Shown one piece after another: positions 1-64,000 of a DNA stretch of 64,000 bases. The notes under the pieces are model-generated. The model was not told the origin of the DNA. It ran no database searches and was given only the letters and a program-made list of their open reading frames with translations. Both the position numbers and the translations under genes were made by a program. Origin of the DNA: Chloroflexia bacterium SDU3-3 (GTDB lineage Bacteria; Chloroflexota; Chloroflexia; Chloroflexales; Roseiflexaceae); NCBI GenBank assembly GCA_009268125.1, contig WBOU01000005.1, positions 372,001-436,000 of the forward strand, in the 5' to 3' direction. Position 1 is the first letter of the stretch, and every line of letters starts with the position of its first letter.

Positions 1-203
1 TTGTCACAGGCGTGCTGGAGGAGGGACGAAAGAGCGGCCACTTTGCCTTCGCCGACGCGGCCCACACCGCGCAGGCGCTGCACCATATGACCCATGGCTT
101 CTGGCCGCCCTACGCATGCGTCCAGGGTACCCAGGCCATCGAGCAGGCGCTGAACGACGTGCTCGATCTGGTGTTCCAGGGCCTGGCCGCGCCCGCCCGC
201 TAG
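1..203 (+). CDS. TetR-family regulator, C-terminal end (partial)
   Basis: The frame is open from the left edge and ends with TAG at 201-203, so about 66 residues of a C-terminus are present. The helical, His- and Ala-rich tail (FADAAHTAQALHHMTHGF, then a Leu/Val-rich last helix) resembles the ligand-binding domain of TetR/AcrR repressors. The DNA-binding helix-turn-helix would lie upstream, outside the window. Two 23-bp palindromic operator candidates follow in the gap before the DoxX gene on the same strand, which supports a local repressor. Assignment from so short a tail is inference; context raises the confidence. Confidence 0.55.
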   Translation, partial: VTGVLEEGRKSGHFAFADAAHTAQALHHMTHGFWPPYACVQGTQAIEQALNDVLDLVFQGLAAPAR

Positions 204-231
204 GCTTCCGCAAGCGCGCATCTGCCGCTCA

Positions 232-262
232 TTGCGAGATGACTAAAATACTTATTTAGTCA
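232..262 (+). promoter_or_regulatory. Operator/promoter copy 1 (TetR-type palindrome)
   Basis: A 23-bp imperfect palindrome at 240-262 has 8-bp arms TGACTAAA and TTTAGTCA. A TTGCGA hexamer at 232-237 starts 8 bp before it, and TTTAGT at 255-260 sits where a -10 box would be. The same arrangement recurs at 371-401, so this looks like a duplicated control element. It begins 29 bp after the stop of the putative repressor gene. Confidence 0.6.
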
Positions 263-370
263 TTTGTCACTATTAGTTCGCCACATGCCGCTTCTTGCCG
301 TGAGGCTCGATCGAATCGCGGACTGAGCGAACCGCATAGATTCAGCAGAGAGGAGGGAGTCATGGGCTTT

Positions 371-401
371 TTGTGATTTGACCAAAATACCGATATGGTC
401 A
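371..401 (+). promoter_or_regulatory. Operator/promoter copy 2 for the DoxX gene
   Basis: TTGTGA (371-376), a 17-bp spacer and TATGGT (394-399) form a plausible sigma70-type promoter. A 23-bp palindrome (379-401, arms TGACCA and TGGTCA) covers the spacer and the -10, as expected for a steric repressor site. The palindrome is 43 bp upstream of the DoxX start. It matches copy 1 in the core AAAATAC, the outer TGAC..GTCA and the trailing ATTTGT. Confidence 0.65.
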
Positions 402-443
402 TTTGTTGAAAACGTGGCTTATATCAGAAAGAGAGGGAAGATC

Positions 444-815
444 ATGGATATCGCACTATGGGTCATACAGGGGCTGGTCGCGCTGACGTTTCTGATCGTA
501 GGCGCGATGAAGGCCTTCATGCCGCTGGATCGGCTCGGCCAGATGTTCACGTGGGTGCCATCGTTCCCGGCCAGCTTCGTGCGCCTGCTGGGCATCGCCG
601 AGATGCTGGGCGCGGCGGGCGTCATCCTGCCGCCGCTCACGGGCATCCAGCCCTGGCTGGCGCTGGCCGCGTGCGTGGGCTTCATCCTAGCGGCGGGCGG
701 CGGCGCGGTGGTGCACCTTCAGCGCGGCGAGGGGTCGAAAATCGGTATCAACATTGCGCTGATCATCCTCAGCGGCCTAATCATCTACGGGCGGATCTTC
801 CTCGCGCCGCTCTAG
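444..815 (+). CDS. DoxX family membrane protein
   Basis: A 123-residue integral membrane protein with about four hydrophobic helices. The arrangement (short N-terminal helix, then 'GAMKAFMPLDRL', then 'FVRLLGIAEMLGAAGVILPPLTGI') is typical of DoxX/DoxD-like proteins, a broad family linked to redox or membrane stress functions. I chose ATG at 444 because GAGAGGGA lies just upstream; an in-frame start at 378 would fall inside the second operator. It is probably repressed by the TetR-type protein through the two palindromes. Its last four bases overlap the stop of the convergent gene at 812. The substrate is unknown. Confidence 0.75.
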   Translation: MDIALWVIQGLVALTFLIVGAMKAFMPLDRLGQMFTWVPSFPASFVRLLGIAEMLGAAGVILPPLTGIQPWLALAACVGFILAAGGGAVVHLQRGEGSKIGINIALIILSGLIIYGRIFLAPL

Positions 816-2266
816 CGCTGCAGCAGACGGTCGAACTCCGCCGCCGCGTCGTTGAGCATGCCGGGGTGCTGCGCGAGGCTGTAGTCGCCCCACTGGCCGC
901 CCAGCGGCGCATCGACGAACCAGCAGAGCGCACGCACCTGCGGCTCGCGCTCGACCTCGGCGAGGGCGGCGGTAAGCCACCCGGCGGGGTAGGACTGGGT
1001 GGGCGGGGCCATGCCGGGGGCGGCGGTGGTGTTGGCGGATGTGATGAAGGCAGGCAGGCCACGCGTGGCGGGGTAGCGGTTGATGATCGCCAGCCAGTCG
1101 CGGTAGACGCGGAAGCCCATCTGGGCCTGGCCCCAGCGCGGGTCGTAGGAATTGGCCGATGGCTCCTGCGCCGCCGCGGCATGGGCGGGGTCGACCCGGC
1201 CCGCCACGCGCAGCGCGAAGCCATCGGGCGCGGCGCTAGGCATATCGGCGGCCTCGTGGGCCTGCGCGGCCTCGTCGATGTGGGCCACCAGGGTGTTCAT
1301 GTAGCTCAGCCAGGGCGCGCCCAGCGGGTCGGGCAGGCTGCCGCCCTGGTCGGCCACCCACGGCGCGACCGGCCCCACCAGCACACGCGCGGCGGGCCGC
1401 TGGGCGCGGATGACGTATACCGCCGTGTCCTCGCGGGATGCGGGCAGGCCATAGCCGCTGAGCACGCGGGCATACCACTCGGGCGTGGTGGGCGCGGCGG
1501 GGGCCAGCGCGTTCTCGCTGGCAGCATTGAAGCCCGCGCCGATCACATAGCCGTACACGTCGCGCAGGCGGTCGTCGCGGGCCAGCTGGGCGCAGTAGGC
1601 CAAAAAGCGGGCTAGGGCCAGCTCGTCGCCCGCCGGGGGCAGCGACTGGCTGCGGGCGTAGTCCACCCGCACCAGCACGCGCAGGCCCTGCTGGCGGGCC
1701 ATATGCACGCGGCGGGCCAGCTCGTCGATGTTGAAGTCGCCCTTGGACTCCTGCGCGTAGGTCAGCTCCACGGCCCACCCGGCGCGGCCATGCCAGTCGC
1801 GGTCGGGGCTGGCGAACACCACGCCTAGCTTGGTGGGGCGCGGCGGCGCAGGCGTGGGCGGCACAGCCGCGCTCACCCCGCCGATGCTGGCGCGGCCCCG
1901 CTCGACGCAGCCCGCCTGGCAGCTGTGGTAGAAGGCCACGCTGAACTCGGCAGGCGGGCTGGGGGCCACCCAGCGCCAGGTCCACGGGCCGGAGCCGTGG
2001 TCGTAGGATTCGTCGCGGGCCAGCCCCTGGCCGTCTAGCTCCAGCCGCACATAGGCCCACGGCCTGCTGTCGCGCACATAGATCGTCACCGGCTCGGATG
2101 GCCGCACCACTGGCGGGTCAGTCCAGATCTGCGGCCAGGCCTGGGCCACGCTGGCCGGGGGGCCGGGAAGCACCAGCAGCTGGCCTTGGATGGGCAGCAG
2201 CCACACGGCCAGCGCCAGCAGCGCCAGCGCCAGCAGCGCCAGGGCGGGCGCGCGCAGCCTGCTCAT
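812..2266 (-). CDS. Membrane-anchored TIM-barrel (glycosyl hydrolase-like) protein
   Basis: A 484-residue protein with a very hydrophobic N-terminus (about residues 8-35), probably a signal anchor. A beta-rich segment of about 120 residues follows ('YVRLELDGQGLARDES'), then an alpha/beta region with strand patterns such as KLGVVFASPD and GLRVLVRVDYAR that resemble the TIM barrel of cellulase-like hydrolases. I cannot assign a GH family or confirm both acidic catalytic residues. The start at 2266 overlaps the stop of the upstream kinase by an ATGA, so translation is probably coupled. It is the third gene of an operon with a two-component system and is probably its output or an envelope sensor partner. 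Confidence 0.5.
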   Translation of the reverse strand: MSRLRAPALALLALALLALAVWLLPIQGQLLVLPGPPASVAQAWPQIWTDPPVVRPSEPVTIYVRDSRPWAYVRLELDGQGLARDESYDHGSGPWTWRWVAPSPPAEFSVAFYHSCQAGCVERGRASIGGVSAAVPPTPAPPRPTKLGVVFASPDRDWHGRAGWAVELTYAQESKGDFNIDELARRVHMARQQGLRVLVRVDYARSQSLPPAGDELALARFLAYCAQLARDDRLRDVYGYVIGAGFNAASENALAPAAPTTPEWYARVLSGYGLPASREDTAVYVIRAQRPAARVLVGPVAPWVADQGGSLPDPLGAPWLSYMNTLVAHIDEAAQAHEAADMPSAAPDGFALRVAGRVDPAHAAAAQEPSANSYDPRWGQAQMGFRVYRDWLAIINRYPATRGLPAFITSANTTAAPGMAPPTQSYPAGWLTAALAEVEREPQVRALCWFVDAPLGGQWGDYSLAQHPGMLNDAAAEFDRLLQR

Positions 2267-3315
2267 GGCGCGGCCTCCCCGGCCATGGGCAGCACCCAAG
2301 AGCAGGTAGTGCCCGAGCCTGCTCCCGTGGCGCTGGCGATCTCCAGCGTGGCGTGGTGGCGCAGCAGGATCTCGCGCACCAGCGCCAGCCCCAGGCCGCT
2401 GCCCTCCACATCGGCCCTGGCGCGGTAGAGCGGCTCGCACACATGCGGCAGGTCGGCGGCGGGGATGCCCGGGCCAGTGTCGGCCACGCGGCAGCGCACC
2501 CCGCCCGCCTGGGGCTGCAGCGAAACCGTCACGCTATCGCCGGGGCGGGCGTACTTGATGGCGTTGTCCAGCAGGTTCAGGAACACCTGGCGCAGCCTAT
2601 CGGGGTGGGCCAGCACGGCGGGCAGCGTGCCGCCCACCTCCAGCGCCAGCTCGACCTGGGCCGCCTCGGCGCGGGGGAAGAGCTGCGAGATGGCGGACTC
2701 GGCCAGCAGCGCCAGATTGGCAGGCTCCAGCGGCAGGTCGGCGCTCAGCTCTAGGCGGTGCAGCTCCAGCATGTCGCGCACCAGCCGGGCCATGCGCTGG
2801 CTCTCGCCGTGGGCGGTGGCCAGCGAGGCCTCGCGCAGCGCGGGCGGCGACGCGGGGGCGCGGGCCAGCTCTAGGTGGGCGATCACCGCCGTGAGCGGCG
2901 TGCGCAGCTCGTGGGCTAGCAAGCCCACGAAGGCCTGCTGCCGTGCGATCTGGCGCTGCTGCTCGGCATTGTCGGCCAGGATGAGCAGCGCGCCGCCGTG
3001 GGCCAGCGGGTAGGCCCACCAGCGCAGCGGCTGCGGCGCGGCCAGCATCCCGCTGGAGGACGCCCGCGCCGACAGGGCGGCCTGTCCCAGCGCGCGAGGT
3101 GGCTTCCCATCGGCCAGCAGCCGCCGCGCCTCGGCATTGGCCCGCAGCATATCGCCACCCGCGCCCAGCTCGGCCACGCCAAAGGGCAGCAGCTCCACAT
3201 CCAGCGGCAGGCGGCGCTCGCCCGCACGGCGCCGCGCGGCCCACAGCGCCGCGCCCAGGCCCAGCGCCAGCGCCAGCAGCGCGAAGATCACCAGCTTCAG
3301 GTCAATCAGCAGCAT
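2263..3315 (-). CDS. Sensor histidine kinase
   Basis: A 350-residue kinase with one N-terminal transmembrane helix (about 5-27) and no large extracellular domain, followed by a short PAS-like segment. HisKA carries the H-box LLAHELRTPLTAV, with His135 the predicted phosphorylated residue. The HATPase domain has an N-box (LLDNAIKYA), G1 (DTGPGIP) and G2 (GSGLGLALV). It overlaps the 3' end of the response-regulator gene by 14 bp and the next gene by 4 bp, so the three are co-transcribed in the order regulator, kinase, secreted protein. With a single TM and no periplasmic sensor, the signal may come from the membrane or from the third gene product. Confidence 0.9.
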   Translation of the reverse strand: MLLIDLKLVIFALLALALGLGAALWAARRRAGERRLPLDVELLPFGVAELGAGGDMLRANAEARRLLADGKPPRALGQAALSARASSSGMLAAPQPLRWWAYPLAHGGALLILADNAEQQRQIARQQAFVGLLAHELRTPLTAVIAHLELARAPASPPALREASLATAHGESQRMARLVRDMLELHRLELSADLPLEPANLALLAESAISQLFPRAEAAQVELALEVGGTLPAVLAHPDRLRQVFLNLLDNAIKYARPGDSVTVSLQPQAGGVRCRVADTGPGIPAADLPHVCEPLYRARADVEGSGLGLALVREILLRHHATLEIASATGAGSGTTCSWVLPMAGEAAP

Positions 3316-4021
3316 GGGGAACGTGGGGGATCGTCAGGCGGTAGCCAAAGCCGCGCACGGTCTGGATGAGATCGCCGCAGCCAGCTATGTCAAGCCGCGC
3401 GCGCAGGCGCTGGATGTGCACATCCACTGTGCGGGTGTCGCCCGCAAAGTCGTAGCCCCACACCTGGCGCAGCAGCGTCTCGCGGCCAAGCACCACGCCG
3501 GGGCTGCGCAGCAGCGTCTCCAGCAGCTGCCACTCCTTGGGTGGCAGGTCAAGCGGCTGGCCGCCCGCCTCGGCGCGGTGCTCGGCGGGCCACATGGCCA
3601 GCGGCCCGGCCAGCAGCGGCTGGGCGCGATCCGCCGCGCTGGCCCGCTCGCGGAAGCGCAGCAGCGAGCGCACCCGCGCCAGCAGCTCGCTCGGCTCGAA
3701 GGGCTTGGTCAGGTAGTCGGTCGCGCCTAGCTCCAGCCCGTACACGCGGTCGGCCAGCTCGTCGCGGGCCGAGAGCATCAGCACGGGCACAGGCGCGGGC
3801 AGGGCCTGGATGCGCTGGCAGACCTCGTAGCCGCTGCGCTCGGGCAGCATCACATCCAGCACCACCAGCGCGGGCGGCGGCGCGGCGGCGAGCCGCGCTA
3901 TGGCCTGCCCGCCGGTGCTGGCCGTGGCCACACGGTAGCCCTCCTGCTCCAGCAGCGCCGTGATGGCCTGGCGGATGGCGGGGTCGTCATCCACCACAAA
4001 GATCGTTGGGAGTTCGCCCAT
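3302..4021 (-). CDS. OmpR-family response regulator
   Basis: A 239-residue regulator with a receiver domain (acidic cluster DDD at 11-13, phospho-acceptor Asp56 in VVLDVMLP, Lys106 in LTKPFEP) and a C-terminal winged helix (PKEWQLLETLL, then VWGYDFAGDTRTVDVHIQRLR). I chose the ATG at 4021 because AGGTG lies 4-5 bp upstream; in-frame starts at 4033 and 4060 have poorer sites. It pairs with the overlapping histidine kinase downstream. The promoter region is occupied by family A repeats. Confidence 0.92.
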   Translation of the reverse strand: MGELPTIFVVDDDPAIRQAITALLEQEGYRVATASTGGQAIARLAAAPPPALVVLDVMLPERSGYEVCQRIQALPAPVPVLMLSARDELADRVYGLELGATDYLTKPFEPSELLARVRSLLRFRERASAADRAQPLLAGPLAMWPAEHRAEAGGQPLDLPPKEWQLLETLLRSPGVVLGRETLLRQVWGYDFAGDTRTVDVHIQRLRARLDIAGCGDLIQTVRGFGYRLTIPHVPHAAD

Positions 4022-4060
4022 AACACCTATCATGAATCGCTCGTCCTGCGGGGAGATCAT

Positions 4061-4327
4061 ACCACGAAGATTCTTTTACCACCAAGATTCTTTTACCACC
4101 AAGGCTCCAAGACACCAAGATTCGCAAGAGGATGAATACCACGAAGGCGCGAAGACGCGAAGGGAACGAAAGAACCGTTTACCACCAAGGCTCCAAGACA
4201 CCAAGATTCAGAAGAATATGCATAGTGCGAAGAAGCAACGGCGCGAAAAAAACAGGAAATAGAAAGCAGAAAAACACCAAGGCTCCGCAGGAAAAAACCT
4301 TGGAGCCTTGGTGTCTTGGTGGTAAAC
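4061..4327. repeat. Family A repeats, locus A1
   Basis: This 317-bp gap contains no gene. It holds ACCACGAAG and ACCACCAAG-type strings built on a period of about 9 bp around CCAAG or CGAAG. Forward-facing copies occupy 4061-4215. A reverse-facing copy (CCTTGGAGCCTTGGTGTC, then TTGGTGGTAAA) occupies about 4300-4327, so the ends can pair over a long distance. The gap lies between the SulP stop and the response-regulator start, both on the minus strand. Confidence 0.85.
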
Positions 4328-4338
4328 GATCGCCAGCG

Positions 4339-6000
4339 CTAGGCCGTCTGATACTGGCCGCACGCGGCGGCGATCGCCAGGTCGGCGCTCCAGAACAGGT
4401 GATTCTCGCCCAGCTCCTTCAGCAGGCCGGTGCGGCCCAGCATCTCGTGCACGTTCGGCTGCACCCCGCTCAGGAACACGTCGCCGCCGTGCGCCCGCTG
4501 CTCGTGCACCACGCGCTCCAGGGCCTGCACGCCCATCACATCGATCAGCGGTACGCCGCGCATGCTCAGGATCATCACGCCCTGGGAGTGGGACTGCCGC
4601 AGCGCATCCATCATCATGGTCACGCTGCCGAAGAAGATCGGCCCGGTCAGGTACATCACGGCGATCTGATCAGACTTCGCGCCCAGCTTCACGCCGCGCG
4701 CCCGCAGCCGCTCGGGGTCCACCGGCTCCACGCTCACCTCTAGGCTGCGAGCCGACTGGCGCAGGTAGATCAGGGCCGAGATCGAGATGCCGATCAGGAT
4801 GGCCTGGGTCAGGTCGAGCGCAACGGTGGCCAGCATGGTCACGATCACGCCGATCAGGGCGTGCTTGATGCGGGCCTTGGCAAAGAAGCGCAGGGCCTCC
4901 CACTCGTTCATGCGCCAGGCCGTCACCATCAGCACGCCGCCCAGCGCCGCCACCGGGATCTTGCCGATGACCTGGCCCAGCACCAGCGCGCTGAGCAGCA
5001 GCACCACCGCGTGCACCAGGCTCACCACCCGCGTCTGGCCGCCGCTCTTGATGCCCACGCTGGTGCGGGCGATCGCCGCCGTGGCGGGCACGCCGCCGAA
5101 GAACGGGATGATGATGTTGCCGATGCCCTGGCCGATCAGCTCCTGGTTGCTGTCGATCGGCTGGCCCGTCATCGTCGCGCCCACCGAGGCGCACAGCAGG
5201 CTCTCGATCGCGGCCAGCGCCGCGATCGAGATGGCGGGCAACAGCAGATCGCCCATGTTGGCCCAGGGGATACTGCCGAAGCTCAGGCGGCTATCCAGCA
5301 GGATGGTGCTGGGGATGCTGCCGATGCTCTTCACATCCCAGCCCGCCGCCGCCGACACCAGCGTGGCCAGCGCGATGCCCACCAGCGAGCCGGGCACAGC
5401 CTTGGTGAGCTTGGGCAGCAGGATCATGCTGGCGGCCACGATCAGCGCCAGGGCCAGGGCGCGCACATCCGGCGCGGGCGGGTGCGCGATGAAGGCCCAC
5501 AGCGCGCCCAGCGCGCCCTCGGCGTGCGGCGCGGGCACGCCCAGAACCTCGTCGATCTGGCCGATCGCGATGATCAGCGCGATGCCGCTGGTGAAGCCAG
5601 TGATCACCGGCGTGGGGATGAAGGCGATGTAGCGGCCAAAGCGAAACAGCCCCAGCAGCAGCAGAAACACGCCCGCCATCAGGCTGGCCGCCCACACGCC
5701 CGCCAGGCCGTAGCGCGCCGAGAGGCCGATCAGGATGGCCGACATGGCCCCGGTCGGCCCGCTGATCTGGAAGGCCGCCCCGCCGAACAGCGCGATCACC
5801 ACACCGGCGATGATCGCCGTCACCACGCCGGCGGCGGCATCGGCCCCGCTGGCCACCCCGAAGGCCAGCGCCAGCGGCAGCGCCACCGCGCCCACCGTCA
5901 GCCCGGCCAACACATCGCGCCGCAGCGTCCCGCGCGAGTAGCCTGCGAACTCGCTCTCAATGGCCTTGACGAAGGGCAGGCTACGCCATGCGAACATCAT
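4339..6000 (-). CDS. SulP-family anion transporter with STAS domain
   Basis: A 553-residue SLC26/SulP transporter. Residues about 25-420 are hydrophobic with 10-12 predicted helices and the family signature near the N-terminus (LAGLTVGAVALPLALAFGVASG). The C-terminal 100 residues form a STAS domain (DQIAVMYLTGPIFFGS; ILSMRGVPLIDVMGVQAL), which in this family controls transport. Likely substrates are sulfate, bicarbonate or another small anion; sequence alone does not decide. Two adjacent ATGs (6000, 5997) are possible starts with GAGAG upstream. It is divergent from the SDR at 6268 and monocistronic. Confidence 0.9.
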   Translation of the reverse strand: MMFAWRSLPFVKAIESEFAGYSRGTLRRDVLAGLTVGAVALPLALAFGVASGADAAAGVVTAIIAGVVIALFGGAAFQISGPTGAMSAILIGLSARYGLAGVWAASLMAGVFLLLLGLFRFGRYIAFIPTPVITGFTSGIALIIAIGQIDEVLGVPAPHAEGALGALWAFIAHPPAPDVRALALALIVAASMILLPKLTKAVPGSLVGIALATLVSAAAGWDVKSIGSIPSTILLDSRLSFGSIPWANMGDLLLPAISIAALAAIESLLCASVGATMTGQPIDSNQELIGQGIGNIIIPFFGGVPATAAIARTSVGIKSGGQTRVVSLVHAVVLLLSALVLGQVIGKIPVAALGGVLMVTAWRMNEWEALRFFAKARIKHALIGVIVTMLATVALDLTQAILIGISISALIYLRQSARSLEVSVEPVDPERLRARGVKLGAKSDQIAVMYLTGPIFFGSVTMMMDALRQSHSQGVMILSMRGVPLIDVMGVQALERVVHEQRAHGGDVFLSGVQPNVHEMLGRTGLLKELGENHLFWSADLAIAAACGQYQTA

Positions 6001-6103
6001 ACATATCTCTCATTCCACGAACTTCGGATCACGGGCCGCCACGCTGCGGGCTATAGGCCATGATACGGGAGATGCCGGGGAATGCAAAGGGAAAGCGGGG
6101 CTG

Positions 6104-6148
6104 TTTTGTTGCGAAGCCGCAAGCCCGAGGGCAGCCTTCGCAACAAAA
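6104..6148. other. Perfect 13-bp hairpin in a divergent promoter region
   Basis: Arms TTTTGTTGCGAAG (6104-6116) and CTTCGCAACAAAA (6136-6148) are perfectly complementary with a 19-nt loop. It lies between the divergent SulP and SDR genes, where a terminator is not expected, so a regulator site or a remnant repeat is more likely. No poly-T tract follows. Confidence 0.5.
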
Positions 6149-6227
6149 TATGAGAGCAGCCGCATATTCCGCAAAAGTGGCCATGTCAATGCGGCGTTCG
6201 CTGCTTTTTTGGCCAGAAGGCTGCGGC

Positions 6228-6233
6228 TATACT
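6228..6233 (+). promoter_or_regulatory. Candidate -10 box for the SDR gene
   Basis: TATACT lies 35 bp upstream of the SDR ATG. I see no convincing -35 at the right spacing. The start codon itself is preceded by AATGGAG. Confidence 0.35.
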
Positions 6234-6267
6234 AGCGCTGCTTCTTCGCGTAGAGAATGGAGTTCAT

Positions 6268-7026
6268 ATGGGACAGCTAGAGGGAAAAGTCGCGCTGGTA
6301 ACGGGCGCGAGCAGCGGGATCGGGCTGGCGGCGGCCATGGCCATGGCGCAGGAGGGCGCGAAGGTGGTGCTGGCCAGCCGCGGACAGCAGGCCGGGCTGG
6401 CCGCCGCCGAGCAGATCCGCGCCGCCGGGGGTGAGGCCACCTGGTTCCAGGCCGACGTGGCGCAGGCCGCCCAGGTCGAGGCGATGGTCGCCTTCACGCT
6501 GGCCACCTACGGGCGGCTCGACTGCGCCTTCAACAACGGCGGCAGCGGCGGCGGCGGCGGCTGGCTGGCCGAGCAGCAGGAGGGCGACTGGAATGCGACC
6601 ATTGACGGCTTCCTGAAGAGCGCGTGGCTATGCATGAAGTACGAGATCGCCGCCATGCAGCAGGCGGGCGGCGGCGCGATCGTCAACGCCTCGTCGGTCG
6701 ATGGCGAGCGCGCCTTCCCCTGGGATCCGATCTACTCGGCGGCCAAGCACGGCGTGCTCGGCCTCACCAAATCAGCCGCGATGCAGTACGCCAGCCAGGG
6801 CATCCGCATCAACGCCGTGTGCCCCGGCTGGATCAGGACGCCGCCGGTGGAGGACATGATCGCCCGCGACCCCGAGGCCGAGGGCCGCATGCTCACCCAC
6901 CAGCCGATCGGGCGGCTCGGCAGCCCCGCCGAGGTGGCCAACGCCGTGGTCTGGCTCTGCTCCGACCGTGCCTCGCTGGTGTGCGGCGCGGCGCTGGCGG
7001 TGGATGGCGGCTACCTGGTGGTCTAG
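6268..7026 (+). CDS. Short-chain dehydrogenase/reductase (classical SDR)
   Basis: A 252-residue Rossmann oxidoreductase. The cofactor motif TGASSGIG is at 12-19; NNGG at 89-92 replaces the usual NNAG; the catalytic Ser is at 142/143 (NASS), Tyr156 and Lys160 (YSAAK). The C-terminal INAVCPGWIRTPP and AVDGGYLVV are typical of FabG-like SDRs. A Gly-rich loop (SGGGGGW) follows NNGG. The acidic region at the end of the second strand suggests no clear NAD/NADP preference (ASRGQQ, perhaps NADP). The substrate is unknown. It is monocistronic. Confidence 0.9.
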   Translation: MGQLEGKVALVTGASSGIGLAAAMAMAQEGAKVVLASRGQQAGLAAAEQIRAAGGEATWFQADVAQAAQVEAMVAFTLATYGRLDCAFNNGGSGGGGGWLAEQQEGDWNATIDGFLKSAWLCMKYEIAAMQQAGGGAIVNASSVDGERAFPWDPIYSAAKHGVLGLTKSAAMQYASQGIRINAVCPGWIRTPPVEDMIARDPEAEGRMLTHQPIGRLGSPAEVANAVVWLCSDRASLVCGAALAVDGGYLVV

Positions 7027-7166
7027 CATTTCCCACATGCCAATACTACCCTTACGATACCAGCTTGCAATTTGATAGCTAGATGTGGTAGACTAGAGAC
7101 ACTATCATTCTGACATACGCAAGGCCATGGAGCCTACCGCATAGAGCTATTGAAGGGAGACGGCAT

Positions 7167-7877
7167 GTGGAACCGATGAAGATAGAGATCTGGTCGGATG
7201 TGGTGTGCCCGTGGTGCTACATCGGCAAGCGCCGCTTCGAGAGCGCGCTGGGGCAGTTCGCCCACCGCGACGATGTGCAGGTGGTGTGGCGCAGCTTCGA
7301 GCTAGACCCCGGCTCGCAGAGGCGCTCGCCCGGCACGCTGGATGAGCTGCTGGCCCGCAAGCTGGGCCGCAGCACCGAGCAGGCCGCCGCCATGAACGCC
7401 CACGTGAGCGCGCTGGCCGCCAAAGAGGGGCTAGACTACCACCTCGATCGCGCCCAGCACGGCAACACCTTCGACGCCCACCGCCTCATCCACCTGGCCG
7501 AGCGCCACGGCCTCCAGGCCGAGGCCAAGGAGCGCCTGCTGAAGGCCTACTTCACCGAGGGCGCCGCCATCGGCGACGCCGAGGCCCTGGCCGCGCTGGC
7601 CGACGAGCTGGGCCTGCCCGCCGACGAGGTGCGCGAGACCCTGGCGGGCACCGCCTTCGCCGACGAGGTGCGCGCCGACGAGCGCCGCGCCCAGGCGCTG
7701 GGTATCAGCGGCGTGCCAGCCTTCGTGATCAACGAGCGCTACCTGATCTCGGGCGCGCAGGAGCCCCAGGTGCTGCTGAGCGCCCTTGAGCAGATCTGGG
7801 CCGAGTCGCACCCGCTCACCCCGCTGGCCACCCCCGCCGGGGCAGGCATGTGCGACGACGAGAGCTGCGCAGTGTAG
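7167..7877 (+). CDS. DsbA-family oxidoreductase, FrnE-like
   Basis: A 236-residue thioredoxin-fold protein without a signal peptide, so probably cytoplasmic. The active site CPWC is at 14-17 and the cis-proline at 184 (SGVPAFVI), the pattern of FrnE/2-hydroxychromene isomerase-like proteins that act in dithiol oxidation and stress tolerance. The tail has a second Cys pair (MCDDESCAV), as in some FrnE proteins. I chose GTG at 7167 because AAGGGAGA lies 6 bp upstream; ATG at 7176 is an alternative. A perfect 24-bp hairpin begins 21 bp after the stop. Confidence 0.88.
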
Positions 7878-7896
7878 CTAGGCGCGGGAATTTCTT

Positions 7897-8077
7897 TACC
7901 ACAAAGACGCGAAGGCACGAAGTGAAATTCGTGCCTTCGCGTCTTTGTGGTATTCGTCCCCTTTTATCCTCTTGGGGTCTTGGTGGTAAAGCTGTTTCTT
8001 TTCCCTTGGTGTCTTGGAGCCTTGGTGGTAAACGTTCCTCCCTTTTACCTTCACGCCTTGGCGTCTTCGTGGTAAAA
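7897..8077. repeat. Family A repeats, locus A2
   Basis: The DsbA-DinB gap holds one forward-facing A string at 7898-7921, its exact reverse complement at 7928-7951, and then three further reverse-facing units (CTTGGTGTCTTGG type and CGCCTTGGCGTCTTCGTGG type) up to about 8077. No coding potential is seen. Confidence 0.85.
7898..7951 (+). terminator. Perfect 24-bp hairpin formed by two inverted A units
   Basis: Arms 7898-7921 and 7928-7951 are perfectly complementary over 24 bp around a 6-nt loop (GTGAAA). It lies 21 bp after the DsbA-like stop, so it may act as its transcription terminator, although only TATTCGTCCCCTTTT follows rather than a pure T tract. Confidence 0.6.
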
Positions 8078-8123
8078 ATGTTTCTGCCCCAATGCAAGCG
8101 CAAGCCGCCTCGGGGCCGCGCTA

Positions 8124-8132
8124 TGGTATGAT
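8124..8132 (+). promoter_or_regulatory. Extended -10 promoter for the DinB gene
   Basis: TGGTATGAT (TGn plus TATGAT at 8127-8132) lies 34 bp upstream of the ATG at 8167. It sits just after family A repeats, so the gene has its own promoter. Confidence 0.5.
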
Positions 8133-8166
8133 GCCCCCCAACACCAACTGTAGCAAAGGGGGGATC

Positions 8167-8763
8167 ATGGAAGACGACCTGCGCCACGCCACGCTCGATC
8201 TGCTTGTGCCGCTGGCCGAGGCCACCGCCAAAGAGGTCCACGACCTGTTTGGCACGCTCTCCGCCGCCGACCTGAACTGGAAGCCTAGCCCCGACGAGTG
8301 GAGCGTGGGGCAGTGCCTCGACCACCTGATCATCTCGACCCGCATCTACTTCCCCATCCTCGACCAGGTGATCGCCGGGCAGCACCGCCCCACCTTCATC
8401 GAGCGCATCCCCGTGCTGCCCGACAAGCTCGGCCCCATCCTGATCAAGGCGCTCACCCCCGGCAGCGCCACCGCGACCAAGACATCGGCGGCCCTTGAGC
8501 CGAGCGCCAGCGCGATCGCCCCCAAGATCGCCCTGACCTTCCTGCGCATCCAGGCCCAGCTGATCGCCCTGATGCAAGGCAGCGCCGACCCGCGCGTCCA
8601 GCGCACCGTGATCACATCGCCGATCATGCCGCTGATCACCTACCGCGTGATCGACATGTACCGCTTCACCCTGGCCCACCAGCAGCTGCATGTTATCCAG
8701 GCCCAGCGCGTGCTGGAGCAGCTGCGCGCCCCTGCCCAGCCCACCGAGTCAGCGGCGGCGTAG
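8167..8763 (+). CDS. DinB family protein (putative metal-dependent hydrolase)
   Basis: A 198-residue four-helix-bundle protein. The segment LNWKPSPDEWSVGQCLDHLI is the DinB/DUF664 signature; its His, with later His residues (LAHQQLHVIQ near the C-terminus), would bind the metal. The family includes bacillithiol and mycothiol transferases and many members without known substrate. The start at 8167 has AAAGGGGGG just upstream. It is convergent with the small membrane protein gene and overlaps its 3' end by 15 bp. Confidence 0.85.
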   Translation: MEDDLRHATLDLLVPLAEATAKEVHDLFGTLSAADLNWKPSPDEWSVGQCLDHLIISTRIYFPILDQVIAGQHRPTFIERIPVLPDKLGPILIKALTPGSATATKTSAALEPSASAIAPKIALTFLRIQAQLIALMQGSADPRVQRTVITSPIMPLITYRVIDMYRFTLAHQQLHVIQAQRVLEQLRAPAQPTESAAA

Positions 8764-8985
8764 GCCGCCCGCCCGCCACCGGCGCAGCGCTCGGGCCAGC
8801 GCCGGTCGGGCCATGCCCCACAGCACATAGCCGCCAAACAGCCCCAGCAGCAGCCCCTCGCGCACCGCGATCTGCCGCTCGATCAGCACGGTGCCGCCCG
8901 CCAGCGCCACCAGCGCCAGCCCCCACAGCGCCGCCTGCAGCCCCCGCCGCCCAGCCCGCCGCCGCCCGTAGCCCCATATGCCCAT
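8749..8985 (-). CDS. Small two-helix membrane protein
   Basis: A 78-residue basic protein with two hydrophobic segments (about 18-36 and 43-59), Arg-rich at both ends. GAGGAG lies 8 bp before the ATG, which supports translation. It overlaps the DinB stop tail-to-tail. I do not recognise a family. It is divergent from the phytase-like gene, with 226 bp of shared upstream region. Confidence 0.6.
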   Translation of the reverse strand: MGIWGYGRRRAGRRGLQAALWGLALVALAGGTVLIERQIAVREGLLLGLFGGYVLWGMARPALARALRRWRAGGLRRR

Positions 8986-9211
8986 CGCCCCGCTCCTCGC
9001 TTGCCCGAATCTGCCCAGAGCATAGCAGCTGGGGCATCAGCCGGGCATAAAAATGCGGCGGCGCGGCGTAAAGATCGCGTGGGGTGTCGGGGCGATTGTT
9101 AAGGCCCTTCATCAAAGCTTTACACGATTTTTGCACAAAAATGGCCAGCCAACCGCACGACAGATGGTACGATTGCCAAACGATGCCGCCGCACAGCAGA
9201 GGGGATCTCGC

Positions 9212-10564
9212 ATGAATCGACCAAGGCTGCTCTCCGCCGGTCTGCTGTTTATCTGCATGTCGGGCGCGCTGGTGGGGCTGCGCGCCGCCGCCGCATCCGG
9301 CGCGGGCGAGCCGAGCGCCGCCACGCCGCAGATCGCATCCAAGGCCACCCTGGCCACTATCGCGCTGAAGGACGTGCCCGGCCAGCAGATCGCCAACGAC
9401 CGTGGCATGAAGCTGGGCGGCGTGGGCAGCGACCTGTTCCACGGCCCCGGCGACGCCCCAGGCGAGTACTGGATGATCACCGACCGTGGCCCCAACGGCC
9501 AGATCAAGGTCTCGGGCAAAAACCGCCGCACCTTCCCCGTGCCCGACTTCAACCCCACCATCTTGCACGTGCGCGCCGAGGGCGACAGCCTGGCGCTGCT
9601 GGGCACCATCCCGATCAGCACCAGCGCGGGCCTGCCCGTCACCGGCCTCTCCAACCTGGCCGACAAGGACGAGACGCCCTACGACTACACCGCCCAGACC
9701 AAGCTCGATTTCAACCAGAGCGGCCTCGACCCCGAGGGCCTGGTGCGCACCAGCGAGGGCGAGTTCTGGCTGGCCGAGGAGTACCGGCCCTCGCTGGTGC
9801 ACCTGGATGCCACGGGCCGCGTGCTGAAGCGCTACATCCCGGCGGGCATCGCGCTGCCCGAGGCCGGCTACCCCGTGAGCGACACGCTGCCCGCGATCTT
9901 CGACAGGCGCAAGTCCAACCGTGGCTTCGAGGGCCTGGGCATCAGCCCCGACGAGCAGACGCTCTACATCGCGCTGCAAAGCTCGCTCTCCAACCCCACC
10001 AAGAGCGACGGCGAAGGCTCGCGCAACACCCGCATCCTGGCCTTCGACATCGCCAGCCAGCGTGTGACCGCCGAGTATGTCTACCAGTTCGACGAGGCCG
10101 CCAGCTTCGACCCGGCCACCGCCGCGCTGGAGAACCCGCGCGACGAGATGAAGATCTCGGGCGTGATGGCGACTGGCCCCGACACGCTGGTGGTGCTGGA
10201 GCGCACCGACGCGGTGGCCAAGCTCTACCAGGTGACGCTCAGCGCCGAGGCCAACATCCTCGGCTCGAAGTGGGATGACGCGGCCACCGCGCCCAGCCTG
10301 GAGCAGCAGGAGGATCTGGCCGCCGCGCAGGTGGTGGCACTGCCCAAGACGCTGGTGGCCGATCTCTCCGCCGACGCCGCTGTGCCCGGCAAGATCGAGG
10401 GCGCGATCAAGATCGGCCCGGGCACCTACGCCATCGCCAACGACAACGACTTCGACATCGGCACGTTTGATGATGCGGGGAACAATGTGGGGGCGGGCAC
10501 AACAAGCTCGCTGCTGGTAGTAAAGACGCTGCGCGAGCTGTTTTTGCCCGTGGTGACGCGGTAG
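9212..10564 (+). CDS. Secreted esterase-like, phytase-like beta-propeller protein
   Basis: A 450-residue exported protein. The signal peptide spans about residues 1-29 (LLSAGLLFICMSGALVGL). The rest matches the 'esterase-like activity of phytase' family: GVGSDLFHGPGDAPGEYWMITDRGPNGQ near the start, LDPEGLVRTSEGEFWLAEEY and RGFEGLGISPDEQTLYIALQ in the middle. It probably hydrolyses phosphate esters outside the cell; the exact substrate is unknown. The start at 9212 has AGAGGGG upstream. The last 16 bases of coding sequence reappear 400 bp downstream, on the far side of repeat B1. Confidence 0.8.
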   Translation: MNRPRLLSAGLLFICMSGALVGLRAAAASGAGEPSAATPQIASKATLATIALKDVPGQQIANDRGMKLGGVGSDLFHGPGDAPGEYWMITDRGPNGQIKVSGKNRRTFPVPDFNPTILHVRAEGDSLALLGTIPISTSAGLPVTGLSNLADKDETPYDYTAQTKLDFNQSGLDPEGLVRTSEGEFWLAEEYRPSLVHLDATGRVLKRYIPAGIALPEAGYPVSDTLPAIFDRRKSNRGFEGLGISPDEQTLYIALQSSLSNPTKSDGEGSRNTRILAFDIASQRVTAEYVYQFDEAASFDPATAALENPRDEMKISGVMATGPDTLVVLERTDAVAKLYQVTLSAEANILGSKWDDAATAPSLEQQEDLAAAQVVALPKTLVADLSADAAVPGKIEGAIKIGPGTYAIANDNDFDIGTFDDAGNNVGAGTTSSLLVVKTLRELFLPVVTR

Positions 10565-10570
10565 AGCGCA
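10541..10570 (+). repeat. Left direct repeat flanking element B1
   Basis: This stretch is the 3' end of the phytase-like gene and matches 10941-10970 at 25 of 30 positions, including TTGCCCGTGGTGACGC at 10544-10559 (15 of 16). The offset is exactly 400 bp. It reads as an old duplication made when the repeat element arrived. Confidence 0.6.
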
Positions 10571-10940
10571 AAGCGGGCCACCGGGGCTAATGGCATCACA
10601 TGGTGTCACTTTCTTGGGCGGGGTATTTGGATGCGGCACATGACGAGAGAACACGTGCCAGGCCATGCACCGCATGTGAGATCGAGACTCTCAACCACCC
10701 GGCCCATGCGGCGAAGGTGCCGCTCGTGCAAACTGGCCATATGCACGAACGCCCGCTGCCAGGAAACGTCATAGGAACGCCTAAAATTGGGGGTTTCGAA
10801 GGGGGTTCTGGGGGCTGGCCCCCAGACGCCGCCCGCGCAGGGCATGCACCACCGATAAAGAACCACCATCCGTATCGAAGCCGTAGCCGGTCGGGCCGAC
10901 CGGGCAACGCTCCAAGCATTGCCTACAGTCGGCCCGACTA
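10571..10940 (+). repeat. Family B element, copy B1
   Basis: The 469-bp gap between the phytase-like and methyltransferase genes is filled by this element. It starts with the CACATGGTGTCACTTTC module near 10598. The alpha module follows (CCCATGCGGCGAAGGTGCC; CTGGCCATATGCACGAAC). Hairpin 2 (TCTGGGGGC/GCCCCCAGA) follows at about 10807-10826. The CAGGGCATGCACC segment and the tail GGGCAACGCTCCAAGCATTG come last. Hairpin 1 is missing in this copy. Confidence 0.8.
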
Positions 10941-10970
10941 TTCTTGCCCGTAGTGACGCAGGAGAACGCA
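10941..10970 (+). repeat. Right direct repeat flanking element B1
   Basis: Second copy of the phytase-like gene end, now noncoding (TTGCCCGTAGTGACGC at 10944-10959). See the left copy at 10541-10570. Confidence 0.6.
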
Positions 10971-10983
10971 GGCGGTAGCATGC

Positions 10984-11018
10984 AAAACGGGCCGCCAGGG
11001 CACAGCCCCAGCGGCCCG
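10984..11018 (-). terminator. Terminator of the methyltransferase gene
   Basis: On the minus strand a 14-bp GC-rich stem (one wobble, one mismatch) with a short loop is followed by TTTT. It starts 16 bp after the methyltransferase stop at 11034. Confidence 0.6.
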
Positions 11019-11033
11019 CCAGCCTCGCCAGCC

Positions 11034-11804
11034 CTAGCCGCGCACGGCGCGGATGAGCGCGGTGGGCACGCTGAACGAGTAGTCGCCCAGGGCGAAGGAG
11101 AGCGCGTCGCGCACCTCGTGGGTGGCCCCATCGATCATGGCGCGCAGCTGGGTGATGGCCAGAAACGGCGTGTTCATGCGCGCCACCCACGACTCGAACT
11201 CCAGCCGCAGCGGCCAGGCCCCGGCCTGCTCGGCGCGCAGGCCCGCCGCGCCACACATAGCCAGCCACTGCGACACCGAGTGATCGCGCACGTGGCTGGG
11301 GTCGCGCAGCAGCTCGATGGCGTTCAGGAAGGTGTCGCTGGCGGGGGCCTCGGGGGCCACCACATCCACCAGCAGCAGCGCGCCGCCGGGGCGCAGCACG
11401 CGGGCGAACTCGCGCAGCGCCGCCTGGGGGTGGGGGTAGTGGTGGGCGCTGTAGCGCGAGGTCACCAGGTCGAACGAGGCGTCGGGGTAGGGCAGGCGCT
11501 CCACATCGCCGCGCTCGAAGGCCACGTTGGCCAGCCCGCGCTCGGCGGCCAGCCGCTTGGCCTGGGCCAGCATCGCGATGGTCAGGTCGCAGCCCACCAC
11601 CTCGGCCACCTTGGGCGCAAACGCCATGGCGGTGTGGCCAGCGCCGCAGCCCGCATCCAGCACCCGCTCATCGCCGCGCAGCGGGATGGCCGCCAGCATG
11701 GCCGTCAGGTCGGGGCCGCCCACGTGCACCGTGCTGGTCGCGTAGTTGGAAGCGACCGCGCCGAACTGGTTCTGAACCGACTCTTTGACGTCTTTGATCT
11801 CCAT
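11034..11804 (-). CDS. Class I SAM-dependent methyltransferase
   Basis: A 256-residue Rossmann methyltransferase. Motif I VLDAGCGAGH is at 48-57, an acidic residue ends strand 2 (VVGCD), and later motifs FERGDVERLPYPDASFDLVTSRY and LREFARVLRPGGALLLVDVV are those of the UbiE/COQ5-like family (Methyltransf_11). The substrate cannot be told. The C-terminal 90 residues are family-typical helices without a known specificity motif. It ends with its own hairpin terminator. The EamA and aminotransferase genes upstream on the same strand may share its transcript, with a 26-bp gap. Confidence 0.88.
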   Translation of the reverse strand: MEIKDVKESVQNQFGAVASNYATSTVHVGGPDLTAMLAAIPLRGDERVLDAGCGAGHTAMAFAPKVAEVVGCDLTIAMLAQAKRLAAERGLANVAFERGDVERLPYPDASFDLVTSRYSAHHYPHPQAALREFARVLRPGGALLLVDVVAPEAPASDTFLNAIELLRDPSHVRDHSVSQWLAMCGAAGLRAEQAGAWPLRLEFESWVARMNTPFLAITQLRAMIDGATHEVRDALSFALGDYSFSVPTALIRAVRG

Positions 11805-11830
11805 CCGTACCCCTGCCCTTCGCTAGGCCG

Positions 11831-12679
11831 CTAGATGCTCACCAGCAGCACCCCCGCTAAAATGATCCCGACGCCCGCCCACTGATAGCTCGCCAGCCGC
11901 TCGCGCGAGACCACCCAGGCCAGCAGCACCGTGATGGCGCTGAACAGCGAGGAGAGCGCGGTGACGATGGTGGTGTCGGCGCTGCCCAGCCCGCTGTTGA
12001 AGGCCAGGAAGGCCACCGTGTCGAACACGGCGCAGCCCAGCACCAGCGGCAGCACCGCGCGCGGCGGGCGCACCGGCGCGATCTGCCGGTGCAGCATCCA
12101 CAGCGCCACGCTGCCAAACGACACAATGCGGGCCAGCAGCACCGGCCACACGATCCCCAGCGACGGCGTGACAAAATCGAGACCCCAGAAGTATACGCCA
12201 TATCCCACCGCCGCGCCCACCGCCTCGGGCGTGCCGGGGGCCATCAGGCTGCGCAGCCCCAGGCGCGGCCCGCCCTGGCCGCGCGCCACCACGGTAACGC
12301 CGCCCACCAGCAGCAGCGCGCCCAGCAGCGCCAGCCCGTTCGGGCGCTCGCCCGAGGCCAGCGCCAGCAGCGCCGTGACCACCGCAAACCCCGAGGTAAT
12401 CGGCGACACGATCGAGAGCGTGCCGATGGCGTACGAGCGGTACAGCAGCACCGTGCACACCATGTTCAGCGCGGCCAGCCCCGCCGCCTGCGCCCACACG
12501 CCCGCGCTGGCGGCGGGCACCCCAAAGCGCACCGCCAGCACCAGCACGATAGCCACCAGCCCGGCCAGCTGGATGAGCAGCAGCGCCTGCAGGATGCCCA
12601 TGCGCCGCGAGACCTGCGCCACCAGAAAGTCGGCCCCGCCCCAGCCGAGCGCGGCCAGCAGCCCGAACAGCACGCCCAT
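11831..12679 (-). CDS. EamA/DMT-family transporter
   Basis: A 282-residue membrane protein with about ten hydrophobic helices in two homologous halves (AALGWGGADFLVAQVSRR in half one; LAFNSGLGSADTTIVTALSSLFSAITVLLAW in half two), the hallmark of the drug/metabolite transporter superfamily. ATG at 12679 is 2 bp after the aminotransferase stop, so the two are co-transcribed and probably coupled. An exporter beside an aminotransferase suggests amino-acid or related metabolite export; this is inference. Confidence 0.85.
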   Translation of the reverse strand: MGVLFGLLAALGWGGADFLVAQVSRRMGILQALLLIQLAGLVAIVLVLAVRFGVPAASAGVWAQAAGLAALNMVCTVLLYRSYAIGTLSIVSPITSGFAVVTALLALASGERPNGLALLGALLLVGGVTVVARGQGGPRLGLRSLMAPGTPEAVGAAVGYGVYFWGLDFVTPSLGIVWPVLLARIVSFGSVALWMLHRQIAPVRPPRAVLPLVLGCAVFDTVAFLAFNSGLGSADTTIVTALSSLFSAITVLLAWVVSRERLASYQWAGVGIILAGVLLVSI

Positions 12680-12681
12680 AG

Positions 12682-13911
12682 CTACTGCTCGCGGATCGCG
12701 GCGGCCAGCCGCTGCACGCCCAGGATGATGTGCTCGCGGTCGGGGTGCGAGAAGTTGAGCCGCATGGTGTTGGCCGCGCTGCCGTTGGCGTAGAAGTCGG
12801 TGCCCGCCACAAACGCCACCTTCAGCTCGACGGCGCGCATAAACAGCGCCTTCATATTCACATGGTCCGGCACGGTGAGCCACAGGAACATGCCGCCCTC
12901 GGGCCGCGTCCAGCGCACGCCCTCGGGCATGTGCTGCTCCAGCGCGCCCAGCATCGCGTCGCGCCGATCGTGGTAGATCGAGCGGATCACTGGGATGTGC
13001 CGATCCAGCAGACCATCCTTGCACGACTCGTAGGCGATCGCCTGCACCAGCGTGCCGGTGTGCAGATCGATGCCCTGCTTCACCAGCACGATCTTCTGCA
13101 GCATCGCATCGGGGCCGACGATCCAGCCCACGCGCAGCGAGGGCGCCAGCAGCTTGGAGAAGGTGCTGAAGTAGAGCACCGTGCGCGGCGCGCCGTGGCG
13201 CTGGAAGTCGAGCGCGGCCAGCGGGGGCACCGGCTCGCCGCTGTAGCGCAGCTCGCCGTAGGGGTCATCCTCCACGATCGGCAGGCCGTGGCGCTCGGCG
13301 ATGTCCAGCAGGGCCTCGCGCCGCTCGCGGCTCAGAGTCACACCGGTGGGGTTCTGGAACGAGGAGACAGTGTAGAGGAACTTGGCGCGGCGGCCCTCCG
13401 CGGCCAGGCTGGCCAGCGCCTTCTCCAGCTCGGCGGGGATCAGGCCGTCATCATCCATGGGCAGCACCACAAAGCGCGGCTGGTAGGGCCGGAAGGCCTG
13501 CAGCGCGCCCAGGTAGGTCGGATCCTCCACCAGCACCACATCGTCGCGGTCAACCATCAGCTTGGCCACGATATCAAGCGACTGCTGCGAGCCGCTGGTG
13601 ATCAGCACCTGGCTGGGGCGGATGGGCACACCGCGCTTCGCCATCAGGCTGGCCAGGAACTCGCGCAGCGGCGGGAAGCCCTCGGTCGGGCCGTACTGCA
13701 GCGCGCGCACCGCGCCGTTCGCCATCACCTGCTCGGCGGCCACGGCCATCTCCTCCACCGGGAAGCAGGCTGGCGCGGGAAGCCCGCCCGCGAACGAGAT
13801 CACCTCGGGCTGCTCGGTCAGTTTCAGAAGCTCGCGGATCGCCGACCCCTTGATCACCTCGACCGATGAGGCGAAGTTTTTCTCCCACGAGGTGCTCTGT
13901 GTTGTTGCCAT
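12682..13911 (-). CDS. PLP-dependent aminotransferase, LysN/2-aminoadipate type
   Basis: A 409-residue fold-type I class I/II aminotransferase. NPTG is at 187-190, the PLP-binding Lys253 lies in FSKLLAPSLRVGW, and SFAGGLPAPACFP near the N-terminus is the signature of the 2-aminoadipate/aromatic aminotransferase branch that also includes MocR-like enzymes. The DNA-binding domain of MocR regulators is absent. ATG at 13911 is preceded by AAAGGCAAGG. It forms an operon with the EamA transporter. The exact amino acid substrate is undetermined. Confidence 0.87.
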   Translation of the reverse strand: MATTQSTSWEKNFASSVEVIKGSAIRELLKLTEQPEVISFAGGLPAPACFPVEEMAVAAEQVMANGAVRALQYGPTEGFPPLREFLASLMAKRGVPIRPSQVLITSGSQQSLDIVAKLMVDRDDVVLVEDPTYLGALQAFRPYQPRFVVLPMDDDGLIPAELEKALASLAAEGRRAKFLYTVSSFQNPTGVTLSRERREALLDIAERHGLPIVEDDPYGELRYSGEPVPPLAALDFQRHGAPRTVLYFSTFSKLLAPSLRVGWIVGPDAMLQKIVLVKQGIDLHTGTLVQAIAYESCKDGLLDRHIPVIRSIYHDRRDAMLGALEQHMPEGVRWTRPEGGMFLWLTVPDHVNMKALFMRAVELKVAFVAGTDFYANGSAANTMRLNFSHPDREHIILGVQRLAAAIREQ

Positions 13912-14021
13912 GAACCTTGCCTTTAATCGATACACAAAAAGAGGCTCTGCCCCGCATAGATCGCAGCAGCAAAGGCTCCACACCGAGTCTCCAAGTTCGC
14001 CCAGCGGCAGGGGTGGGCCCG

Positions 14022-14132
14022 CTAGCGGCGGCGACCGCGCCCATACCCGCTGCGGAATGCAAGCCCCACCACGATCACCAGCAGCGCGAGGATGATCAGG
14101 CATTCGGCTGGACCGAGCCGGAACAGATACAT
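14022..14132 (-). CDS. 36-residue single-helix membrane protein
   Basis: A 36-residue ORF beginning MYLFRLGPAECLIILALL, with one transmembrane helix and a basic Gly/Arg tail. GGAGG lies 3 bp upstream of the ATG, the best evidence that it is translated. The N-terminus resembles the start of TatA/Hcf106-type proteins ('GPxE-hydrophobic') but there is no amphipathic second helix. It is upstream of the aminotransferase operon on the same strand. Function unknown. Confidence 0.5.
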   Translation of the reverse strand: MYLFRLGPAECLIILALLVIVVGLAFRSGYGRGRRR

Positions 14133-14245
14133 ACGCCTCCAGAAGATAAGTGGCTGCACCAAGTATACCAGATGCGCCCGTGTCAAAAAGTGACAATCCG
14201 TCGGTCGAAAGACGGCCAAGCGCAGCGCCGCCGAGGCCCAGTTTC

Positions 14246-14282
14246 TACCACCAAGACGCCAAGGCTCCAAGGGGCAAAAAAC
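14246..14282 (+). repeat. Family A repeat, locus A3
   Basis: A single forward-facing unit (ACCACCAAGACGCCAAGG, then CTCCAAGGGGCAAAA) directly precedes the B2 repeat island in the same polarity. Confidence 0.75.
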
Positions 14283-14284
14283 GG

Positions 14285-14995
14285 CTACCGCACGGTCATC
14301 GGGCCGGGGGCGATGCCCACAATGCGGCTCATCGCCGACACCTACCCGCCCGGCCCATGCGGCGAAGGTGCCGCGCATGCCAACTGGCCCTATGCACGAA
14401 CATCAGCCGCCTGCAGATCGCACGGGAACGCCCAACATTGGGGGTTCCAAGGGGGACGATACCCTCACATGGTGTCACTTTCATGAGCGGGGCCTCTGGA
14501 TGCGGTACATGCTGCAAACCCGCGTGCCGTGCCATACAAACCATGCACATTGTGCCACCTCATGATCGGGACGAACCCTTCCACCGTTCCCATGCGGCGA
14601 AGGTGCTGCTGATATTTTGCTGGCCATATGCACGAACATCAGCGGCCAGCATTCGGCATCGGAACGCTGCAAATTGGGGTTCCAAGGGGCATCGCCCCTG
14701 GCGGGGTTCCAAGGGCGCGGAGCCCTTGGTGCCGCCCACACAGGGCATCCACCACCATCCACGAAGACTCACTATTCCACGAAGGCATACCCTGGCCGTA
14801 TCAACGGCAACGCGCCGTTTCGTCAACAACGCCTCAGAAAACCATACAAAGTGACACCAGGTGAGGGGCAACGCCCCATGGCCGGGTTGCTCGGGGCTGG
14901 CCCCTAGCCGCCGCCCGCGCAGGGCATCCACCCACTAACCACGAGGAGCCGCTATTGACGAAAGCGCACCCAGCTGGCTCTGGCAGCAACGCGCA
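14285..14995 (+). repeat. Family B repeat island B2 (two to three copies)
   Basis: This noncoding stretch holds an alpha module at about 14340-14445, a boundary motif ACATGGTGTCACTTTC at about 14467-14482, and a second alpha module at about 14590-14675. Hairpins GGGGC/GCCCC and CCAAGGGC/GCCCTTGG follow (14690-14735). A reverse boundary motif (GTGACACCAGGTGAGG at 14851) introduces a third, shorter beta module with GGGGCTGGCCCC. The tail 'GAAAGCGCACCCAGC' at about 14960 is shared with the sequence leading into the array at 62085. No gene is supported here. Confidence 0.75.
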
Positions 14996-15126
14996 TGCTT
15001 ACCTAAAGGCCTAGAAAAGCCAAAAACTGAAGCAAAAGTGCTCGTCGATCTCAAGAAAAACGACGGCATGATGCTCAAGCACAGGGGGAAAGACCAAAAA
15101 ACCTCCCAAGCAACCATCAAACGAGA

Positions 15127-15504
15127 GAAGCACCCGCGCTGCAGTCCGAAGCAACCACACTGCAGCCTGAAGCAGCCACCCTGCAGCCCGAAGCAGCCAC
15201 CCTGCAGCCCGAAGCAGCCACCCTGCAGCCCGAAGCAGCCACCCTGCAGCCTGAAGCAGCCACCCTGCAGCCCGAAGCAGCCACCCTGCAGCCTGAAGCA
15301 GCCACCCTGCAGCCCGAAGCACCCGCACTGCAGCCTGAAGCACCCGCGCTGCAGCCCGAAGCAGCCACCCTGCAGCCTGAAGCAGCCACCCTGCAGCCCG
15401 AAGCACCCGCACTGCAGCCTGAAGCACCCGCGCTGCAGCCCGAAGCAGCCACGCTGCAGCCCGAAGCACCCGCGCTGCAGCCCGAAGCAGCCACACTGCA
15501 CCGC
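15127..15504 (+). repeat. 21-bp tandem array C, 18 units
   Basis: Eighteen consecutive 21-bp units without one insertion or deletion. Two unit types alternate: GAAGCAGCCACCCTGCAG plus CCY, and GAAGCACCCGCRCTGCAG plus YCY. Each has a CTGCAG site except the last, degenerate unit. The types come in runs, which indicates block duplication. The array ends 1 bp before the stop of the pteridine-reductase-like SDR on the minus strand. Several frames on both strands are open through it, a consequence of the period rather than proof of coding. The 15,000-15,126 stretch before it holds nothing I can identify. Confidence 0.9.
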
Positions 15505-15505
15505 A

Positions 15506-16234
15506 CTAGATCAGCCGCTGGCCGCCATCCACCGGCAGGATCACCCCGGTGACATAGCTGGCCGAGGCCAGGTACACCGCCGCCTGCGCGATATCCTCGG
15601 CGCTGCCCACCCGCCGCAGCAGCACCGTCTTGGCCGTGCGCTCGGCCTCCTCCTCGCCCCAGTCGGCGGGCAGCAGCACCGGCCCCGGCGCGATCGCGTT
15701 CACCCGCACCTCGGGGGCCATGTCCTTCGCCAGGGCCTCGGTGAGCGTCACCACCGCGCCCTTGCTCACCAGATAGGGCGTGTGATTCTTCCACGGGCGC
15801 ATGGCCCCCACATCCGCGATATTGATCACGCAGCCGTGGCTGGCGCGCAGCAGGGGCGCGGCGCGCTGGCACGCGAAGAAGGCCCCGCGCGCATTGGTGG
15901 CGATCAGGGTGTCCCAGCGCTCCTCCGTCACCGTGCCCAGCGGGTCGGCCCCCCAGATCCCGGCGCAGTTCACCAGGATGCTCAGCCCGCCCAGCTGCTC
16001 GGCGGCGGCATCCACCACGTGCTCGGCCTCGGCCACGGCGGCCAAGTCGCCCTGCACCGCCGCCGCGTGCCCGCCGTAGGCCCGCAGCTCGGCCAGGGTG
16101 GCCTCGGCCTGCTGCGCCGAGCTGTGGTAGTGGATGGCCACATCGGCCCCCTCCGCCGCGAGGGCCAGCGCGATGGCGCGGCCCAGGCGGTGTGCGCCGC
16201 CCGTCACCAGGGCGCGTTGCTGCTGCAGTCGCAT
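15506..16234 (-). CDS. Pteridine reductase-like SDR
   Basis: A 242-residue SDR. TGGAHRLG at 11-18 has RLG where classical SDRs have GIG; NCAG is at 89-92; the position of the usual catalytic Ser is Asp141, followed by Tyr154 and Lys158. The Asp-Tyr spacing of 13 residues and RLG are those of trypanosomatid PTR1 and bacterial FolM-like enzymes, so reduction of biopterin or dihydrofolate-type pteridines is the best guess. A generic FabG-like role is the alternative. Its stop is 1 bp from the 21-bp array, so the transcript would run into the repeats. Confidence 0.8.
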   Translation of the reverse strand: MRLQQQRALVTGGAHRLGRAIALALAAEGADVAIHYHSSAQQAEATLAELRAYGGHAAAVQGDLAAVAEAEHVVDAAAEQLGGLSILVNCAGIWGADPLGTVTEERWDTLIATNARGAFFACQRAAPLLRASHGCVINIADVGAMRPWKNHTPYLVSKGAVVTLTEALAKDMAPEVRVNAIAPGPVLLPADWGEEEAERTAKTVLLRRVGSAEDIAQAAVYLASASYVTGVILPVDGGQRLI

Positions 16235-16255
16235 ATCAGGTTCGCTTTCTTGCAG

Positions 16256-16287
16256 AAAAAAAGACCCGCAGCAGCGTGCTGCGAGTC
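16256..16287 (-). terminator. Rho-independent terminator of the surface-protein gene
   Basis: On the minus strand an 11-bp stem (GACTCGCAGCA/TGCTGCGGGTC, one wobble) with a 3-nt loop is followed by seven T. It begins 28 bp after the stop of the Thr-Pro-rich protein and is the clearest textbook terminator in the window. Confidence 0.9.
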
Positions 16288-16315
16288 TCGTGCCACGGAT
16301 ACGGGCGGCATGCCG

Positions 16316-18754
16316 CTATGGAATGATCTTGATCTGGACCGAATCGCTGGCCGAGGTTGCGTTCGCGGCCTTGATCGTCACGTGCACGGTGCAGGTGCGC
16401 GGCGAGGTGGCCTGGGCGGTGACGTGCTTGGTATCGCCGTCGCCAGGGCTCAGGCTGCTCATGGTCTTCGAGAAGCTATCATCGTCAAAGCAGCCGCCCG
16501 AGTTCGCCGAGAGCGTGACGTTGACCGCCGCGCCGTCGCCCTCGTTCCCATAGCCAATATAGAAGTTGATCTCCTCGCCCACGTGGACCGTCTGCGGCGC
16601 TGCCATTGCGACAACAAACAGCTCTGGGGTGGGCACGGGGGTCGGCGTGTTGCTGGGCGCGGGCGTCGGCGTGTCGCTCGGCACCGGCGTGTCGCTCGGC
16701 GCGGGCGTCGGCGTATCGCTCGGCACCGGCGTGTCGCTCGGCGCAGGCGTCGGTGTGTCGCTCGGCACTGGCGTGTCGCTCGGCGCGGGCGTCGGCGTAC
16801 GTGTGTTGGTCGGCGTGCGGGTATCGGTCGGCGTGCGGGTATCGGTCGGCGTCGGCGTATCGCTTGGTGTCGGCGTGTCCGTCGGCGTTGGCGTGTCGCT
16901 TGGCGTCGGCGTGTCGCTTGGCGTCGGCGTGATGCTCGGTGTATACGTCGGCGTGCGCGTGTTGGTCGGCGTGCGCGTGCTCGTCGGCGTGCGGGTATCG
17001 GTCGGCGTCGGCGTATCGCTTGGTGTCGGCGTGTCCGTCGGCGTCGGCGTATCGCTTGGCGTCGGCGTATCGCTTGGCGTCGGCGTGTCGGTCGGCGTCG
17101 GCGTGATGCTGGGTGTCGGCGTGTTGCTCGGCGTCGGCGTGATGCTCGGCGTGCTGGTCGGCGTGCGCGTGCTCGTCGGCGTACGGGTATTGCTGGGCGT
17201 CGGCGTATCGGTCGGCGTCGGCGTGATGCTTGGCGTCAGCGTATCGGTCGGCGTCGGCGTGATGCTCGGCGTCGGCGTATTGCTCGGTGTGGGCGTGATG
17301 CTGGGCGTGCTGGTCGGCGTGCGCGTGTTGGTCGGCGTGCGCGTGCTCGTCGGCGTACTCGTCGGCGTGTTCGTCGGCGTCGGCGTATAGGTGGGCGGGG
17401 CCAGCACCACAAAATCGGTGCTATCGCTCTGGGCTGGGAAGTCGCCCTGAATTGTCACCACATTGGTGTACGAGCCAGGCGGCATCCACGAGGGCACCCA
17501 GGCCAAGATCGTGGCACGGAAGAAACCGTTGGTCGCCAGCACCTTATCGCCCGAGGTCCAGTTCCACTCGACCGCACCAGCGCCGCTATTTGTGGCGCTA
17601 GGCGAGGTGGACCAGACCATGAATCCAGGCGGCAGCTGATCGCGCACCTGCGAGAGGCTCACGGGCGGGCCAAAGTTAAACACCGTCAGCACATAGTGCA
17701 TCCAATTGGCCGAGTAGCTGCTCGACGGCTGCATGTGCGTCACCACATAGACCAGCGGGGTGGGCGTGGGCGTGCTGGTGGGCGTCGGCGTGTTGCTCGG
17801 CGTCGGCGTGTTGCTCGGCGTCGGCGTGGCGGGCACAGGCGTAAGCGATGGCACCCAGGTGGGCGTCAGGGTCGGGATGGCGGTATCTGTGGGCGGCACC
17901 TGCGTGGCCGTGCTGCTGGGTGCGCTGGTGGGCTGCGCGGTGGCGGGCACTGCCGTAGGCGTGCTGCTGGGCAGTCTGGTCGGGGCAGGCGTGGCGGTGG
18001 GCGGAATAATCCGGGTAGGCGCAGGCGTGCTCGTCTCCACCGGCTCGGGGTTCGGGTTATCGGGCGTGGCGGTGTGCTGCGGCAGCGGCGTGCTGACTAC
18101 CAGCGTGGGGGCCTCGGTGGGCAGCGCGGTGGCAGGCGCAGAAGTGCTGGTGGCGGCAGGCATGGCGCTGGGCAGCGGCGCGACGGACGTAGGCTGCTGG
18201 GGCAGCGCGGTCGCGATCTCGGTCGCGCCGCGCTCGGGCTGCGCGGTGGCGGGCGCTGCCGAGGCGGCGGGGCCGCCGCCCTGGGAGGGGTCGGCGGTGG
18301 CCGATGCGGCGGGGATGCTGACCACCGGCGTGCTGCCGACAGCCACAGTGGCGATGGCGGTGGGCACCGGCGTGTCGAGCAGGGCCAGGGCGCTGGCCGG
18401 GGCCTCGGCGGTGGGCAGCACCGCCACCGGCACCACGTGGGCCTCGGCCGAGGGGCCGGGCTGCGGCGCGGCCTCGGCCTGCTGGGCATCGCGCGCAGCC
18501 GCCTCGGCGGCGCGTGGGTTCAGCGCGGGGATGATCGGGCCGCCCGCGGGCCACACGCTATAGTCGGCCTTCAGGTTCGAGAGCAGGCTCTGCGGGTAGA
18601 TCGCGCCATTCGGCTGGATCGCGCGCAGCACCGCAAACGACACCGCGACCGAGCCGATCAGCGCGAGCAGCACTGCGGCGATGATCAAGGTCAGCAGGGT
18701 GACGTGGTCACGCGACCTGAGCGAGGATTTGGTTGTTGTTCTGCGGTTCTGCAT
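16316..18754 (-). CDS. Membrane-anchored Thr/Pro-rich surface protein
   Basis: An 812-residue protein. The N-terminus has one transmembrane helix (about 18-43) without a cleavage site. A 200-residue Ala/Pro/Thr-rich spacer follows, then a beta-sandwich domain (YVVTHMQPSSSYSANW to SDSTDFVVL), then about 250 residues of TPTP, TPS and TPT repeats, then a C-terminal beta-sandwich (LFVVAMAAPQTVHVGEEINFYIGYGNEGD) like DUF11/CARDB-type domains. The layout fits a stalked, probably O-glycosylated surface adhesin. The coding strand repeats (reverse complement of GGCGTCGGCGT strings, 16,640-17,390) are prone to length change. ATG at 18754 overlaps the kinase gene by 47 bp with no clear ribosome site. 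Confidence 0.75.
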   Translation of the reverse strand: MQNRRTTTKSSLRSRDHVTLLTLIIAAVLLALIGSVAVSFAVLRAIQPNGAIYPQSLLSNLKADYSVWPAGGPIIPALNPRAAEAAARDAQQAEAAPQPGPSAEAHVVPVAVLPTAEAPASALALLDTPVPTAIATVAVGSTPVVSIPAASATADPSQGGGPAASAAPATAQPERGATEIATALPQQPTSVAPLPSAMPAATSTSAPATALPTEAPTLVVSTPLPQHTATPDNPNPEPVETSTPAPTRIIPPTATPAPTRLPSSTPTAVPATAQPTSAPSSTATQVPPTDTAIPTLTPTWVPSLTPVPATPTPSNTPTPSNTPTPTSTPTPTPLVYVVTHMQPSSSYSANWMHYVLTVFNFGPPVSLSQVRDQLPPGFMVWSTSPSATNSGAGAVEWNWTSGDKVLATNGFFRATILAWVPSWMPPGSYTNVVTIQGDFPAQSDSTDFVVLAPPTYTPTPTNTPTSTPTSTRTPTNTRTPTSTPSITPTPSNTPTPSITPTPTDTLTPSITPTPTDTPTPSNTRTPTSTRTPTSTPSITPTPSNTPTPSITPTPTDTPTPSDTPTPSDTPTPTDTPTPSDTPTPTDTRTPTSTRTPTNTRTPTYTPSITPTPSDTPTPSDTPTPTDTPTPSDTPTPTDTRTPTDTRTPTNTRTPTPAPSDTPVPSDTPTPAPSDTPVPSDTPTPAPSDTPVPSDTPTPAPSNTPTPVPTPELFVVAMAAPQTVHVGEEINFYIGYGNEGDGAAVNVTLSANSGGCFDDDSFSKTMSSLSPGDGDTKHVTAQATSPRTCTVHVTIKAANATSASDSVQIKIIP

Positions 18755-20948
18755 ATGCGCATGGGAGCGTGAAACTGAACGTGCTGCCCTGCGACGATGT
18801 GCTCTCCAGCCAGATGGTTCCACCCTGGCGCTCAAGCAGCATCTTGGCGATAGCCAGCCCCAGCCCGATGCCACGCTCTTGTGAGTTAATCCCCTCGGTG
18901 CCCCGCACAAACCGATTGAACAAGTTTGCGCTCACCTCGTCGTCGATCCCCGGCCCTGTATCGCTGATGTCCACCCGCACGCGGTCGCCATCCTGGCACG
19001 CCGCGATGCGGATGCCGCCCGAATCGGTGTAGCGCCGCGCGTTATCGAGCAGCTGGTTGATCACGTTGGTTATCTGGTGCTCATCGACCATCACATCGGG
19101 CAGATCCTCGGGGATCTGCACCTCGACCTTGAGCGATTTTGCCTGGAAGGCGAAGCGCTGCCGCCAGACCAGATCTTCAATAAAGCTGCGCAGCGGCAGC
19201 GGCGCAAACACAAACTCGAGCGTGCCCGACTCCAGCCCAGCGATGACGATCACATTGTTGAGCACCGATGTCATCGACGTGGCGTGGCGGTGGATGGCCG
19301 TCACCAGCGACTGCTGATCCTCGTTCAGCTCGCCCACAAAACCGCGCATCAGCAGGTCGGCGCTGCCGCCCAGCACCGTCAGCGGGGTGCGCAGCTCATG
19401 CGAGATCGTGGCGATGAAGTTGGTCTTGGCGCGGTCGATCGCGACCTCGCTGGTGAGATCCTGGAACACATATACATCGCCCAGCCGCGCGCCCTCGGGC
19501 GTGGCCACCGGGGCCACCGAGATGCGCACGATGTGGCTGCCGATGGTGAAGAGGTCGGGCGACTGCTTTTCGCCAAACGACATGCCGCTGAAGGCCATAT
19601 GCTCCATCTGGATGTCGTTAAAGCGCGCGGGCGGCGCGTCCTCCTCGGCAAGCGAGAGCAGCTCGCGCATGGCCTTGTTGATCACCATCACGCGGCCATC
19701 GAGGTCGCACACCACCACGCCATCGGTGATGCTCTCCACAATCGCGGCGCGCTGGCTCGACTCGCTGCGCACCTCGCCGTACAGATCGACCAGGTGCTCG
19801 GTCATGCGGTTGAACGACCGCGAGAGGATGCCAACCTCATCGTGGGCCTGCACGCTGCTGCGCCGGTCGAGGTCGCCCTCGGCCACCGACTCGGCGGTGA
19901 AGGCCAGCTCCTGCAGCGGGCGGGTGATCTGGCGGGCGACAAACACGCCCAGGCCGATGATCGCCAGCGTGAGCAGGATGGTCAGGCCCATGAGCGTGCC
20001 CGAGGCGTTCCACCACTGGCTAAACACATAGTCGCTGGCCAGCGACACCGAGACGATGCCCACCAGCTCGCCACGGATGCGCAGCGGCACATAGGCGAAC
20101 TGGTAGTCGCGCGCGTTCACCGGCAGCGTGTCGATCACCGACTGGTTCTCGGCCAGCCGCACATCCTGCACGGTGGCCAGCTGGCGCGGCTCGATCTGCA
20201 GCTGGGCGACGCCGCCCTCGGGCACCAGCGAGCTTGCGAAGGCGACGCCATCCTCGGGGCGGTAGACCGTGACGATCGCGGCGGAGGATTCCTGGGCGAT
20301 CTGGCGGATCATATCATCCAGCCGCGATGCGATCAGCACGCCGCCCACCACCTTCTCGCCCTGCAGCACCGGCGCGACGGTGAAGAGGTAGCGGCTCTGA
20401 TCCGAGCCGAGGTCGAGCAGGCCGCTATACTTATCGCCCAGCACATCGTTCTGCTTGCCCAGGATGGCGGGCACAAACCACAGCGCCCTGAGATCGCGGC
20501 TGGGGGTGGCGGCAGGCTCCTGGCTGCCGCCGACGCGCTCCCAGTCGATCAGCGAGCGGCCCTGCGCATCAAACGCGATCATGCGGTCCACGCGCACGCC
20601 AGTGCGGCTGACGCTCAGGTCGTAGTAGGGCCGCAGGGCCGTGGCCACCTCGTCGGCGCTGGCGCTGGCGAAGGCGTCGGCCATGGAGCGCGCGCCAGCT
20701 CCGGGGTTCGCGGGGGCAAAGGTGAGCTCGCGCAGGAACTGCAGGTTGGTGCGCTCAAGGGTGACGATGCTGTCGCTGGTGCTGCGGGCGGCCTGGGCCA
20801 GCTGGTTGTTCAGCCGATCCTGCGCGCTGTTGGTGAGGAACAGAACGGAGACAGCCGAGCCTGCCAGCATCACCAGCAGCGTGAGAAGCAGGAACGGCAA
20901 GATGATCTTGTATTGAATATGTGATCGCAGACTGTGCAGCAGCTGCAT
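18708..20948 (-). CDS. Sensor histidine kinase (CACHE-HAMP-PAS-HisKA)
   Basis: A 746-residue membrane kinase. TM1 is near residue 15-40 and TM2 near 320-338, enclosing a large double-CACHE-like extracellular sensor. HAMP (RQITRPLQELAFTAESVAEGDLDRR), PAS (AAIVESITDGVVVCDLDGRVMVIN) and HisKA with His517 (ISHELRTPLTVLGG) follow. The ATPase domain has LLDNARRYTD, DTGPGIDD and GIGLGLAIA. I chose ATG at 20948 (GGGAAA upstream) over a TTG at 20984. No response regulator is adjacent. Its 3' end overlaps the start of the surface-protein gene, so the two are likely one transcript. Confidence 0.9.
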   Translation of the reverse strand: MQLLHSLRSHIQYKIILPFLLLTLLVMLAGSAVSVLFLTNSAQDRLNNQLAQAARSTSDSIVTLERTNLQFLRELTFAPANPGAGARSMADAFASASADEVATALRPYYDLSVSRTGVRVDRMIAFDAQGRSLIDWERVGGSQEPAATPSRDLRALWFVPAILGKQNDVLGDKYSGLLDLGSDQSRYLFTVAPVLQGEKVVGGVLIASRLDDMIRQIAQESSAAIVTVYRPEDGVAFASSLVPEGGVAQLQIEPRQLATVQDVRLAENQSVIDTLPVNARDYQFAYVPLRIRGELVGIVSVSLASDYVFSQWWNASGTLMGLTILLTLAIIGLGVFVARQITRPLQELAFTAESVAEGDLDRRSSVQAHDEVGILSRSFNRMTEHLVDLYGEVRSESSQRAAIVESITDGVVVCDLDGRVMVINKAMRELLSLAEEDAPPARFNDIQMEHMAFSGMSFGEKQSPDLFTIGSHIVRISVAPVATPEGARLGDVYVFQDLTSEVAIDRAKTNFIATISHELRTPLTVLGGSADLLMRGFVGELNEDQQSLVTAIHRHATSMTSVLNNVIVIAGLESGTLEFVFAPLPLRSFIEDLVWRQRFAFQAKSLKVEVQIPEDLPDVMVDEHQITNVINQLLDNARRYTDSGGIRIAACQDGDRVRVDISDTGPGIDDEVSANLFNRFVRGTEGINSQERGIGLGLAIAKMLLERQGGTIWLESTSSQGSTFSFTLPCAYAEPQNNNQILAQVA

Positions 20949-21149
20949 GCGTGCATTTCCCACAGCCAAGATGCGCGATGTCAACGCGGCACGCGCACGA
21001 CGTATAGTAGAGACAGTGCCTCAGAATAGTATAGACGCTCTTGCGCTCGCCCGCAACATGTGATTTTCGCAGGGCGGTGCGTTCTGGGCGGGAATTGCCG
21101 CCAGTGGTGCGGGAGCCGGTCGTAGACACTGCTTGGGGCACGGTGGTTC

Positions 21150-21415
21150 CGGTGTGGTGGCTGCCCTGCGCGGGCTGCCATAGAGGCCAACCACTAGGAA
21201 CCCCGCGAGGGGTGTACCCTTCAACAGGTGTCACTTTCACGGCAGCGAGGGACTTCTTTCCCATGAACGATAGCGATCGTTCTTGCGCGGTGAGTGGCTG
21301 CCCCCGTCGAATCCCCCAATATTGAGCGTTCCTATGCCGAAATCAGGCAGCTATTGTTCGTGCATATGGCCAGCTTGCGCACGTAGCGCCTTCGCCGCAT
21401 GGGCAGGGTGGGGAA
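21150..21415 (-). repeat. Family B element, copy B3
   Basis: Read on the minus strand it contains CCCATGCGGCGAAGGCGC, then CTGGCCATATGCACGAAC, GGCATAGGAACGCTCAA, and a degraded hairpin 2. The boundary motif GTGTCACTTTC lies at about 21229. The inside has diverged more than in other copies. The 713-bp gap 20949-21661 holds only this, a degraded A unit and the GH3 control region. Confidence 0.65.
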
Positions 21416-21430
21416 GGTTGGCACTGCGCT

Positions 21431-21525
21431 CTTTTTGAGACCTTTTCTTCCCTTGGAGTCTTGATAGTAAAACCGTTCGTTTCTCCCTTTCGTGTCTTCA
21501 CGCCCTCGTGGTGAGACGGTAAAGC
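21431..21525 (-). repeat. Family A repeat, locus A4 (degenerate)
   Basis: Reverse-facing, worn copies: CCCTTGGAGTCTTGATAGTAAA and CGTGTCTTCACGCCCTCGTGG, split by TTCGTTTCTCCC. It is adjacent to B3 with the usual relative polarity. Confidence 0.6.
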
Positions 21526-21551
21526 GGTTGCCCGCGCCGATCGGTAGACAT

Positions 21552-21582
21552 TTGGCAGAAACGCTCGTACAATGGGGATAAT
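21552..21582 (+). promoter_or_regulatory. Candidate promoter of the GH3 gene
   Basis: TTGGCA (21552-21557) and GATAAT (21577-21582) with a 19-bp spacer, longer than ideal. It lies 80 bp upstream of the GH3 start and just upstream of a palindromic operator candidate. Confidence 0.4.
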
Positions 21583-21612
21583 CTTGTGATGTGAGGGTGT
21601 TTTTTGGCATGA

Positions 21613-21624
21613 TTACACGTGTAA
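21613..21624. promoter_or_regulatory. 12-bp palindromic operator candidate before GH3
   Basis: TTACACGTGTAA is a perfect palindrome with a central CG, the usual form of LacI-family sites, 37 bp before the GH3 start and about 30 bp after the candidate -10. A local repressor would act here as a roadblock. No LacI-type gene is visible in the window. Confidence 0.5.
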
Positions 21625-21661
21625 CCATGGCAAAACACGCGCCGAATCAAAGAAGGGAACC

Positions 21662-23488
21662 ATGAGCAAACTGCAATCTACCAACGACGGTACGACGTTC
21701 CGCGATCTGAACGGCAATGGCAGGCTGGATGTGTACGAAGACCCGACCAGGCCCATCGACGAACGGGTCGAAGACCTGCTGGCGCAGATGACGCTGGAGG
21801 AGAAGGCCGGCCTGATGTTCCACACCGTGGTCGAGGTGGCCGCCGACGGCAGCCTCTCGCCCAACCTGCACTTCAGCCAGGTCTCGGTGACCGACATGGT
21901 CGCAAAGCTACACCTCAGCCACTTCAACGTGCACGCCCTGCCCAGCGCCCGCATCGGGGCCGAGTGGTACAACCGCGTGCAGCAGCTGGCCGAGAGCACC
22001 CGGCTAGGCATACCGGTCACCATCTCATCCGACCCGCGCCACTCGTTCTCGCACAACCCGGCGGCGGGGCTGGCCTCCGGCGGCTTCTCGCAGTGGCCCG
22101 AGCCGATCGGCCTGGCCGCCACGGACGACGAGCAGCTGGTGCAGCAGTTCGGCGACATCGCGCGGCAGGAGTACGTGGCCACCGGCATCCGCGTGGCGCT
22201 GCACCCCATGGCCGATCTGGCCACCGAGCCGCGCTGGGCGCGCATCAACGGCACCTTCGGCGAGGACGCGGCGCTCTCGGCGCGCATGATTGGGGCCTAC
22301 ATCCGCGGCTTCCAGGGGGCCAGCCTGGGCAGCCAGAGCGTGGCCTGCATGACCAAGCACTTCCCCGGCGGCGGCCCGCAGAAGGACGGCGAGGATCCCC
22401 ACTTCAACTATGGCCGCGAGCAGGTCTACCCCGGCAAGAACTTCGACTACCACCTTATCCCCTTCAAGGCCGCGTTTGAGGCGGGCACCTCGCAGATCAT
22501 GCCCTACTATGGCATGCCGATGGGCACCGAGCACGAGGAGGTTGGATTCGGCTTCAACAAGGGTGTGATCACCGGCCTGCTGCGCGAGCAGTTTGGCTTC
22601 GATGGGATCGTGTGCACCGACTGGCAGCTGGTGTGCGACCTGGAGATCCCCGGCTACGGCACCATGCAGGCCCGGGCCTGGGGCGTGGAGCACCTGACCC
22701 CGCCCGAGCGCGCCCAGAAGGCGCTGGAGGCAGGCGTCGACCAGTTCGGCGGCGAGACCTGCGCCGAAATCGTGGTAGGCCTGGTGCGCGAGGGCAAGGT
22801 GAGCGAGGCGCGCATCGACGAGTCGGCGCGGCGCATCCTGCGCGAGAAGTTCCGCCTGGGCCTGTTCGACAACCCCTTCGTGGATCCCGAGGCCGCCGAC
22901 CGCACCATCGGCTGCGCCGAGTTCCGCGCGGCGGGCGAGCTGGCTCAGCGCAAGTCGCTGGTGCTGCTGAAGAACGGCGCGGCGGGCGCGCCAGTGCTGC
23001 CGCTGCAGGGCCAGCCCAAGATTTATGTCGAGCACATCAACCCCGAGGTGGCAGCGCAGTACGGTCAGGTGGTGGCCACGCCCCAGGAGGCCGACTTCGC
23101 CATCCTGCGCATCCAGACCCCCTACGAGCCGCGCAACAGCCAGCTGATCGAGGATTTCTTCCACGCGGGCGACCTGAGCTTCTCGCCCGAGGATATCGCG
23201 CACATCCAGCAGATCGCGGCCCAGGTGCCCACGGTGGTGGACATCTATCTCGACCGGCCCGCCGTGATGCCCGAGGTGGCGCAGGCCAGCGCGGCGCTGC
23301 TGGGCAACTTCGGCGCTGCCGACGCGGCGGTGCTGGATGTGATCTTCGGGCGGCATAGCCCCAGCGGCAAGCTGCCCTTCGAGCTGCCCAGCTCCATGGA
23401 CGCGGTGCGCGCCCAAAACCCCGATGTGCCCTACGACTCGGCCCAGCCGCTGTTCCCCTTCGGCCACGGGCTGCGCTACGACAAGTAG
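21662..23488 (+). CDS. Glycoside hydrolase family 3 (beta-glucosidase/xylosidase)
   Basis: A 608-residue GH3 enzyme without a signal peptide, so probably cytoplasmic. It opens with a calcium-loop-like DLNGNGRLDVYED, common in one GH3 branch. Then come VEDLLAQMTLEEKAGLM, the substrate-binding KHFPGGGPQ, and the nucleophile in GFDGIVCTDW (Asp of TDW). The second alpha/beta domain follows (SLVLLKNG to GHGLRYDK), and a fibronectin-like third domain is missing, so the protein is of the short type. AAGAAGGGAACC precedes the ATG. The neighbouring GH43 beta-xylosidase suggests a role in xylo-oligosaccharide breakdown. Confidence 0.88.
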   Translation: MSKLQSTNDGTTFRDLNGNGRLDVYEDPTRPIDERVEDLLAQMTLEEKAGLMFHTVVEVAADGSLSPNLHFSQVSVTDMVAKLHLSHFNVHALPSARIGAEWYNRVQQLAESTRLGIPVTISSDPRHSFSHNPAAGLASGGFSQWPEPIGLAATDDEQLVQQFGDIARQEYVATGIRVALHPMADLATEPRWARINGTFGEDAALSARMIGAYIRGFQGASLGSQSVACMTKHFPGGGPQKDGEDPHFNYGREQVYPGKNFDYHLIPFKAAFEAGTSQIMPYYGMPMGTEHEEVGFGFNKGVITGLLREQFGFDGIVCTDWQLVCDLEIPGYGTMQARAWGVEHLTPPERAQKALEAGVDQFGGETCAEIVVGLVREGKVSEARIDESARRILREKFRLGLFDNPFVDPEAADRTIGCAEFRAAGELAQRKSLVLLKNGAAGAPVLPLQGQPKIYVEHINPEVAAQYGQVVATPQEADFAILRIQTPYEPRNSQLIEDFFHAGDLSFSPEDIAHIQQIAAQVPTVVDIYLDRPAVMPEVAQASAALLGNFGAADAAVLDVIFGRHSPSGKLPFELPSSMDAVRAQNPDVPYDSAQPLFPFGHGLRYDK

Positions 23489-23505
23489 CAGAAGCGCAAC
23501 GCAAT

Positions 23506-23544
23506 GCACAGCGGCGTGAGGCAGTATGCCTCGCGCCGCTGTGC
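23506..23544 (+). terminator. 17-bp hairpin after the GH3 gene
   Basis: Arms 23506-23522 and 23528-23544 pair with one wobble around AGTAT, 18 bp after the GH3 stop. There is no T tract. It separates GH3 from the GH43 promoter and is likely a terminator or attenuator. Confidence 0.6.
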
Positions 23545-23569
23545 TAGTATAGCGCAAATCGATTTGCGC
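23542..23569 (+). promoter_or_regulatory. Extended -10 and 18-bp palindromic operator for GH43
   Basis: TGCTAGTAT (extended -10, hexamer 23545-23550) is followed directly by a perfect 18-bp palindrome, GCGCAAATCGATTTGCGC (23552-23569), which would cover the transcription start. Such a central-CG palindrome fits a LacI-family operator. It differs from the palindrome before GH3. Confidence 0.6.
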
Positions 23570-23614
23570 GGGGCCGCGCCGCCCCGCCCAGCGCAGAAGG
23601 CAGGTTCCCCACCT

Positions 23615-25156
23615 ATGCACATCCCCAACCCTGTGATCACCGGGTTTCACCCCGACCCCAGCATCTGCCGCGTCGGCGAGGACTACTACCTCGTCACTAG
23701 CTCGTTCGAGTACTGCCCCGGCGTGCCGATCTTCCACAGCCGCGACCTAGTGCACTGGCGGCAGATCGGCCACTGCCTGACGCGGCCCAGCCAGCTGCCG
23801 CTGGATGGCGTGCGGCCCTCGGGCGGGATCTACGCGCCGACCATTCGCCACCACAATGGCACATTCTATATGGTCACCACCAACGTCTCGGGCGGCGGCA
23901 ACTTCTACGTGACCGCCAGCGACCCGGCTGGCCCGTGGTCGGAGCCAGTGTGGGTGAAGCAGAGCGGCATCGACTCCTCGCTGTTCTTCGACGACGATGG
24001 CCGCGTCTACCTAACCAGCACCTACGTGCTCCAGGCACCATCCACCGAGCACAGCAGCGACGGCACAACCTGGGGCGTGCAGCAGAGCGAGATCGACATC
24101 GCCACCGGCCAGCTGCTCAGCGAGCCGCGCCCGATCTGGGGCGGCACCGGCGGCAAGTACCCCGAGTCGCCGCACCTCTACCAGATCGACGGGCGCTACT
24201 ACCTGATGATCGCCGAGGGCGGCACCGAGTACGCCCACTGCATCACGATCGCGCGCGGCAACACGCCCTGGGGGCCGTGGGAGGCCTGCCCGCACAACCC
24301 CATCCTGACCCACCGGGGCGTGGCCAGCGACATCCAGGCGCTGGGCCACGGCGATCTGGTGCAGGCCCACGATGGCACGTGGTGGATGGTGTGCCTGGGC
24401 GTGCGGCCCGTGGGCTACCCGCCCTGCTACCACATCGGGCGCGAGACCTTCCTCGCCCCGGTGCGCTGGGAGGGCGGCTGGCCCCACGTGGGGCGTGGCG
24501 GGCGGCTTCCCGAGGGCCTGGAAGCCCCGCAGCTCGCACCCGCGCCCTGGCCCGCGCACCCAGTGCGCGATGACTTCGACGGGGCCGAGCTGGGGCTGGA
24601 GTGGAACCAGATCGGCACGCCCCAGCCGGGCGCGTGGTCGCTGGCTGCGCGGCCCGGCGCGCTGCGGCTGGCGGGCGGCGCGGCCACGCTGGACGATGGC
24701 CCGCCCGTGACCTTCGTGGGGCGGCGGCAGGAGCACCTGGCCTGCGCGGCGGCCACCGAGCTTGATTTCAGCCCCGCCGCCGAGGGCGAGGAGGCTGGCC
24801 TGACGATCTGGATGAACCCGACCCACCACTACGACCTCGCGGTGACGCTCCAGGGCGGGCGGCGCTGCGCGATCGTGCGGCGGCGGATCGGCAGTCTCGC
24901 GGCGGTGGTGGCCAGCGCCGAGCTTGCGCCAGGGCCGGTGGCGCTGCACGTGCGGGCCACGCCCGAGCTGTACACGCTGGCCATCCAGCCAGCGGGCGGC
25001 GACGAGCAGGTGCTGGCCACCGGCGAGACCCGCTACCTCTCAACCGAGGTGGCGGGCGGCTTCACCGGCGTGTACTTCGCGCTGTTCGCCACGGGCGGCG
25101 GGAGGCCCAGCGCCGCGCCCGCCGACTTCGCGTGGTTCGACTACGCGGGCGAGTAG
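23615..25156 (+). CDS. Glycoside hydrolase family 43 beta-xylosidase
   Basis: A 513-residue enzyme with a five-bladed propeller domain (about 1-310) and a C-terminal beta-sandwich (about 320-510) as in GH43 XynB-type xylosidases. Catalytic candidates: Asp in GFHPDPSICR (general base), Asp in GIDSSLFFDDDG (pKa modulator), Glu in KYPESPHLY (general acid). There is no signal peptide, so it works on imported xylo- or arabino-oligosaccharides. It has its own promoter/operator after GH3. Start at 23615; an upstream frame extension has no merit. Confidence 0.9.
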   Translation: MHIPNPVITGFHPDPSICRVGEDYYLVTSSFEYCPGVPIFHSRDLVHWRQIGHCLTRPSQLPLDGVRPSGGIYAPTIRHHNGTFYMVTTNVSGGGNFYVTASDPAGPWSEPVWVKQSGIDSSLFFDDDGRVYLTSTYVLQAPSTEHSSDGTTWGVQQSEIDIATGQLLSEPRPIWGGTGGKYPESPHLYQIDGRYYLMIAEGGTEYAHCITIARGNTPWGPWEACPHNPILTHRGVASDIQALGHGDLVQAHDGTWWMVCLGVRPVGYPPCYHIGRETFLAPVRWEGGWPHVGRGGRLPEGLEAPQLAPAPWPAHPVRDDFDGAELGLEWNQIGTPQPGAWSLAARPGALRLAGGAATLDDGPPVTFVGRRQEHLACAAATELDFSPAAEGEEAGLTIWMNPTHHYDLAVTLQGGRRCAIVRRRIGSLAAVVASAELAPGPVALHVRATPELYTLAIQPAGGDEQVLATGETRYLSTEVAGGFTGVYFALFATGGGRPSAAPADFAWFDYAGE

Positions 25157-25160
25157 CCAC

Positions 25161-25207
25161 ATGGCCGAGGGGCAGGCGGGATTCGCATCCACCTGCCCCT
25201 CGGCCAT
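25161..25207. terminator. Bidirectional hairpin between convergent genes
   Basis: Perfect 16-bp arms ATGGCCGAGGGGCAGG (25161-25176) and CCTGCCCCTCGGCCAT (25192-25207) with a 15-nt loop. It lies between the GH43 stop and the GT39 stop and has no T tract. Confidence 0.7.
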
Positions 25208-25243
25208 CGACACGGCCAAAACAACCGGCTGTGGAGATCGAGA

Positions 25244-27418
25244 CTAGCGCTCTTCGCTGGCCAGCTGGCCTGGCTCAGGGGTCAGATCGGCCCAGTCGAG
25301 CAGCACGCCCAGCGTGCGGTCGCCGCCCTGGAAGGTGGGGCTGCGGATCTCGACCATGTCGCTGCTGGCCGGGAAGAACAGCGTGTAGACGCGCCATGTC
25401 GGGTCGAGCGCCACCTCCTGGCATGTCGCGCCTCGGCAGACGGTGGCCGCGACCTGGCCGGTGGGGTGGGGCGCGGCCATGCGGATGCGCAGCCGCACCG
25501 GGCCAGCGCCCGCGCTCAGGCGCAGCAGGGCGCGGCCATTGGTCCAGCGCGCCGTGGCGCCCTGGGTCTGCTCGGCGGGGTAGACGCCCGAGACATAGCC
25601 GAAGTCCAGCCCATCGCCCACATCCAGCGCCGAGCGATCGGCCACGGGCAGGTTGCGCCACGACCAGTCGAGCATATCGCGCTCATCGGAGTGGAAGCCG
25701 TCGAAGGCGTCGACGGCCTGGGCGGCGTCGCCCTTGGCACGCAGCAGGTTGGCCAGGCTAGCGCTAGGGGCCACCCACATACGGGCCAGGCTACGGCTCT
25801 TGCGGTAGGCCTGCTCGGCCTGCTCGGGCATGCCGAGGCGCTGCGCGAGGTCGCCCAGCCGCCGGAAGGCGTCGCTGCTCTGGCTCTGCTCGGCGGCCTG
25901 GCGGTAGAGATCGAGCGCGGCCTGCTGGCTGCCAAACGCCAGGGCCACGTTTCCCGCCAGCTGCCGCCCGCCCCGCGCCAGATTCTGGCCCGCCCATGCG
26001 TAGGGGTAGGTGGGCAGCACCGCCAGCGCCAGCAGCCCGGCGCACAGCGCGAAGGCGGCGGGCCGCGCCAGCGTGGCCGCGCCCAGGCCGCGCCAGCGCG
26101 GGCGCAGGCTGCGCATCGCCCAAGCGGCGTAGGGGATGAGCACGGGGAAGAGGAAGTGGCGGTAGCGGCCCTCGCCATGGGTCAGCAGCATGCTGCCGAT
26201 GCTAGAGCCGAGCCACAGCAGCGCCAGCGCCTTGGGCGATGCGGCCCAGGCCAGGGCGCGGCCCCGGCGCGCGCGGGCCAGCGCGGCATGCGTTGGCCGC
26301 CAGAGCAGCCCGGCCAGCGCGCCCAGCGCCACCGCCAGGTACAGCATGTCATCCAGCACGATCCCGGCGACAAACTGCGGCAGCGCCACATCTAGGTAGT
26401 AGCTCTCCAGCACGAAGCGGTCTTCGATCGGCTTGATGCGGGTAAGGTAGACCCAGTTGGGCCAGAGCTTGCGGGCTAGGATGGCCGGATCTTCACGAAG
26501 CCGCTCCATGCCACGCGCCATGGCGTAGTCGTTGCGCTCGGCGGGGTTGGCGATCTGCTTTAACGCCCGCCCGATCGCGGGCAGCTCCTCGCGCGGCTCG
26601 TTGAAGGCCCACATGTTGTAGCCCAGCCCGGTCTCGATCGGGATGACGCGGCCATAGGCCAGATAGTTGCGGGCCGCCCAGGGCGCGATGGTGAGCGCCG
26701 CCGCCAGCAGCAGCGCCGCCGGTGCGGCCACGCGCCGCCACTGGCCCGCACCGCGCTGGTGCTGGAGGGCCAGCCACACGGCGGACAGCCCCACAAAGGG
26801 CAGCACAGCAGATCGCGTGAGCGCGGCCAGCGCCAGAGCCGTGCCGCCCGCCACCAGCCACCATAGGCTCGCGCCCGCGCGCCGCCCGCGCGCCCAGCGC
26901 AGCAGGCACAGCATGCCCGCCGTCAGCCAGAAGGTGCAGAGCGTCTCGGCCATGTACAGGCTGGCGAAGGTAACGTTGGTCCACAGCACGGCCATGATCA
27001 TGCCTGCCAGCAGCGCGGCGCGGCGGCCCACCAGCCGATGAGCGAGGCGGGCGACCAGCGCGATGTTGGCGGTGCTGAGCAGGATGTTGGGCAGGGCGGC
27101 CAGATGAAGGTTGCCCTGGGCCAGCCAGAGCGACGCGGCCAGGAACAGGTTGTAGAGCGGGGCGCGCAGCCAGGGGTAGTGGTCGTAGAACACCCAGCCG
27201 CGCCCGGCCAGCAGGTCGCGGGCGACGGTGACGTACTCCACCTCGTCGTTGGCCAGCTGGTGCAGCGGCCCGCGCCAGATGATCAGGCGCAGCGCTAGGC
27301 CCAGCGCCACCGCGGCCAGCAGTGGCCAGTAGGTGGGCAGCGGTATGTCGCGCAGCCGATGGTAGGCGTGCTGAAGCGCTCCGGCGCGCGGTCTCTCGGT
27401 TCGCTGGGTCGCAATCAT
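25244..27418 (-). CDS. GT39/ArnT-like membrane glycosyltransferase 1
   Basis: A 724-residue protein. The N-terminal 430 residues form a multi-spanning GT-C domain with the first-loop acidic motif NDEVEY (Asp58, Glu59) expected of lipid-phosphate-sugar glycosyltransferases. A TPR-like helical stretch follows (AFGSQQAALDLYRQAAEQ..FRRLGDLAQRLGMPEQAEQAYRKS). A C-terminal beta-sandwich (ALDVGDGLDFGYVSGVYPAE to LLDWADL) closes the protein. The same three-part layout occurs in the next two genes. Probably transfers a polyprenyl-linked sugar to an extracellular acceptor; the acceptor is unknown. It is the last gene of the operon, 25 bp after gene 2. Confidence 0.8.
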   Translation of the reverse strand: MIATQRTERPRAGALQHAYHRLRDIPLPTYWPLLAAVALGLALRLIIWRGPLHQLANDEVEYVTVARDLLAGRGWVFYDHYPWLRAPLYNLFLAASLWLAQGNLHLAALPNILLSTANIALVARLAHRLVGRRAALLAGMIMAVLWTNVTFASLYMAETLCTFWLTAGMLCLLRWARGRRAGASLWWLVAGGTALALAALTRSAVLPFVGLSAVWLALQHQRGAGQWRRVAAPAALLLAAALTIAPWAARNYLAYGRVIPIETGLGYNMWAFNEPREELPAIGRALKQIANPAERNDYAMARGMERLREDPAILARKLWPNWVYLTRIKPIEDRFVLESYYLDVALPQFVAGIVLDDMLYLAVALGALAGLLWRPTHAALARARRGRALAWAASPKALALLWLGSSIGSMLLTHGEGRYRHFLFPVLIPYAAWAMRSLRPRWRGLGAATLARPAAFALCAGLLALAVLPTYPYAWAGQNLARGGRQLAGNVALAFGSQQAALDLYRQAAEQSQSSDAFRRLGDLAQRLGMPEQAEQAYRKSRSLARMWVAPSASLANLLRAKGDAAQAVDAFDGFHSDERDMLDWSWRNLPVADRSALDVGDGLDFGYVSGVYPAEQTQGATARWTNGRALLRLSAGAGPVRLRIRMAAPHPTGQVAATVCRGATCQEVALDPTWRVYTLFFPASSDMVEIRSPTFQGGDRTLGVLLDWADLTPEPGQLASEER

Positions 27419-27443
27419 GGCAGGCCCCGTTCTTCCAAAAGGA

Positions 27444-29603
27444 CTAGGGAACCAGCTCGATCCGCCGCACCATCACGCCGAGCTGGCGGCTGTCGCCGCT
27501 GGCTGGGTCGAGATCGCGGGGGCGGAACGTCGTGGTTCGGAGCGTGATAGTATGGACATCGGTCGTAGATTCAAGCGAAAAAACGACCTGCTGCCAGCCA
27601 TCGCGCAGGGTGATCTGTCCAATTTCGGTGCCACCATTGTACACGAAGATAGTAGGGGGCGGCGCGGCGCTGGGGCGGCCTGGGGCCAGATCGATCTGCA
27701 CGCGGGCCGCGCCGGGGCGGGCGAGGCGCACCTGAGCCTGGGCGGTGCTCCAGCGGTAGCCGCCCTGCGCGGGGTAGAAGCCGCGCAGGTAGCCCAGATC
27801 GAGGCCGCCGCCCACATCCAGCGCGGCGGGCGGCCCGCCCAGCGGCGCGAAGGCATCCCACGACCAGGCCTGCAGATCCTGGAGCGACGCGGTCTCGTAG
27901 GCCAGCTCGGCGCGGGCCTGCTGGGCGTCGCCCTGGTGCCGCAGCAGCGCGCCGCGCAGCAGGTGGGCCTGGGGGTGCGCCCCCAGCGCGGCGATGGCCG
28001 CATCCATAGCCCGCTCGGCGGCCACGCGGTCGCCCGCCAGCAGCGCGGCGCGGGCCTGGGCCACCCGCGCCAGCGCGGATGTGTCGTCCATGGCCAGGGC
28101 GTAGGCGGCGGATCGGCTGGCGGCCCTGGAGTCGCCGCGCTCTAGGGCGCGGTCGGCCTCCCACAGCGCAATGTGCTTGTCGGCCAGCATCCAGGCCTCG
28201 GCCAGGTAGGGCCGGTGCAGCAGCATCAGCGCCAGGGCGGATGCGGCCAGCGCGGCGGCCAGGGCCACCCGCCCGCGCGTGGGCCTGGCCCAGCGGCCAT
28301 GCAGCGCCGCCGCCGCCCAGCCCGCGAAGGGCGCGAGCGCGGGGTAGATCGGCAGGCGGTAGCGCAGCTCCACGTGGAACAGCAGCGAGGTGAGCAGGAT
28401 GTAGGCGGCCCACGGCGCGAGCAGCGTGCGCTGGTCGGCCAGGGCCGCGCCTAGCCAGGGCAGCAGCCCACGCGGCCTGCGCGCCTGGCCCCAGCCGGGC
28501 CAGAAGCACATGCCCGCCAGCCCGCCCAGCAGCAGCGCCAGCCACACGCCATCGCCCAGCAGCAGCTTGGCCCACACCTCGGCGGGCGGCACCCAGATCG
28601 CCCGCTTCTCGCGCAGCTCGTCGAAGTGCTGTAGCGCGAAGAACTTCTTAGCCTCGCCCCACAGCTTCTGGGCGAACATGGCCGGATGCGCGGCGATCTC
28701 CGCCACGCCGCGCCGCGTGGCCAGCTGCTGCCGCCCAGCCCGATCTTCTTCCATAGCGTAGAGCTGGGCCTTGGCCGCATCTCGCCCAAGCGGGTCGTCG
28801 GCGCTGGCGGCGGAGAAGTTGTTGTCAAGCCAGAGGTTCTCGGCCCCGGTGGTGTCGATCAGGATGAGCGCGTGGTAGGCCAGCGTGTTGCGGGCGGCCC
28901 AGGGCGCTATCAGCAGCAGCGCGGCGGCGGCGAAGGCCAGCGGCAGCGCGGCGCGGCGGGCCAGCCAGCGCCAGCGCGGCGAGGCGAATGGCGCACCCGG
29001 CTGGGCCAGCAGCCACACCGCGCCCAGCGGCAGCAGCGGCAGCGCCACCGAGCGCACCAGGGCCAGCAGCCCCACGCCCAGCCCGGCCAGCGCGGCGCAC
29101 ACCAGCGGCCCGCGCTGCCCACCCTCGCGCAGCAGCCGCGCCGAGCGCAGCAGCAGCCAGAGCACCGCGCTCAGCCCGAACAGAAAGACCGTCTCGGTGA
29201 GCAGCTCGGTGGCGGTGGCGGCCAGGGTGTAGCTGGCAGCGAACAGCAGCGCGGCCAGCAGCGCCGCCCGCCGCGAGCGGGCCAGCTCGTGGGCCAGCGC
29301 GGCCACGGGGAAGATCGTCAGCGTGCTGACCACGGCCTGCACCAGCCGCACGTTCTGGATGAGCGAGTCGAACAGGTAGATGCAGCCCGCCAGGAACAGC
29401 GTGTAGAGCGGCGGGCGCATCAGGCGCAGCTCGACGTACTGCTTCTGCTGCAGCAGGGTGAGCGCCTGCTGCCAGTACTCGCTCTCGTCGCCGCTCAGCG
29501 GGTACGGCTCGCGCCAGCGCCACACGGCCAGCCGCAGCCCCAGCGCCGCCGCGAACAGCAGCGCGTAGGCCAGCCACAGCGGCAGCGCGCGGCGGCGGCT
29601 CAC
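27444..29603 (-). CDS. GT39/ArnT-like membrane glycosyltransferase 2
   Basis: A 719-residue paralogue with the catalytic-loop motif GDESEY (Asp39, Glu40), about ten transmembrane helices, a TPR-like segment (EADRALERGDSRAASRSAAYAL..ALARVAQARAALLAGDR) and a C-terminal sandwich starting ALDVGGGLDLGYLRGFYPAQ and ending LGVMVRRIELVP. It starts with GTG, overlapping the TGA of gene 3 by three bases (a GTGA junction), so the two are translationally coupled. Sequence divergence from its neighbours is large, so the tandem copies are old. Confidence 0.8.
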   Translation of the reverse strand: MSRRRALPLWLAYALLFAAALGLRLAVWRWREPYPLSGDESEYWQQALTLLQQKQYVELRLMRPPLYTLFLAGCIYLFDSLIQNVRLVQAVVSTLTIFPVAALAHELARSRRAALLAALLFAASYTLAATATELLTETVFLFGLSAVLWLLLRSARLLREGGQRGPLVCAALAGLGVGLLALVRSVALPLLPLGAVWLLAQPGAPFASPRWRWLARRAALPLAFAAAALLLIAPWAARNTLAYHALILIDTTGAENLWLDNNFSAASADDPLGRDAAKAQLYAMEEDRAGRQQLATRRGVAEIAAHPAMFAQKLWGEAKKFFALQHFDELREKRAIWVPPAEVWAKLLLGDGVWLALLLGGLAGMCFWPGWGQARRPRGLLPWLGAALADQRTLLAPWAAYILLTSLLFHVELRYRLPIYPALAPFAGWAAAALHGRWARPTRGRVALAAALAASALALMLLHRPYLAEAWMLADKHIALWEADRALERGDSRAASRSAAYALAMDDTSALARVAQARAALLAGDRVAAERAMDAAIAALGAHPQAHLLRGALLRHQGDAQQARAELAYETASLQDLQAWSWDAFAPLGGPPAALDVGGGLDLGYLRGFYPAQGGYRWSTAQAQVRLARPGAARVQIDLAPGRPSAAPPPTIFVYNGGTEIGQITLRDGWQQVVFSLESTTDVHTITLRTTTFRPRDLDPASGDSRQLGVMVRRIELVP

Positions 29604-31984
29604 GGCGCACCCCGCAGCTCGGCCCAGTCGAGCCGCACGCCCAGCTGGCGCACCTGCCCGGCCAGCGCGCCCTGCTGGCGGTTGTAGTCGCCCGCGTCGG
29701 GGATGAAGGTGGCGGTGCGCAGCGTGATCACCACATCCTGCCCGGCGGGGGTGGGCGGCAGCGCCACGCGGAACTCCTGCGGTGCATCCATGCTAGGCGT
29801 AAAGCTGCCCGCCTCGCGCTCGCCCAGCAGCACGCGCACCGGCGGCGCGGCCCCGAAGCCCTGCCAGCCGCGCCCGTCGGCGGCCAGCACCAGGGTCTGG
29901 GCCGCGCCCGTGCCTGCGGCGGGGAAGCGCAGCTGCGCACCGTCGCTGCACCAGCGGTAGTTGCCCGTGTCCATCCCCCGGATGCTCTCGCCCAGGTAGC
30001 AGCCGCGCAGGTAGCCCACATCCAGATTCCCGCCCACGTTGATCAGGGTGGTCGGCGCGGGGTCGAGCCAGTCCCAGGCCCACTGCACGGGGTTGGCGTC
30101 ATCGACAAACTGCTCGGTGAGCTGGGCGTTGGCCTCCTGCTCGCGGCCCAGGGTGCGCAGCAGGTCGCCGCGCACCACGGCGGCCTCCACATCCTTGGCG
30201 GCGGCGATCTGCTGCTGGCTGGGCAGCGCGGCCAGCGCCTCGGCGGCGCGGCCCTGGGCGGCGGCGGCCAGCGCGTCCACGATCTGGGCGTCGCTCATGG
30301 CCTGGGTCTTGCCCGCGCGCCTCAGCCGCAGCTCGGCGGGGCGGGCCAGCGCAGCGGCAGCGCCGTCGCCAGCGCGCAGGGCCAGGCGCATGCGCTCCTG
30401 GGCCAGGTAGCCATCCCGCGCGGCCAGCGCCAGCCCGGTGCTGGCCGCGCTCGACGGGTAGCGGCCTAGGTACGAGGCCCACGCCGAGTCGCCCTGGCCC
30501 GGCTCCAGGTAGGCGTAGGGCGTGGCCGCCAGCAGGAACAGCAGCGCGGCCACGGCGGCGGCCAGCGGGCGCACCCGCAGCAGGCGCGCGGGCAGCAGGG
30601 CCAGCGCGTAGCCCGCGAAGATGAAGGCGAAGGGCAGCAGCGGCAGGCGGAAGCGGTTGATCGCGAACAGCACGGGCGCGACCACGATGTTGAACAGCCA
30701 GAACAGCAGCACCAGCCAGGGCTTCTTTTTCGCCCCCTGCGCGGCGCACGCGGCCCAGCCCAGCGCGGCCAGCGGCAGCGCCAGCACATACAGCGTGTCA
30801 TCCAGCGTGAAGAGCGTGAGCGCGTACCAGCGCGGCAGCCGCCCCAGCGCGAAGCCGTCGGTGAAGCGCTCGTCGCCGCTGTAGTTGATGCGGAAGAAGT
30901 CGAGCAGCTCGCCCGCCGACTTGGCCGCGAAGGCCAGCGGCCTGCGCTGGATGAGGCACAGCCCCTCGGCGGTCATCAGCTGCTGCACGGTGGCCTGGGG
31001 CACCGGCGCGCGGTCGAGCGCCTGCTGCATGCGCTGGTCGCCCTGCCCCAGCAGGCACGAGCCGCCCTGGTCGAGACCCGCGCCCCGGTAGAGCGTGAGC
31101 TGGTCGGCGGGCAGCTGGCCCAGCAGCGCCAGCGCGAAGTTGCGCGGCGGCGCATCCTGGCGCTGGCCATCGTAGGCGGTGCGCGCGCCCAGCATCAGGT
31201 TGAACGCGCCGGTGGTGTCCACCAGCACCAGCCCGCCGTAGACCCGCGCGCTGTTGTAGGCTGCCCACGGCAGCACCACCAGCGCCATCGCCGCCGCGAA
31301 CAGCCCGGCGTGCCGCCAGCCGCCGCGCAGGCTCTCGCGCAGCGGCCCCAGCAGCCCCGCGCCGCGCCGCCAGCCCGGCCCCAGCGCCAGCAGCAGCCAC
31401 AGCGCGGCCAGCGGCGCGAAGCCCAGCGCCAGGCTGCGGGTGAGCGTGGCCAACCCAAACAGCGCGCCGCCAGCCGCCGCCAGCAGCAGGCCGCGCCGCG
31501 TGGGCCGCGCGGCCAGCAGGCAGGCGAAGCCGCCCAGCAGCAAGGTCAGAAACAGCGTCTCGGAGAGCAGCACCTGGGCGTAGAGTGCCAGCGGCAGGTA
31601 CAGCGCCATCAGCAGCGCGGCCACGAAGGCCGCCAGGGTGCGGCGCGGGCCGGGCACTAGCTGGAGCGCCAGCAGGTAGACCAGGGCCACGTTGGCCAGC
31701 CCCAGCAGCGTCTGGCTGATATAGATGGGCGCGGGCGAGGGGCCGAACAGCCGCAGGTGCGCGGCCACAAACAGCGGGTAGAGCGGCGCGCGGGTCCAGA
31801 GGTAGCCCGCGTACCAGCTGAAGCCGCGCCCCTGGGCCAGCCATGTGGCGGCGGCTAGGTACTCGCCCTCATCCGAGATCAGGCCGGTGCGGGGGATGCG
31901 GCCCCACAGCGCGAGGCGCAGCGCCAGCGCGGCGGCCAGCGCCAGGGCCAGCGGCAGCCACCGCGAGCGACGGAGTGTGTCCAT
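29600..31984 (-). CDS. GT39/ArnT-like membrane glycosyltransferase 3
   Basis: A 794-residue protein, first in the operon. First-loop motif SDEGEY (Asp38, Glu39), a GT-C membrane domain, helical stretch (LPSQQQIAAAKDVEAAVVRGDLLRTLGREQEANAQL) and a C-terminal sandwich (LINVGGNLDVGYLRGCYLGE to LGVRLDWAELRG). The start at 31984 has GGAAG upstream. An extracytoplasmic loop carries two cysteines (GGSCLLGQGD; GLCLIQ) absent from the other two. Role as for gene 1: extracytoplasmic glycosylation of lipid, polymer or protein. Confidence 0.8.
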   Translation of the reverse strand: MDTLRRSRWLPLALALAAALALRLALWGRIPRTGLISDEGEYLAAATWLAQGRGFSWYAGYLWTRAPLYPLFVAAHLRLFGPSPAPIYISQTLLGLANVALVYLLALQLVPGPRRTLAAFVAALLMALYLPLALYAQVLLSETLFLTLLLGGFACLLAARPTRRGLLLAAAGGALFGLATLTRSLALGFAPLAALWLLLALGPGWRRGAGLLGPLRESLRGGWRHAGLFAAAMALVVLPWAAYNSARVYGGLVLVDTTGAFNLMLGARTAYDGQRQDAPPRNFALALLGQLPADQLTLYRGAGLDQGGSCLLGQGDQRMQQALDRAPVPQATVQQLMTAEGLCLIQRRPLAFAAKSAGELLDFFRINYSGDERFTDGFALGRLPRWYALTLFTLDDTLYVLALPLAALGWAACAAQGAKKKPWLVLLFWLFNIVVAPVLFAINRFRLPLLPFAFIFAGYALALLPARLLRVRPLAAAVAALLFLLAATPYAYLEPGQGDSAWASYLGRYPSSAASTGLALAARDGYLAQERMRLALRAGDGAAAALARPAELRLRRAGKTQAMSDAQIVDALAAAAQGRAAEALAALPSQQQIAAAKDVEAAVVRGDLLRTLGREQEANAQLTEQFVDDANPVQWAWDWLDPAPTTLINVGGNLDVGYLRGCYLGESIRGMDTGNYRWCSDGAQLRFPAAGTGAAQTLVLAADGRGWQGFGAAPPVRVLLGEREAGSFTPSMDAPQEFRVALPPTPAGQDVVITLRTATFIPDAGDYNRQQGALAGQVRQLGVRLDWAELRGAP

Positions 31985-32044
31985 GGTATCTTCCGCGCCG
32001 CCCGTGGGGCATGGGGCGGGCGGTCGCGGCCCGCGCCCGGTGGG

Positions 32045-32057
32045 CATACGCACTATG
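32045..32057 (-). promoter_or_regulatory. Shared motif upstream of the GT39 operon
   Basis: CATACGCACTATG, 60 bp upstream of the start. A near-identical CATACACACTATG lies 51 bp upstream of the AGE-like gene. On the minus strand both read CATAGTGYGTATG, which may hold a -10 (CATAGT). Confidence 0.3.
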
Positions 32058-32110
32058 TACGGACTACAGAGGCGCAAATGTACCACAAAGGCGCGGGGCG
32101 GGCAACGGGG

Positions 32111-32767
32111 CTACCGAGGGGTAGCGCTGCAATGGTGCGACGGAGCCTCCGCGCGGACGCGTATCGCCTGATGCACCACGGCGTTGAAGTAGGGGCCAAT
32201 ATCTGCTGCGGAGCGTCCGGTGACAAGATCACCATCGACGACCACATGGCTTGGATCCGGGACGAAGATGGCACCTGCGTTGTGGACATCGGCCAGCACG
32301 ACCGTGTGGCAGATAACCCGCCGCCCTTGGAGCACCTCGGGGCATGGGGTCAAAATCCAGAGCGCGTGGCAGAGTGCGCCCTTGATGATGCGGGTGTTGA
32401 GCATCGCTTGCCGAAAGAACTGAACGGCAGGTGGCGACTGGATGCCCTCGATGCTGCTGAGTGAACCCATTGGTTGGATCTCGCGCAGGCGGACGCTACA
32501 GTAGTTCGCAGCCATCAGAATAATATCATAGTCTTCTGGATGGCAGCTTTTGATATCCTTCTCGATCTCCATTGAGCATACTGGCTTCCCCAGAGCATCC
32601 ACATCGCTCACAATCGTTCGGGATGGCTGGCCCCAAAGATTCGAGAGGAAATCGACGGATGCCCCCAGCACTGAGAAACCGACCTGATAGTAATCAATCT
32701 CTGCGGGGATATATTCGGTGTCTAAAAGAACGGCAACCCGCATACCCTTCAGCACCTGATAGGTCAT
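32111..32767 (-). CDS. DJ-1/PfpI-superfamily protein
   Basis: A 218-residue protein of the class I glutamine-amidotransferase-like fold. Start VAVLLDTEYIPAE carries the N-terminal Glu of the family; the nucleophile elbow is GALCHALWIL with Cys133-His134; GRSAADIGPYF near the end is the usual closing motif of PfpI proteins (intracellular protease/glyoxalase/deglycase-like). The N-terminal half has an unusual insertion (YYQVGFSVLGASVDFLSNLWG). The enzymatic role is uncertain. It is 42 bp downstream of the AGE-like gene on the same strand, probably co-transcribed. Codon use is less GC-rich than in the flanks. Confidence 0.8.
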   Translation of the reverse strand: MTYQVLKGMRVAVLLDTEYIPAEIDYYQVGFSVLGASVDFLSNLWGQPSRTIVSDVDALGKPVCSMEIEKDIKSCHPEDYDIILMAANYCSVRLREIQPMGSLSSIEGIQSPPAVQFFRQAMLNTRIIKGALCHALWILTPCPEVLQGRRVICHTVVLADVHNAGAIFVPDPSHVVVDGDLVTGRSAADIGPYFNAVVHQAIRVRAEAPSHHCSATPR

Positions 32768-32809
32768 AATTTGCCTCTGTGAGGGTGGGTTTGAATCGCA
32801 CCCTGATCT

Positions 32810-34312
32810 TTAACGAATATCGGTAAATGTGATCTGGCACGTAGGCGGGAGATGGTCGTGCTCTTTTGAATCGAGCGTTTGGCGGCCAGCTTCCCGCGCC
32901 AGGAATGAGTAAGGCTGAACCAGATCACTCTGGTTTTCCAGGGCGTAGTACAGGGGGAGCACTTCGCGGTGCAGCTGGTGAGTGGTAATATAGGCCACCA
33001 GCATGTGCTCAAGCGAGTGCTCGCCGTTTTTCCACGCGTGCTGCTTGGGGAAGTTTATCACCGGCTTCTTGGTCTGCCAGTCCACATAGTGCCAGATCTC
33101 ACCGTGCTCTTTGTCCACCATATAGTCAAACCAGCATGCGTAGGTCGACGTCAGGTAGCTGGCAAACCCCGGGTCGAGCAGCGCAAGCGTGGCCGCTGTC
33201 TGATCGAGCACAGCGCAGATCCACCACTCCTTGTCGCAGTCGTGCGCCCCCGAGGGCTTCAGCATGCGCGCCCATGTGCCATCTTCTAAGAAGGCCTCGC
33301 TGAGGATATGGGCGGCGTGGTTGGCCCCAAAGGTGTTGAGGAACAGATCGCCCCGCATTTTCCCCAGCTGGTGGAGCAGCCAGAAGGTTTTCACCGAGTG
33401 CCCAAAGTCGGTGTGCGGCTGGCCATAGCGCTCGTTGTCCACCGATGTGATCGACCCCCAGAACAGCTGATGCTGCGGGCCATAGAACTGGCTGATAATG
33501 ATTTTTGCGATATGATCCATATCCGCAAACCACTCTTTGCGGATGCCCAGCGGCAGCGCAGGTGCGAGCCAGATCATATAGGCGAAGATCTGGTCAAGCT
33601 GGGCTACAAGCTCCTTTTGATCAGGTGTATCGCCATCTGGCGATGGCTCCAGCACCCATTGGAAGAGATCAAGATTTTCATCAAAATAGGTGGAGAAAAT
33701 ATAGTTCTTGATCGAGATGATGGGGTCAAGGAGTTTGGGGTCGTGGGTGAGATAGTAGTAGAACCCTATGCCCATCAGGGCATAGGCCATGCTCTGGCTG
33801 GTGCGCTGCTTTGGGCCAGGGGCACCGCGATCATTTTCCTGTGTCAGCAGGTACTCATAGGGGTGGCCGTCTGGGTCAAGCGCGTGCTCTAGAAAGAAAT
33901 CGACCCCGGCACGAGCAAGATAAAGGTACTTGCGATCTCCTGTGACGTGGTAGGCAACGCCATAGACATAAGTCTGGCGGGCCTGAGTGCGGATATGCTG
34001 GCGATCTAGCCAGACAATCCCATCGACCGGGGTGCAGAACTCGATTGGGGGGCAGTAGGAGTCGAAAAGTTTCCCCTCATTCGTGCGGTAGGTGGGGAAG
34101 TTGCCATGGGGGCATCCTTTGGCCTCCTCCATCATCCAGAAGGGCATAAGCTCATTGGTGAGGTGAGTGTGCCAGCGCTGAGATGATGGGAGCGTCTCAA
34201 GCACTGAGCCGATGATCTGCCTCGCTCGGTGATACGATTCGGTGCTGGGGGCGAGCGTCCGTGCGGGGGCAAAAGCCTGCACGGTTTTCCCTGCTGCGGC
34301 TGAAATCTCCAT
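32810..34312 (-). CDS. AGE (N-acylglucosamine 2-epimerase)-like protein
   Basis: A 500-residue soluble protein with an all-alpha pattern consistent with an (alpha/alpha)6 barrel: IVWLDRQHIRTQARQTYVYGVAYHVTGDRKYLYLARAG and EHSLEHMLVAYITTHQLHREVLPLYYALE match the AGE/cellobiose epimerase type. It is about 100 residues longer than typical members, mainly at the N-terminus. AAGGAG lies 7 bp before the ATG, a strong ribosome site. Likely acts on a sugar; substrate unknown. First gene of a cassette with the PfpI-like gene, with visibly more A/T at third positions than the surroundings, suggesting transfer. Confidence 0.6.
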   Translation of the reverse strand: MEISAAAGKTVQAFAPARTLAPSTESYHRARQIIGSVLETLPSSQRWHTHLTNELMPFWMMEEAKGCPHGNFPTYRTNEGKLFDSYCPPIEFCTPVDGIVWLDRQHIRTQARQTYVYGVAYHVTGDRKYLYLARAGVDFFLEHALDPDGHPYEYLLTQENDRGAPGPKQRTSQSMAYALMGIGFYYYLTHDPKLLDPIISIKNYIFSTYFDENLDLFQWVLEPSPDGDTPDQKELVAQLDQIFAYMIWLAPALPLGIRKEWFADMDHIAKIIISQFYGPQHQLFWGSITSVDNERYGQPHTDFGHSVKTFWLLHQLGKMRGDLFLNTFGANHAAHILSEAFLEDGTWARMLKPSGAHDCDKEWWICAVLDQTAATLALLDPGFASYLTSTYACWFDYMVDKEHGEIWHYVDWQTKKPVINFPKQHAWKNGEHSLEHMLVAYITTHQLHREVLPLYYALENQSDLVQPYSFLAREAGRQTLDSKEHDHLPPTCQITFTDIR

Positions 34313-34363
34313 TGTCTGTCTCCTTGTGCTACTGGCACGCTCTGACTTCCCTGGGCGTGCGCC

Positions 34364-34376
34364 CATACACACTATG
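34364..34376 (-). promoter_or_regulatory. Shared motif upstream of the AGE-like gene
   Basis: CATACACACTATG, matching 12 of 13 positions of the motif at 32045-32057 before the GT39 operon in the same orientation. Confidence 0.3.
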
Positions 34377-34416
34377 GGCCTGATACCATGTCTGTAGCCG
34401 GTTGGGGCTGTGGGGG

Positions 34417-34713
34417 TTACCCCATCGAGAAGGTACAGGAGCTACATCTAGCTGACGGCAGGAGCGGATTGTGGGTGCATATCAGCTTCACCCAGACCGT
34501 GGCGGTGGTACAGGGGCGCTGTGCAGTAAAGCTCAATATGCGGCACCCGAGGCTTGAATGCGATCTGGCGAAGGTGAGCGGCTGCTCAACCGATTCGATG
34601 TACCACGCGTAGTCAGCGGGCACATCGTTGCGAAGCACAAGCGTAAATGACAGCTCGGGGGGCTTGGCATATGAAGGGGCAGACTGGGCATATTGCCTAA
34701 GGAACGTGCACAT
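34417..34713 (-). CDS. Hypothetical 98-residue protein
   Basis: A short ORF with a good ribosome site (GGAGAGGG just before the ATG at 34713). The first half (PPELSFTLVLRNDVPADYAWYIESVEQPL) has an ordinary protein composition; the second half is Cys-, Ser- and Thr-rich and less convincing, so the gene may be frame-damaged after about residue 50. No family is recognised. It lies 104 bp upstream of the AGE-like gene on the same strand and may belong to that cassette. Confidence 0.4.
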   Translation of the reverse strand: MCTFLRQYAQSAPSYAKPPELSFTLVLRNDVPADYAWYIESVEQPLTFARSHSSLGCRILSFTAQRPCTTATVWVKLICTHNPLLPSARCSSCTFSMG

Positions 34714-34837
34714 ACCCTCTCCGTAATCCTGCTGCTTTCTAGCGCTGCCTGGTGTAGTTGCATAGTAGGATCTGGCGGCGCGCTCGTCGACAAGATTTGT
34801 GGTACGGAGATCGGCACAAAAAGTGGTACAGAAAATA

Positions 34838-34876
34838 GAGCAGGCCGGGGAGCGAAATCTGCTCTCCGGCCTGCTC
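34838..34876 (-). terminator. Terminator of the PspC gene
   Basis: A 16-bp stem (34838-34853 with 34861-34876, one wobble) with a 7-nt loop, 26 bp after the PspC stop. On the minus strand TATTTTCTG follows, a weak T tract. Confidence 0.7.
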
Positions 34877-34902
34877 GCTTAGTTTAGGATGCGCCGCTGG
34901 GG

Positions 34903-35184
34903 CTACCGCTGGATGCGCTCACCCGTCACCGGGTCGTAGTGCCACTGCTCCACGGGGCGCGGATGGTCGGGCACCATATGCACCACCTGGGGTGGCGTGC
35001 TGCGGTAGGCCTCGGGCATCACCAGCCACAGGATGGGGTAGATGATGACCGGGAAGCCCATAAACAGCGTGGCGAGCACGAACACCAGCCGGACGATCAC
35101 CGGATCGATGTTAAAATATTCCGCGATCCCGCCGCACACGCCTGCGAGCATCTTATCATTGCTGCGCCGAAGTTGGCCCTGCAT
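34903..35184 (-). CDS. PspC-domain membrane protein
   Basis: A 93-residue protein. The PspC signature is LRRSNDKMLAGVCGGIAEYFNIDPVIVRLVFVLATL, with one transmembrane hairpin region (35-57), then a soluble tail ending WHYDPVTGERIQR. PspC-like proteins sense envelope stress. AAGGAG lies 7 bp before the ATG at 35184. It is divergent from the DUF1294 gene with a 144-bp shared upstream region and ends with its own hairpin. Confidence 0.9.
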   Translation of the reverse strand: MQGQLRRSNDKMLAGVCGGIAEYFNIDPVIVRLVFVLATLFMGFPVIIYPILWLVMPEAYRSTPPQVVHMVPDHPRPVEQWHYDPVTGERIQR

Positions 35185-35328
35185 TGTTTTTCTCCTTCTT
35201 GCTGCTACGAGCGAAGCGCTCGAACATTCAGCCGCTTGTGTTCCTGCTAGTGGTACGCTAGGCCAGGGGGGATTGTTGCAGCGGCCCGCTGATCGGCGCG
35301 GGCATGTTCTGAATCGAATGAGGAGACC

Positions 35329-35706
35329 ATGACACGACGATCTGCCGCCCGCCGCCCGCGCCGCTCGCCCTACCGCCAGTTTGGCGGCATCGCCGTGGGC
35401 CTGGGGCTGGGCCTGGCCCTGGGCATCGCGCTGTTCGCCAAGATCGACTGGCTGGCCGCCTGGCTGCTGGGATGGGGCGTGGTGGCCTTCGCGCTCTACG
35501 GCTTCGACAAGCGCCAGGCCAAGGCCGCAGGCGGGCGCGTGCCCGAGCTGGTGCTGCACGGGGTGGCGCTGGTGGGCGGGGTGTTCGGGGCCTGGCTGGG
35601 GCGCGGCGTGTTCCGCCACAAGACCCAGCACCAGTCGTTTACGCTGGTGCTGGCGCTAGCCACCGTGGTGTGGCTGGCGGCGGCGTGGTGGCGATGGTGG
35701 GCCTAG
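35329..35706 (+). CDS. DUF1294 membrane protein
   Basis: A 125-residue membrane protein with three to four helices and the DUF1294 signature YGFDKRQAKAAGGRVPELVLHGVALVGGVFGAWLGRGVFRHKTQHQSF. An Arg-rich N-terminus precedes the first helix. GAGGAG is 4 bp before the ATG. No function is known for the family. The gene is followed at once by the A5/B4 repeat island. Confidence 0.88.
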   Translation: MTRRSAARRPRRSPYRQFGGIAVGLGLGLALGIALFAKIDWLAAWLLGWGVVAFALYGFDKRQAKAAGGRVPELVLHGVALVGGVFGAWLGRGVFRHKTQHQSFTLVLALATVVWLAAAWWRWWA

Positions 35707-35717
35707 GGGCTGACACT

Positions 35718-35802
35718 TTACCACCAAGACGCCAAGACACCAAGGGGGAAAAGAACCGTTTTACCACGAAGGCTCCAAGACACGAAGGGAACGAAAGGGG
35801 GC
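35718..35802 (+). repeat. Family A repeats, locus A5
   Basis: Forward-facing units ACCACCAAGACGCCAAGACA and ACCACGAAGGCTCCAAGACA, joined by AAAAGAACCG, 12 bp after the DUF1294 stop and directly before B4 in the same polarity. Confidence 0.85.
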
Positions 35803-35819
35803 AGGGAATAGGGAGCAGT

Positions 35820-35992
35820 TGCCTACCCACCCGGCCCATGCGGCGAAGGTGCCGCTGGTGTTTTGCTGGCCATATGCACAAACAATAGCGGCCAGCGAAC
35901 GGCATAGGAACGCCCCAAATTGGGGTTCCGAGGGGCGATGCCCTCAGCAGGTGTCACTTTCTTGGGCGGGGCGTCGCAGGATGCGCTCCACG
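35820..35992 (+). repeat. Family B element, copy B4a
   Basis: Alpha module (CCCATGCGGCGAAGGTGCC; CTGGCCATATGCACAAAC), hairpin 1 variant GAGGG/CCCTC (about 35929-35944) and boundary CAGGTGTCACTTTC at about 35947. Hairpin 2 is absent. Confidence 0.75.
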
Positions 35993-36036
35993 GGATGAAA
36001 CGACGTGCCGGGCATGCGCGCAATGGCATCATGGCC

Positions 36037-36208
36037 GTAGGGGCGGACCTGGTGTCCGCCCACGCCGCGTTTCATCGGTATCATCGGATACCGTGCGATG
36101 CGTACGATGAACGCGGCGCGGAACGCATCGGGATGCGCCGTAAGCATCGGATCGGGCTTCGATGCACGCGGCGCATTGCAATGGGGCGGACACCAGGTCC
36201 GCCCCTAC
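36037..36208. mobile_element. MITE-like element with 25-bp perfect inverted ends
   Basis: The ends 36037-36061 and 36184-36208 are exact reverse complements over 25 bp; each end is itself a hairpin (GGGCGGAC/GTCCGCCC). The 122-bp interior has further nested palindromes (GGTATCATCGGATACC; arms CGCCGCGTT..CATCG and CGATGAACGCGGCG). There is no coding capacity. No clear target duplication is seen. Ends starting GTAGGGGCG recur in many bacterial genomes as REP/MITE-like repeats. Confidence 0.7.
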
Positions 36209-36224
36209 ACCCGTTGCGAATCAT

Positions 36225-36540
36225 TGCGATCATCGGGCCGGGGGCGATGCCCGCAATGCGGCTCATCACCGACACCTATCCACCCGGCCCATGCGGCGAA
36301 GGTGCCGCTGGTGTTTTGCTGGCCATATGCACAAACAATAGCGGCCAGCGAACGGCATAGGAACGCCCAACATTGGCGTCCAGGGGCCACTCCCCTGGCG
36401 GGGTTCCAAGGGCGCGGAGCCCTTGGTGCCGCCCGCACAGGGCATCCACCCACCAAACGTCGCCATCCCGTATGCCACACGCGCAGGGCCGACCGTGCAA
36501 CGCTCCAAGCATTGCCTACGGACAGCCCTAGGCATAAGAG
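36225..36540 (+). repeat. Family B element, copy B4b
   Basis: Alpha module nearly identical to B4a (36280-36375), then hairpin 1 CCAGGGG/CCCCTGG (about 36380-36398), hairpin 2 CCAAGGGC/GCCCTTGG (about 36405-36427), CAGGGCATCCACCCACCA, and the tail CAACGCTCCAAGCATTGCC. It ends at the macro-domain gene stop. A leader ATCGGGCCGGGGGCGATGCC at 36233-36252 is also present before B2 at 14299. Confidence 0.8.
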
Positions 36541-36543
36541 ACC

Positions 36544-37017
36544 CTACTCGCCGCGCTCGTGCTCGAGCCGGAAGTCCTCGTAGATGATGAACTGGGTCGC
36601 GCCGCTGGCCAGGTGCTGCAGCATCAGCGGCCTGACCTGGGTCTGCCAGTCGAGCTTGCCCAGGCCAGCGCCGATCTTCGGCAGCGCCACGCTGGGGATG
36701 CCCCGCTTGGCGCAGTGCTTGGCCAGATTGCGCAGCCCGCGATTGAGGAAGGGCAGCGTCGCGTGGTACATGTCGGGCTGGGTGGCGATATAGATGATGC
36801 CGGGGCGCTCTGCGGTGGGCGGGATGACGCACATGTCGCCGCCGCCGAAGCTGGCGCTGCGGGTGTGGCGCTTGAACTGCTGCTGGGCATCGGGCCAGCG
36901 TGTGGAGATCTTCAGCGCCAGGCCGGTGCCCAGCCCCTCCTGCGAGCCGATGGCGACGCCCTGGGCGATATAGCTGGCCTCGGCCTGGAGCAGGTCGCCG
37001 CTGGCGAAGGTGATCAT
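36544..37017 (-). CDS. Macro-domain protein (TARG1-like)
   Basis: A 157-residue stand-alone macro domain. The N-terminal strand FASGDLLQAEASYIAQGVAIGSQEGLGTGLALKI and the loop VALPKIGAGLGKLDWQTQVRPLM place it with TARG1/DarG-type ADP-ribose binders, which remove ADP-ribose from proteins or DNA. No DarT-type toxin gene is next to it. The start at 37017 has GAGGGA 10 bp upstream. It follows the RND operon on the same strand, separated by a strong hairpin, so it is probably transcribed alone. Confidence 0.82.
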   Translation of the reverse strand: MITFASGDLLQAEASYIAQGVAIGSQEGLGTGLALKISTRWPDAQQQFKRHTRSASFGGGDMCVIPPTAERPGIIYIATQPDMYHATLPFLNRGLRNLAKHCAKRGIPSVALPKIGAGLGKLDWQTQVRPLMLQHLASGATQFIIYEDFRLEHERGE

Positions 37018-37083
37018 AAGGCTGTTCCCTCTGTCTAATGTGGTTTCGCAGAGGAGATCGTATCCCGCGCGCGTTGGATACGC

Positions 37084-37119
37084 CACGGCCTGGGGAAGGA
37101 TCGCCATCCCCAGGCCGTG
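37084..37119 (-). terminator. Hairpin ending the RND operon
   Basis: Perfect 13-bp arms CACGGCCTGGGGA (37084-37096) and TCCCCAGGCCGTG (37107-37119), 11 bp after the receiver-gene stop; no T tract. Confidence 0.7.
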
Positions 37120-37129
37120 TGCGTGTTCG

Positions 37130-37510
37130 CTAGCAGATTGTGGCGCTGGCATCCGGCGCGCGGATGACATCGAGCAGGTCGGCGGTGGCGCAGCCCTTGA
37201 GCAGGAAGGTGTCGGCACCGGCGGCCAGCGCGGCGGCGTGGTAGGTCTCGTAGAGCGTCAGCACCACCACCCGCACCTGGGGCCAGCGCCCCTTGATGCG
37301 GCGGGTGGCCTCCAGGCCATCCAGCATCGGCATGCGCACGTCGATCAGCACCACATCGGGCTGAAGCGTCTCCACACGGTCGACGGCGTCCACGCCGTTG
37401 TCGGCCTCAGCCACCACGGCGATATCTGGCGTGTGTTCGAGCACCGCGCGCATTCCCGAGCGTGCCCGTGGCGTATCATCGGCGATCAGCACACGAAGTT
37501 GCCGCTGCAT
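37130..37510 (-). CDS. Receiver-only response regulator
   Basis: A 126-residue single REC domain: Asp11-Asp12, phospho-acceptor Asp57 (VVLIDVRMP) and Lys105 (FLLKGCA). It resembles the receiver of NarL-type regulators but stops right after the domain, so the DNA-binding part is absent. I chose ATG at 37510; an in-frame ATG at 37561, 3 bp after the adaptor stop, would add a 17-residue extension. It is the third gene of the RND efflux operon. It may act as a phosphate sink or by protein contact, or be a truncated NarL gene. Confidence 0.75.
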   Translation of the reverse strand: MQRQLRVLIADDTPRARSGMRAVLEHTPDIAVVAEADNGVDAVDRVETLQPDVVLIDVRMPMLDGLEATRRIKGRWPQVRVVVLTLYETYHAAALAAGADTFLLKGCATADLLDVIRAPDASATIC

Positions 37511-37564
37511 TGTTCTGCCAGCCTTTCTGGCGCACCCAAACCGTCCGGCCTTGGCGTCCATCGG

Positions 37565-39088
37565 CTACTTCTTGGCCGGAATGTAGAGCTGGCCGCTCAT
37601 GCCGTCTCGCGCGTTGCCCGGTGCGCTCAGGTCAACCCGCACAAGGTAGGTCCGCACCTTCACGTTCTGCTGGGCGGTGGCCGCGATGTAGGAGATCGTG
37701 CCATCCAGCGGGGTGTCGGCCAGGGCATCCAGCACCACGGTCGCGCGCTGGCCCACGCGCAGCCTGCCGATGTCGGTCTCATCCACCGGCACCTCGAAGC
37801 GCAGCACGCTGGCGTCGATCAGCTCGATCGACTGCTGCACGGTGGGCAGCTCGGTCTGGCTGGTGGAGACGCTGGGCAGCGGGCCGGCCACCTCGCCCTC
37901 GTGCAGGTTGATGGCGGTGATGGTGCCGTCGAAAGGCGCGCGGATCTCGGCGTACTCGCGGGCCAGCTTGGCCTCTTCGAGGGCGGCCTGGGCGCGGCTC
38001 AGGTTGGCCTCGGCCACGGCCTTGGATGAGGCGCGCGGGCTGGGGTTCAGGCGGTTGCGCGCGCCCTGGGCGGCGGCCAGCACGGCCTCGGCCTCGGCCT
38101 TCTGGGTGGCGTCGTCGGGCACCAGCGCCAGGTTCAGCGCCGCCTGGGCCTGGGTCACCTGCTGCTCGGCGCTCTGCACGCCGGTCACCTCCTGCTGGCG
38201 GGCGGTGTCGAAGTCCACCTGGGTCTGGTGCACAGCCTCCTCGGCCTGGCGCAGCGAGGCCTCGGCGCTGACGTAGCGGTTGTAGTAGGCCTTTTTGGAT
38301 GTGTCGTTCAGCTTGCCGACCTTGGGGTCGATCGTGCCGACCTCGCCCTGGGCCACGTGCGGGACATTCCCATTCACATCGGCGGTCACATTCGAGGAGA
38401 GCTGCGGGGCCTTGCCGGTCTCCTGCACGTACTCCCACTCGGCCTTGGCCTGCGAGTAGGCGGCCTGGGCCTGGGTCAGCAGCAGGGTGGCCTGCTGCAT
38501 GCGGGCCTCGGCCTGGGTCTTCGCGCGCGAGAGCTCGTCGCGCACGGCCTGCAGGTTGTTCTTGGCAACCTCCACCGCGCTGCTGGCCGCCGTCGCGCCC
38601 TGCTCGTCGCGGTTGGCGGCGCGCTTGACCTGCACCTGGGCGGCCTGCACGTTGGCGTTGGCCACCTGCACATCCGCCGCGTTGGGCGACTCGGTCAGCG
38701 CCGACTTGGCGGCGGTGGCGGCGGCCACGTCGGCCTCGGCCTGGGCGATGGCGCTGTCGAAGGGGCGCGGGTCGAGCGTGGCCAGCAGGTCGCCCTGCTT
38801 CACCACGTCGCCCTCCTTCACCAGCACCTGCTGCACCAGCCCCGCCGCCATGAACGACAGCGAGGATGTGCGCGCGGCCTTCACGCTGCCGGTGCCGCTC
38901 ACCGGCAGGGCGTCGGGGCCTGCCGCGCTGGTGGGCAGCGGCGTGGGCGGCAGCAGCGTGGGCACGGGCGCTGCCGTGGGCTGCTGGGCTGCGGGCTGGC
39001 TGGCCTGAGCGGTGGCGCAGGCCGCCAGGATGCTGGCGCTGATCGCCAGCGTTGCGGTTATCTGAACATAGTGCTTTGCGCTACGCAT
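37565..39088 (-). CDS. HlyD/RND-type adaptor lipoprotein
   Basis: A 507-residue adaptor. A lipoprotein signal peptide has the lipobox LAAC (Cys24). A beta-barrel/lipoyl half-motif (GLVQQVLVKEGDVVKQGDLLATLDP) is split by a long Ala/Gln-rich coiled coil (about 105-370), then the second lipoyl half (AEIRAPFDGTITAINLHEGEV) and a membrane-proximal part ending GQLYIPAKK. The coiled coil is long for this family. AAAGGTGAGAG precedes the ATG at 39088. It sits 26 bp after the RND pump gene and acts with it. Confidence 0.88.
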   Translation of the reverse strand: MRSAKHYVQITATLAISASILAACATAQASQPAAQQPTAAPVPTLLPPTPLPTSAAGPDALPVSGTGSVKAARTSSLSFMAAGLVQQVLVKEGDVVKQGDLLATLDPRPFDSAIAQAEADVAAATAAKSALTESPNAADVQVANANVQAAQVQVKRAANRDEQGATAASSAVEVAKNNLQAVRDELSRAKTQAEARMQQATLLLTQAQAAYSQAKAEWEYVQETGKAPQLSSNVTADVNGNVPHVAQGEVGTIDPKVGKLNDTSKKAYYNRYVSAEASLRQAEEAVHQTQVDFDTARQQEVTGVQSAEQQVTQAQAALNLALVPDDATQKAEAEAVLAAAQGARNRLNPSPRASSKAVAEANLSRAQAALEEAKLAREYAEIRAPFDGTITAINLHEGEVAGPLPSVSTSQTELPTVQQSIELIDASVLRFEVPVDETDIGRLRVGQRATVVLDALADTPLDGTISYIAATAQQNVKVRTYLVRVDLSAPGNARDGMSGQLYIPAKK

Positions 39089-39114
39089 GGTTTCTCTCAC
39101 CTTTCGCACAGAAC

Positions 39115-42100
39115 TTATGCCTGCTGGATCGACTGCTCGGAGATCGCGGCCTCGTCGCCGTGTCGGTGGAACTTCTTGCCAAAAAGCTCGACGGCGGACT
39201 CGTAGACGCTGTAGGCCGCAGGGACCACCAGCAGCGTCAGCACGGTGGATGAGATCATGCCGCCGACGATCACGATCCCCAGGCCCTGGCGCAGGTCGGC
39301 CCCCGCGCCCAGGCCCATCACCGTGGGGATGTTGCCGCTCATGATCGCCGCCGAGGTCATCAGGATGGGGCGCATGCGCACCTGCCCGGCCTTGATCAGC
39401 GCGTCGTAGGTGCTCATGCCCGCCTCGCGCAGCTTGTTGGTGTACTCCATCAGCATGATCGAGTTCTTCACCACCAGGCCCAGCAGCATCTGCAGGCCCA
39501 CCATCGTCACGATGTTCACCTCCAGGTTGCAGATGCGGATGGCCACCACCGCGCCGATCAGGCTGAGCGGCATGGCCAGCATCAGCACCAGCGGCTGGCT
39601 GAGCGAGCGGAAGATGCAGGCCAGCACCAGGTAGATCAGCAGGATGGAGATCACGATGGTGTTGATCAGGCTGCTGTAGCCCTGCTGCTGCTGGTTGAAG
39701 GTAAAGCCGCCGAAGGTCACATCCACGCCAGCGGGCGGCGGGTTCTGCGCGATCACCTGCTGCATGTCGGCGATCACCTGGTTCATATTGCGGCCCACGT
39801 TGTTGCCCGACAGCAGGATCTCGTTGGTGCGGTCGGCGCGCAGCGTGTAGAGCGGCTCGGCGGTGGGCTGGATGGTGGCGATGCTGCTGAGCGGCACCAG
39901 ATCCTTGCCGGTGGGGATGCGCAGCGTGCTGATCGCATCCACGCTCTGGCGGTCCTGCTCGCGCAGCCGCACCGAGATGTTGTAGGCGTGGCCGTCCTCG
40001 CGGTAGCGGCCCACCGTGGTGCCGTTCACCAGGGTCTGCATCGTCAGGCCCAGGGTGGCGTTGGTGATGCCGTAGCGGCTGGCCTCCTCGGGCTTGATGC
40101 GGTACTCCAGCGCGGGCACGCCGGGCGTGTAGCTGCTGTCCAGATCGCCCAGGCCCTCCACCTTGGCGAAGGCGGCGCGCAGCTGGCTGGCATACGGCTC
40201 AAGCTGGGCGTGGCTCAGGCCCTGGCTGCGGATCTGCACCTGGATGGGCCGCACCAGCACATCGGTGATGGCGCTGCTCTCGTAGTTGGTGAGCGAGAAG
40301 GCCAGGCGGGGCAGCCCGGCCAGCTTGGGCCGCAGCGCGTCCTCGAAGGCCTCGACCTTCTGCTTGCCGGTGTAGGTCACGAAGAAGAAGGCGTGCTCCT
40401 TGCCCTCCAGGCTGCCCACCACGGTCAACACGTTCTTCACATTCGGCGTGTCGCGCAGGATCTGCTCGACCTGGCGGGCCTGCTGGTCGGTGGTGTCCAG
40501 CGGGGTGCCCGGCTCCATCTGGAACGAGATGCCCACCTGGTTGTTCTGGTCGAGCGGCAGGAAGGTGTAGCGCACCCCGATCGAGAGCACCACGGTGAGC
40601 ACCAGGATGAGCGCGGTGCCCAGCATCACCAGGCCGCGGTGGTGCAGCGACCAGACCAGGGCGCGGCGGTAGACCCGGTTGAGCCGCGTGTCCTGGATGT
40701 GCTCCTTGGTCACGTCGTCCTCGCCATCCATCGTCTCGATCGGGGGCACACCCTTGGCGGGCTTCAGCCACAGCGCCGAGACCACCGAGCCGCTGGTGAA
40801 GGCCTCGAACAGCGAGACGGCCATGGCGCTGATCACCACCACCGAGAAGGCCGTGAAGATCATGCCAGGCACGCCGGGGGTGTTGATCGAGGGCAGAAAC
40901 ACCACGATGATCGTGAGCGTCATGCCCACCACCGAGCCGACCACCTGGGCCGCGCCACGGCTGGCGGCCAGCATGGGCGGGTAGCCCAGCTCTAGGTTGC
41001 GGAACACGTTCTCGCGCACCACGATCGCGTCGTCGATCACCAGGCCCACCGACACCGAGAGCGCCAGCAGCGTCACAATGTTCAGCGTCAGGCCCAGCGC
41101 GTACATGCAGATGAAGGTGCCCGCGATGATGATCGGCATGCCGAACACTGTCACCACGGTGTGGCGGATGTCGCGAAAGAACAGCCAGACCACCAGCACG
41201 GCGAAGACCACCGCGATGGCCACATCCTCCAGCGCGCCATCCACATTCTGCTTCACCTCCTCGGCCTGATCCTGCACGATGGTGTAGTGCACATCGGGGT
41301 AGGCGGCCAGGGCGGTGTTCAGCTTGGCCATGGCGGCCTTGGCGGCGTCGTCGGTGTTGGCGGTCGACTCGCGCTGGATGAGCATCACCACCGAGTCGGT
41401 GCCGTTCAGGCGGGTGTAGGTGTCGATCGGCGCGTGGCTGTCCACGATCGTGGCCACGTCGCCCACGCGGTAGTCGCCCAGGCTCAGCGGCACATTGGCG
41501 ATGTCCTGCGGGGTGCTGAACGCGCCCGGCGTGCTGAGGCGGTAGTCGAGGCCGTTGGCCGTGGCGTCGCCCAGCGAGAGCGAGGGGCTGGCCGCCGCGA
41601 TCGACATGTCGACCTCGGCGGGCTGGATGCGCAGGGCCTGGAGCTTCTCAAGGCTTAGCTCTACGTTGATCTGACGCTCGCGCCCGCCCACCATGATCAC
41701 GCCAGCCACGCCGTCGGCGGTCTGGATCTCGGGGGTGATGGTGTCCTTGAGCAGCTGGTGCAGGTTCTCGGGCGTGCGGTCGCCGCTGCTGCTCAGGGCC
41801 AGCACCAGGATGGGCTGCTGGTTCTGGTCGTACTGCTGGTAGTTCGGCTCCAGCACGCCCAGCGGCATGCCCAGCCGCGCCAGGTTGACCTTCTCGCGCA
41901 GGGTCTGCTGCTTGGCGTTCAGGTCGACGCCGATCTTGAACTGGGTGATGATTGCGGTCATGCCCTGCTGCGAGCGGGCGATCACCTTGTCCACATCATC
42001 GAGCGTGGCGATCTGGTCCTCGATCGGCTTCACCACCTCGTCGGTCATGGTCTGCGGGCTGGCCCCCGGGTAGCTGACCAGCACCACGATCGTCGGCTCG

Positions 42101-42261
42101 TTCGATGGCGGCAGCAGCGAGAGCGGCAGACGGATGAATGCCGCAATGCCAAGGGTGACAATGGCGGCCATCGCGATCAGGATCAGGATCGGCTCCCGGA
42201 TCGAGAAGTCGGCGACGGCGTTACCATTGAGCGTATACTTTTTGTTGGCGGGCGTGCTCAC
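39115..42261 (-). CDS. RND efflux transporter (HAE1/AcrB-like)
   Basis: A 1048-residue pump with the duplicated RND plan: TM1 near 25-45, porter loops, helix bundle with the proton-relay acidic pair in GLVIDDAIVVRENVFRNLE, and the C-terminal half with QQQGYSSLINTIVISILLIYLVLACIFRS and MVGLQMLLGLVVKNSIMLMEYTNKLREAG. It starts with GTG at 42261 after AGGAGAGG; no ATG is available near the start. It forms an operon with the adaptor lipoprotein and receiver protein. No outer-membrane channel gene is nearby. Likely exports drugs or lipophilic compounds. Confidence 0.93.
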   Translation of the reverse strand: MSTPANKKYTLNGNAVADFSIREPILILIAMAAIVTLGIAAFIRLPLSLLPPSNEPTIVVLVSYPGASPQTMTDEVVKPIEDQIATLDDVDKVIARSQQGMTAIITQFKIGVDLNAKQQTLREKVNLARLGMPLGVLEPNYQQYDQNQQPILVLALSSSGDRTPENLHQLLKDTITPEIQTADGVAGVIMVGGRERQINVELSLEKLQALRIQPAEVDMSIAAASPSLSLGDATANGLDYRLSTPGAFSTPQDIANVPLSLGDYRVGDVATIVDSHAPIDTYTRLNGTDSVVMLIQRESTANTDDAAKAAMAKLNTALAAYPDVHYTIVQDQAEEVKQNVDGALEDVAIAVVFAVLVVWLFFRDIRHTVVTVFGMPIIIAGTFICMYALGLTLNIVTLLALSVSVGLVIDDAIVVRENVFRNLELGYPPMLAASRGAAQVVGSVVGMTLTIIVVFLPSINTPGVPGMIFTAFSVVVISAMAVSLFEAFTSGSVVSALWLKPAKGVPPIETMDGEDDVTKEHIQDTRLNRVYRRALVWSLHHRGLVMLGTALILVLTVVLSIGVRYTFLPLDQNNQVGISFQMEPGTPLDTTDQQARQVEQILRDTPNVKNVLTVVGSLEGKEHAFFFVTYTGKQKVEAFEDALRPKLAGLPRLAFSLTNYESSAITDVLVRPIQVQIRSQGLSHAQLEPYASQLRAAFAKVEGLGDLDSSYTPGVPALEYRIKPEEASRYGITNATLGLTMQTLVNGTTVGRYREDGHAYNISVRLREQDRQSVDAISTLRIPTGKDLVPLSSIATIQPTAEPLYTLRADRTNEILLSGNNVGRNMNQVIADMQQVIAQNPPPAGVDVTFGGFTFNQQQQGYSSLINTIVISILLIYLVLACIFRSLSQPLVLMLAMPLSLIGAVVAIRICNLEVNIVTMVGLQMLLGLVVKNSIMLMEYTNKLREAGMSTYDALIKAGQVRMRPILMTSAAIMSGNIPTVMGLGAGADLRQGLGIVIVGGMISSTVLTLLVVPAAYSVYESAVELFGKKFHRHGDEAAISEQSIQQA

Positions 42262-42438
42262 GGCGGAATGCCTCTCCTGTTTCAGGTTAACTGAGGGTAG
42301 GATACTCCGCCATGGCCTTTGTTTCAGCGGACATGCGCCGATCTTGCCCTACGACAAACGCCCGCCTTGGTCGGCGGGTGTCTAGGACAAATGTCGTACG
42401 TGGGTGGAAGTGTTTGTGGCGCGAAGGGTTGGATGTCG

Positions 42439-42669
42439 GGGGAAGCTCTGTGTGGGTTGGGGGAAGCTCTGTGTGGGTTGGGGGAACCTCTGTGTAGGTT
42501 GGGGGAACCTCTGTGTGGGTTGGGGGAACCTCTGTGTAGGTTGGGGGAAGCTCTGTGTGGGTTGGGGGAGCCTCTGTGTGGGTTGGGGGAGCCTCTGTGT
42601 AGGTTGGGGGAGCCTCTGTGTAGGTTGGGGGAACCTCTGTGTAGGTTGGGGGGGCCTCTGTGTGGGTTG
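42439..42669 (+). repeat. 21-bp tandem array D, 11 units
   Basis: Eleven units of the pattern AAGCTCTGTGTGGGTTGGGG (plus one G) in perfect register. Variation is limited to two spots: GAAG, GAAC, GAGC or GGGC, and TGTGG or TGTAGG. It is the reverse complement of array E at 62085-62294. It directly abuts the tail end of reverse-facing element B5. The stretch 42,262-42,438 before it holds no gene or repeat I can identify. Confidence 0.92.
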
Positions 42670-42900
42670 GGCCGACCGATTACGGCCTCGATGATGACGG
42701 TTACGCTTGGTAGGTGGGTGGATGCCCTGCGCGGGCGGCGGCTAGGGGCCAGCCCCTAGCGACCCCGCGAGGGGGCGTTGCCCCCTTCGATCCCCCAATT
42801 TTGGGCGTTCCCGTGCCGTTTCCTGGCGGCTAGTGTTCGTGCATATGGCCATGAAGACTTTAGCGGCACCTTCGCCGCATGGGCCGGGTGGGTAGGGTTT
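42670..42900 (-). repeat. Family B element, copy B5
   Basis: Read on the minus strand: alpha module CCCATGCGGCGAAGGTGCC at the right end, hairpin 1 GGGGGC/GCCCCC, hairpin 2 GCTAGGGGC/GCCCCTAGC, CAGGGCATCCACCCACC, then a tail ATCGAGGCCGTAATCGGTCG that runs directly into array D. Confidence 0.8.
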
Positions 42901-42931
42901 TGGCTGCTCGCCACATTCTTCCACCTTTTCT

Positions 42932-43115
42932 GCCCTTGGTGTCTTGGCGGCTTGGTGGTAAAGAATCTTCGCGCCTTCGCGTCTTCGTGGTTATGGGTTC
43001 TCTTGTTTCCCTTGGTGTCTTGGAGTCTTGGTGGTAAAGAGTCTTCGCGCCTTCGCGTCTTCGTGGTATTCGTCCCCTTTGTTCCCTTAGTGTCTTGGTG
43101 TCTTGGTGGTAAAAC
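42932..43115 (-). repeat. Family A repeats, locus A6
   Basis: Five reverse-facing units alternating CTTGGTGTCTTGG..TTGGTGGTAAA and CGCGCCTTCGCGTCTTCGTGG. It adjoins reverse-facing B5, so the A-then-B polarity is kept. It fills the space up to the NarL-type regulator stop. Confidence 0.88.
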
Positions 43116-43125
43116 GGGTTCCCTC

Positions 43126-43809
43126 CTACGGCTGCTCGGGCTTCTCGTCGCCCTCCAGCGACACCAGGCCCTCGCGCAGGGCGTAGAGCGTGGCCTGGGT
43201 GCGGCTGGCCAGCTGCAGCTTGTGCAGGATGTTGCTCACGTGGGTGCGGGCGGTCTTCTCGGTGATCACCAGCCGGGCCGCGATCTCCTTGTTGCTGAAG
43301 CCCTGGGCGATCAGCCGCAGCACCTCGATCTCGCGCTCGGTGAGCGGCTCGGGGGTGGGCGCGGCGGGCGGCGGGGCCGGGCTGGTCAGCTCCTGCAGCA
43401 CCTTGCGGGCGATCGCGGGGTGCAGCGAGGACTCGCCACGGTAGACCTGGCGCAGCGCCTGGGTCAGCGCCTCCGGCTCGGAGTCTTTCAGCAGGTAGCC
43501 GCGCGCGCCCGCCTTGAGCGCGGGGAAGACCTTGTCGTCGGTGGTGAAGCTGGTGAGCACCAGGATGCGGATCTCGGGCTGGCGGGCGCTGATGGCCCGC
43601 GTGGCCTCGATGCCATCCAGCTCGGGCATGGAGAGATCCATCAGGATGACGTCGGGCTGAAGCTGGGCCGCCGCCTCGATCGCGGCCCTGCCGTCGCTGG
43701 CCTCGCCGATCACGCTGATATCCGGCTCGCGCGCGAGCAGGGCGCGCAGGCCCTTGCGCACCAGCACGTGGTCGTCGGCGATCAGCACGCGGATCTGTGG
43801 CTCGCTCAT
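43126..43809 (-). CDS. NarL/FixJ-family response regulator
   Basis: A 227-residue regulator: receiver with Asp12-Asp13 and phospho-acceptor Asp58 (VILMDLSMP), a Pro/Ala linker (SPAPPPAAPTPEP) and a LuxR-type HTH (LTEREIEVLRLIAQGFSNKEIAARLVITEKTARTHVSNILHKL). It overlaps the sensor-kinase stop by ATGA, so it is the cognate partner. Confidence 0.93.
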   Translation of the reverse strand: MSEPQIRVLIADDHVLVRKGLRALLAREPDISVIGEASDGRAAIEAAAQLQPDVILMDLSMPELDGIEATRAISARQPEIRILVLTSFTTDDKVFPALKAGARGYLLKDSEPEALTQALRQVYRGESSLHPAIARKVLQELTSPAPPPAAPTPEPLTEREIEVLRLIAQGFSNKEIAARLVITEKTARTHVSNILHKLQLASRTQATLYALREGLVSLEGDEKPEQP

Positions 43810-45851
43810 GGGTGTACCTCCACGCGGATGCATGTGCCCTGTCCAGGGGCGCTCTCGATGTCGATGCTGCCGCCGAGCCGCGCGGCGCGCTCGCGCATGC
43901 CGCGCAGGCCCAGGCCGCTGTTGGCTTTTTCCACGGGGCTGAAGCCCGCGCCGTCGTCGCTGATCTCTAGCCGGGTGGTGGGGCCGAAGCGCAGCCGCAC
44001 CGCCACGTGCGAGGCGCGGGCGTGCTTGAGGATGTTGTTCAGCGCCTCCTGCACGATCGAGTATAGCTCGTGGCGCACGGCGGGCGGCAGCGTGTCCTCG
44101 CCCTCGGCCAGCAGGTCGGCGCGCAGCGCGGTGCGGGCCTCCACCGCATCCAGGCGGCCCTGGAGCGCGGCCACCAGGCCCTCGGTGTCCAGCTTGGGCG
44201 AGCGCAGGTTGAAGATCAGCAGGCGCATCTCGCCCAGCGCCTCGCGGGCGATGGTGCCAACCTCGGCCAGGTGCTCCTGCACCACGGCGTGCTCGCCGTC
44301 GGCCAGCGCGCCGCTGGCGGCCTCGGTGTAGAGCGCCAGGCTGTAGAGCGCCTGGGCCACCGAGTCGTGCAGGTCGCGGGCCAGCCGCTGCCGCTCGGCC
44401 ACGATCGCTAGCTGCTCGACCTGCTGCTGCAGGCGGGTGTTCTGGATGGCGATGGCGGCCTGGTCGGCCACGCGCCCCAGCAGCCGCATGTCGTCGGCGC
44501 TGAAGCCGCCGGGCTTGTTCAGCACATCCAGCGCGCCGATGGCGTCGTCGCGCAGGCGCAGCGGGGCCACCAGCAGCGATGTGACCGGCGCGCCAGGGAT
44601 GGCCAGCCCCAGCTCGCGGATGGGCTGGTTGAGGAACTGCGGCGCGCCCTGGCGCAGCACCTCGCCGGTGATCGAGCCGCCGATCTGGATGCGCTCGTGG
44701 GCGGCGGCGCAGCCCTGGCTGTGCGCTACCTGCAGCCACATCTCGTCCTCGCGCAGCAGGATGGCGCTGGCCGCCGCGCCGGTGAGCCTGCATGCCTCGG
44801 CGCACACCACATCCAGCACCTCGGACAGGCTGTTCTTGGCCAGCAGCGCGGCGGTCACGCGCTGGAGGCTGCGGCTCTCGGCCAGCTGGCGCTGGGTCTT
44901 CTCGTACAGGCGGGCGTTCTCCACCGCCAGCGCGCCCGAGGTGGCGATGCCCCAGGCCAGCGTCACCTCGTCGTCGCTGAAGGCCCGCCGCTCGCCCGAG
45001 GTGGCGGCGATGGCCACGCCCAGCGTGCGCTCGCTGGCGGCGATGGGCAGCACCAGCACCGAGGCCACGCCCAGCGCCTGCGCCAGCCCCTTGTCGATCC
45101 GCGCGTCGTGCTGGGCGTCGGCGGAGACCACCGGCTGCTGCAGCTGGATGGCGCTCTGGATGAGCTGGTTGCTCGGGAGGTCGATCGGCATGCGCAGGAA
45201 GGTCTTCAGGCGCGATGGGTTCGCGCCGATGGTCGGGAAGCGCGGCTCCAGCCGCTGGCCCTCATCCTCCAGCAGATAGATGCCGCAGTCGTAGACGCCG
45301 ATCGCCTCGGCGATCTTGTTGGCGATCCTGGCCAGCACCTCGTCGAGCTGCAGCGAGCTGGCCGCCGTCTGCGTGGCATCCAGGATGAGCGCGGTGCGCT
45401 GCTGCTGCTGGCGCAGGTCGTAGGCCGCCGCCTCGGCGTGGTGCGTGGTGAAGCGCCCGATCGCCCAGTGGATGTGCGAGTCGAAGCGGGCGATCGCCGC
45501 CTCGGCGTCCTCGGCGCTGGGGCCGGTGGCGCTCATCAGCACCGGCAGCGCCGCTGTCTTGGCCAGCAGCAGCGCCTCCACCACCTCGCCGCTGTCGTAG
45601 CCGGGCCGCAGCCGCCACATGCACACATCGCTGATATAGTCGTCGAGGATCTGCAGCGAGCCGGTGGCGAGCGCATCGATCAGCGCGGCCAGCCCCTGCT
45701 GGGCGATCTCAAGCATGCTCTGCTGGGGCATCAGCGCCTCAAGGCCGCCGGTGCGCTGCTGGATGAGCGCGGCCCAGGCGTGGGAAAGCTCATGCTGGTG
45801 CTGCTCAAGCAGCGCGGCCAGGCTGTGCGAGGGGGTGAGCGTAGAAGCCAT
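43806..45851 (-). CDS. NarL-type sensor histidine kinase with two GAF domains
   Basis: A 681-residue soluble kinase. A helical N-terminal domain (1-150; EQHQHELSHAWAALI, then an AAIARFDSHIHWAIGRF segment) precedes GAF1 (about 165-315) and GAF2 (about 330-472). HisKA_3 has His495 (ERQRLARDLHDSVAQALYSLAL) and the HATPase has EALNNILKHA, DDGAGF and GLGLRGMRERA. No transmembrane segment, so it reads a cytoplasmic or gaseous signal. AGGAG lies 13 bp before the ATG. Operon with the NarL-type regulator. Confidence 0.92.
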   Translation of the reverse strand: MASTLTPSHSLAALLEQHQHELSHAWAALIQQRTGGLEALMPQQSMLEIAQQGLAALIDALATGSLQILDDYISDVCMWRLRPGYDSGEVVEALLLAKTAALPVLMSATGPSAEDAEAAIARFDSHIHWAIGRFTTHHAEAAAYDLRQQQQRTALILDATQTAASSLQLDEVLARIANKIAEAIGVYDCGIYLLEDEGQRLEPRFPTIGANPSRLKTFLRMPIDLPSNQLIQSAIQLQQPVVSADAQHDARIDKGLAQALGVASVLVLPIAASERTLGVAIAATSGERRAFSDDEVTLAWGIATSGALAVENARLYEKTQRQLAESRSLQRVTAALLAKNSLSEVLDVVCAEACRLTGAAASAILLREDEMWLQVAHSQGCAAAHERIQIGGSITGEVLRQGAPQFLNQPIRELGLAIPGAPVTSLLVAPLRLRDDAIGALDVLNKPGGFSADDMRLLGRVADQAAIAIQNTRLQQQVEQLAIVAERQRLARDLHDSVAQALYSLALYTEAASGALADGEHAVVQEHLAEVGTIAREALGEMRLLIFNLRSPKLDTEGLVAALQGRLDAVEARTALRADLLAEGEDTLPPAVRHELYSIVQEALNNILKHARASHVAVRLRFGPTTRLEISDDGAGFSPVEKANSGLGLRGMRERAARLGGSIDIESAPGQGTCIRVEVHP

Positions 45852-45937
45852 AGGTGGCCGGTTCTCCTGTGGGCCTGGATGGTGGGCCTAGCGCCAGTAT
45901 AGCACGGGGGCACGGCGACGGCGCGCGGCTGGTGTTT

Positions 45938-45999
45938 TCACCACCAAGACGCCAAGGCACCAAGGATGAAAGGGGGCAACCACCACGAAGGCGTGAAGC
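45938..45999 (+). repeat. Family A repeats, locus A7
   Basis: Forward-facing units ACCACCAAGACGCCAAGGCA and ACCACGAAGGCGTGAAG in the kinase-GNAT gap. No B element is attached here. The remaining 120 bp to the GNAT stop show nothing else. Confidence 0.8.
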
Positions 46000-46120
46000 G
46001 GAGATGGCGAGCGATCTCGTAGGGGGCGTGCCGCGCTGGGGCGCATGTCGGCCATGGCCCCGGCGTTGCCCGTTCGCGCCAGCACATTGCTTTTGGCGCA
46101 CGCAGCGGCACGGGCTGGCG

Positions 46121-46582
46121 CTAGGGCTGCTGCTCGCGCACCATGATATGGCCGGTGGCCGCGAACTGCTCGTTGCCCGTAAGCCTGCCCTGCCTTGTCT
46201 CGCGGATGGTAAATCCCTCGCCCTGGTAGAGCCGGATGGCGGCGATGTTGCCCGCCAGCACCTCTACGGTGGCCGCGCCGCCGCAGCGGCTGATCGCGTG
46301 GCGCAGCAGCTTGCGACCAATGCCCTGGCGGTAGCGGGCCCGGTCGACATACAGCCAGGAGATCTCATCATCGCTGACCGCCACAAAGCCCACCACATTG
46401 CCACCATCATCGGCCACCCACACCTCGCCATCGAACAGGCCCTCGGTCTGGGCGGTCTGCTCAAGCGTGAGGAAGGCGGCCAGATCGACCGAGCCGCGCA
46501 GCTCATCGAGGCGAGCGCGGTCGTGGATGGCGCAGAGGCGCGGCCAGTCGGATTCCTGGTAGGGGCGTAGCTCGATCGCCAT
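46121..46582 (-). CDS. GNAT-family acetyltransferase
   Basis: A 153-residue acetyltransferase. The acetyl-CoA pyrophosphate loop is RYRQGIGRKLLRHAI; other family features are VWVADDGGNVVGFVAVSDDEISWLYVD before it and NIAAIRLYQGEGFTIRETRQG after it, the latter typical of RimI-like members. AAAGG is upstream of the ATG. The acceptor is unknown. Probably monocistronic. Confidence 0.88.
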   Translation of the reverse strand: MAIELRPYQESDWPRLCAIHDRARLDELRGSVDLAAFLTLEQTAQTEGLFDGEVWVADDGGNVVGFVAVSDDEISWLYVDRARYRQGIGRKLLRHAISRCGGAATVEVLAGNIAAIRLYQGEGFTIRETRQGRLTGNEQFAATGHIMVREQQP

Positions 46583-46674
46583 GGGTCAGCCTTTCATCTG
46601 AATCTGAAAGAGGGCGCGCTCGGTAGCGAACCGAGGGCACCATCGGCATACCGGCCAGCGCGCTGGCGGCGGCG

Positions 46675-47088
46675 CTACTGACCAAGCTGCTTGAAATGCA
46701 GCATGAACTTCAGCGCCCGCGAGCCATGATCGGCCATTGTGCTGCTGTCGAAGGCCTCGCTCATAAAGTCGACGAAGCCGTCGGGCGCATCGCTATCGCT
46801 CAGCCGCTTGAAGCCCATCGACCACTCGCCAAAGCTGCGCTTGAGGATCGGCGACTCATCCAGCATGACCACATGCTGGTGCCGCGGGTCGGCGAGGACG
46901 CGGGCGTAGACGCGGCGCACCGCTTCCTCCTCGCCCTCAAGGATCTGCATAAAGTCGCCGTCGCGGTAGAGCAGCAGGCCGGTGAGCCCAAGCGCGTGAT
47001 TGTTGCGGCGGCTCACCGCAAGCAGGCTGTCAAGCTCGGCATCCCCAAACGGCTCGACGGAACAGCTGATGTAGATGATACGGATCAT
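46675..47088 (-). CDS. BLUF-domain blue-light photoreceptor (intact)
   Basis: A 137-residue single BLUF domain. The FAD-site residues of PixD/AppA are all present at a constant offset: Tyr6, Asn30, Gln48 (FMQILEG), Trp89 and Met91 (FGEWSMGF). The short C-terminal helices (PDGFVDFMSEAF and ALKFMLHFKQL) fit a PixD-like stand-alone photoreceptor that signals by protein contact. AAGAGGAG lies 5 bp before the ATG. It is divergent from the STAND regulator at 47369. A damaged paralogue of the same length lies at 53553-53966. Confidence 0.93.
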   Translation of the reverse strand: MIRIIYISCSVEPFGDAELDSLLAVSRRNNHALGLTGLLLYRDGDFMQILEGEEEAVRRVYARVLADPRHQHVVMLDESPILKRSFGEWSMGFKRLSDSDAPDGFVDFMSEAFDSSTMADHGSRALKFMLHFKQLGQ

Positions 47089-47368
47089 GACGCTCCTCTT
47101 TTTAATCCCTAGCGAACTATAGCTATTTTCCTGCCACGGGTGCCCGATAGTGGTACGTAGAGCCTAAAGTTGGGATGTCAGCAGGCCGCCATCAGCGCAC
47201 GGGGCGCATCGGCGCGCTGGCCGTGCGGGGGCGAGCTGCACGATGGAGACAAAACCCGCCGGATCTGGCGTTCTATAGGATGCCCGATCTCTTTCCGCCA
47301 TAGCCCGCCGCACGAGCACAACTGCCGCTGTGCCAGCGATGCAGGATCTGCTCAAGGAGAGCACCGCC

Positions 47369-49960
47369 ATGACCCCTCTGTGGCACCCCGATATTGTCCA
47401 GAAGCTGCTCTTTGCGCCACACCTGCTGCTATCGGCTGCGCCGTGGCGGCAGTGGGTCGAGGCTCATGGCGGCATTGGGCGCGCCTATCATTTTCTGCAG
47501 GGGCTGCCGCTGAAGGAGTCGCTGCGCGAGGTGCTTGCTGTGATCATCGCTCACCCCGGCGCATCGGTCACAGTCTACCACACGCAGCTTGGCCTGGAGC
47601 GGAGCGCCTACCACTATCGGCGCAAGCAGCTGATCGCCACCCTGACCGATCTGCTGAACAGCGAGGCCCCGCTGGCCCAGGGCGAGCCGCAGCTGCCCGC
47701 GCGCCGCACCGCGCTGCCGCGCCCAGCCGCGCTGGCCCTGATCGGGCGCGAGGCCGAGCTGCGCGAGCTGATCGAGCTGGCCCAGCAGCCGCACATCCGC
47801 CTGATCACGCTGCTGGGCGCGGGCGGCACCGGCAAGACCCGGCTGGCCATCCAGCTGGCCCAGCTGCTCGCGCCGCAATACACCGATGGCCACGTATTCA
47901 TCCCGCTGGGCGACATCACCGACCCCGACCTGGTGCCGTCGACGGTGGCCCGCCACCTGGGCCTGAAGGATGCGGCGGATCGCAGCGCGCTCGACACGCT
48001 GGGCGCGCACCTCGCCGACCGCCAGATGCTGATCGTGCTGGATAATTTCGAGCATGTGCTCGGCCAGGCGTGCTTGCTAGCCCAGCTCGCAGACCTGGCC
48101 CGCTCCTGCACGCTGCTGGTGACCAGCCGCCGCGCGCTCAACATCTATGGCGAGCAGCGCTACTACGTGCCGCCGCTGGCGGTGCCGCCCGACGATGGCC
48201 CGATCAGCCCGGCGGCGGCCATGCGCTACGATGCGGTGCGGCTGTTCGCCGCCCGGGTGCGCCAGTTCCAGCCGCACTGGGAGCTTGCCCCAGCGACGGT
48301 GCCGCTGGTGGCAGCCATCTGCCGCCAGCTCGACGGGCTGCCGCTGGCGCTTGAGCTGGCGGCGGCGCGCGCCGCGGGCATGCCGCTGGCCACGCTGCGC
48401 GCGCGGCTCGGCGCGCGCTTCCAGATGCTCACCAACGGGCCTGTCGACCTGCCCGAGCGCCAGCGCACGCTGCTGGCCACCCTCGACTGGAGCTACGACC
48501 TGCTGCCCGCCGATGCGCAGGCGCTGCTCGCCGCGCTGGGCGTCTTTGTCAGCGGCTGGGATCTGGATGCCGCCGAGGCGATCTGCGCGGGCGCGGCGGG
48601 GCAGATCCTGGATGCGCTCGATGTGCTGGTGCAGAGCAGCATGGTGGTGCTGCGCCCCACATCAGGCGATGGCGAGCGCTTCCAGATGCTCGAAACCATC
48701 CGCGCCTACGCGGCAGAGCTCCTGCAGGCCAGCCCCGACCACGCGCCGCTGCGCGAGCGCCACGCCAGCTACTACCTAGCGCTGGCCGAGCGGCTCGAAG
48801 GGCAGATCAACGGCCCCGATCAGCTGGGCACACTAGAGCAGATCGCCGCCGACTACCCCAACATGCGCGCCGCCCTGCAGTGGGCGCTCGACCACGGGCG
48901 GCGGGTGCTGGCCGAGCGCTTCTGCGGGGCGCTCGGGCGCTTCTGGCTGATGCGCGGCATGTTGCACGAGGGCCGCATGTGGGTCGGCCTGGCCTGGCAG
49001 TGCCAGGGGCCATGCGAGCCGCTGAGCCACGCCAAGTCGCTCTGGGCGGCGGCCATCCTGGCCTACGATCAGGGCGATGAGGCCCAGTCGATCAGCTTCA
49101 GCCAGCAGGCGCTGGAGCTCTACCGGGCGGGCGGCGATCAGGCCGGCATGGCCATGTCGCTCATGGCCATGGGTGCGGTGGTGATGATGCGCGGCGAGTA
49201 CGAGCGCGCCGCCGAGGCGCTGACCGAGGCGCTGGCGCTGTACCGCCAGCTGGGCGACACGCGCAATATCGGCGCGACGCTGCACAACCTGGGGGCCACC
49301 GCAGGCGAGCAGGGCGATTTCGCCCAGGCCGAGATCTACTACGCCGAGTGCCTGCGCATCCACCGGCAGTCAAACGACGCATGGAGCCTGGCCCACGGCC
49401 TGATCAACTACGCGATGAGCCAGCATCACCAGGGCATGGTCACCGCCGCGACGCGGGCGATCTTCGCCGAGGGCCTGGGCCTGATGCGCCAGCTGAAGGA
49501 CACCTACGGCATCGCCCGCGCCTACTTCCAGCTTGGGCTGCTGGCCTGCGACGATGGCCAGTTCGATCAGTCCTACGCCTACCTGCGCGACTCGCTGCAG
49601 CTGCAGCAGCAGATCGGCGACAAGCGCGGGATGATCAATAGCATCGAGGGCCTGGCCCGGCTCTGCATGGCCCAGGGGCGCTTTGTGTCGGTGGCGCGGC
49701 TGCTGGGGCTGGCGCTGGCGCTGCGCGGCGCGGTGGGCGTCCCGGCCTCGCCGGTGATGCGGCGCATGGCCTGCAAGACCCGGCTGGGCAGCCGCCAGCA
49801 TGTCGCGCCGCAGCTGTGGGATCAGGCCTGGGGCGAGCTGCAGCACCTCTCGCTCGATCAGGGCGCGGCGCTGGCGCTGCGCTGCGCCCAGCCCGACCCG
49901 GCATGGCTGGCCCGCTTCCCCGCCCACTATCACGAGCGGCTCCTGCTCGGCATGGGCTAG
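47369..49960 (+). CDS. STAND (NB-ARC)-TPR signalling protein
   Basis: An 863-residue protein. Residues 1-110 are a helical domain with a possible wHTH (LGLERSAYHYRRKQLIATL). The NB-ARC ATPase has a P-loop GAGGTGKTR (150-158), Walker B LIVLDNFEHV (Asp225), the sensor LLVTSRRAL, GLPLALELAAARA and a WHD. The C-terminal 400 residues are TPR-like repeats (AAEALTEALALYRQLGDTRNIGATLHNLGA). The form is of AfsR/MalT-like regulators lacking the usual SARP or LuxR domain. I chose ATG at 47369 with AAGGAGAG upstream. Divergent from the BLUF gene; a shared control region of 280 bp has no repeats. Confidence 0.85.
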   Translation: MTPLWHPDIVQKLLFAPHLLLSAAPWRQWVEAHGGIGRAYHFLQGLPLKESLREVLAVIIAHPGASVTVYHTQLGLERSAYHYRRKQLIATLTDLLNSEAPLAQGEPQLPARRTALPRPAALALIGREAELRELIELAQQPHIRLITLLGAGGTGKTRLAIQLAQLLAPQYTDGHVFIPLGDITDPDLVPSTVARHLGLKDAADRSALDTLGAHLADRQMLIVLDNFEHVLGQACLLAQLADLARSCTLLVTSRRALNIYGEQRYYVPPLAVPPDDGPISPAAAMRYDAVRLFAARVRQFQPHWELAPATVPLVAAICRQLDGLPLALELAAARAAGMPLATLRARLGARFQMLTNGPVDLPERQRTLLATLDWSYDLLPADAQALLAALGVFVSGWDLDAAEAICAGAAGQILDALDVLVQSSMVVLRPTSGDGERFQMLETIRAYAAELLQASPDHAPLRERHASYYLALAERLEGQINGPDQLGTLEQIAADYPNMRAALQWALDHGRRVLAERFCGALGRFWLMRGMLHEGRMWVGLAWQCQGPCEPLSHAKSLWAAAILAYDQGDEAQSISFSQQALELYRAGGDQAGMAMSLMAMGAVVMMRGEYERAAEALTEALALYRQLGDTRNIGATLHNLGATAGEQGDFAQAEIYYAECLRIHRQSNDAWSLAHGLINYAMSQHHQGMVTAATRAIFAEGLGLMRQLKDTYGIARAYFQLGLLACDDGQFDQSYAYLRDSLQLQQQIGDKRGMINSIEGLARLCMAQGRFVSVARLLGLALALRGAVGVPASPVMRRMACKTRLGSRQHVAPQLWDQAWGELQHLSLDQGAALALRCAQPDPAWLARFPAHYHERLLLGMG

Positions 49961-49963
49961 CGA

Positions 49964-50001
49964 CACCAAGGCGGCTGGGGTTGCCCCCAGCCGCCTTGGT
50001 G
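49964..50001. terminator. 17-bp bidirectional terminator hairpin
   Basis: Perfect arms CACCAAGGCGGCTGGGG (49964-49980) and CCCCAGCCGCCTTGGTG (49985-50001) with a 4-nt loop between the convergent STAND and Calx-beta genes. Its CACCAAGG outer end resembles family A. Confidence 0.75.
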
Positions 50002-50017
50002 CCGTCCGTCGATCACG

Positions 50018-52900
50018 CTAGCACACCGTCGGGTCGCAGGCCAAATCGCCATCGATGGTGATCGGTATCTGCACCGGGCCGCCCAGCTGCGCCCCATGCG
50101 GCAAGAACAGGCCGAGCGTGAAATCCTCATCCAGCTCAATCGCCTTGTCGGTCAGCAGGTTGATCTCGATGTACTTTCGCGTCTCGCCGGGCGCAAAGCT
50201 GATCGTGCCCTTGAGCGCTTTGAAATCGACATCTTCGACCGCGCTGCCGCTGCTGCTGAAGTAGCTCACCTTCACCAGCTGGCTGGATGGCGCGCTCAGC
50301 TCGACCGCGACCAGCAGCGTGGTGCCCTCGGCGCCGTGGTAGTGGGCAGGGGTGAAGCGGATCGTATCGTTTGGCAGGATGGCGACCTTGGCCTCGGACG
50401 GCGGGCTGACGCTGCTGCCGCCGGTGGCGGTCAGCTGGACCGTGAACAGCTCCTCGCCCTCCTGGATGGCATCTTCGTTGATCGGGATGCTGAGCTCCTG
50501 GGTCTGCTGGCCAGGCGCGAAGCTGATCGTCCCCGCCACACCCGCCGGGAAATCTGCGCCCGCCGTGGCGCTGCCGCCCACCGCCGTATAGCCAAAGCTG
50601 AGCTGCTGCTGGCTGGGCTGGCTCAGCTCCACGGTCAGCTGCACGCTGCCCGCGCCCTCGTGCACCTCGTAGCGGGCCGCGCTAAAATGGGCGCTGGTAT
50701 CGTCATCATGGATCACCACCTTCGTGGTTGTCTGCAAATCCAGATCGACCTGCGGGTTACCGATCAGCGCCAGCTGGAATTGCTCGCTTGGCTCGTACTG
50801 GCTGTCGTTGATCAGCGGCACGCGCAGATTGGCCGAGTGCTGGGTGTGGCTGAAGGTGATGCTGCCGGTGGTAGCTTGGTAGTCGCTGCCCGCCTGGGCG
50901 GTCTCATCCTGGGTGGTGTAGCTGATCACCGCCGTCTCGCCGGGTTCCATGGTGCCGATCTGCCGGATGGCCACGTCAACATAGCCTATATTCTCATACA
51001 CATAGTAGGCTGGCGCGCCAACCATAAACTGGGCCTTCGCAGAGATGTAGATGACCGCCATCTCTACCGGCCCGATCGTTGCGCCATCGGCGTTGTAGAG
51101 CGAGAAAGAGAGGCTCTCCTGAACCTCGGTCTTGGTATCGTTGAGGATAGCGATGTGCACCAGCTTCTCGACCTCGCCAGGGGCGAAGGTGACGCTGCTG
51201 TCGACGGCGATGTAGTCCTCTCCCGCGCGGGCGTTGGCATCCCCCGTTCGGTAGTAGGCGGTCACCGGCTCGGCGGCGGGCTGGCTCAGCCGCACCGGCA
51301 CCACGATCTCGCCCGCCCACTCCTTCACGTTGAAAAATGGCTGGGAGATCGAGACGCTGCTATTGCCGATCGCAAGATCCCCCAGGTAGTAGCTGCCATC
51401 GCTCTGCTTGCCTCCAATCGCAAGGTTTAGCGGCACCTGATAGGGCGCGGGAGCCGCCACCTGGACGTGCAGCGCATAGGTACCGGCGGGCAGCGTGGCC
51501 GGTAGGTCAAATGCATCGGTTGTGGTCACCGGGCCGGTGGCCGCCTCAAGCACACTGCCGAGCTGGAACGCCGACTCGCCCTGCCATACGACCGCGCCAT
51601 TGTTGCGCAGCTGGAAGGTGGGGTGGACGGCATCGTAGATCGGCGCGTTGCCATGATTGCGCCAGGTGGACTCGATCGCCATCTGGTTCCCGGCAAAAGC
51701 GCCGAGCACGCGAACCTGATCAATGCCATAGCGGTAGCCTGCCAGCTTGCCTGCCTGCACCATATCGCGCACGTTCTCGTCGGTCCAGCTGGAGCTGGGG
51801 TCGCGGGTGCATGCGTTGTCGGGCGAGCTGTAGGGCGGCTGCTTGTAGGGCGGCGCAAAGTTGCCGTTGCCCACCAGCGAGACATGGTACTTGGGCACCT
51901 GGCTTTTTGCCAGCGCAAACTGGGCCTGGGCCTCGGCTATGGGTTCGTCGGCCAGATATTCGCCGATCATCTCGGTGAAGACTGGCTCGTACTTCCAGCG
52001 CTCGCGGATGGCCTCGCCCACGGGCACGCCATGGATCACCGCCGTGCTCTGCATGGCGCGGTCGATATTCTGCATCTGGGCATCATGCCCCAGCGCATCG
52101 CGGAACCAGCCCCAGCGCGGCATCTTGGTCATCGCATACTGGAAGATATACTGGTTGTTGTTGATCGAAGCACCATCACTACCATCGTTCTGCTGATCCG
52201 ACAGCGCTATCTGAAGACGGTAGAGGCCGCGCAGCCGGCTGTGCCAGGCATCCACCATCCACTCGGCGGTCGCGGGGCTGGCCCAGATCGAGCTGCTGGC
52301 AGGGGTCTTGCGATTGATGTAGTTCTCGCCATACTTGCCGTAGCTGCGCATCTGGACACCGGCGATCCACGGGTGATCGGGGCTGTTGGCGGGGAACTCC
52401 TGCACAAAGCTATCGAGCAGCAGCTCTAGGCGCTGCCGCACCTGGGGGTTGTTGTAGTTGGGGTACCACACCCCGTCTGACCAATCGCCCCAGCCATCCT
52501 GCACCATATAGTTTGGCACGGCGGTCAGCGTACTCGTCACACTCACGCCGATGCCAAGCCAGACCCGCTGGCCGCGCGTGCGCGCCTTGTTCAGAACCTC
52601 ATGCACCTTGCTCCAGTCATAGGTGCCCGGCGAGGACTCAAGTTTGCTCCACGCCCAGCGCTCATACTTATCTTTGTTCGAGATCAGGGCTGGGTCGCAG
52701 ATGTAGGGCGGGGCCTGCCAGCGATACAGCCCGCGCCCAGGGTTGGGGATCTCATTGTTCTGCTCGATGGCGATCTGCTGCGGCTGGTAGGTTCCTTCGC
52801 CAATCGTTGTGAGCGGCCTGGCCTGGGCTGTCGGCGGGCCATGCGCTGGCGCGATAGCAGAAATGATCAGAATGGCTAGCCCTAAGAGCTGTCGTTTCAT
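50018..52900 (-). CDS. Secreted DUF4832/DUF4874-type barrel with Calx-beta domains
   Basis: A 960-residue exported protein. Signal peptide about 1-26. The N-terminal 430 residues begin NEIPNPGRGLYRW and include WLGIGVSVTSTL and WIAGVQMRSYGKYGEN, matching the DUF4874/DUF4832 hydrolase-like barrel. A short beta-domain follows (about 430-510), then four Calx-beta repeats marked by ARAGEDYIAVDSSVTFAPGE, AQAGSDYQATTGSITFSH, ATAGADFPAGVAGTISFAPGQ and AVEDVDFKALKGTISFAPGE. It probably binds calcium and carbohydrate at the cell surface. The stop is 17 bp from the shared hairpin with the STAND gene. Confidence 0.7.
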   Translation of the reverse strand: MKRQLLGLAILIISAIAPAHGPPTAQARPLTTIGEGTYQPQQIAIEQNNEIPNPGRGLYRWQAPPYICDPALISNKDKYERWAWSKLESSPGTYDWSKVHEVLNKARTRGQRVWLGIGVSVTSTLTAVPNYMVQDGWGDWSDGVWYPNYNNPQVRQRLELLLDSFVQEFPANSPDHPWIAGVQMRSYGKYGENYINRKTPASSSIWASPATAEWMVDAWHSRLRGLYRLQIALSDQQNDGSDGASINNNQYIFQYAMTKMPRWGWFRDALGHDAQMQNIDRAMQSTAVIHGVPVGEAIRERWKYEPVFTEMIGEYLADEPIAEAQAQFALAKSQVPKYHVSLVGNGNFAPPYKQPPYSSPDNACTRDPSSSWTDENVRDMVQAGKLAGYRYGIDQVRVLGAFAGNQMAIESTWRNHGNAPIYDAVHPTFQLRNNGAVVWQGESAFQLGSVLEAATGPVTTTDAFDLPATLPAGTYALHVQVAAPAPYQVPLNLAIGGKQSDGSYYLGDLAIGNSSVSISQPFFNVKEWAGEIVVPVRLSQPAAEPVTAYYRTGDANARAGEDYIAVDSSVTFAPGEVEKLVHIAILNDTKTEVQESLSFSLYNADGATIGPVEMAVIYISAKAQFMVGAPAYYVYENIGYVDVAIRQIGTMEPGETAVISYTTQDETAQAGSDYQATTGSITFSHTQHSANLRVPLINDSQYEPSEQFQLALIGNPQVDLDLQTTTKVVIHDDDTSAHFSAARYEVHEGAGSVQLTVELSQPSQQQLSFGYTAVGGSATAGADFPAGVAGTISFAPGQQTQELSIPINEDAIQEGEELFTVQLTATGGSSVSPPSEAKVAILPNDTIRFTPAHYHGAEGTTLLVAVELSAPSSQLVKVSYFSSSGSAVEDVDFKALKGTISFAPGETRKYIEINLLTDKAIELDEDFTLGLFLPHGAQLGGPVQIPITIDGDLACDPTVC

Positions 52901-52982
52901 AGATAGAGGTGGCTCCTTGCGCCCACCGAACGAGGCAGATGCCGCGCTCGGTGGGCGCTCGCTGATTACTGGGGAGGCCGCG

Positions 52983-53414
52983 CTACGGCGCGAAGTAGAC
53001 CGAGATCGAGTGGATGTAGTAGCCGCCATCGGTGCCGTTGGCATCATCGACGGCGGAAAACAGCGAGTGGCCCTGGAAGCTGCCCGACTGGGTGATGTTG
53101 AGCTACGCCCGCACCGAGCAGAAGGTGGTGTTGTAGCAGGTCTGGCTGCCGACGCTGCGCCCGCCATAGCTGGAGGTGAGGATGGTCTCGACATAGATCA
53201 CATCCGCCGGAGTGTTGCATGTGACGTTGCCCACCGAGATGGCGGTGGTCTTGCCGAGCTTGTAGGGCTTGCCGACGGATGGCGTGCAGGAGAGGTAGCC
53301 AGCGGTGCTGGCCGTGGGGGCCGCCGTGGCGGGCACGGATGCCGCAGTAAGCGCGATCAGCGCCGTGGCGGCGCTGGCCGCAGCCCGCGCGGCGAGCAGA
53401 GAAAACATGCGCAT
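52983..53414 (-). pseudogene. Small secreted Cys-containing protein, broken by TAG
   Basis: Strong ribosome site AAGGAGG and ATG at 53414 start a signal peptide (FSLLAARAAASAATALIALT, cut after about residue 33) and a mature protein with four Cys (YLSCTPS, NVTCNTP, QTCYNTTFCSV). TAG at 53103-53105 stops it at 103 residues. Reading on in the same frame gives 39 more residues of ordinary sequence (LNITQSGSFQGHSLF, then GGYYIHSISVYFAP) and a second TAG at 52983. One substitution (for example CAG to TAG) explains the break. No family recognised. It may still yield the short form. Confidence 0.65.
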
Positions 53415-53552
53415 CGGTTCCTCCTTGTGGTCGTTGCGGTTATTCGCTAGGCACAAGGAGTATAGAAAAGACGCGGGGGTGTGGAGTCCGAAGAAGATCC
53501 GAAAGCTGGCCAACATGTGTTGCGCTATCGTCCAGGCAGTGCCCGGGGTGCG

Positions 53553-53966
53553 CTACCAGCTCGCCTCGCGGAAGCTGAGCATGAACTGGAACGCCGCGCT
53601 GCCGCGACCCGGCAGCTGGTCGATATCGCTCGCCGTGTCGAAGAAATCGACAAAACCAGGCGCGAGCGCAGCCGTGTGGATGCGGTGAAAGCCCATCCAT
53701 CACGCGCCAAAGCTGCGCTGATCGATCGGCGAGTCATCGAGCTGAACGATATGGGTGTGGCGGGGGTCGCGGCAGATCGTGGCGTAGACCGCGCGCACCG
53801 TGCGCTCCTCGCCCTCCAGGATCTGCATGAAGCTGCCAGCGCGATACAGCAGCAGCCCGGTGATACCGCGCGCCTGGTTGTTCCGGCGGCTGCTATCGAG
53901 CAGGGCCTCAAGTTCAGGCTGGGAAAACGGGCGAGCAGCCGAGCTAACGTAGATGATGCGGATCAT
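53553..53966 (-). pseudogene. Second BLUF photoreceptor, stopped at the key Trp codon
   Basis: The frame starts at ATG 53966 (AGGTG upstream) and gives Tyr6, Asn30 and Gln48 (FMQILEG) as in the intact BLUF gene. Codon 89, where the paralogue has Trp89, is TGA (53700-53702); codon 91 is the conserved Met. After the TGA the same frame continues WMGFHRIHTAALAPGFVDFF and AFQFMLSFREASW to TAG at 53553. The full frame is 414 bp, exactly the length of the intact gene at 46675-47088. A single TGG to TGA transition accounts for it. An 88-residue product would lack the last strand and the Trp/Met switch. Confidence 0.8.
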
Positions 53967-54138
53967 GCGGCACCTGCTGGCTCGACAGCGCCACCGGCAT
54001 CACACATCCAGTGCCCAACGGCGATGTCAAAAGCGGGGCAAAAGCTGACAGCTGAAGTTAGTATACGCAGGACGTGGGGCGCGCGCAAGCGACAGGGGCA
54101 CCGCAGCAGGGCCTATGCGTTCTTGATTCAGCCAATCT

Positions 54139-54243
54139 TTTACCACGAAGGCGCGAAAGCGCGAAGATTTTATTTTCGAATCTTCGCGCCTTCGTGATAT
54201 GCGTTCTCTTTTGTCGCCTTGGTGTCTTGGGATCTTGGTAGTA
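54139..54243. repeat. Family A repeats, locus A8, with internal hairpin
   Basis: One forward unit (ACCACGAAGGCGCGAAAG) and reverse units to 54243. GCGCGAAGATT (54159-54169) pairs with AATCTTCGCGC (54179-54189) around a 9-nt loop. The 343-bp gap between the YrbL-like stop and BLUF2 start holds nothing else that I can identify. Confidence 0.8.
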
Positions 54244-54309
54244 AACATAGACTGCCGAATGAGAAGGCATCGGCCCTGGGCACAGCAGGAAGGCGGGCAA
54301 GCGCCAATG

Positions 54310-55005
54310 CTAGCCCTTGCGCATCAGGTGGATGAGCAGGTGATCGCGCCAGAACAGCACCCAGCGCACGGTAAAGTAGACCTTGCGGTACAGCCAGCCC
54401 TGCCGCACCACATCGTAGTCCACCAGCACCACGCGGCCATCCTCGGTGTACATCAGGTTGTGCGAGCGCAGCAGGTTGCGCTCGACCAGGAAGCTCCACA
54501 TGCGCTCGGGCAGCGCGGCCAGGCTGTTGTTGCGCCGCCGCTCCTCGTGGCTCTTGCTGGCGCGGCCATACAGATCGGGCATGCTGCCGCTGTCGCCGTA
54601 GAAGCGCAGCGAGCGGGCGATGATATCGCGCAGCTGGATGGCGATGCTGCGGCGCTCCGCCTTGGGCAGGGCATCGTAGTCGAGCGCCGCCAGCGGGCGC
54701 GCGCCTTCCAAAAAGGGCTGGATGACCAGCACCTGCGCGCGGTGCGCCGAGTCGTCGGCGATCAGGTAGAAGCTGGGGATGCTGGCGCGCGGCCCCAGGC
54801 AGCGGGCGAAGCTGTCGGCGGCGTCGCGCATGCCCTGGGCGATCCGGGCCGCATCCGCCGCCGAGCCGCCTAGGTCGGCCTTCAGCTTCACCACATAGCG
54901 CCCGTCGTCGCTGCGGTAGACCTCGGTCTCGTTCCCGCCGCCCAGCCGCTCCAGCGAGTGATCCAGATCAATAGGGGCAAAAACCCGATCGGTGTAGTGT
55001 GCCAT
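54310..55005 (-). CDS. YrbL-like kinase-fold protein
   Basis: A 231-residue protein kinase-like protein. The Gly-rich loop LGGGNETEVYRS, Lys in YVVKLKAD, the catalytic-loop-like RSHNLMYTEDGR and the metal-binding-like VVLVDYDVV follow the order of the PhoP-regulated YrbL family. The catalytic HxD is reduced to HN, so activity is uncertain. The ATG at 55005 follows AGAGAGGG. It is 104 bp downstream of the threonine aldolase gene on the same strand, with a strong hairpin between. Confidence 0.7.
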   Translation of the reverse strand: MAHYTDRVFAPIDLDHSLERLGGGNETEVYRSDDGRYVVKLKADLGGSAADAARIAQGMRDAADSFARCLGPRASIPSFYLIADDSAHRAQVLVIQPFLEGARPLAALDYDALPKAERRSIAIQLRDIIARSLRFYGDSGSMPDLYGRASKSHEERRRNNSLAALPERMWSFLVERNLLRSHNLMYTEDGRVVLVDYDVVRQGWLYRKVYFTVRWVLFWRDHLLIHLMRKG

Positions 55006-55064
55006 AGCCCTCTCTGCTGCTGCGCTTCCTGCCCGCTACGACGACGCCCGCAGGCGCGGGGTTG

Positions 55065-55102
55065 CGCGGGCCACATCCGCCAAAGGGTGGATGTGGCCCG
55101 CG
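55065..55102 (-). terminator. 14-bp hairpin after threonine aldolase
   Basis: Perfect arms CGCGGGCCACATCC (55065-55078) and GGATGTGGCCCGCG (55089-55102), 8 bp after the aldolase stop; no T tract. Confidence 0.7.
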
Positions 55103-55109
55103 ACGCCGC

Positions 55110-56156
55110 CTAGGCCGCCAGCACCTGGGCGAAGATCTCCAGCGCCGCCTCCACATCGCCCGCGTCGATGCCATAGTGGGTCACCGCGCGCACCCGCCCG
55201 CCGCCGATCTCGCCCACCAGCACGCCGCGCTCGGCCAGCCGATCGATCAGCGCGGCGGCATCCAGCGGCGCACCCGCTTCCAGCGAGAACACCACGATGT
55301 CGGTCTGCACGCTGGCCAGGTCGAGCTGCACATGGGGCAGCGTGGCCAGACCCTCGGCCAGGATGCGGGCGTTGGCATGATCCTCGGCCAGCCGACCCAC
55401 CATCTGCTCCAGCGCCACGATCCCCGCCGCCGCCAGCACGCCCGCCTGGCGCATGCCGCCGCCCAGCAGCTTGCGCAGCCGCCGCGCGCGGGCCACCAGC
55501 GCCGCATCGCCCGCCAGCACCGAGCCGACCGGAGCGGCCAGCCCCTTGGAGAGGCAGAACATCACGCTGTCCGCCGTGGTCGCGATCTGCGCGGCGGGCA
55601 CGCCCAGCGCCACCGCCGCGTTGAACAGCCGCGCCCCATCCAGGTGCGTGGCCAGCCCGCGCCCGCGCGCGAACGCCTGGGCCGCGCGCATGTACTCCAG
55701 CGAGAGCACGGTACCGCCGCAGCGGTTGTGGGTGTTCTCCAGGCACAGCAGCCGCGTCAGCGCCTCGTGCGCGTCGTCGGGGTTGCGGACGCAGCCGGCC
55801 AGCGCATCCAGCGGCAGCTCGCCGTGGGGCGCGGTGGGCACGGGGCGCAGCGCCACCCCGCCCAGCACCGAGGGGCCGCCCGCTTCGTAGTGGAAGATGT
55901 GCGACTCGTCGCCCACCAGGGCCTCGTCGCCGCGCCCGCAGTGGGCCAGCACCGCCAGCAGGTTGCCCATGGTGCCGCTGGGCACGAACAGCGCCGCCTG
56001 CTTGCCCACCGTGGCGGCGGCCAGCTGCTCCAGCTGGTTCACGGTAGGATCCTCGCCGTACACATCATCGCCCAGGTCGGCCTGGGCCATCGCGGCGCGC
56101 ATCTCGGGCGAGGGCAGGGTCACGGTATCGCTGCGCAGATCGATCATCGTCGGCAT
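55110..56156 (-). CDS. ltaE: Low-specificity L-threonine aldolase
   Basis: A 348-residue PLP enzyme that splits L-threonine and L-allo-threonine to glycine and acetaldehyde. It opens MIDLRSDTVTLPSPEM with GDDVYGEDPTVNQLE, has FVPSGTMGN, His86 in DESHIFHYE, ENTHNRCGGTV, HLDGARLFNA, and the PLP lysine at 204 (FCLSKGLAAPVGS). These are all the family's signature segments. AAAGGAAG lies upstream of the ATG at 56156. An internal ATG at 56147 is possible. The family A9 repeats begin about 100 bp upstream. Confidence 0.93.
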   Translation of the reverse strand: MPTMIDLRSDTVTLPSPEMRAAMAQADLGDDVYGEDPTVNQLEQLAAATVGKQAALFVPSGTMGNLLAVLAHCGRGDEALVGDESHIFHYEAGGPSVLGGVALRPVPTAPHGELPLDALAGCVRNPDDAHEALTRLLCLENTHNRCGGTVLSLEYMRAAQAFARGRGLATHLDGARLFNAAVALGVPAAQIATTADSVMFCLSKGLAAPVGSVLAGDAALVARARRLRKLLGGGMRQAGVLAAAGIVALEQMVGRLAEDHANARILAEGLATLPHVQLDLASVQTDIVVFSLEAGAPLDAAALIDRLAERGVLVGEIGGGRVRAVTHYGIDAGDVEAALEIFAQVLAA

Positions 56157-56260
56157 AGAGGCGCTTCCTTTCCTAGTCGGGAAAACCCATGCACCAGCAC
56201 CACGCGCCCCATCGCCGCCTGTGCGTGCAGCCCGCCCACTATACCACGGACAAGAGTTCT

Positions 56261-56405
56261 CACCACAAAGACACGGGTTTTCACCACCAAGGCTCCAAAA
56301 CACCAAGGGGCGAAAGAGGGCGAATGCCACGAAGACACGAAGGCGCGAAGGGGGAAAGAACCGATTCACCGCCAAGGCACCAAGACGCCAAGGGGCAAAA
56401 GAGGC
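56261..56405 (+). repeat. Family A repeats, locus A9
   Basis: Forward-facing units: ACCACAAAGACACGGG, ACCACCAAGGCTCCAAAACA, GCCACGAAGACACGAAGGCG and ACCGCCAAGGCACCAAGACG. It directly precedes B6 in the same polarity. Confidence 0.85.
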
Positions 56406-56429
56406 AGGAAAAAGCGCACCGCCCCAACC

Positions 56430-56705
56430 CTACCCACCCGGCCCATGCGGCGAAGGTGCCGCTCGTGCACACTGGCCATATGCACGAACACCAGATGCCT
56501 GATTTCGGCATTGGAATGCTACAAATTGGGGGTCCGAAGGGGGCGGCGCCCCCTCGCGGGGTTCCGAGGGGCTGGCCCCTCGGCGCCGCCCGCGCCGGGC
56601 ACACACCAACTAACCAAGAGCCCCCCATCATCGAAGCCGCAAGCGGTTGGCCCGATCGGGCAACGCTGCAAGCATTGCCTACGGTCGCCCCGACCCAAAC
56701 CGACG
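56430..56705 (+). repeat. Family B element, copy B6
   Basis: One of the most complete copies: alpha module (CCCATGCGGCGAAGGTGCC; CTGGCCATATGCACGAAC with TCGTGCA/TGCACGA able to pair), hairpin 1 GGGGGC/GCCCCC, hairpin 2 CCGAGGGGC/GCCCCTCGG, then GCCGCCCGCGC and the tail GGGCAACGCTGCAAGCATTG. The 649-bp gap before folD is made of A9, B6 and the folD promoter. Confidence 0.85.
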
Positions 56706-56761
56706 CAGAAACGGAAACACCAGCGAGCATATCGCGAGCGCAAAAGCCCCGCAACTTGCCC

Positions 56762-56767
56762 TATAAT
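56762..56767 (+). promoter_or_regulatory. -10 box of folD
   Basis: A consensus TATAAT 38 bp upstream of the ATG; no clear -35. The ribosome site GAGGAG lies at about 56794-56799. Confidence 0.5.
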
Positions 56768-56805
56768 ACACGGGCCTGAACACCAGAACACCGACGAGGA
56801 GCCTG

Positions 56806-57660
56806 ATGGCCGCCAAAATTCTCGACGGGCGCGCGCTCGCCAAAACCATGCGCGAGGAGCTGCGCCAGAACATCCGCCAGTTTATCGAGCAGACCGGGGC
56901 ACCGCCCACGATCACCGTGGTGCGCGTGCACGGCGACCCATCCTCGGAGCGCTACCTGCGCACCATCCAGAAATCCTGCACCGACATCGGCATCATCTTC
57001 CAGGAGCGCCTGCTGCACGCCAACGCCACCCAGGAGATGCTTGAGCATACCGTGCGCGGCGTCAGCAAAGATGACACGGTGGACGCCGTGCTGCTGCATC
57101 TGCCGCTGCCGCCCGGCTTCGACGCCAAGGCCGCGATCGCCCACCTCGACCCGATGAAGGATGTGGATGGCGTGCACCCCCAGAACGCCGGCCTGCTCTC
57201 GCAGGAGCGCCCGCGCTTCGTGCCTAACACCCCGGCGGGCGGCATGGAGCTGCTGAAGCGCAACGGCATCGAGCTGTACGGCAAGCGCATCACCGTGATC
57301 GGGCGCAGCAACGTGGTGGGCAAGCCCATGGCGCTGATGCTGATGCAGGAGGATGCCACCGTCACCATCTGCCACCGCGCCACCGTCGACCTAGCCCGCT
57401 CGGTGCGCGACGCCGAGATCCTGGTCACGGCGGCGGGCGCCCCCCACCTCGTGACGGGCGACATGGTCACGCCCGGCGTGGTGGTGATCGACTTCGGCAT
57501 CAACGTGCTGGAGGATGGCAGCGTGGTGGGCGACGTGCACTACCCCAGCGTCTCCCAGGTGGCCTCGGCCATCACCCCCGTGCCCGGCGGCACCGGCCCG
57601 GTGACCAACGTGCTGCTGCTGCGCAACGTGCTGTGGGCGGCCCAGCTGCGGCGGGGCTAG
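56806..57660 (+). CDS. folD: FolD-like methylene-THF dehydrogenase with altered active site
   Basis: A 284-residue protein full length for FolD, which converts methylene-THF to methenyl-THF and then formyl-THF. Signatures present: PSSERYLRTIQKSC, KDVDGVHP (Asp121), PCTP-like VPNTPAGGMELL, GRSNVVGKPMALML, VVIDFGIN and the closing PVPGGTGPVT. Numbering matches E. coli FolD: Tyr50 is kept, but the catalytic Lys54 is Ile and Gln98 is His (LLHLPLP). In characterised enzymes these residues are needed for the cyclohydrolase step, so this protein may only be a dehydrogenase. Start has GAGGAG upstream. Confidence 0.88.
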   Translation: MAAKILDGRALAKTMREELRQNIRQFIEQTGAPPTITVVRVHGDPSSERYLRTIQKSCTDIGIIFQERLLHANATQEMLEHTVRGVSKDDTVDAVLLHLPLPPGFDAKAAIAHLDPMKDVDGVHPQNAGLLSQERPRFVPNTPAGGMELLKRNGIELYGKRITVIGRSNVVGKPMALMLMQEDATVTICHRATVDLARSVRDAEILVTAAGAPHLVTGDMVTPGVVVIDFGINVLEDGSVVGDVHYPSVSQVASAITPVPGGTGPVTNVLLLRNVLWAAQLRRG

Positions 57661-57775
57661 CGCCTGCGCCAGGGGAGCCGACGCCGCCTCCCCATACATC
57701 TCACCGCAGCCAAGCTGCGCCGATGCCGTAGCACTTTTGTAATCATCCTGCCCGCATGCAGCGAGCCGAGCGCCC

Positions 57776-57781
57776 TATACT
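57776..57781 (+). promoter_or_regulatory. Candidate -10 of the sensor-kinase gene
   Basis: TATACT 32 bp upstream of the ATG at 57814; TAGGAG is the ribosome site. No good -35 is visible. Confidence 0.35.
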
Positions 57782-57813
57782 ACTATGAGACGCCAGCCTC
57801 GTAGGAGCCAGCT

Positions 57814-59562
57814 ATGCTGCAGATCATCCATCAGCGGGTCGCCGATCTCAAAAGCCAGTCCCCCGCCGACAGCTACCGCATCCCGGTGGTGCTGCTGCTG
57901 CTCGGCTCCTCGCTCGTGGCCGCCATGCTCGCGCTGGTGATCTTCATCATGGTCCCGATCTTCAGCGAGGTGCGGCTCCCCTTCCTGCTCAGTACGGTGG
58001 CCACTATCGCGGTCATCTTCCTCTGCTTCTTCTTGGTGTTCCAATCCCGCATCCAGGTGGCCGTCTCGATCATCGTCATCACCCACCTGCTCTCCCTGCT
58101 CTGGGGGCTCGACATCTTTGGGCTGGTGAACGGCAGCGTGTTTCTGGTGGGCTTCTCCATCCCAGTGCTCTTTGCGGCCATGGCGGGCAGCCGCAAGATG
58201 GTGATCAGCGTGACAGTCGCCAGCGTGCTGATCGTCGCCTATATCCTCTTCCGAAGCAACGCCTTCACCGACAGCCCGGTCAACTACATCAGCTCGATCC
58301 TGGTCTTCAGCATCGCCACAGGGGTGGTGGCCTGCTCCGCCGACTACTTCTCGCGCTCGCTGCAGTCGCACCTTTCCAACGCGCTGCAGCGCGAGCACGA
58401 GCTAGAGGAGCTGCGCCAATGGCTGGAGCAGAAGGTCCAGGAGCGCACGGTCGACCTGAAGCGCGCGCTCTACGATGTGGAGCTGCGCGAGGCCACCATC
58501 GCCCGCGCCCTCACCGATCTGAGCGAGAGCGAGTCGCTGCAGCGCGCTATCCTCGACGCCATCCCCGACGCCATGTTTCGCGTCAGCCGCGCGGGCATCT
58601 GCCTCGACTTCAAGCCCGCCCATATCTCCACCGACCTCAAGCTGCACAGCCCGATCACTGGCATGCCGATCGCGCAGGTTCTGCCCTTTGAGTACGCCTA
58701 CCGCGTGCAGGGGCTGATCGCGGTGGTGCTCGACACTGGCGAGCCACAGCTCTTCGAGAGCACCATCCGGCGCGGGCCACAGGTGGCCGACTACGAGATC
58801 CGCATGGTGGCCTGCGCCGACGACGAGGTGCTGGGGATCATCCGCGACATCACCGAGCAGAAGAAGGCCGACCGGATCAAGAGCGAGTTTGTCTCGGTGG
58901 TCAGCCACGAGCTGCGCACCCCGCTCACATCCATCCGCGGCGCGATCGGGCTGGTAGCTGGCGAGGTAGCCGGGCCGATCCCGCCCAAGGCCAAGGACAT
59001 GCTGGAGATCGCCCAGAAGAACAGCATGCGGCTGCTGCTGCTGATCAACGATATTTTGGACATCGAGAAGATCGAGACTGGCAAGATGCGGCTAGATCTG
59101 CAGCCCCACGCCCTGCTGCCCATCGTGGAGCACGCGGTAGCCGCCGATCAGAACTACAGCGCGCAGTACAATGTGGCGGTGCGGATCGCCAGCCCCACCC
59201 CGGATGTAATCGTGCGCATCGATGCCGACCGTATGCAGCAGGTGCTGGCCAACCTGATCTCGAACGCGGTGAAGTTCTCGCCCCCGGGCAGCGAGGTGCG
59301 TATCTGCATCACCACCTACGACGACCGGGTGCGCGTGGCGGTGCAGGATCAAGGCCCCGGCATCACCGATGAGTTCCGCACACGGATCTTCCAGAAGTTT
59401 GCCCAGGCCGACGCATCCGACCAGCGCCAGAAGGGCGGCGCTGGTCTGGGCCTCAGCATCTCGAAGACGATCATCGAGCAGTTTGGCGGCCTGATCGGCT
59501 TCGAGAGCGAGCCGGGCCAGGGCAGCACCTTCTTCTTCGAGCTGCCGGTGATGCGCGGCTAG
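57814..59562 (+). CDS. Membrane sensor histidine kinase with PAS domain
   Basis: A 582-residue kinase. Six hydrophobic segments (about 23-180) form a membrane sensor domain, a coiled coil (190-235) leads to a PAS domain (about 240-345, LQRAILDAIPDAMFRVSRAG), then HisKA with His365 (SVVSHELRTPLTSIRG) and HATPase (NLISNAVKFSPPGSE; DQGPGITD; GAGLGLSIS). No response regulator is adjacent, so it is an orphan kinase. It ends in a 4-bp overlap with the convergent UbiB gene. Confidence 0.92.
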   Translation: MLQIIHQRVADLKSQSPADSYRIPVVLLLLGSSLVAAMLALVIFIMVPIFSEVRLPFLLSTVATIAVIFLCFFLVFQSRIQVAVSIIVITHLLSLLWGLDIFGLVNGSVFLVGFSIPVLFAAMAGSRKMVISVTVASVLIVAYILFRSNAFTDSPVNYISSILVFSIATGVVACSADYFSRSLQSHLSNALQREHELEELRQWLEQKVQERTVDLKRALYDVELREATIARALTDLSESESLQRAILDAIPDAMFRVSRAGICLDFKPAHISTDLKLHSPITGMPIAQVLPFEYAYRVQGLIAVVLDTGEPQLFESTIRRGPQVADYEIRMVACADDEVLGIIRDITEQKKADRIKSEFVSVVSHELRTPLTSIRGAIGLVAGEVAGPIPPKAKDMLEIAQKNSMRLLLLINDILDIEKIETGKMRLDLQPHALLPIVEHAVAADQNYSAQYNVAVRIASPTPDVIVRIDADRMQQVLANLISNAVKFSPPGSEVRICITTYDDRVRVAVQDQGPGITDEFRTRIFQKFAQADASDQRQKGGAGLGLSISKTIIEQFGGLIGFESEPGQGSTFFFELPVMRG

Positions 59563-61232
59563 TTCAGCCCACGCCGCAGGAAGCTGATGATCAGCGCCAG
59601 CCCCACCATGATCACCGCCACACCCGCCAGCGAGCCCAGCACCATCATCAGCGTGCCGCCCAGCCCCAGCGCTATGGCCACCCCCAGCAGCCCGATGCCC
59701 AGCACAAACGACCCCAGCACCACCGCCAGCGCCAGCCGGATGCTAGCCTGGGTCAGCGCGTTGGCGATCTGGTGGGCCTCGTGGATGCTGGCCTTGAGCG
59801 TCAGCTCGCCCTCATTGAGCTGGCGCAGCAGCGACGACATCTGCTGCGGCATGGCCATGGCCATCTCGCCCATGTCGCGGGCCTGCTGCCAGGCGTCGCT
59901 CGCCAGCCGCTCGGGCGAGAGCAGGCTGCGCAGCGCCTGAGCGGTGTAGGGCCGCGCGATCGCAAACACATCCAGCTGCGGGTCGAGCAGCACGCCGGTG
60001 CCCTCCATCATCACCAGGGCCTTCAGCAGGATGGCGAGCTGCGCGGGCATGCGCAGCTGGTGCCGCTGCACCAGCGCGAACAGCTCGTTGATCGTCTCCC
60101 GCGCCGAGAGCGCCTCCAGCGGCTGGTCGATGAAGCGGTCGAGAAACCGGCCCGCATCCCGCTGCAGCGACGCGCTGACCCCGGCGGGCGACAGGATGTC
60201 GAGCCGCTGCATGGCCCGCAGCATCCCGGCCACATCGTGCTGGGTGATCGCGTGCAGCAGCAGCAGCAGGCTGTTGGTCATGTCGCGATCCAGCACCACC
60301 ACCTGGCCGAAGTCGATCGCGCAGATCACCTCGCCGGGCATGGCGAACATATTGCCAGGGTGCGGGTCGGCGTGAAAGAAGCCGTCGGCGAAGATCTCCT
60401 GCAGGATGAGGCTGCAGGCGTGCTGGGCCAGCTGCTTGCGATCCAGGCCCTCGGCCTCGATCCGGGCCAGATCGTTGATCTTGATCCCGAAGATCCGCTC
60501 CATGGTCAGGATTCGCGTGCTGCTATACTCCCAGTAGATCTGCGGCACGCGGGCGTGGGGGTTCTTGACAAAGTTCTTGGCGAAGCGCTCGGCGTTGCGC
60601 CCCTCGCGCCGGTAGTCTAGCTCGGCCCGCAGCGTGGCCGCGAACTCCCAGGCCAGCTCCTCAAAATCGTACTGGTTGCCCAGCCCGCTGTGCTGCTTGG
60701 CCAGCGTCGCCAGATCCTGCAGGATGGCCAGATCGTGGTTCACCACCGTGTCGATGCCGGGCCGCTGGATCTTGATCACCACGTGGCTGCCGTCGTGCAG
60801 CACGGCGGTGTGCACCTGCCCCAGCGAGGCGGCGGCGATCGGCACCTCGTCGAACTGCCGGAACAGCTGGCCGATCGGCTTGCCCAGGTCGGCCTCGATC
60901 ATGGCGATCGCCAGATCCGATCCGAAGGGCGTCACCGCATCCTGCAGCTTGCTGAGCGCGACCACGTACTCGGGGGGGATCAGGTCGGGGCGCGTGCTCA
61001 TGGCCTGGCCCAGCTTCACAAAGGTCGGGCCAAGCTCGATCAGGGCCAGGCGCAGCCGCTCGGGGCCGCTCAGCACGGGGTGGAGCGGGCGGCGGGCCAC
61101 GCGGCGCGGCAGCGCCAGCAGCGGCGCAAGCCCCACCTGCTCAAGGAAGAACCCGAAGCCGTAGCGCGTGAGCACCTGGGCGATCTGGCGGTAGCGCCCG
61201 AAGTTGCGGGCCTGTCGGACAATCGGCCACAT
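59559..61232 (-). CDS. ABC1/UbiB/ADCK-family kinase-like protein
   Basis: A 557-residue protein of the UbiB family, which supports quinone or lipid metabolism. Family motifs are KLGQAMSTRPDLIPPEY (KxGQ), the Ala-rich loop AAASLGQVH, IKIQRPG, ELDYRREGRNAERF, FHADPHPGNMF and CAIDFGQV. Two transmembrane helices close the protein (about 497-553). GGGAGGG lies 7 bp before the ATG at 61232, which I prefer over upstream in-frame codons. Confidence 0.92.
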   Translation of the reverse strand: MWPIVRQARNFGRYRQIAQVLTRYGFGFFLEQVGLAPLLALPRRVARRPLHPVLSGPERLRLALIELGPTFVKLGQAMSTRPDLIPPEYVVALSKLQDAVTPFGSDLAIAMIEADLGKPIGQLFRQFDEVPIAAASLGQVHTAVLHDGSHVVIKIQRPGIDTVVNHDLAILQDLATLAKQHSGLGNQYDFEELAWEFAATLRAELDYRREGRNAERFAKNFVKNPHARVPQIYWEYSSTRILTMERIFGIKINDLARIEAEGLDRKQLAQHACSLILQEIFADGFFHADPHPGNMFAMPGEVICAIDFGQVVVLDRDMTNSLLLLLHAITQHDVAGMLRAMQRLDILSPAGVSASLQRDAGRFLDRFIDQPLEALSARETINELFALVQRHQLRMPAQLAILLKALVMMEGTGVLLDPQLDVFAIARPYTAQALRSLLSPERLASDAWQQARDMGEMAMAMPQQMSSLLRQLNEGELTLKASIHEAHQIANALTQASIRLALAVVLGSFVLGIGLLGVAIALGLGGTLMMVLGSLAGVAVIMVGLALIISFLRRGLN

Positions 61233-61366
61233 AGGCACCCTCCCCGCGCGGTGCGCCGATCTGGCGGCGGTGCGCGCAGGCAGATGATACGCCATGGCTT
61301 GCTGGCGCGTCAAATCGCCGCACGGGGGCATCAGAGACTCTGCGCTCTCGATCACCGCACCACTTC

Positions 61367-61490
61367 TTACCACCAAGCTTCCAAGGCACCCAGGGGACAA
61401 AAGGGGACGAATACCACGAAAACACGAAGGCGCAAAGGGAACAAGAAAACCAACTCACCACCACCAAGGCTCCAAGAGAAGGAAAGGCGG
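61367..61490 (+). repeat. Family A repeats, locus A10
   Basis: Forward-facing units ACCACCAAGCTTCCAAGGCA, ACCACGAAAACACGAAGGCG and ACCACCAAGGCTCCAAGAGA, directly preceding B7 in the same polarity. Confidence 0.85.
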
Positions 61491-61509
61491 TAGAGCCGGG
61501 CGAGATACC

Positions 61510-61955
61510 ACCCCTTTCACCATGCGGCGAAGATGCTGCTCGCGCAGGCTGGCCATATGCGCGAACACCAGCCGCCTGCGAACAGCACGGGAATGCTCCG
61601 AATTGGGGTTCGAAGGGGCAACGCCCCTCACATGGTGTCACTTTCTCTGGCGGAGCATTCGGATGCGGCACATGATGAGAGAACGCGTGCCAGGCCATGC
61701 ACCGCATGGAAGATTCTCGATCTCACCCACCCGGCCCATGCGGCGAAGGTGCCGCTCAGGTCAACTGGCCATATGCACGAACACCAGCTGCCCGATTCCG
61801 GCATAGGAATGCTACAAATTGGGGGTTTCGAAGGGGGCAACGCCCCCTCGCGGGGTTCCTAGGGGCTGGCCCCTAGGCGCTGCCCGCGCAGGGCATCCAC
61901 CCACCAAACATCGACCAATGCCATCGCTGATGGAAAAAACGCCCAGCGCCGACAG
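61510..61955 (+). repeat. Family B repeat island B7a
   Basis: Two alpha modules (about 61520-61590 and 61735-61800), boundary CACATGGTGTCACTTTC at 61630, then hairpin 1 GGGGGC/GCCCCC (about 61833-61850) and hairpin 2 CCTAGGGGC/GCCCCTAGG (about 61858-61877), followed by CAGGGCATCCACCCACCA. Its first boundary to alpha stretch (61630-61740) is closely similar to B1 at 10598-10690. Confidence 0.82.
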
Positions 61956-61956
61956 G

Positions 61957-61976
61957 AAAAGTGACACCATGTGAGG
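61957..61976 (+). repeat. 20-bp direct repeat, left side of array-E cassette
   Basis: AAAAGTGACACCATGTGAGG, identical to 62328-62347, 371 bp apart. The reverse complement is the B boundary motif. Confidence 0.85.
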
Positions 61977-62084
61977 GCAACGCCCCTCGCGGGGATCCAA
62001 GGGCACGGAGCCCTTGGTGCCGCCCGCACAGGGCATGCACCACCAACCAGAAACAACCACTCTTAACAAAGGCGCACCCAGCCC
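61977..62084 (+). repeat. Short B beta module B7b
   Basis: Hairpin 1 variant GGGC/GCCC, hairpin 2 CCAAGGGC/GCCCTTGG, CAGGGCATGCACCACCAACC and the tail AAAGGCGCACCCAGC, which also precedes array C. It leads directly into array E. Confidence 0.75.
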
Positions 62085-62294
62085 CGACCTACGCAGAGCT
62101 TCCCCCAACCTACACAGAGCTTCCCCCAACCTACACAGAGCTTCCCCCAACCTACACAGAGCTTCCCCCAACCCACACAGAGCTTCCCCCAACCCACACA
62201 GAGCCTCCCCCAACCCACACAGAGCTTCCCCCAACCCACACAGAGCCTCCCCCAACCCACACAGAGCTTCCCCCAACCCACACAGAGCTTCCCC
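62085..62294 (-). repeat. 21-bp tandem array E, 10 units
   Basis: Ten units in perfect register; on the minus strand the unit is AAGCTCTGTGTGGGTTGGGG plus one G, identical to array D on the plus strand. Variation again falls at GAAG/GAGG and TGTGG/TGTAGG. A partial eleventh unit (CAATTTTTGCC) breaks off at 62295. The array lies inside a cassette bounded by 20-bp direct repeats. Confidence 0.92.
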
Positions 62295-62327
62295 CAATTT
62301 TTGCCAAAGAATCACCGGAAACCCTTC

Positions 62328-62347
62328 AAAAGTGACACCATGTGAGG
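62328..62347 (+). repeat. 20-bp direct repeat, right side of array-E cassette
   Basis: Second exact copy of the sequence at 61957-61976. Confidence 0.85.
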
Positions 62348-62427
62348 AACAGCATAGGCCCCGTAGCGCACCGCAGGGCTTATGAGTTCGCTCTGATGAC
62401 GTTTCGCTTGGCGGTGATCGGGTTTCT

Positions 62428-62497
62428 TCCCTTCGTGTCTTCGCGCCTTCGTGGTATTCGTTCGCTTTTTGTCCCTTGGTGTCTTGGTGGTAAAAAC
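62428..62497 (-). repeat. Family A repeats, locus A11
   Basis: Two reverse-facing units (CGTGTCTTCGCGCCTTCGTGG type and CCTTGGTGTCTTGGTGGTAA), just upstream of the radical-SAM promoter. The rest of 62348-62568 has no gene. Confidence 0.82.
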
Positions 62498-62568
62498 ATG
62501 CGCTGGCGACCGAGAGCGCATAGGCCCTGTAGCGCGTCGCGCCGGGCCTTCCGCCACCCGAACCCCCG

Positions 62569-62577
62569 TGCTATAAT
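62569..62577 (+). promoter_or_regulatory. Extended -10 placing transcription start at the ATG
   Basis: TGCTATAAT (TGn plus TATAAT at 62572-62577) ends 7 bp before the ATG at 62585. A start 6-8 bp after the hexamer would coincide with the start codon, so the mRNA is predicted to be leaderless. No ribosome site is present. Confidence 0.6.
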
Positions 62578-62584
62578 CTGCCCC

Positions 62585-63781
62585 ATGGATCTGCAGAGCA
62601 AGCTCGACATCCTGGCGCCCGCAGCCCGCTTCGAGGCCTGCGATCAGCACCACCAGCCCGGCAGGCGCTACCGCCCCGCCAAGGCCACCAAGGCCACCTG
62701 GGACGACCGCGCCATCGACGCCGAGGCCGGGCCGCCGGGCCGCGCCCTGCCCACCATGCGCCTGCTGATGAGCAGCCGCTGCGAGTGGGACTGCCCCTAC
62801 TGCCCGCTGCGCTCGGCCACCGACGCGCCGCGCGCCGCGCTTGAGCCAGAGGAGCTGGCCCAGGTGGTGCTGCCCCGCATCCAGCGCGGTGCGGCCCAGG
62901 GGGTGCTGCTCTCCACCGGCGTGGATGGCGACGCCCGCCGCGCCACCCAGCGCATGCTCGATGGCGTCGAGCACCTGCGCACCAAGGCCCGCTTCGAGGG
63001 CTACCTGCACCTCAAGCTGCTGCCCGGCGCCACCCGCGACGAGGTCGAGCGGGCCGTGCGGCTCGGCAGTCGGCTCAGCATCAATATCGAGGCCCCCACC
63101 GCCGAGCGCCTAGCCCAGCTCTCGCCCAAGCGCGACTGGTATGCCGACGTGATCGGCCCGCTGATCTGGGCGCGCGACTGGCAGCGCGCCGGGCTGCTGC
63201 CCAGCGGTATCGCCACCCAGTTCGTGGTGGGCGCGTCGGGCGAGAGCGACCGCGAGCTGCTGGATACCACCGCGTGGCTCTACCGCAGCCTGGAGCTGCG
63301 CCGCGTGTACTTCGGCGCGTTCCGCCCCATGCCCGGCACGCCCCTGGCCGAAAACGCCCCCACGCCCCTGGCGCGCGAGCAGCGCCTGAAGGAGGCCGAC
63401 TGGCTGCTGCGCCACTACGGCTTCGAGAACCGCGAGCTGCCCTACGACACCGGCGGCAACCTGCCGCTGGGCATCGACCCCAAGCTGGCATGGGCCATCG
63501 CCCACCCCGAGCGCTTCCCCGTGGAGATCAACACCGCCGACGCCGCCCTGCTGATGCGCGTGCCTGGCCTCGGCCCCGTGAGCGCCAGCCGTATCATCCG
63601 CCTGCGCCAGCAGCACCGCTTCCGCGAGCCGCAGCAGCTGCGCGGGCTCGGGGCCATCGCCACCCGCGCGATCGACTTTGTGCTGCTCGACGGGCGCTTC
63701 TTCGGGCGCGACAGCGAGGCCCGCGCTCGCCACTACACGGCCCCACCGCCACCAGTGGCCGAGCAGCTCAGCTTATGGTAG
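62585..63781 (+). CDS. Radical SAM protein of the DNA modification/repair type
   Basis: A 398-residue protein. The iron-sulfur motif CX3CX2C is CEWDCPYC (Cys66, Cys70, Cys73). The N-terminal KLDILAPAARFEACD, the barrel segments HLKLLPGATRDEVERA and SINIEAPTAERLAQLSPKRDW, and the closing helix-hairpin-helix (EINTADAALLMRVPGLGPVSASRIIRLR) match the family named 'putative DNA modification/repair radical SAM protein'. The family's frequent neighbour, a DUF4130 uracil-glycosylase-like protein, is not seen downstream in the window. The reaction is unknown. The gene appears to be translated from a leaderless transcript. Confidence 0.88.
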   Translation: MDLQSKLDILAPAARFEACDQHHQPGRRYRPAKATKATWDDRAIDAEAGPPGRALPTMRLLMSSRCEWDCPYCPLRSATDAPRAALEPEELAQVVLPRIQRGAAQGVLLSTGVDGDARRATQRMLDGVEHLRTKARFEGYLHLKLLPGATRDEVERAVRLGSRLSINIEAPTAERLAQLSPKRDWYADVIGPLIWARDWQRAGLLPSGIATQFVVGASGESDRELLDTTAWLYRSLELRRVYFGAFRPMPGTPLAENAPTPLAREQRLKEADWLLRHYGFENRELPYDTGGNLPLGIDPKLAWAIAHPERFPVEINTADAALLMRVPGLGPVSASRIIRLRQQHRFREPQQLRGLGAIATRAIDFVLLDGRFFGRDSEARARHYTAPPPPVAEQLSLW

Positions 63782-63827
63782 GCTTAGGGTAGCCCGGATA
63801 CATCGTCACATCAAGAGAGCACCCCCT

Positions 63828-64000
63828 ATGGAGCCTGCGCCCCACCGAGCGATCTCCCTTGCCATGATCGGTATTGGATCTGCGCTGATCTACATCGCCG
63901 CGGCGATGGAGTTCCCGCTGTTCCGCTACTATGCCATCCCGCTCGCCAACCTCGACCGCATCACCCGATCCGATCCGCGCGCCGGGGTGACGATCAGTGT
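63828..64000 (+). CDS. Membrane protein, N-terminus only (partial)
   Basis: ATG at 63828 with AAGAGAG upstream opens a frame of 57 residues that runs off the window. MEPAPHRAISLAMIGIGSAL is followed by one hydrophobic helix (about 9-26) and a soluble loop (FRYYAIPLANLDRITRSDP). The layout could be the start of a GT-C type or other polytopic protein; no family is assigned. Confidence 0.5.
   Translation, partial: MEPAPHRAISLAMIGIGSALIYIAAAMEFPLFRYYAIPLANLDRITRSDPRAGVTIS

Follow-up and report, generated by a model that had tools for sequence, protein, structure and literature searches.

An in-frame TGA at the signalling-tryptophan codon of a short BLUF gene in a Chloroflexia bacterium, probably a young pseudogene

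The BLUF2 locus and its surroundings

Within the window (the whole 64,000-nucleotide stretch of DNA that was analysed, positions 372,001 to 436,000 of its contig) lie two genes for short photoreceptors of the BLUF family, referred to here as BLUF1 and BLUF2, and a search of the complete assembly (6.76 Mb, 51 contigs) returned exactly these two BLUF matches, the one to BLUF2 with "1 TGA" inside. BLUF2 lies on the minus strand, a point on which the first-pass annotation was silent. The features on which the discussion depends are as follows:

46675..47088, minus strand: BLUF1, the intact paralogue, 137 amino acids, with Trp89-Ser-Met91
53553..53966, minus strand: BLUF2, a short BLUF photoreceptor gene of 137 codons with one in-frame interruption (from translation and Pfam BLUF)
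53703..53966, minus strand: pre-stop part of BLUF2, 88 codons, strands 1–4 and helices 1–2 of the BLUF fold
53700..53702, minus strand: in-frame TGA, codon 89, at the site of the invariant signalling Trp (from the sequence and the homologue alignment)
53697..53699, minus strand: codon 90, TGG (Trp), which is Ser in the paralogue and Trp in none of the sampled homologues
53553..53699, minus strand: post-stop part of BLUF2, strand 5 and both C-terminal helices, with the frame open to a TAG
52983..53414, minus strand: next gene downstream, a small protein with a signal-peptide-like start and an apparent in-frame interruption
53103..53105, minus strand: in-frame TAG, codon 104 of the downstream gene, followed by 39 coding-like codons

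Read from 53966 to 53553, BLUF2 translates as MIRIIYVSSAARPF...QRSFGA*WMGFHRI...FREASW*, that is, 88 codons, the TGA, 48 further codons and a normal end at a TAG (53555-53553), and its total of 414 bp is the length of BLUF1. Specifically, where BLUF1 reads GGC GAG TGG TCG ATG GGC, BLUF2 reads GGC GCG TGA TGG ATG GGC, codon 91 thus being ATG. The first-pass annotation had placed a nonsense codon exactly at the signalling Trp, and the sequence bears this out, as the TGA at 53702-53700 aligns with the TGG of BLUF1; the description it gave of BLUF1 at 46675, with Trp89-Ser-Met91 and the same 414 bp, can likewise be read directly from the sequence. The two proteins are 57% identical over a gapless alignment. 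With its stop read as Trp, BLUF2 scores 110.2 bits against the Pfam BLUF profile (PF04940) over positions 1-92 of 92, compared with 104 bits for BLUF1 and a cut-off of 25; taken straight from the genome with the stop included, it scores 105.7 bits, again exceeding the curated cut-off. The flavin-pocket residues Tyr6, Asn30 and Gln48 are all present, and each corresponds to an invariant column of the BLUF2-led alignment. BLUF2 is a gene of BLUF descent whose normally terminated product, without the signalling Trp and without the strand-5 Met because Met91 lies beyond the TGA, is not a complete BLUF domain. A scan for promoters and terminators found nothing.

In domain length and in its flavin-pocket residues BLUF2 is like the known short BLUFs of PF04940, among them Tll0078 (TePixD), Slr1694 (PixD) and BlsA; the solved structure nearest to BLUF1 by sequence is that of Tll0078 (1x0p). 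BLUF2 departs from these proteins in carrying a stop in place of the invariant Trp, and no fixed partner gene is seen nearby. How unusual such a stop is can be judged from the homologues, of which 84 were gathered in a first round and 117 in all, the counts being made on those readable at each position. Trp occupies position 89 in 116 of 116 and Met occupies position 91 in 115 of 115, while position 90 varies among S, T, A, E, H, G, R, Q and D and is W in none. Among the BLUF matches listed for the Pseudomonadota (from 119 of the 398 genomes), as among the other matches from the Chloroflexota, no in-frame stop was found. Because the Trp is invariant and the other listed BLUF matches have no in-frame stop, the stop in BLUF2 is exceptional; it is neither chance nor a habit of the family, and it falls exactly on the invariant signalling Trp.

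It is also worth considering how BLUF genes are distributed among the Chloroflexota, where they are rare (5 of 400 genomes searched, 4 of them above the cut-off). Their sequences lie dispersed over a tree of weak resolution, in some cases within proteobacterial branches, and this scatter suggests that the Chloroflexota BLUF genes were gained by gene transfer. A duplication of BLUF1 and BLUF2 in this lineage is not established, as the pair groups weakly (support 91/14). One relative from the order (G033) agrees with a Herpetosiphonaceae record in its BLUF residues 84-93 and in identity score, and relatives from the phylum match records of Anaerolineales, which places the genome in the Chloroflexota.

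The gene downstream of BLUF2 follows on the same strand after a gap of 138 bp. The 39 codons after its TAG are strongly coding-like in composition, with a score of 16.7 compared with 7.0 in the best other frame, and they stop short of the next gene. In a 1.24-Mb sample of the genome, almost every other continuation of this kind has a start codon early on and a long frame behind it, and so amounts to two ordinary genes read in one frame; the stops in BLUF2 and in the downstream gene, about 600 bp apart, stand out among the 915 gene calls of that sample. No homologue of the gene at 52983-53414 was found when one was searched for, so its interruption is a call made from codon statistics alone. 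We favour a common local cause for the two stops, namely a recent loss of selection at the locus or, less likely, a poor consensus sequence; that adjacent genes are interrupted by different stops (TGA and TAG) argues against a device specific to TGA.

The codons beyond the stop and the fragment before it

Beyond the TGA, BLUF2 has no indel and no second stop, its GC3 is 0.83 (0.82 in the pre-stop part), and the conserved columns M91, G92, F93, P103, G104, F108, A125 and F132 are all retained. The coding score of these codons is +11.9, as compared with +17.1 in BLUF1. Scored against the family profile, the post-stop part of BLUF2 yields 14.4 bits and that of BLUF1 20.9, while the pre-stop parts yield 129.8 and 117.7 bits, respectively. 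The two paralogues are 40% identical after the stop; pairs matched for pre-stop identity have a mean of 49% (sd 12%), which puts BLUF1 and BLUF2 at the 19th percentile, a difference that is not significant. In simulations, neutral substitution in the post-stop part of up to ~5–10% is still compatible with the data. These observations mean that the 48 codons are compatible alike with a very young stop, with slight decay or with continued constraint. The earlier proposal that the mutation is recent agrees well with the survival of frame, length, coding composition and conserved post-stop positions. The accompanying statement that the rest of the gene shows no decay holds for the frame and the conserved columns, but codon 90 is unlike anything in the family and the wording was too strong.

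The structure predicted for BLUF2 with its stop read through (mean pLDDT 84) has strands at residues 2-10, 36-42, 45-52, 70-80 and 90-95 and helices at 16-33, 54-66, 105-117 and 122-134. On this model the TGA deletes Trp89, Met91, all of strand 5 and both C-terminal helices, and the earlier claim that only this Trp and the last strand would be lost is wrong. This is significant for the proposal, made at the same time, that a flavin-binding fragment could act in trans on the intact BLUF. In such a scheme the 88-residue product would fold, bind flavin and act on BLUF1; strands 1–4 and helices 1–2 are predicted to be kept and are modelled with a pLDDT of 96 (AlphaFold confidence is not stability), and the three flavin-pocket residues are retained. 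Nonetheless, the fragment lacks strand 5 and both C-terminal helices, and in BlsA, also a short BLUF, overexpression of the protein with the equivalent single change, W92A, gave largely insoluble material (PMC6695109), although the same study reports a motility phenotype which argues that part of the protein works in the cell (PMC6695109). In AppA, the W104A protein is insensitive to light in vivo (PMC7005313). The extent of the loss and the behaviour of these mutants make a trans-acting flavin-binding fragment unlikely. Furthermore, the retained post-stop codons would serve no purpose unless the stop were very young, and no natural BLUF is confirmed as ending at this point: three candidates were set aside, for reasons of a contig end, divergent sequence at that point and a W-S-M motif still present. 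We find a functional truncation of this kind scarcely credible. A new frame opened by the overlapping TGATG (87 codons, 53440-53703) was likewise set aside; the same frame in BLUF1 stops early, and off-frame open runs of that length are common here (20 of 163).

Stop-codon usage and the reading of UGA

It is informative to examine the stop in BLUF2 in light of how this genome ends its genes. Using a simple codon-score script that was the same for all genomes compared, the gene ends in the 1.24-Mb sample comprise 653 TAG (about 71%), 157 TGA (17%) and 105 TAA, whereas by the same method the share of genes ending in TGA is 63% (G002) and 81% (G001) in GC-rich relatives from its family. The TGA/TAG ratio in this genome is about 0.24, as against a bacterial mean of 3.1 with a wide spread (PMC10471768). 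The shift towards TAG deserves study in its own right, since TAG is as a rule the less used stop and its use in bacteria is uncorrelated with GC3, with no rise as GC content rises (PMC9348620). Neither the loop of release factor RF2 nor the tRNA-Trp explains the preference, since both are common to TGA-rich relatives. The preference for TAG is the more surprising item when set beside the BLUF2 stop, though it is incidental to it.

Several routes by which UGA might be translated can be set against the genome. Insertion of selenocysteine is ruled out, as neither tRNA-Sec nor SelB is found above cut-off in the genome and the eight best tRNA-Sec-like loci are ordinary tRNAs; BLUF2 is like the selenoprotein genes in its single in-frame TGA, but its homologues have Trp, not Cys, at that position. 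RF2 is present above cut-off and intact, and its gene has the conserved autoregulatory CTTTGAC frameshift site with the spacing seen in most relatives, which together indicate that UGA acts as a stop signal in this lineage. An altered RF2 was considered because the loop SPFNSGNTRQTSF looked odd, and was rejected because relatives that end most of their genes in TGA have near-identical loops. A similarity search found one tRNA-Trp, a single-copy gene with a CCA anticodon (L090, 1297-1373), in which the lowest pair of the anticodon stem is a C31.U39 mismatch. Identical copies of this gene are, however, present in a number of other genera and families across the order, and a special tRNA-Trp was on that account rejected. 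A9 and G24 are normal, these being the sites of known suppressor changes (PMC13092985), and none of the changes known to let tRNA-Trp read UGA (a UCA anticodon, A9C, G24A or a top-unpinned 4-bp stem) is present in it. Compared with systems in which UGA is read as Trp by tRNA-Trp(UCA), the Hirsh G24A change, A9C or a 4-bp anticodon stem (PMC13092985), BLUF2 is similar in having TGA at a Trp position and in the imperfect stem of the tRNA, and it differs in the CCA anticodon, in the normal positions 9 and 24, in a tRNA common to relatives and in that in-frame TGA is not found genome-wide.

A general reassignment of TGA can also be rejected, since a coding-like continuation in frame is rarer past TGA (5 of 157 ends in the 1.24-Mb sample) than past TAG (39 of 653) or TAA (12 of 105). 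Among the other TGA candidates, one (L237) is a response regulator followed by a histidine kinase, two ordinary genes end to end, and two more (L191 and L246) are without domain support. The RNA downstream of the TGA in BLUF2 folds strongly, with a z of -4.5 that lies in the lowest 0.8% of GC-matched windows; we have set this aside as a read-through signal, as it comes from a single sequence.

The probable origin of the stop

Of the ways to account for an in-frame TGA at this position, we consider it probable that BLUF2 is a young nonsense pseudogene of a short BLUF sensor, the outcome of an ordinary recent breakage. A single TGA at an invariant Trp within a frame that is otherwise intact counts in favour of this, and a post-stop profile score and identity that are slightly low, if not significantly so, are what would be expected had constraint just been lifted. 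BLUF2 is similar in its one stop, intact frame and slight decay to the single-nonsense pseudogenes and in-frame-stop genes of bacteria (PMC7918605), and differs from them in that the stop falls on the Trp with the heaviest functional role in the domain and that the adjacent gene is apparently interrupted too. Against a pseudogene, it can be said that the post-stop codons are still coding-like and conserved, such that constraint might persist, and that the fold following the TGA is unusually strong in a genome that avoids TGA as a stop. The same two features enter the case for read-through, according to which the TGA would be translated to some extent, with tRNA-Trp(CCA) most likely inserting Trp, and read-through would set the amount of full-length BLUF2. 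The stop lies exactly on a Trp codon with the frame preserved, a genome that seldom ends genes in TGA has room for leaky decoding of UGA, the anticodon stem of the tRNA-Trp is imperfect, and leaky reading of UGA as Trp does occur occasionally in bacteria (PMC7918605). Nonetheless, relatives in which TGA is the predominant stop have this tRNA-Trp and a near-identical RF2 loop, the UGA of the RF2 frameshift site is retained, other TGA interruptions are not in excess, the stop of the adjacent gene is TAG and the selenocysteine system is absent. The first-pass suggestion that the codon is read through thus gained no positive support, and we regard read-through as quite improbable. A broader version, in which the lineage has largely abandoned UGA as a terminator and UGA is leaky and read as Trp at this one site, with the amount of light sensor dependent on read-through, is highly improbable.

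It is also necessary to consider that the TGA may be absent from the organism, having arisen as a consensus or assembly error or as a base from a minority strain. The base is known from a single draft assembly in 51 contigs, where the presence of another apparent stop ~600 bp away may be the sign of a low-quality stretch. However, the change is a substitution outside any homopolymer and involves no indel, and codon 90 is unusual as well, with the effect that one base error would leave part of the departure unexplained. Furthermore, random errors at a density that yields two stops would be expected to have harmed the pre-stop half of BLUF2 too, and yet this half outscores that of BLUF1 against the family profile. 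An artefact of this kind is unlikely. We infer that the organism itself carries the stop, that the gene is inactivated by it, that it had a single-event origin and that selection on the locus is relaxed.

If BLUF2 is indeed a young pseudogene, a nonsense mutation would have converted the codon for the signalling Trp to TGA, and it is possible to imagine how this occurred. BLUF1 (TGG TCG ATG G) and BLUF2 (TGA TGG ATG G) differ here by two bases, and in BLUF2 one GATG stands beside another in a perfect repeat, GATGGATGG. One short templated event, in which GGTC became GATG beside the existing GATG, may have altered codon 90 as well; the stop and W90 could then both stem from a single slippage-templated event. 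It is also possible that there were two separate substitutions or that W90 is ancestral, BLUF1 being merely a stand-in for the ancestor. In either case translation would end after residue 88, and the product, deprived of Trp89, Met91, strand 5 and the C-terminal helices, would not signal and would probably be unstable, leaving BLUF1 as the sole complete BLUF sensor of the genome. As the downstream gene also looks newly interrupted, the whole locus may have lost selection. As a probable young pseudogene of a known photoreceptor family, BLUF2 matters mainly for annotation, with one complete BLUF sensor to be counted instead of two; a TGA shown to be decoded as Trp would instead make it an uncommon natural example of read-through at a residue essential to function, against a background of stop-codon usage that has moved away from TGA.

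Two further observations concern the annotation of the window. The ORF at 50018-53194 (minus strand) seems to be falsely extended by its first ~100 codons, which overlap the putative secreted-protein gene at 52983-53414, and the DUF4832/Calx-beta protein of this ORF probably starts later, at MKRQLLGLAILI. In addition, a repeat of the form AATCTTCGCGCCTTCGTGRT is present in 7 copies in the window, where 0 would be expected by chance, at 4138-4157, 42964-43067, 54142-54198 and 62436-62455; the occurrence at 54141-54199 is a 28-nt inverted repeat that lies between BLUF2 and the upstream kinase-like gene.
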